From a virus, in the IMG/VR virus record IMGVR_UViG_3300043466_000202, positions 1-22,399 of that record: a stretch of DNA of 22,399 nucleotides. One strand, 5' to 3'. The notes beneath the pieces were generated by a model. The model searched no databases. It saw nothing but the letters and a program-made list of their open reading frames with translations, and was not told the origin of the DNA. A program made the translations under genes and the position numbers. Shown one piece after another: positions 1 to 22,399 of the stretch (position 1 is the first letter of the stretch; every line of letters starts with the position of its first letter).

Positions 1-375
1 CACAGGAGGCACTACAGGAGGTACGACTGGTGGTACGACTGGTGGTACGACTGGTGGTACGACTGGTGGTACGACTGGTGGTACGACTGGTGGTACTACA
101 GGTGGTGAAACTGGAGGAACCACAGGAGGCACTACAGGAGGTACGACTGGTGGGACAACAGGAGGGACAACTGGAGGTACGACAGGAGGGACCACAGGTG
201 GTACAACAGGTGGTACAACAGGTGGCACTACTGGAGGCACAACAGGTGGAACTACTGGAGGTACTACTGGAGGTACAACGGGTGGAACCACTGGAGGTAC
301 CACAGGTGGAGGTGTAGGTGCAATAAATCTTAATACTACGCCTATACCACTGGGGTTACGAAATAATGGTGCCAC
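1..375 (-). CDS. Pro-Pro-Val-Val repeat protein, 5' part (runs off the left edge)
   Basis: A GTG start at 375 lies 4 bases after AGAGGAG (386-380) and 19 bases after the stop of the previous tail gene, in the same direction as all other genes. The product begins MAPLFRNPSGIGVVLRFIAP and then becomes about 25 units of Pro-Pro-Val-Val up to the window edge. One unit is altered (Val to Ser, near 110). I do not recognise a family. A long Pro/Val repeat would give an extended, stiff rod, which would suit a linker or stalk in a tail fibre or a surface appendage (inference). The tape measure also has a short Pro/Val-rich linker. The complementary strand is open too, as Thr-Gly-Gly-Thr repeats from 2 to 415, so strand assignment rests on the start signal and the operon direction. 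Confidence 0.68.
   Translation of the reverse strand, partial: MAPLFRNPSGIGVVLRFIAPTPPPVVPPVVPPVVPPVVPPVVPPVVPPVVPPVVPPVVPPVVPPVVPPVVPPVVPPVVPPVVPPVVPPVSPPVVPPVVPPVVPPVVPPVVPPVVPPVVPPVVPPV
20..307. repeat. 12-bp tandem repeat array (ggtacgactggt type)
   Basis: About 25 imperfect copies of a 12-base unit. Six consecutive copies at 20-91 are identical (ggtacgactggt). A 33-base block at 1 recurs at 121. The other units differ mostly at the positions that are third codon positions in the Pro-Pro-Val-Val frame. The identical run suggests recent expansion by slippage or recombination. Confidence 0.9.
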
Positions 376-379
376 GATT

Positions 380-386
380 CTCCTCT
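380..386 (-). promoter_or_regulatory. ribosome binding site of the PPVV protein
   Basis: AGAGGAG on the minus strand, 4 bases before the GTG at 375. It is the main evidence that the repeat is coding on the minus strand, because the repeat itself is open on both strands. Confidence 0.65.
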
Positions 387-394
387 ATTACCTA

Positions 395-1117
395 TTAAGC
401 AAATCTGTTTTGTGATGCTAAAACTGTATATGTTGCAGATGCAGTCTTTATAATTGTATAAACATACGCATCTACTGAGTTAGCATTTCCTGCTGAAGGT
501 GCTGTTCCACCTAACCACTTAGGGGTTACGGCTGATCCATCAATTTGAAATGCTGTTGGGTAGTATGGTGTAGCACCATTTGTGTTAAGAACTACAACAG
601 AAATTTGTTCTCCTGGGGCCATGATTGAGTCAAGAGTTGTTGATACATTTCCACGAACATTTGTTGTCCAGTTGGCTGTAGCATTAGCATTGATAAATTC
701 AACAGATGCAGTAACTATATCAACATTGACAGTAGTTGCTGCTCCAGTTCCAACAATTTCAACTGTTTCTTTTGGAGATGTAAGTGTTGGTCTGCTTGAT
801 AAAGATATTGTTGGGATTGGGCCAGATCCATTTGTTACGGTAATTCCAGGACCAGCATTAATAGCAGTCAAGTCTCCACCAGCATTTGAGATTGTTACCC
901 ATAAAGTGCCATTGTAGAAGGTCAAAGCGTCTGTATCAGCAAGGTAGGCAAACATTCCTTCTTGCACAACACCTGCACCCAAAGCAGTGTTTCTTGCTGT
1001 TTCAGTAGCGAAGTACATAATTGTTTGATTTTGTAGGTTGTACTGGACCTGTGCTGCAGTTAGAACCTGACCTGTGTTAAAGGTTAGATATCCTGCGTTT
1101 GGCTCGCCTGTTGGCAT
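395..1117 (-). CDS. tail fibre-like / minor tail protein
   Basis: A 240-residue protein encoded after the hub-type protein. The ATG at 1117 follows AGGAG with a 7-base spacer. The N-terminal part (about residues 12-75) has the pattern seen at the start of many phage fibre proteins: a phrase like FNTGQVLTAAQVQYNLQNQ, then a helix with FATETARNTAL, then GMFAYLADTDALTFYNGTLW. The C-terminal part (about 110-240) is rich in Thr, Val, Ala and Asn, is predicted to be mostly beta, and ends SATYTVLASQNRFA, a common ending in phage fibre proteins. It probably sits at the tail tip. I recognise the style rather than a specific family. The gene starts 12 bases after the previous stop, in the same transcription unit. 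Confidence 0.65.
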   Translation of the reverse strand: MPTGEPNAGYLTFNTGQVLTAAQVQYNLQNQTIMYFATETARNTALGAGVVQEGMFAYLADTDALTFYNGTLWVTISNAGGDLTAINAGPGITVTNGSGPIPTISLSSRPTLTSPKETVEIVGTGAATTVNVDIVTASVEFINANATANWTTNVRGNVSTTLDSIMAPGEQISVVVLNTNGATPYYPTAFQIDGSAVTPKWLGGTAPSAGNANSVDAYVYTIIKTASATYTVLASQNRFA

Positions 1118-1128
1118 CGTTCTTCTCC

Positions 1129-2418
1129 TTAGTATGATAGTGCATTATTGTTGGGTATTGGTTCTGTTAACCCTAGTATACCCTGATTTTCAGAATCAAG
1201 TATGAAACCCTGAATAATTGGCTCTGCTGTAAGCAGTTTAGTCATCCAGGTTGTTGGTGTAACATCGTGCTGAACTCCTTGAACAAACAACTCACGAAGA
1301 ACCGTAGATCCACCAGGCATTGTTTTTTCAATATTAACCAATGTATAGATATCTGCTCTTAGTCCAGCAACATTTCTAGAAGTTTGATCAGTATCAGAAA
1401 GGTTCAAACTCATAGAATCAATTCTAAGTTCTGCATTCTTACGAGAAGCAAGCAGTGTTCTTGCTTGGTCATTTGACTCTACATCTGTTTGAACCAAGAT
1501 ATCGCTTCTTTGACCTGATTTTCTAAAATATCTAAGAATACTTGCCTCGCTCTGCTCTCTTTGAGGAGTACCACCAATTCTTGTGACTGTCACATCATTA
1601 AGAATAAGTTGGTCGTCATAGGCAAAATCTAGATCTGAATAGGTAATTGTATCTGGAGCACCAGTATCAGAATATGTTCTTGCTGGAGCATCTGCTAACT
1701 TAGTAATGTCTGTACGAGACAAGAACTTTGCTCCACCAACTGGTGACATGTAAAAAGCACCAAACTCAGATTGCTCAACTGTCTGGATTGCTTGTAAGAT
1801 ATTTCTTTGTCCACCTGGATCTGCCTGCATTGTGGAATCTCCTGGCTCAATCTGTCTCATAGAGTCTGGGAAACCAGCAAAATCAAGAAGGTCTTCAACT
1901 CTAACACCAGATAATTGTCCTGCAACTGCTCCTGGTATTGGAGAAGTTCCAGTAGAGACATTGTTCAAAAGACGGAACCCATCAGCACATCTTAATGTTA
2001 CGCTTGCTGTTTCATTACTTCCAACATAAAACTGAGTGTCGTAATCAGTAATATATCCTGAGAATATGTAGAATCTATAATCAACTCCAGCCAATTCAAT
2101 ATCAGCCCAAATCTGTATTTTACGCAATGGAACTAATTTACCATAATACGGAGAATCTTCATTAAATGGGTTAAACCAAGAATTAGGGTCAAATAGTGTT
2201 ACCGTTGCAGTTCCAACCTCAAAGTTAGAAAGGATACGAAGACGACCTCTACGAGTAGAGCATTTGTACACCATATCTGTAATATCAACAATATCTGATG
2301 GAGCATCTGCAAGGATACCTACATCTAATGGTGTTAAGATATCGTTCAATATTAATGGATTACCAAATGCTGGACCATCTTGAAAGTTGATGGATACGCC
2401 TAGTCTAGGTTTTGACAT
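1129..2418 (-). CDS. minor tail protein / baseplate hub-type protein
   Basis: A 429-residue protein encoded directly after the tape measure, the usual place for distal tail and hub proteins. It begins MSKPRLGVSINFQDGPAFG. It has features typical of siphophage tail-tip proteins: an early beta domain with DITDMVYKCSTRRGRLRILS and FEVGTATVTLFDPNSWFNP (a hub-like segment about an adjacent-line geometry), a phrase FSGYITDYD, and a later part with VEQSEFGAFYMSPVGGAKFL followed by a helix-rich DQARTLLASRKNAELRI segment. This pattern recurs in minor tail proteins of actinobacterial siphophages (family knowledge; no search was possible). No enzymatic motif is evident. Only one base separates it from the tape measure stop, and its ribosome binding site is weak, so translation is probably coupled. 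Confidence 0.65.
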   Translation of the reverse strand: MSKPRLGVSINFQDGPAFGNPLILNDILTPLDVGILADAPSDIVDITDMVYKCSTRRGRLRILSNFEVGTATVTLFDPNSWFNPFNEDSPYYGKLVPLRKIQIWADIELAGVDYRFYIFSGYITDYDTQFYVGSNETASVTLRCADGFRLLNNVSTGTSPIPGAVAGQLSGVRVEDLLDFAGFPDSMRQIEPGDSTMQADPGGQRNILQAIQTVEQSEFGAFYMSPVGGAKFLSRTDITKLADAPARTYSDTGAPDTITYSDLDFAYDDQLILNDVTVTRIGGTPQREQSEASILRYFRKSGQRSDILVQTDVESNDQARTLLASRKNAELRIDSMSLNLSDTDQTSRNVAGLRADIYTLVNIEKTMPGGSTVLRELFVQGVQHDVTPTTWMTKLLTAEPIIQGFILDSENQGILGLTEPIPNNNALSY

Positions 2419-2419
2419 T

Positions 2420-5281
2420 CTATATCGCCTGCAATGTCAATCCCTGGCCATTTTGCTGAGCAGTAAGCAGTCCAGTTCTAATTGTTTGAACTAAATCTTG
2501 TTCAGTTGTTACAGAGCCATTAACTGTTACATTGATAGTCTGATTTCCACCAGAGTTGAATCCACTACCTACCATGCTCTTAGCGTTGTCCAGTGTTGGA
2601 GATTTAAGATTCATACCCGCAAATCTAAATCTTTCATCATATTCTGTTGCAACGGCAGAATCAAACGATGACATTGAGGCAGCGTCAGCCATACGGAATG
2701 AACCAGAATTGAAGGTAGAAACAGTTGCTGCTGCAGCCTGTGCTGAAGCAATTTGTCCAGCCCTCTTGGTCTGCTCATCAACTATTGTTGCTGCAGCCTG
2801 AGTTCCATTCTTAAGATTATCAGTAAGTTCATCAATCTGCTCTTTTATCCTAAACCCTGCAATAGTTCCTGCAGGAGCATCTTTCTTTAATTCTTTAAGA
2901 GCGTCTATCTGCTTTTGAATTTCTGAAGATGCTGCAGAATCTGTCTTGGATGTACCGTCTGTCTTTGGAGGAACAACTACTACTGGAGGAACAACTGTAG
3001 TCTTACCAGGACCAAATCCTCCTGCTGCTGCTTCTCTTTGCTTTCTTAGGAACTCTTCTAATGCTGCAGTTGCATTTTTCCATGCAAGTTCTGCTGCTTG
3101 TGCAGTAGTAAGCATAGATCCGTTGTATGCAACTGGTGCACCAACTTCCTTGATGTATGCAACAACCTGGTCAGTGCTTAACTTCCACTTATCCTTAAGT
3201 TTAACAATTTCTTTATCTTCTAGTGTTCCATCGCTAACTACGCCAACAAAGTCAGCATACTGACGAACTTGCTCTTCAGTTAACTTCCACTTGGACATTA
3301 ACTTCTGAATTTCATCATCTCTTAGTACAGTGTCGCTTAATGCTACTGTAAAGTCAAGATACTTTTCTGCTTGTTCCTTTGTGCTGCCCCAAGACTTAGC
3401 AAGATCTTCAACTTCCTTGTCTGAAATTACTCCGTCTGAAACTGCCTGGAACTCAATTAAGTAGGCTCTTACTGCTTCTACTGGAAGTTTCCAACCAAGA
3501 GCAAGTGCTTTAACTTCATCATCAGTTATCTTCTGATCTCCAAGAACTTGAAGAATATCAATATATCTTTCAGACAATGTATTTCTTACTTCTTGTAGGA
3601 AAATATTTTCTTTTAATTTCTTAAGTTTGTCTAATTCTAACTGATTATCCTTTTGCTTAATCAGTAATAGTTCTGCTGCTCTAAGGTTAATTGCTTCATA
3701 TTCTGCTGCTTCAAGGCTGCTTACAGGAGTGATTCCCTTGCCAATCTTAGGCTTTCCAGTACCTGGAATTGCACTCAACTTCTTAAGTCTTGCTAAAACT
3801 GCATTTCTCTTTGCCTCTGCTGCATCTCTTCTTGCTTGTTCTTTAGCATTTCTGGCTTCCATCTGAGCAAACAACTCTTGTTGCTTTCTTTCCTCATCAG
3901 TCATGGAGGCTTTTTCTTCTTGATTCCTCTTATACTTTTCGTGAGCAGCATCCATTGAGTTGGCGTAATTTGAATTAGCCATCATTGCTCTATCTGCTGC
4001 CTTAGCAGTATCGCTCATAACAACCTTTTGTTTTTCAAAGTTGTTAATAATCTTCTTACCAATTACATAAACTGCTGTCATAGCAGCAAACAATAAAAGC
4101 AATGGCTTTGGAAGTATTAGTCTTATCGCTGCAGCAATTGCTTTAAGACCCTTAACCATTATTGGGTAAATCTTTGAACCAGCCATCATCTTAGTATGCA
4201 ACAGTGTTAGGGCAGCAGCGTTTGCTGTATATCCTGTAGCATTGAGTGTAAGTTGTGCTGCAAGGTTTCTAGTAGCAACAGTAGAAGACTGTGTTTTTGC
4301 ATCTGCAATTGTCTGCAGTGCTATGTAAATACCAAGTGCTGTGGTTAATACACCATAAACAATTGTAAGACCCTTAATAACTGCTGCAATCTGAATCCAT
4401 CCAGCAATACCTACTGGAAGGATATTGTTTACCTTATTAATAAAGTTAAAGATATTTCCAAATGCCCTGGCAATTTCCTGAATATTCTTAGTAGTGGTTG
4501 CTAAAGCGTTTGTTAACTTATACTTGTTCATGTCAAGGAATGCTTGAAGATTTGGTAGAACCTTGTTTTCAATGTAGAAAACCATTCTTGAAAGTTCAGG
4601 CATAAAGGCTAAGCCAATAGAGTCCTTTATTTGGTTAAACGCTAATCCTAGTTTTGTTACTTGACCAGAGAAAGTTGCTGCTGATGCTGCAGCCTGACCC
4701 TTAGATACCTTGGAAAGGTCTAATAATAGTTTAGAAAGATTCTTTGACTTTACTGCATTTGCATCAAGAGGTATTCCAAGTCTTGTTAAAGCAGTCATAT
4801 TTCCGTTTACTGCTCTTGAAAGTGCTGTTGAAACGGCACCTAAATCTTTTCCGCTTGCTGCAGAAACATCTGTGGCTAAACTTAAGAGAGCCTGACCTTG
4901 TGCTAAATCTCCAGTTGCTGTAACTAACTGCTGAAGAGCAGGAATTAACTTCTCATTATCAATTGCAACTTGTAGTTCAAGTGAGTCTAAATACTTTGCG
5001 TTAGCAGCAATGGCTGCATCTGTAGCACCTGTAGTGTTGCGTAAAGCAACTGCTAGGGCTGCTTGTTGTTTTTCATCTGCTGCTGCACCCTTGACTGCAT
5101 CAATTGCAAGTTTAGCAGCATAGGCAGCAGTGGCTGCGCCAACTAATGCAAAAGACTTGGTTGCTTTAGCACCAAATGCGTCAATTCTTTTACCAAGTTT
5201 GGCAATGTCCTTTTGGGCTGCCTTAGATCCTTTATCAGAGTATTGGGAGAGAATCCGTGCTATTACTGCACCAGTAGCCAT
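2420..5281 (-). CDS. tail tape measure protein
   Basis: At 953 residues this is the longest tail gene. It is rich in Ala and helix, as tape measures are, and follows the chaperone and gp10-like genes. Residues about 1-290 are an amphipathic helical region; long hydrophobic helices lie near 295-325 and 380-412; a charged coiled region follows (about 430-570). Four tandem 34-residue repeats occupy 573-708. After them come a Pro/Val linker (TTVVPPVVVVPPKTDG), another helical part, and a C-terminus with QTINVTVNGSVTTEQDLVQT, a common tape measure ending. I chose ATG 5281 over GTG 5290 because the GTG lies only one base from AAAGGAG, while the ATG is 10 bases away and directly follows the previous stop. 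At about 1.5 angstrom per residue the length predicts a tail near 140 nm (inference). Confidence 0.9.
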   Translation of the reverse strand: MATGAVIARILSQYSDKGSKAAQKDIAKLGKRIDAFGAKATKSFALVGAATAAYAAKLAIDAVKGAAADEKQQAALAVALRNTTGATDAAIAANAKYLDSLELQVAIDNEKLIPALQQLVTATGDLAQGQALLSLATDVSAASGKDLGAVSTALSRAVNGNMTALTRLGIPLDANAVKSKNLSKLLLDLSKVSKGQAAASAATFSGQVTKLGLAFNQIKDSIGLAFMPELSRMVFYIENKVLPNLQAFLDMNKYKLTNALATTTKNIQEIARAFGNIFNFINKVNNILPVGIAGWIQIAAVIKGLTIVYGVLTTALGIYIALQTIADAKTQSSTVATRNLAAQLTLNATGYTANAAALTLLHTKMMAGSKIYPIMVKGLKAIAAAIRLILPKPLLLLFAAMTAVYVIGKKIINNFEKQKVVMSDTAKAADRAMMANSNYANSMDAAHEKYKRNQEEKASMTDEERKQQELFAQMEARNAKEQARRDAAEAKRNAVLARLKKLSAIPGTGKPKIGKGITPVSSLEAAEYEAINLRAAELLLIKQKDNQLELDKLKKLKENIFLQEVRNTLSERYIDILQVLGDQKITDDEVKALALGWKLPVEAVRAYLIEFQAVSDGVISDKEVEDLAKSWGSTKEQAEKYLDFTVALSDTVLRDDEIQKLMSKWKLTEEQVRQYADFVGVVSDGTLEDKEIVKLKDKWKLSTDQVVAYIKEVGAPVAYNGSMLTTAQAAELAWKNATAALEEFLRKQREAAAGGFGPGKTTVVPPVVVVPPKTDGTSKTDSAASSEIQKQIDALKELKKDAPAGTIAGFRIKEQIDELTDNLKNGTQAAATIVDEQTKRAGQIASAQAAAATVSTFNSGSFRMADAASMSSFDSAVATEYDERFRFAGMNLKSPTLDNAKSMVGSGFNSGGNQTINVTVNGSVTTEQDLVQTIRTGLLTAQQNGQGLTLQAI
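3158..3565 (-). repeat. four tandem 34-residue repeats in the tape measure
   Basis: Four in-register protein repeats of exactly 34 residues (102 bases each), residues 573-708. Each starts with Tyr and has a consensus of Tyr, about eight variable residues, Ser/Gly-Asp, a turn, then DxEhxxLxxxWxLTxEQhxx (h, hydrophobic). Examples of the core are SDGVISDKEV and SDGTLEDKEI. Each unit reads as helix-turn-helix. The DNA copies have diverged, so the repeat is maintained at the protein level. Confidence 0.85.
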
Positions 5282-5282
5282 T

Positions 5283-5819
5283 TTATACACTCTCCTTTGA
5301 TAAATTTTGTTGTAACTTCTTCTTTACTACTTCAAAAGCATCATACACATTCTTAACAATTCTGTCTCTGTTTTTGTCTACTGACTTCCAGATAAGACGA
5401 GATGCTTGTGATTCTTTTTTCTCAAGGTTGCTGATAAATGTACCATTTCCCTTGCCTTTTCTACCTGACAATTCATAAATTACACCTGCTGCTGATCTGT
5501 TCTTTAACGCTCCCGCAGAAGTTGTGTAGTCTTGTCTTACTTTACCTTCAGCCTTTGTAGATGTTATTCCAGCCTTTATAATACTTTGATCCCATGCAGG
5601 CCAACCAGCACCACCACGAGTGCGTGGCTTTAAAGGAGGCTGTGTATTCCACCCACTAAGCGGCGGAGTACCAGCGACAAATCCTTGAGCATCTTTCTTA
5701 GCATTTTTCAGTTCAGAATTGATTACCTTAGTGAATTCTTTAACTGCTTGCTTATCAAAAGACTCTAATGCTTTGAGTGTTTCTTTAACACCAGTTAACA
5801 CCATTGCATTTTCGCTCAT
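5283..5819 (-). CDS. HK97 gp10-like putative tail completion / neck protein
   Basis: A 178-residue protein encoded between the tail chaperone and the tape measure. The N-terminus has a helix of the type GVKETLKALESFDKQAVKEF followed by a further amphipathic helix. A Gly/Pro-rich turn region (VAGTPPLSGWNTQPPLKPRT) and an AGVIYELSGRKGKGNG segment follow, and the protein ends in a basic helix. The helix-then-YE(L/F)SGRKG pattern resembles HK97 gp10-type and minor tail completion proteins, though those usually sit between the connector and the tail tube gene. The position here, just before the tape measure, is unusual for gp10 but occurs in actinophages with an uncharacterised gene at this spot. 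The start ATG at 5819 abuts the stop of the frameshifted chaperone. Assignment is tentative. Confidence 0.45.
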   Translation of the reverse strand: MSENAMVLTGVKETLKALESFDKQAVKEFTKVINSELKNAKKDAQGFVAGTPPLSGWNTQPPLKPRTRGGAGWPAWDQSIIKAGITSTKAEGKVRQDYTTSAGALKNRSAAGVIYELSGRKGKGNGTFISNLEKKESQASRLIWKSVDKNRDRIVKNVYDAFEVVKKKLQQNLSKESV

Positions 5820-6220
5820 TTACGCATCCTTATTTTTTTGCTTTAGATAAATAACAATTGCTTCAAGAACTCCGTCAGGAGCATCTATCAAATCAATTGG
5901 TGATAGGCCTGTTTCCACAGAAATCATTGCTACCGTATAGGTTAGGCTGTCTCTGTGGATTCTAAATTTGGGTCTACAACTAACTCAACACTGTCTAATG
6001 TGTCAAGAAAGCCCTCGCCCCAAGGTTTAATAACTTTTCCACTGTCCTTCAAAGCACTCCATGCCAAGAAGTAGATGTGTTCTAGTTTCTGATCTTCGCC
6101 AAGGAGTTTTGCAAATCCCTTGCCAAATTTTTGTTCAAAAGCAACGATTGTTCGTGGTCGTAGTGAGAGAACTCCTTCAAACCCGTCGTTAGTCTTTATC
6201 TTTAACTGTAGTCCGTCCAT
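5820..6220 (-). CDS. tail assembly chaperone, long form by -1 ribosomal frameshift (gpGT-like)
   Basis: Translation starts at 6220, shifts -1 at the slippery decamer 5972-5963, and continues in the other frame to the stop at 5822-5820. The result is about 133 residues: 85 in frame one and 48 in frame two (for a slip at CCCAAAT). The second part has TYTVAMISVETGLSPIDLID followed by a helix (APDGVLEAIVIYLKQKN), as expected for the T part of siphophage G/GT chaperones that bind the tape measure and recruit tail tube subunits. The frame-two region has no ribosome binding site of its own and is open from before the first-frame stop, so fusion explains it better than a separate gene. The fusion stop abuts the next ATG. 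Confidence 0.85.
5914..5972 (-). promoter_or_regulatory. -1 programmed ribosomal frameshift signal (slippery site plus stem-loop)
   Basis: The minus strand reads CCCAAATTTA at 5972-5963 and contains two overlapping X-XXY-YYZ heptamers in the correct phase: C-CCA-AAT and A-AAT-TTA. Six bases after the first heptamer a stem begins: TCCACAGAGA (5959-5950) pairs with TTTCTGTGGA (5923-5914), eight Watson-Crick pairs plus one G-U and one A-U, with a loop of 26 bases. Heptamer, spacer and stem all fit the standard -1 frameshift model. Confidence 0.85.
5942..6220 (-). CDS. tail assembly chaperone, short form (gpG-like)
   Basis: A 92-residue protein beginning MDGLQLKIKTNDGFEGVLSL, encoded between the tail tube genes and the tape measure, where siphophages carry the gpG chaperone. 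The fold is probably beta at the start, then helical (FEQKFGKGFAKLL, HIYFLAWSALKDSG). In the family this short product is made in excess over the frameshifted form, and both coat the tape measure while the tube is assembled; neither enters the virion. The ATG follows AAGGGG with a good spacer. It stops at 5944-5942, seven codons after the slip site. Confidence 0.88.
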   Translation of the reverse strand: MDGLQLKIKTNDGFEGVLSLRPRTIVAFEQKFGKGFAKLLGEDQKLEHIYFLAWSALKDSGKVIKPWGEGFLDTLDSVELVVDPNLESTETA

Positions 6221-6236
6221 TTATTTTGCCCCTTTT

Positions 6237-6668
6237 CTAAGGTGTGATTGATTTATTTATTGGGCCTGATATAGGCCAGGTTACACTTGCAGTCGCTAAC
6301 TCACCAGCAGCACCATTTAGTGGTTGCCATTCTGAGATTAACGCATTAAATGTATATTTTGGATTGCTTGCACTAACAGTTGCATTGACTGGACGGACCT
6401 CAATTTGTATCGCTGTACCAACTTTTGAGTTAGCAAGTGATGTTCCATTGATAATTTCTTCAAGTCCGTTATCAGCATAGTTCTGATGAAATTCAAAACT
6501 TACTGAATTTTGTCCCAGTCCTGCAATTACTGTTTTATACACATCGTTCATTTGTGTAGTCTCAATAAGGTCGTGTGTCGTTGCAAGTGAGATTGATGCG
6601 ACATAATCGCTTATATCAAAAGTATCAGCAAGCAATACATACGCATTAGTTAAGACTATTTTAGCCAT
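6237..6668 (-). CDS. major tail tube protein, paralogue 2
   Basis: 143 residues, beginning MAKIVLTNAYVLLADTFDIS. It matches its upstream neighbour along the whole length: the IVLTN start, a FEFHQ/LEFHQ centre, the (L/I)xEWxPLNGAxGELATASV stretch, and the TWPxSGxI ending. This is the architecture of a small tail tube protein of the phage-tail beta-sandwich type, and the place before the tail chaperone supports it. The ATG starts three bases after the neighbour's stop. The nearest purine stretch (AAAGG) is 14 bases away, so translation likely depends on reinitiation from the upstream gene. It could form a mixed tube with its paralogue or a specialised part such as the first or last ring. Confidence 0.7.
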   Translation of the reverse strand: MAKIVLTNAYVLLADTFDISDYVASISLATTHDLIETTQMNDVYKTVIAGLGQNSVSFEFHQNYADNGLEEIINGTSLANSKVGTAIQIEVRPVNATVSASNPKYTFNALISEWQPLNGAAGELATASVTWPISGPINKSITP

Positions 6669-6671
6669 TTA

Positions 6672-7094
6672 TTATGCAGTCGCCTTTGCAATTGCACCTG
6701 ATACTGGCCAGGTTACTGATGCAGTGGCTAGTTCGCCTACAGCACCGTTAAGTGGTGTCCACTCTGTTACTAGAGCAGATACTGTGTATGCTGGGTTATC
6801 CGCAGCAGTAGCAGCATCTTGTGGCTTTACTACAACTGTAGTAAGTGTTCCAAGTAGTGGGTAGATTGTTGCTTCTACTTCTGATGCAGCAAAGTCCTGG
6901 TGGAATTCAAGAGTGATTGCGTTATCAGCCAATCCTGCAATTCGTGTTCGTGCTGCTGCTGGAACATTTCCTCCAGCAAACGCTGTTGTCTCAACTGCGT
7001 CGTATGTGCTTGAAAGTGAAACTGATGAGATATGATCTGAAAGATCTACTCCACCAATTGTTACTTCAACATTGGTTAATACTATTCTAGCCAT
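6672..7094 (-). CDS. major tail tube protein, paralogue 1
   Basis: 140 residues, beginning MARIVLTNVEVTIGGVDLSD, probably the main tail tube subunit. N-terminal beta strands (IVLTNVEVTIGGVDLSDHIS), a central TRIAGLADNAITLEFHQDF and a C-terminal ELATASVTWPVSGAI fit tail tube proteins of siphophages, in which stacked hexamers form the tube. It has a clear ribosome binding site (AAGGAG, 10 bases before the ATG), unlike the paralogue that follows. Located downstream of the terminator-like and 81-residue genes and upstream of the chaperone, as is standard. Confidence 0.75.
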   Translation of the reverse strand: MARIVLTNVEVTIGGVDLSDHISSVSLSSTYDAVETTAFAGGNVPAAARTRIAGLADNAITLEFHQDFAASEVEATIYPLLGTLTTVVVKPQDAATAADNPAYTVSALVTEWTPLNGAVGELATASVTWPVSGAIAKATA

Positions 7095-7096
7095 TG

Positions 7097-7342
7097 TTAT
7101 TTATCTCCTTGTTCATTATCTAGATTAAAAACAGGTGTGCTAAATACCTGTGGTACTTCCTTTACTTCTGGTTCTTCTTTTACTGCTTGTACTGCTTTTG
7201 GTGTCTGCCCTGCTTTTTTGATGTGCTCAGATGCGATAAGAAATTCAACATTTCCACCTGCACTAAGTATATCACTTTCGGTAAGTTTTTCACCATTAAT
7301 CTTACCGTAAACTTTCTTACTTGAGGTAACTATATATTCCAT
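7097..7342 (-). CDS. hypothetical protein, small, with Pro/Glu/Val-rich tail
   Basis: 81 residues beginning MEYIVTSSKKVYGKINGEKL. The first 45 or so residues could fold as a small alpha/beta domain (IVTSSKKVYGKINGEKLTESDILSAGGNVEFLIASEHIKKAG contains two strands and helices; split here as seen in order). The remainder is a low-complexity charged tail with KEEPEVKEVPQVF. The ATG follows AAGGAG with a proper spacer. It sits between a tail-terminator-like gene and the first tail tube gene and so is probably a neck or tail component, but I do not recognise a family and cannot assign a function. Confidence 0.6.
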   Translation of the reverse strand: MEYIVTSSKKVYGKINGEKLTESDILSAGGNVEFLIASEHIKKAGQTPKAVQAVKEEPEVKEVPQVFSTPVFNLDNEQGDK

Positions 7343-7351
7343 TGTTTCTCC

Positions 7352-7759
7352 TTAGCCCCAAATTGTGAGGTTGTAACGGTAAGACAAGAATGACGCATCT
7401 CCAGAAGTATAAGTACCACTTTCAGCACTTATAACTCTAAGTGTGTTTACAAGTCCACCTAGTGTTCTATCTGACTCAAGAGCAGTTTTAATTGATCCCT
7501 TGCCACTTCCTGCTAGGAAGAAGTCAAGTTTATCTTGTCCTGTTCTTTCTGATAGTCTTTGAACAATCACAAAAACATCAACAGAAGCCTGATCTAGGCC
7601 TCTTTGATTGTCAATGTCAAATGTGAAATCTAATTGCCCTACTACGGCACAAGGTGGGACTACTACATCAGGTATATTATCATATACTCTTAGTCTTGGT
7701 ATCGTTTGTAGGTTAACTTTTAGCGCATCCCTAACGCCTTGGATATCTGTCATTGCCAT
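7352..7759 (-). CDS. putative tail terminator / head-tail joining protein
   Basis: 135 residues from ATG 7759 (MAMTDIQGVRDALKVNL). A TTG further upstream at 7777 is open too but lacks support. ATG 7753 is a second option, and neither ATG has a strong ribosome binding site. The chosen start follows the connector's stop by one base, which suits coupled translation. The layout (N-terminal helix, PRLRVYDNIPDVVVPPCAVV, DVFVIVQRLSERTGQ, a helix, then a final strand SFLSYRYNLTIWG) resembles tail terminator and minor head-tail joining proteins of the lambda gpU / HK97 gp10-11 neighbourhood. Position between the connector and the tail tube genes agrees. Confidence 0.6.
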   Translation of the reverse strand: MAMTDIQGVRDALKVNLQTIPRLRVYDNIPDVVVPPCAVVGQLDFTFDIDNQRGLDQASVDVFVIVQRLSERTGQDKLDFFLAGSGKGSIKTALESDRTLGGLVNTLRVISAESGTYTSGDASFLSYRYNLTIWG

Positions 7760-7760
7760 T

Positions 7761-8399
7761 TTAGAATGCCAATCCAAAGTTTCTGCGGAATGTCTTTAGA
7801 AGCATCTCAACATCTGGATCTAGTCGTGAGTTCAAACGAACTGTTCCTAGTTCTACAGATCCTGCAATACCAAACGGAGATTGCTTTCTAACAAATAATC
7901 TTGATGCCTGAATCTTACAGGCTAATTCTACTTCGTAAGGAATTTCTTTCCAGCCCCAAACTCCAGTTACCTTAACTGTCTGTGGAAAGAAGTAAGGAAA
8001 TACATATGTCTGAATTGCTAATAGTCTAGTTACTGGCTTACCTGTTTCTGGATTATTAACTGGCTCATACATAACATCTGTGTCTAAGTTCCAAACTTGT
8101 GTAAATGGACCAGACTGATTTGCTCTTGATCTAATTTCTGTTGGTTCAATAAGGTCATCTATCTCTAGATACCATGGACTTACAGGTGTATAGTACTTGC
8201 TTACTGGTGCTTCCAATGTACCTTCTTGGTAAAAGGATCTTTGGCAATAGTCATCAATCATGCGACTTGCAGTTAAGATTGCTGCTTGAATAGCAGTATC
8301 GTCATTGCTGTCATCAATCTGTAGCCCATTTCTTACATCTGCCAAAGTTGTATAGACATTATTTGGCTGTGAACTTTGTGCAAGCGTAGGTCTGCTCAT
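7761..8399 (-). CDS. head-tail connector, gp6-like
   Basis: 212 residues. After a short lead it has YTTLADVRNGLQIDDSNDDT and a helix with IQAAILTASRMIDDYCQRSF, the usual opening of HK97 gp6-like connector proteins: helix, DDxxDD turn, then a helix with I(D/E)xYCxRxF. A mid-section with LEIDDLIEPTEI and VKVTGVWGWKEIPYEVELAC matches the same family (VWGW followed by P-hydrophobic and a helix of A/C-rich character). In HK97 this protein forms a ring under the portal. The start overlaps the stop of the 34-residue gene by four bases (ATGA). Confidence 0.82.
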   Translation of the reverse strand: MSRPTLAQSSQPNNVYTTLADVRNGLQIDDSNDDTAIQAAILTASRMIDDYCQRSFYQEGTLEAPVSKYYTPVSPWYLEIDDLIEPTEIRSRANQSGPFTQVWNLDTDVMYEPVNNPETGKPVTRLLAIQTYVFPYFFPQTVKVTGVWGWKEIPYEVELACKIQASRLFVRKQSPFGIAGSVELGTVRLNSRLDPDVEMLLKTFRRNFGLAF

Positions 8400-8500
8400 T
8401 TATTCCTCTTTTCCAATTTAGGCAACATAGCCTTCTCCGTCTTAGGAGTAGCACTTGCTGTCTCTTTCTTAATTCTAAGAATCTTTTTAATTTTATTCAT
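8396..8500 (-). CDS. small basic protein (34 aa)
   Basis: An ATG at 8500 is preceded by AAAAGGAAGTT, and the frame ends in ATGA overlapping the connector start. The product begins MNKIKKILRIKKETASATPK and is highly basic (about a third Lys/Arg), with a likely short amphipathic helix at the front. The ribosome binding site and the four-base overlap make it likely to be translated. No family is recognised. Its place between capsid and connector genes would suit a small head accessory, or a leader that couples connector translation. Confidence 0.6.
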   Translation of the reverse strand: MNKIKKILRIKKETASATPKTEKAMLPKLEKRNK

Positions 8501-8520
8501 AACTTCCTTTTTTTAAATGA

Positions 8521-8560
8521 AGGACGGACCCGTAAACGGGGCAGTCTGTAGGTCCGTCCT
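8521..8560 (-). terminator. GC-rich stem-loop downstream of the capsid gene (terminator-like or mRNA-stabilising)
   Basis: A perfect 10-bp stem: AGGACGGACC at 8521-8530 pairs with GGTCCGTCCT at 8551-8560, with a 20-base loop. An alternative small hairpin CCCGTAAACGGG lies inside. On the minus strand it is followed by TCATTTAAAA rather than a clean U-tract, so it may be a partial terminator, a processing site or a stabiliser. Third of three consecutive hairpins after the capsid gene. Confidence 0.7.
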
Positions 8561-8564
8561 CCAC

Positions 8565-8580
8565 CTTAGATTACTCTAAG
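8565..8580 (-). other. short hairpin downstream of the capsid gene
   Basis: A perfect 6-bp stem with a 4-base loop: CTTAGA, TTAC, TCTAAG. It lies 4 bases from the GC-rich stem and 2 bases from the stop-proximal stem, so the three form an array. Confidence 0.6.
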
Positions 8581-8582
8581 TA

Positions 8583-8604
8583 TTACATAGACCTAACTAT
8601 GTAA
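8583..8604 (-). other. hairpin immediately after the capsid stop codon
   Basis: A perfect 8-bp stem with a 6-base loop: TTACATAG, ACCTAA, CTATGTAA. It starts one base after the capsid stop codon at 8608-8606. AU-rich with no U-tract, so it is not by itself a standard terminator. A role in protecting the capsid mRNA 3' end is plausible. Confidence 0.65.
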
Positions 8605-8605
8605 A

Positions 8606-9955
8606 TTAGAATGTAGGTGTTACAAGACCAGTTCCTGAGATCTTTGAGAATGCTGCAGGGTAACGGCCAGCAGTTGCTGCTGCGTATCCGTATACGACTG
8701 ACTTGATTGTCAATGATCCAGCACCTGTTGCATCAAAGTTCAATGCAAATGGTGATCCAGCCTGCTCCCAAAGATGGAATTCTGGTGCAGTTACGCAATA
8801 GATTTCATCTTCGTTAGTGCCAGCACCTGCTGTTGTTGTAACATTCGCATCTGCAACGATTGGTAGACCCATCAATGAGTAACCTGAGTTACCGTAGAAT
8901 GCCTGGCCTGCACCTGTTGCGAATGAGTTCATTGGTCCGTTTAGTGTTGGAACAACTAGTGGACGACCTGCTGTGTCAACTGCTGCAAGCAAGAATGCTA
9001 GACGGCGTGGGTGCATGATCCAGTGTGTAGGATTCATGAATGCGCCAGTCTGTACCTTCTGGTATGCATCTGCCAACTTAGGGTATAGTTCAGCAACTGT
9101 TGGTGATGCATCTGTGTATGTTACAGATCCAATTCCTACAGTGTTTGAAAGACCTAGAATTGCACCTGAGTTACCGTCACCGTTAAGGATCTGTGAGTCA
9201 AGTGTTGTGTGCCATCCACGGATCAAGTCCTGGATGATGAATGAGTCAATACCTGTACCACGCTCAATCGCCTGCTTTGAGATATCCTGCTGTCCTGCAA
9301 TTGTACGAACATTTACAGTAAGTAGTGTATCATCAGCATTTGTCTCTGAGATAGCATCATTTTCAGCAGCCTGAACTGCAGTTGATGTACCAGTTGTCAT
9401 GCGTGAGATATTTAGTGTCATACCTGCTGGAGGCAAGATCATCTTGTTTGTTGCGAAGTCTGCTGTTGGGCGACCTGCACGAGCAAGAGGTGCTGCTAGA
9501 TCAACAAGGTACTGTGGAATTACGAGACCAGCAAAGTTGCCAGTTCCTACATCACGACGCTCAATCTCTTCTTCACGAGTGTGACGAGCAAGACGCTCTT
9601 GTGCTGCATAGTCATTGCTGAACTTTGCTGCAAATGCATCCTTAACGAATGATGTTTCTGATTGAGGTGAGTATGTACGAGCCTCAGAAGTTACCTTTGT
9701 TCCGCCAACCTTTGGCATTGCAACTTCAGCAACTGCTGATCGTGCTTCTGTAGCCTTAACATCTGCTGCTGCCTGAGCAGTCAACTTTTCAATCTTTGAA
9801 TCTAGTGAGCGTGACTCTTCAACAAGGCTATCAACCTTTGCTGATTCATCTTCTGTAAGGTCTGTACGGTTCTCTGCAGCAACTGCCTCAAGAACTGCGT
9901 CCAACTCTACCTTAACTGCATCACGGCGTTCAATTACTTTGTCCAAATAAGACAT
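8606..9955 (-). CDS. major capsid protein, HK97 fold
   Basis: 449 residues. Residues 1-70 are a charged coiled coil (MSYLDKVIERRDAVKVELDA and onward), corresponding to the delta (scaffolding) domain that is cleaved from HK97-type precursors. The mature part probably begins somewhere in 105-140, ahead of GTGNFAGLVIPQYLVDLAAP. Family landmarks follow: LARAGRPTADFATNKMILPP, ISKQAIERGTGIDSFI, LDSQILNGDGNSGAILGLSN, and a C-terminal AAATAGRYPAAFSKISGTGL. The upstream gene is the protease that would cleave it. The ATG follows AAAGGAG with an 8-base spacer. It is flanked by hairpins on both sides, which may give this mRNA segment its own stability. Confidence 0.95.
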   Translation of the reverse strand: MSYLDKVIERRDAVKVELDAVLEAVAAENRTDLTEDESAKVDSLVEESRSLDSKIEKLTAQAAADVKATEARSAVAEVAMPKVGGTKVTSEARTYSPQSETSFVKDAFAAKFSNDYAAQERLARHTREEEIERRDVGTGNFAGLVIPQYLVDLAAPLARAGRPTADFATNKMILPPAGMTLNISRMTTGTSTAVQAAENDAISETNADDTLLTVNVRTIAGQQDISKQAIERGTGIDSFIIQDLIRGWHTTLDSQILNGDGNSGAILGLSNTVGIGSVTYTDASPTVAELYPKLADAYQKVQTGAFMNPTHWIMHPRRLAFLLAAVDTAGRPLVVPTLNGPMNSFATGAGQAFYGNSGYSLMGLPIVADANVTTTAGAGTNEDEIYCVTAPEFHLWEQAGSPFALNFDATGAGSLTIKSVVYGYAAATAGRYPAAFSKISGTGLVTPTF

Positions 9956-10067
9956 TTATTGTTCTCCTTTGTGAGTTTGTTTAGTGTGAGGTGGTGGTTA
10001 TGGATTTCACGACGCTTACGGGTGTGAGCCTAACTCCGACTTCTACCTATCTTGTTAGATAGGAATA
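9956..10067 (-). promoter_or_regulatory. capsid gene leader with stem-loop
   Basis: A 112-base non-coding gap, long for this packed region. Directly after the protease stop it has a perfect 7-bp hairpin, CCTATCT TGTT AGATAGG (10046-10063), then a GC-richer stretch, then AAAGGAG before the capsid ATG. On the minus strand no U-tract follows the stem. I find no convincing -35/-10 pair. It may protect a processed capsid mRNA or separate its expression from the protease's. Confidence 0.5.
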
Positions 10068-10970
10068 TTATTTTACTGTGTTTCTCTTTGCTTGTGCTAA
10101 GCGTAGAGACATTGATCTTGGCATATTATCTGGCAAGAAATTTAGAACTGATGGATGATCTCCAACAATCTTTCCACCTTGTCCAGGAACATCTACTACA
10201 TCTATAACGCTTGTAGCAAGTTCTTGCTGTTCAACATCTTCCAATGGAGACTGAGACTCTTCGTCTTCTTCTTCTCCTTCTACGCCATTGTTACCAAGTA
10301 GTGTACCCATAACTTCTACAGCCTTCATGATATATTCATGACCTTCTGCTAAGTCTCCAAATACACTCTCTAATACTAGTAGTGAATCACCACTTACTTC
10401 TCTGCCCTCTTTTATTTGCAAGATGGCTCTCTTAATGGCTTCTCTTGCTTCTACAGAAGTTGCTGGGTAAGCAGGATATGTGACGATTGATACATCACCA
10501 TCAGCAAGGCTTACTTCTGTAAGGGTTCTTTCTGTACGGTCTTTGCTCCAGTTTTGACGAATTACTCTGAATGCAAAAGACATTTGGTCAACATCTCCAC
10601 GCTCAACAAGAGTATAGAGGTCTCTTGCTTCCTGTGTATTTGCTAGTTCTGCTTCAAAGTATAGTCCTGTTTCATTTTCGTACAATCTCATTGTACCGTT
10701 TTTGGTTCTGGCCATAGGCAATCCTTCGTGGTTAGCCAATAGACGAACATCTGGTGTCTCTTGTAGTGTCTTTGTGAATGCACCTGGTGCGATTCTTTCA
10801 ATAAATGGAAGAGGTAAAGATGCTTCGTTAAATACTGCAGCATAACCAGCCATACGCATAGTACCGTCTTCTGCCTGTCTTGCCTCTATGTCTCTGACCG
10901 TAAAGGTACGGCGTTCAGTCTTTTTCATCTTGCTCCTTGCTTTATTATTTGTTGAGTTAATTTCTTCCAT
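10068..10970 (-). CDS. prohead protease, HK97 family (peptidase U35)
   Basis: 300 residues from ATG 10970. The core matches the serine protease that matures HK97-type heads: RRTFTVRDIEARQAEDGTMR, MAGYAAVFNEASLPL, FIERIAPGAFTKTL, then His81 in LLANHEGLPMART and Ser131 in VDQMSFAFRV, the expected catalytic pair. A third, acidic residue probably lies near 152 (TEVSLADGDVS). Residues 190-300 are an acidic extension (GEEEDEESQSPLEDVEQQEL) beyond the usual core, possibly used in assembly. The start overlaps the portal stop (TAATG). A second ATG at 10928 (MKKTERRTF) has a better site, AAGGAG four bases before it, and would give 286 residues; both may be used. Confidence 0.92.
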   Translation of the reverse strand: MEEINSTNNKARSKMKKTERRTFTVRDIEARQAEDGTMRMAGYAAVFNEASLPLPFIERIAPGAFTKTLQETPDVRLLANHEGLPMARTKNGTMRLYENETGLYFEAELANTQEARDLYTLVERGDVDQMSFAFRVIRQNWSKDRTERTLTEVSLADGDVSIVTYPAYPATSVEAREAIKRAILQIKEGREVSGDSLLVLESVFGDLAEGHEYIMKAVEVMGTLLGNNGVEGEEEDEESQSPLEDVEQQELATSVIDVVDVPGQGGKIVGDHPSVLNFLPDNMPRSMSLRLAQAKRNTVK

Positions 10971-12376
10971 TATTCCTTTACCTCATCACTGTATGCAGCC
11001 TTTGGATCCGTTGGATCAACCAAAGATACTTGCTGTAGTTGTGCTGAAGGAAGTCCTGTGTGATTTAGTTCTGTCATTTCTAGCATCTTAGCCACATCAT
11101 CTGGGTTGTATCCAACCTGTACCAGGATAGAAGCAATCTCAGCCTTCATCTTATCTCCAACAAGTGGTGCTTGATTAGCATCAATGTTCTGGAGAGGAAG
11201 TCTGTATTGATCTCCTGACTCTCCAAGTGATGATAAGTCTTCATAGTTGCGTACATCGTTTAGTGACAAGAAGCCTTCTCTTAGTCCCTTTGTGTATGCA
11301 TCAAAACGCTCAATTGTAGTACCACGCAAAAGTGCATCAAGGTTAAAGCGAATAAATCCATCTGACTCAGGAAGTAGCGGAGATAGTGCTTGCTCCAAAC
11401 GCTCTAGCAATGGACGCAGTGAGTGTTGTACAAATGAAAGGTTCTGTGCTTCTACAGATGAGTAAGACATTGAACCTGCTACTGGGTGTCCAAGCAGTGT
11501 CAGTGGGACACGGAAAATTCTTGCAATGTCTTCCACATTAAATTTTCTTACTTCAATGAGTTGTGCGTCTGCAGCGTTTAGTGATAGTGGCTTAAATGCT
11601 GCACCACCAGAAAGAATTCCAACTTTACCTGCCATGTAAGGACCTGAGTGTGATTCTTGCCAGTTACTTGCAATGTCTCTTGCTTGCTCTGCGTTTAGTT
11701 CTCCTGCAACTTCAATAACACCAGCAGGATTTGATGCGTTACCAAAATATGATGCAGCATAAGTATCAGATGCTTGTGCAATACCAACAGACATACGGCA
11801 AGCACCAATTGGGCTTAATCCGTAGTGTGATCCTGGTAATCTAAATAGTGGAATGTGTAGAAGTTCGTTACTTGTTAAAATCTTATCATAAAGAGCATTG
11901 TCTATATCTTTAACTCTGTAGACAAGTGGCTCTCCTGGAATAGGTCTTTCAATTCTTACTTCATTTGGATTAAGAACATAAAGTTCTGTTACTTCGTTAT
12001 TTTCGTCTCTGACTGTTAAAATAAATGCATTTCCATGTAGGTGTAGAGAAGTAATTACTTGCTCAATAAATTCTAGCCTTGTTGATTCTGGATTTGGCTT
12101 ATTAACCCACTCTGGAGTATAGCCATAAACTGATGCATAAGATAAGCGATTGCGACCTCTGCGTACATAAGCACCCATTGGCAATGAAGAAATAGTATCT
12201 CCAAGTAGTCTTACGCAAGAATAAACGGTAGATGTGCGAATAGCAGACTCTGTGTCTACATATGTTCCTGTATTAGCAACACCAAATAATGGACGAGGTG
12301 GAATCAGTGGTAGTATATATTGACTGTTCATATCTCTGGCTTCACCAGATGTTTTTAGTCTTTTAGATAGACTCAT
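10970..12376 (-). CDS. portal protein, HK97 family
   Basis: 468 residues. The portal is the dodecameric ring at the capsid vertex through which the terminase pumps DNA. Recognisable family segments in order: ESAIRTSTVYSCVRLLGDTI, SSLPMGAYVRRG, LHLHGNAFILTVRDENNEVT, ELYVLNPNEVRIER, GLSPIGACRMSVGIAQASDT, YAASYFGNASNPAGVIEV, and VEDIARIFRVPLTLLGHPVA followed by SSVEAQNLSFVQHSLRPLLE. Length is typical for HK97 portals (about 400-500). The ATG follows AAAAGGG. Downstream genes are protease and capsid, the standard order, but the gene upstream is a fibre rather than the large terminase. Confidence 0.95.
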   Translation of the reverse strand: MSLSKRLKTSGEARDMNSQYILPLIPPRPLFGVANTGTYVDTESAIRTSTVYSCVRLLGDTISSLPMGAYVRRGRNRLSYASVYGYTPEWVNKPNPESTRLEFIEQVITSLHLHGNAFILTVRDENNEVTELYVLNPNEVRIERPIPGEPLVYRVKDIDNALYDKILTSNELLHIPLFRLPGSHYGLSPIGACRMSVGIAQASDTYAASYFGNASNPAGVIEVAGELNAEQARDIASNWQESHSGPYMAGKVGILSGGAAFKPLSLNAADAQLIEVRKFNVEDIARIFRVPLTLLGHPVAGSMSYSSVEAQNLSFVQHSLRPLLERLEQALSPLLPESDGFIRFNLDALLRGTTIERFDAYTKGLREGFLSLNDVRNYEDLSSLGESGDQYRLPLQNIDANQAPLVGDKMKAEIASILVQVGYNPDDVAKMLEMTELNHTGLPSAQLQQVSLVDPTDPKAAYSDEVKE

Positions 12377-12405
12377 ATTTGATTACCCTTTTCCCTTAGT
12401 TAATT

Positions 12406-16662
<4,257 letters not shown>

Positions 16663-16703
16663 GTATTTGTAACCCTTCGTGTATTGATTAAATTATAAAA
16701 CTA

Positions 16704-16985
16704 TTATTGCATAATATTCAGAATTGCTTCTGACTTAGCACACTCTACGATTTCAGTCTTTAGCAAGTTAGTTACTTGATCAAACTGTTGTAGAACTGCA
16801 AGACGAGCAAGTCTATCCATTGGACATTGACGGGCTGCTTCTTGTGCCTCAATGTTCTTAAGGTGAATCAAGTCTGCATCCCAATTACCGTCAAGTGTTG
16901 CAAGCAACGCCTCATAAACAGTAATGTTTGCCTTATAAGAGTCTACCTCTAATTGGCGAATCTGTTTTGCTGTTAGTTCTGTCAT
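16704..16985 (-). CDS. small helical protein, possible fibre accessory or chaperone
   Basis: 93 residues beginning MTELTAKQIRQLEVDSYKAN. Almost wholly helical by composition, with heptad-like spacing of Leu, Ile and Val, and two Cys (QCPMD and VECAK). No membrane segment or known motif. It lies between the propeller and the giant fibre, has a good ribosome binding site (AAAGGAG), and small helical genes beside fibre genes are often assembly chaperones; that role is inference. I do not recognise a family. Confidence 0.6.
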   Translation of the reverse strand: MTELTAKQIRQLEVDSYKANITVYEALLATLDGNWDADLIHLKNIEAQEAARQCPMDRLARLAVLQQFDQVTNLLKTEIVECAKSEAILNIMQ

Positions 16986-17000
16986 TTTATTACTCCTTTG

Positions 17001-18014
17001 TTATCCAAATACCACATCATTTATTGTACCACTAGGAAGAGTGCTTGGGCTAGTATATCTAGTTCCAAAACCTACTCCACTAGTCCAAGGGTAAGCAGAT
17101 ACGAATGGTGAAGAACTGTGCCCAACTGCTATTGTATCTCCTGTACGGCTAAATGCTACACTTGTTCCATTTCCCGCAGGAACGGTTGCTGGATTAGAGT
17201 ATTTTGTTCCAAATCCTGTTCCTGAAGTCCAAGGATAAGCAGTTATAGCAGGTGAAGAAGTATGAGCAACTGCAATGTCTAGTCCTGAACTACTAAACTT
17301 TACTTGTTGAGCACTGTTAGTAGGTGTTGTTCCTGGGTTAGAATACTTAGTTCCAAAACCATTTGACCAAGAATAAACAGTAATATAAGGACCAGTTGAC
17401 ACATTACTAAGTGCAATATCATTTCCTGAAGGACTAAAACTCACTGATGTTGTTGTATTGGATGGTAGCGTTGCTGGATTAGAATATCTTGTTCCAAATC
17501 CCGTTGAATTATTCCAGGCAAAAGCCTGAACATAAGGACTATTAACATCAACAGAAACTATAGCATCTTCTGAAGGAGACCAAGTTATATGATTTGAAAT
17601 AAACTCAGGAAGTACTGGATCTGTATATTTTGTACCAAAGCCAGTAGACGACCAAGCATAGACAGATGATCCTATAGCAAGAACTTTACCTGATGGAGAA
17701 AACTGAGTTCCTACATCTCCTGTGCTTGGCATAACTGCTGGATCTGCATACTTTGTTCTAAAATTTGAACCAGTTGGAGGCCATGGATAAACTGCTATTC
17801 CAGTATCTGCCACATAAGATAAGGCAGAGTTTGATGGATTAATTGAAACACCAAATGTTTGAACTGATCCTGGACGATTTCCTGATGCTGCAATGTAACG
17901 AGTTCCAAAGCCTGCAGATGTAAAATCATAAGCACTTGCTTGAGGATTACCTGCAACAGCAATATATTGCCTTCTAGTCTCAGTAATGCCTAATGCCATT
18001 GCAGAAAAAGTCAT
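17001..18014 (-). CDS. seven-bladed beta-propeller tail protein
   Basis: 337 residues from ATG 18014 (MTFSAMALGITETRRQYIAV), two bases after the collagen-like gene's stop; the open frame extends to 18065 without a good site, and a further ATG lies at 17999. Seven repeats each close with a phrase of the type GFGTKYSNP (one is NFRTKY). A full blade reads V-x-FSPSG-xx-IAV-xxxSSP-xxx-AYPW-TS-x-GFGT(K/R)Y. The protein starts partway through a blade and ends with one strand, TINDVVFG, that completes it, the usual closure of WD-type propellers. Placement among fibre genes suggests a receptor- or glycan-binding or capping role (inference). Catalytic residues are not evident. Confidence 0.78.
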   Translation of the reverse strand: MTFSAMALGITETRRQYIAVAGNPQASAYDFTSAGFGTRYIAASGNRPGSVQTFGVSINPSNSALSYVADTGIAVYPWPPTGSNFRTKYADPAVMPSTGDVGTQFSPSGKVLAIGSSVYAWSSTGFGTKYTDPVLPEFISNHITWSPSEDAIVSVDVNSPYVQAFAWNNSTGFGTRYSNPATLPSNTTTSVSFSPSGNDIALSNVSTGPYITVYSWSNGFGTKYSNPGTTPTNSAQQVKFSSSGLDIAVAHTSSPAITAYPWTSGTGFGTKYSNPATVPAGNGTSVAFSRTGDTIAVGHSSSPFVSAYPWTSGVGFGTRYTSPSTLPSGTINDVVFG

Positions 18015-18016
18015 GA

Positions 18017-18976
18017 TTAGGTTAAACCTGGTCCTGAGATTACATATTCGTTTGTTCCAACACATAGAACTGTTGCTAATCCACGCTGTGGGATTATTCT
18101 ATTACCAGTTCCTGATGTCCCCGCAAATCTTAGAGTAACTCCTGACTCAGTAACCGTCTGTGTTACACCAGAATTGTTGTATATAACAAAATTTTGTCCT
18201 GCAGTCATAGCAGTTGCAGCATTAATTGTTACTCCACCAGTTGTAATATCAATAAACTTTCCATTATCACTAGCGACTACTGTATATGCAGATGATTGTG
18301 CATTTTCAGGAAGCGTTGCTGGTCCCGTTGCTCCTGTGGCACCAGTTACTCCTGCAGGTCCTGTTGCTCCTGATGGGCCTGTGGCTCCTGTAACTCCTTG
18401 AGGACCAGTTGCACCTGTTGTGCCTACGCCAGTTGGTCCTGTTGCACCAACTTCTCCCTGAATTCCTTGAGGCCCTGTGGCACCAGTTGTGCCAACTCCT
18501 GTAGGACCCGTAACACCTGTAACTCCAGTGACTCCTGTAGCACCTACTGGACCTGTAGCACCTGTGGTGCCTGCACCTGTAGGTCCTTCTGGACCAGTTG
18601 CACCAGTAACGCCTGTTGGTCCTGCGGGACCTGTGGCTCCTGTTGTGCCTGCACCTGCTGGACCACTTGGTCCTGTAGCACCAGTTGTACCAATTCCCGT
18701 AGGTCCTGTTGGACCTGTAACTCCTGTTGCACCTGCTGGTCCTGTGGCTCCTGTTGAGCCTACACCAGTAGCACCTGTTACTCCTGTTGGTCCTGTTGGA
18801 CCAGTTGCACCTGTCGCTCCTGTGGTGCCAATGCCTGCAGGTCCTGTTGCACCTGTGGCTCCTGTAGCACCTGTTGGACCACCTGCAGGGCCAGAAGCAC
18901 CTGGAGGCCCTTGCGGACCAGGTGAAGAAACTATAACGGAATTTGGATCTGAATCATCAACAATATTATTAGGCAT
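18017..18976 (-). CDS. collagen-like tail fibre
   Basis: 319 residues. An N-terminal lead of about 16 residues enters SPGPQGPPG, as in the giant fibre, so the two may share an anchor. Gly-X-Y triplets run to about residue 218 with units [16 protein letters not shown] and GVTGATG. The C-terminal 100 residues form a separate beta domain: [20 protein letters not shown], then [20 protein letters not shown], then [20 protein letters not shown]. This domain is common at the tips of phage fibres and appendages. Its start overlaps the BppU-like gene's end by eight bases, suggesting coupled translation. Confidence 0.85.
18321..18927 (-). repeat. collagen-like repeat region of the shorter fibre
   Basis: Gly-X-Y triplets between the SPGPQGPPG lead and the LPEN junction with the C-terminal beta domain. 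[10 protein letters not shown] and [10 protein letters not shown]-type units recur about every 24-36 residues. Confidence 0.9.
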
Positions 18977-19319
18977 CTTGTGTCACCTGAGCATTTACAG
19001 TAATTTGACCTTGAATAACTCTTTCAATAACTCCTGAATTAATAAGTTCTAAATCATAAAGATAGAATCCAGAACCAAGAGCACCTGTCTGTTCATCTGT
19101 CATAGTAATCAAGATGTTACCTGTCAATGGTGTAATTGTAAGACCACCATTGCTTGTTGTTAAAGTTAATTCAGCAACAGATGAGAACTTACGACGCAAT
19201 TGCATACGACCAGTTTGTCCTGTTAGATTTATAGGAGTCCCGTTTGGATTCTGATAAACAAGATTTAAAGTAAGAACTGCCCCTTGATCTAAAGTAAAAT
19301 TGTATATGCCTGCAGTCAT
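18969..19319 (-). CDS. BppU-like N-terminal domain protein, putative fibre adaptor
   Basis: 116 residues beginning [20 protein letters not shown]. It has the order seen in BppU-type baseplate upper proteins and related adaptor domains: [20 protein letters not shown], then [17 protein letters not shown], a central [18 protein letters not shown], then [20 protein letters not shown] and a last strand. In those phages the domain links fibres to the tail baseplate. Here it comes directly before a collagen-like fibre with an eight-base overlap. The ATG follows AAGGAAT and lies one base after the stop of the 49-residue gene. Confidence 0.65.
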
Positions 19320-19320
19320 T

Positions 19321-19470
19321 TTATTCCTTTTCCGTTGCCCAAATTAAAAAGCCACCCAGTGCTATGAAACTAATTGGTGGAAAGATTAAGAATAGTCCGT
19401 ATGAAGCAAGGGCTACGCCTATTACCTCAGTCGTTAATGACCAATCTATTTTTGGCTTCTTTAGTTTCAT
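19321..19470 (-). CDS. small membrane protein (49 aa)
   Basis: ATG 19470 follows AAGGAG with a 5-base spacer, partly overlapping the large terminase stop codon. The product starts MKLKKPKIDWSLTTEVIGVA, then has hydrophobic segments around residues 15-30 and 32-45 separated by Pro-Pro, and ends WATEKE. Basic front, two short hydrophobic segments and acidic end fit a membrane hairpin. I do not recognise a family. It could act in the host membrane at lysis or superinfection, but that is speculation; the neighbours are structural. Confidence 0.65.
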   Translation of the reverse strand: MKLKKPKIDWSLTTEVIGVALASYGLFLIFPPISFIALGGFLIWATEKE

Positions 19471-19478
19471 GTTTCTCC

Positions 19479-20996
19479 TTATAGTGAAAAGAACCTGGCT
19501 ACAGGCTTTGTTGGTACTGGCACTGTTGCTCTGTCATAACTAAATATGGCAGCAACACATGCGTCAATCTTTTTCTTGCTATTTGCCTTTTGAATCATGA
19601 GGCCTCTTGACGATGTTTTAGTCATAGAGTTAGCAACATGTCTGTTTAATGCTTCATGTCCTGAGTGAGTAAATGAATTATTCATAACTGCCTCATAGAA
19701 TTTAGCAGTGGCTGGAACCATACGCTCTGCAGAGTTTGGATAAGAGACCACTGGCATTCCTTCTTCATCAAATAGCATAAATGTTCTTGAATATCTTGCA
19801 GGATCAAAGACTACCTCACGAATGCTGTAGTCTGGATTTCTGTATGCCTCTATTATACACGATTCTACCTCAGCAACTGGAATAAACCAATTCTGATCAG
19901 CATCATCTGGTCTTTCCCAAATTGCTAAAACATCTAAGTGAGGCTTTTCACCACCCAGATACCAGGCTACTATAGCAGTTGAGTCACCATTAAAGGATCC
20001 GTCAAAGCCTAAGATAACATCTTCGCCAGGAATTTGCTCTCTGTTTTTAAGAGTTAGATTGTCCCAAGCGTCAGTAGGAATCCAAGTTTGTGCAGAGTCA
20101 GTCCATAGATTAAGTCTTTTAGTTTTAAATTCTGCCTCTGGTGTCAATAGGGATGCTGACTTCATATCTTCCGCAGATAAAATGTCGCCGTAAGAAGGAT
20201 TTGCCTGCTTCCAGTTATCTTCATCCTTGTAGTTAAGTTTTTCATCACCCTGATACCAGGCAAAAAAGAAAGAAGGGTCTTCAACTTCGCCTTTAGAGAG
20301 TTGAACTCCTCTTTGGTACATCTGATAACACAGCGATTCTTTTCCAGAAGAGTCGTATTTCGTTCCAGCAGTGGTTATCGCCACAAGCATTGGCTCTAAA
20401 CGAGCACCCATAGACAGAGACATTGTGTCGTAAAGTTCTCTATTTGGCTGTGAGTGTAACTCGTCAAAGGCCACAAATGTGGAGTTTAAACCTTCTTTTG
20501 TGAACGCCTCTGAAGATAAAGCCCTATAAACTGTACCAGTACCAGGATTATAAATAACATCTCTGTATGTTTGTAGTACTTCTGCCAGTTCTGGTTCAAG
20601 TTCAACCATTCTCTTTACCGTTTTAAAAATAATCTTAGCCTGCTCTTTATCTGCAGCACAAGAATAAATCTGACCACCATTTACGCCAAGCAATAACTGC
20701 TCAAGCACAAGTGTGGAAAGAAGTGCAGACTTACCTGCCTTGCGAGGAATCCCAATCAAAGCACGGCGATGTTTTAGAAGGCCAGTCTCATCTTCTGCAT
20801 ATAGATTGATCAGAAGTTCTTTCTGCCAGGGGCGTAGGACTAGTTTCTGCCCAACATTACCTGCAATTGAGTCCTCTGTAATACGACAAAGCGTCTCAGC
20901 AAAGTCAATAACATCATATCCACGACTGTTAGCCTTCTCTAAATCTGATACTGGAGACAGAAATGTAGGAGGCCAATGTTCTATATTGGTCTTCAT
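19479..20996 (-). CDS. terminase large subunit
   Basis: 505 residues; the motor and nuclease that cut and pump phage DNA into the prohead. N-terminal ATPase: Walker A at residues 82-90 (GIPRKAGKS), Walker B with catalytic Glu at 174-179 (FVAFDE), coupling motif near 207-211 (AITTAG). C-terminal RNase H-like nuclease: Asp332 in ILGFDGSFNGDST, Asp398 in EVVFDPARYSR, Asp478 in KKIDACVAAIFSYDR. Length and layout match HK97-type and related terminases. The start at 20996 comes three bases after the S1 gene, whose end supplies AAGGG as the ribosome binding site. All key residues are present, so it is probably active. Confidence 0.96.
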   Translation of the reverse strand: MKTNIEHWPPTFLSPVSDLEKANSRGYDVIDFAETLCRITEDSIAGNVGQKLVLRPWQKELLINLYAEDETGLLKHRRALIGIPRKAGKSALLSTLVLEQLLLGVNGGQIYSCAADKEQAKIIFKTVKRMVELEPELAEVLQTYRDVIYNPGTGTVYRALSSEAFTKEGLNSTFVAFDELHSQPNRELYDTMSLSMGARLEPMLVAITTAGTKYDSSGKESLCYQMYQRGVQLSKGEVEDPSFFFAWYQGDEKLNYKDEDNWKQANPSYGDILSAEDMKSASLLTPEAEFKTKRLNLWTDSAQTWIPTDAWDNLTLKNREQIPGEDVILGFDGSFNGDSTAIVAWYLGGEKPHLDVLAIWERPDDADQNWFIPVAEVESCIIEAYRNPDYSIREVVFDPARYSRTFMLFDEEGMPVVSYPNSAERMVPATAKFYEAVMNNSFTHSGHEALNRHVANSMTKTSSRGLMIQKANSKKKIDACVAAIFSYDRATVPVPTKPVARFFSL

Positions 20997-20998
20997 AT

Positions 20999-21802
20999 CT
21001 ATCCCTTGAATGCTAACGAGAGCCTGTCCTTATCAAAATCTATTTCTATGATCTCTACAACTATGTCATGGCCAATGGTAAATTGCTCAGGAGTCCATGT
21101 GCCCATCTTAGATTTGTGTACTAAACCAGAAAGAAGACCAAGTGAGACGAAGACACCAAAGTTATTAATACCTGAAACTCTACCTGTATATGCCTGGCCA
21201 ATTTGTAGTTGGCTAAACTGCATCATCTTGTCTTCTTTTTGTTCTTGCTCAATGATGGCCTTTCGTGAGATAACTACATTGCCCTTTTCTCTATCAAACT
21301 GAATTACCTTGGCCTCAATTGTTTGGCCAACATAGCGAGAGAAGTCTTCTGACTTATCAATGAAAGATTGTGATGAAGGCAAGAAGGCTCTAATGCCAAT
21401 GTCTACAATCATTCCACCCTTAACCAACTTAGTGATCTCACCATAGACTACATTATTGTCAGAATGGAAGATAGCCTCTACCTGATTCCAGATAGCCTCT
21501 ACTTCTGCTTCCTTCATAGAAAGAATGTACTGACCTTCTGAGTCAATACTTATAACACTGGCATCAATGACTTGACCAATTGAGACAACCTCATGGATAT
21601 CAATAGTGCGTCTTGCAGATACTTCCTTCTTTGGGATAAAGGCTTCAGTCTTACAGCCAATATCAAGAAGGACTCCTTCACGATCTATCTGTACTACTGT
21701 GCCCTTGACTGCATCTCCAACATTATATGTTTTCATGGATTCGTCAATTGCCTTTAGGAAGTCTTCTAAAGACCCTATGTCGTTAATTGCTACTTGATTC
21801 AT
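20999..21802 (-). CDS. phage-encoded ribosomal protein S1-like protein (three S1 domains)
   Basis: 267 residues. After a short lead (SLEDFLKAIDESMKTYNVGD) there are three S1 (OB-fold) RNA-binding domains: about 28-98 (VKGTVVQIDREGVLLDIGCK, ending YILSMKEAE), about 116-187 (LVKGGMIVDIGIRAFLPSS, ending NVVISRKAIIEQ), and about 201-267 (GRVSGINNFGVFVSLGLLSG, LVHKSKM). Order and phrases follow bacterial S1, most like actinobacterial S1 as I know it, minus its fourth domain. The first two domains are those that hold S1 on the 30S subunit and the third binds mRNA, so it may dock on host ribosomes and favour phage mRNA. The start overlaps the small terminase end by 20 bases and has AAGGGG. Other roles, such as RNA protection, are possible. 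Confidence 0.9.
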   Translation of the reverse strand: MNQVAINDIGSLEDFLKAIDESMKTYNVGDAVKGTVVQIDREGVLLDIGCKTEAFIPKKEVSARRTIDIHEVVSIGQVIDASVISIDSEGQYILSMKEAEVEAIWNQVEAIFHSDNNVVYGEITKLVKGGMIVDIGIRAFLPSSQSFIDKSEDFSRYVGQTIEAKVIQFDREKGNVVISRKAIIEQEQKEDKMMQFSQLQIGQAYTGRVSGINNFGVFVSLGLLSGLVHKSKMGTWTPEQFTIGHDIVVEIIEIDFDKDRLSLAFKG

Positions 21803-22298
21803 TTTTTGCCCCTTGTGTTATGTCTTCTGCAAATACTATTCTAGCACGATTCTCACGCTTCTCCAGTAATTTATCAATTGAAGTTGCTGCTCGTACTTCT
21901 GCTACACCTAAGCGAGATCTTGAAACTGGATCAAAACCCAGTGAGGTCAGAGCATCTGTGTATGCCTTGTTAATAGCCACATAAGCCTTAGCATCTGCAG
22001 GCTCTGTGGAAATCATATAACGGTCTCTTGCTGCTTCATTAGCATCAGCCAAATGTGATGCATTTTTGACTGACTCAATATCACTAACAGGACTAAGCCA
22101 AGTAATGGCTACACCCCATGCACGATTCCATAAATCTAATCCAGACTCTTTGAGATTTTCTGGTGGTGCTGGTATTTCTCTTGCCATAGGCAAATGCGTA
22201 ATCACATTTAGATCAGGCAAAGGGTGATTTCCAGGATTTCCCAGTAATCGTTTTAGTTCATTTGGCTTTGGAGGTCGTCCTGCCGTTGGTTGAGCCAT
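21783..22298 (-). CDS. terminase small subunit, P27 family
   Basis: 171 residues, starting MAQPTAGRPPKPNELKRLLG, with NPGNHPLPD following. The GRPPKP...KRLxGNPG opening is the signature of P27-type small terminases. These recognise the packaging site and regulate the large subunit. The remainder is helical, with LWNRAWGVAITWLSPVSDIE in the middle and SRSRLGVAEVRA near the C-terminus, as usual for the family. ATG 22298 follows AAAAGGAA at about 8-9 bases. It is the first clear gene of the cluster in this window, and the large subunit follows after the S1 insertion. Confidence 0.9.
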   Translation of the reverse strand: MAQPTAGRPPKPNELKRLLGNPGNHPLPDLNVITHLPMAREIPAPPENLKESGLDLWNRAWGVAITWLSPVSDIESVKNASHLADANEAARDRYMISTEPADAKAYVAINKAYTDALTSLGFDPVSRSRLGVAEVRAATSIDKLLEKRENRARIVFAEDITQGAKNESSSN

Positions 22299-22341
22299 TA
22301 GTTTATTTTTCCTTTTCTACTAATTCCTTTTTCAAACATGG

Positions 22342-22367
22342 TTGACACTTTTGGGCCAAATGTCCAA
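22342..22367. promoter_or_regulatory. nested inverted repeat, possible operator or RNA hairpin
   Basis: On the minus strand TTGGACA is followed by TTTGGCCCAAA and then AGTGTCAA. The outer arms pair apart from one extra G, and the inner TTTGG/CCAAA is also palindromic. It lies just downstream of the possible -10 element. Function unknown. Confidence 0.3.
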
Positions 22368-22385
22368 ATCTGAGAATATTGCTAT

Positions 22386-22391
22386 ATTATA
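22386..22391 (-). promoter_or_regulatory. possible -10 promoter element upstream of the small terminase
   Basis: TATAAT on the minus strand, preceded directly by TG. The -35 region would lie beyond the window edge, so it cannot be judged. It is about 88 bases before the small terminase ATG, a reasonable place for a late promoter. AT-rich DNA makes chance matches common. Confidence 0.35.
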
Positions 22392-22399
22392 CAGAAAGG

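Follow-up and report, generated by a model that had tools for sequence, protein, structure and literature searches.

Why a small phage should keep part of a ribosomal protein gene, and keep it between the two genes of its terminase, is the question raised by the IMG/VR virus record IMGVR_UViG_3300043466_000202. The window analysed here is the whole of that one 22,399-bp record (positions 1-22,399). The original prediction described the gene as a truncated S1 of actinobacterial type, and we examined its architecture, distribution, origin and likely function.

The S1 gene and its neighbours

Leftwards from its right end, the window carries terS (22298-21783), S1 (21802-20999, ATG start) and terL (20996-19479), all on the minus strand. 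The small terminase has 171 aa (phrog_83, E 2.9e-11) and its gene overlaps the start of S1 by 20 bp, whereas terL lies 2 bp downstream of S1 and encodes a large terminase of 505 aa (PF03354, E 3.8e-25; PF20441, E 7.3e-20; phrog_9, E 3.4e-112). The gene had been described as embedded with overlaps in the packaging operon. Its position between terS and terL stands, but in the window it overlaps terS only. Among the relatives, S1 and terL are mostly spaced by +2, -1 or -14 bp, and S1 overlaps terS mostly by 20 or 17 bp. The 20-bp overlap and the 2-bp gap suggest that translation of the three genes is probably coupled, and late expression of S1 is presumed from the position of the gene. TerS carries a C-terminal tail of about 19 aa here (21786-21842, minus strand), which in alignments is present only in the S1-bearing relatives; it is about 18-35 aa long and mostly acidic among them and absent from the S1-less relatives compared, and its final 7 residues come from the S1 start, read there in another frame. 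Tail-fibre-like genes lie between terL and the portal gene (12406-19319, minus strand), including an L-shaped tail fibre assembly match, a collagen-like fibre and a 1418-aa ORF, whereas in the Pontimonas phage phiPsal1 the portal follows terL with one small ORF between.

The 267-aa product contains an N-terminal anchor helix and S1 domains 1-3, as indicated by Pfam, alignment to structure chains, Foldseek and a survey of lengths. Pfam PF00575 matched three stretches of it (E 2.7e-40). Its closest solved relative was the bS1 of Mycobacterium smegmatis (PDB 8wi7, E 2.4e-75), with residues 3-266 aligned to residues 10-277 of the chain, and E. coli bS1 came second (E 2.5e-48). The NCBIfam model of actinobacterial rpsA, NF005911, was matched at E 9e-79 over positions 9-277 of 486. 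The protein thus begins like host S1 and ends with domain 3. Its 265 bits lie under the model cut-off of 691, and it has three domains in 267 aa where the full actinobacterial set has four domains and a C-terminal tail. Three domains in host order followed by a stop had been predicted, and this is what the alignment gave, from end to end of actinobacterial domains 1-3 and with domain 4 and the tail absent; judged by these matches, the protein is a truncated derivative of bS1 and not a full bS1. Host S1 proteins have about 440-550 aa, compared to 266-267 aa in the phages, and share 45-49% identity with the phage protein, whose domain 3 has lost 4 residues from the beta3-beta4 loop. The AlphaFold model had a mean pLDDT of 82.5 and a pTM of 0.50, so the orientation of the domains in it is loose. 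Its best Foldseek matches were bS1 in 30S-TEC and 30S mRNA-delivery complexes (E about 5e-22, top TM 0.73). No PHROGs family was found for the protein.

Distribution and origin of the gene

The gene was found in at least 99 distinct IMG/VR contigs, counted over the tables of our IMG/VR scans, down to about 50% identity. We collected 105 locus records, in which some contigs are counted twice; 100 showed the strict terS-S1-terL order, 4 were cut by contig ends and one (L037) had an extra gene between terS and S1. Full-length copies were nearly uniform: 68 of 122 had 266 aa, 52 had 267 aa, and the remaining two had 258 and 264 aa. In a scan of IMG/VR with TerL, S1 was present at 69-96% TerL identity wherever the junction was visible, whereas relatives at 55-65% identity had terS directly beside terL and no S1 at the junction; in the isolate phiPsal1 the two terminase genes overlap directly. 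The survey suggested with the original prediction therefore revealed a fixed, clade-wide trait wherever the junction could be seen. A profile search for S1 elsewhere in eight S1-less IMG/VR records (20-34 kb) and phiPsal1 found none, an empty answer that is weak for this kind of search. Most simply, the gene was inserted once, long ago, between terS and terL and then retained in a clade of about 33-kb phages. That these are bona fide viral genomes is evident from the terminase genes flanking every examined locus with a visible junction and from the apparently complete genome G003. Prophage relatives were sought in 84,980 genomes, and the best 80 matches were all host-like rpsA at 45-48% identity. 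Among 21 deposited phage records with S1-like matches, of which three were annotated and the others were not read in detail, no terS-S1-terL arrangement was seen. No tRNA genes were found in five long genomes of the S1-bearing clade.

Extra genes occur at this end of the genome in other members of the group as well. The ORF inserted in L037 (601-1377, plus strand) encodes 258 aa and matches Methyltransf_24 (PF13578) below the threshold (24.6 of 26.3 bits), and its start, MKQVANE, repeats the S1 start, MKQVAIND, as if the junction had been duplicated on insertion with the terS overlap kept. S1-less relatives (L231 71-1213, L246 73-1398 and similar) often have an ORF of 380-441 aa immediately upstream of terS. 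The terminus-terminase region seems to be a place for extra genes in the wider group. Elsewhere in G003 (L192 10708-12622, minus strand), PHROG matches to 2OG-Fe(II) oxygenases have a nucleotide-sugar epimerase and a glycosyltransferase nearby, hinting at modification of the surface or of DNA.

In a tree of 29 phage copies and 30 actinobacterial S1 proteins, the phage copies formed one clade (100/100) on a stem of 1.42 changes per site, and the maximum likelihood tree placed this clade inside the Nanopelagicales (95/100). The actinobacterial type that had been predicted is borne out by this nesting within actinobacterial rpsA as well as by the M. smegmatis match, and bS1 was the best match throughout, ahead of other OB-fold proteins. 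Three nearly fixed phage residues, I19, Q38 and F256, agree with the Nanopelagicales and differ from most other actinobacteria in the sample. Neither the Microbacteriaceae (p 0.25) nor the outgroup and deeper actinobacteria (p 0.32) were rejected as donor by AU tests, so the tree safely points to an actinobacterium, with the Nanopelagicales as our best guess. The G+C content is 39-42% in the S1-bearing genomes and 42-50% in fragments of two Nanopelagicales genomes. The actinophage marker whiB was absent from the nine S1-bearing records searched, and our view of the host does not rest on it. Given the tree placement, the S1-bearing phages are apparently freshwater phages; the Nanopelagicales are an abundant freshwater order (PMC10202952), and with the best tree donor in such an order, the effect of the phage protein may be ecologically common.

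The gene is under purifying selection, though it evolves faster than the terminases: the median dN/dS in the same phages was 0.18 for S1 (134 pairs), 0.135 for TerS and 0.064 for TerL. With this ratio, the best match to residues 10-277 of an actinobacterial bS1 and the same gene in at least 99 other contigs, the S1 ORF is confirmed as real, well beyond chance; the truncation is real and fixed as well, with 120 of 122 full copies at 266-267 aa.

Contact residues and possible functions

The residues by which S1 is seated on the ribosome can be located by alignment. In E. coli bS1, F5 and F9 stack on F32 of uS2 (PMC4288201); with D39, G41 and K43 they form the set of residues stacking on uS2 or bridging to it, G41 being a contact in Q-beta replicase (PMC4288201, PMC10123108). 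F5 and F9 correspond to F15 and I19 in the N-terminal segment and anchor helix of the phage protein (aa 1-25; 21728-21802, minus strand), and D39, G41 and K43 to D47, G49 and K51 in domain 1 (aa 26-97; 21512-21727, minus strand). In domain 2 (aa 116-181; 21260-21457, minus strand), K128 and F140 are the counterparts of K117 and F130 in the mRNA pocket of E. coli OB2 (PMC10123108). Among 62 distinct phage proteins, F15, D47 and K51 were conserved in 100%, I19 in 98%, and G49 was invariant or conserved in 98%; I19 sits at the position of E. coli F9, and isoleucine is found there in the Nanopelagicales too. K128 and F140 were invariant, and the third pocket residue was M, L or F. Domain 3 (aa 200-267; 21002-21205, minus strand) contains F/Y215, F218, H229, D255 and R260, which we take to be the RNA-binding set of the S1 fold. 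The last four were invariant in the 62 proteins, and position 215 was F in 71% of them and Y in three divergent sequences of the alignment A1.

The 13 contact sites tested came from the literature on how E. coli bS1 or the S1 fold touches uS2 or RNA, and they were picked with the alignment already in view. Of these sites, 11 were at least 98% conserved, compared to 54 of all 267 positions (p 5e-7). When only host-conserved sites were considered, the contrast was 10 of 12 against 49 of 183 (p 4e-5). G49 and some other sites may be conserved for structural reasons. On the host side, uS2 of four Nanopelagicales genomes, our candidate hosts, retains the corresponding aromatic (KRF/YIF) and the acidic DTN..GNDDAIR pocket. 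The original prediction held that the domains seating S1 on the 30S subunit are kept, and named the lack of S2-contact and RNA-binding residues as evidence against it; both the anchor residues and most of the domain 3 RNA-binding residues proved to be conserved. Retention of these residues by selection suggests that the virus steers host ribosomes with its S1.

We therefore consider it reasonably probable that the phage supplies a minimal bS1, which would dock on the host 30S subunit and load phage mRNAs or aid their translation. The gene would have been taken once from an actinobacterial host, the best maximum likelihood placement being among Nanopelagicales rpsA genes, and reduced to domains 1-3. 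Coupled translation of the terS-S1-terL operon would yield the protein, which would dock on uS2 through its N-terminal helix and domain 1, replacing host S1 or occupying subunits without it, while domains 2 and 3 would hold the 5' leader of the mRNA at the exit channel and melt its structure. As a result, initiation on phage mRNAs may improve during the production of capsid and packaging proteins. We favour a working protein because the conserved residues predict 30S docking and one canonical RNA-binding domain, and because E. coli S1 domains 1-3 alone, the minimal functional core, retain 30S binding, mRNA binding and docking, and unfolding (Duval et al., PMC3858243). On the other hand, the S1-less sister phages manage without it.

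Substitution for weak ribosome-binding sites does not seem to explain the gene. Huge phages with rpS1 rarely have Shine-Dalgarno sites (PMC7162821). We looked for a similar loss in the S1-bearing phages, by first-ATG duplex energy with rough ORF picking, and did not find it: with this crude gene caller, the energy was -4.87 kcal/mol in S1-bearing phages, -4.58 in S1-less relatives and -3.54 in host fragments. The sites were as strong as in the S1-less relatives (p 0.35), which speaks against Shine-Dalgarno loss as the reason for S1, and stronger than in the tested Nanopelagicales fragments (p 3e-5). The phage S1 thus does not seem to replace Shine-Dalgarno recognition, and an obvious class of mRNA needing S1 is missing.

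These strong sites bear on the main rival, a dominant-negative S1. S1 is involved in tmRNA rescue in other bacteria. The phage protein would take the uS2 site, exclude the four-domain host S1 and lower both host translation and tmRNA rescue, while phage mRNAs with good Shine-Dalgarno sites would escape. The advantage of the phage sites over the host fragments is expected if ribosomes poor in S1 favour the phage, but the S1-less relatives have similarly strong sites. This reading accounts for the loss of domain 4 and the tail in all full copies, with the anchor as the best-kept part, but not for the strict conservation of the RNA-binding residues in domain 3, for which a simple plug would have no use. 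Moreover, domains 1-3 are functional and not poisonous in E. coli (PMC3858243), and the gene lies in the packaging operon, not in an early region. We regard such an inhibitor as possible but unlikely.

With an identity of 45-49%, a long stem and a shortened loop in domain 3, the phage protein could have changed its partner. A wide range of RNA-binding proteins work with S1 domains (PMC6375957), and a protein working off the ribosome, which protected or marked phage transcripts or modulated an RNase, would also keep its domain 3 RNA-binding residues; its uS2 anchor, however, could drift freely, yet the residues there are invariant, and we think this improbable. Still less probable is a partner of the terminase, in which S1 would bind TerS, TerL or a packaging RNA in the way that Q-beta replicase has borrowed S1 domains 1-3. 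The same face of S1 is used by the replicase (PMC4288201), S1 always lies between terS and terL, and the extra acidic TerS tail accompanies it. However, conservation of the uS2-facing residues is a prediction of ribosome docking, close relatives package their DNA by similar terminases without any S1, and the end of the TerS tail is a by-product of the overlap with S1. Gene order is generally conserved in phages, so the location says little, and in L037 another gene separates terS from S1. For the role in the packaging complex offered in the original prediction we found no support. A metagenomic chimera or a functionless host fragment under drift, conceivable because viral ribosomal-protein calls can stem from contamination (PMC3877843), is refuted by the conserved synteny of at least 99 contigs (where visible) and the dN/dS of about 0.18, and a scan of IMG/VR with actinobacterial S1 patterns for contamination or independent captures gave only six loci, five of them in the S1-bearing clade and the sixth (L347) with 41% identity to host-type S1.

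If the phage S1 does work on the host ribosome, the genome ends may bear on its dose. A conserved block, TTTACCCTGGCTGCCC/CTTTCTGTATAAT, lies about 100 bp before terS, and many contigs, including the window itself, terminate inside it. Twenty-six locus records, some from one contig, begin 101-102 bp before the terS ATG, and both ends of the 32,847-bp record G003 fall in the block. Such ends are expected of cohesive ends, and we consider the block a putative cos-like site (window 22386-22399; L023 4385-4413; L192 1-20). It contains TATAAT (22386-22391, minus strand), a -10-like element of a putative terS-S1-terL promoter, with a -35-like TTTACC 17 bp upstream in longer relatives, beyond the end of the window. 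The pair straddles the end break, so that the operon might have a whole promoter only where the ends are joined, in circular or concatemeric DNA. It matched 10 of 12 positions, two promoter-like sites were found compared to 1.0 in shuffled sequences, and the -35 half varies between relatives. One may speculate, with considerable doubt, that a natural bS1 of domains 1-3, fixed in a small-phage clade, is swapped into host ribosomes in the late phase, its dose tied to the terminase in two ways, through coupled translation and through a promoter that is split between the two cohesive ends, -35 on one and -10 on the other, and becomes whole only on circular or concatemeric DNA.

Comparison with known systems

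Ribosomal proteins of phages are known mostly as bS21 and bL12, and one survey set S1 aside because its orthology was doubtful (PMC6375957). Viral S1 is known in huge phages and in the jumbo cyanophage PhiMa05 (PMC7162821, PMC13157829), and bS21 genes of phages were reported to share regions with those for TerL, capsid and portal and to be expressed late (PMC9723584). Each element has thus been described separately: ribosomal proteins in phages, S1 in phages, and a ribosomal protein gene close to a phage terminase (PMC6375957, PMC7162821, PMC13157829, PMC9723584). The placement within the terminase cassette, which the original prediction considered the unusual part, is less isolated than it seemed in view of bS21 (PMC9723584), but S1 between terS and terL was not found reported in the open-licence literature. 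What appears to be new is that a truncated S1 of clear orthology has become fixed, within the terminase pair, throughout a clade of small phages.

Of the systems compared, phage bS21 resembles the present case as a translation-initiation ribosomal protein beside late packaging and structural genes, for which late ribosome takeover was proposed; it differs in being an unrelated protein, encoded on the opposite strand and outside the terS-terL interval, in large phages of Bacteroidetes (PMC9723584). phiPsal1 (MG835450) and the S1-less IMG/VR relatives share a related TerL (44-65%) and the terS-terL order, but their terS abuts terL and S1 was not found in the nine records searched. An S1 encoded by the phage is shared with jumbo and huge phages (PhiMa05 rpsA, PMC13157829; rpS1, PMC7162821; BFVD models). 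The S1 of PhiMa05 and the BFVD models (the latter about 373-385 aa, 18-23% identity) are longer and divergent, and the orthology that is doubtful for the S1-like proteins of huge phages is clear here. PhiMa05 rpsA adjoins other ribosomal-protein genes (PMC13157829), whereas the S1 described here adjoins terS and terL, and the rpS1 of huge phages is tied to missing Shine-Dalgarno sites (PMC7162821), which are present here.

The nearest relative is actinobacterial bS1 itself (NF005911/PRK07899; M. smegmatis bS1, 8wi7), to which the N-terminal segment and domains 1-3 are homologous from end to end, with the uS2 anchor and most RNA-binding residues shared; the phage gene lacks domain 4 and the C-terminal tail, has a domain 3 loop 4 residues shorter and is 45-49% identical. 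The same set of domains is found in the E. coli S1 fragment of domains 1-3 (a laboratory deletion of domains 4-6, and the S1 fragment of Q-beta replicase, 4q7j), which was shown to bind the 30S subunit and to unfold mRNA there (PMC3858243). That fragment is a laboratory construct or a borrowed host protein, whereas here it is a natural phage gene. What remains in the phage is the fragment sufficient for S1 activity on the 30S subunit in E. coli; with its clear orthology and its fixation in a clade of about 33-kb phages, this makes S1-mediated change of ribosomes by phages testable with one small protein.
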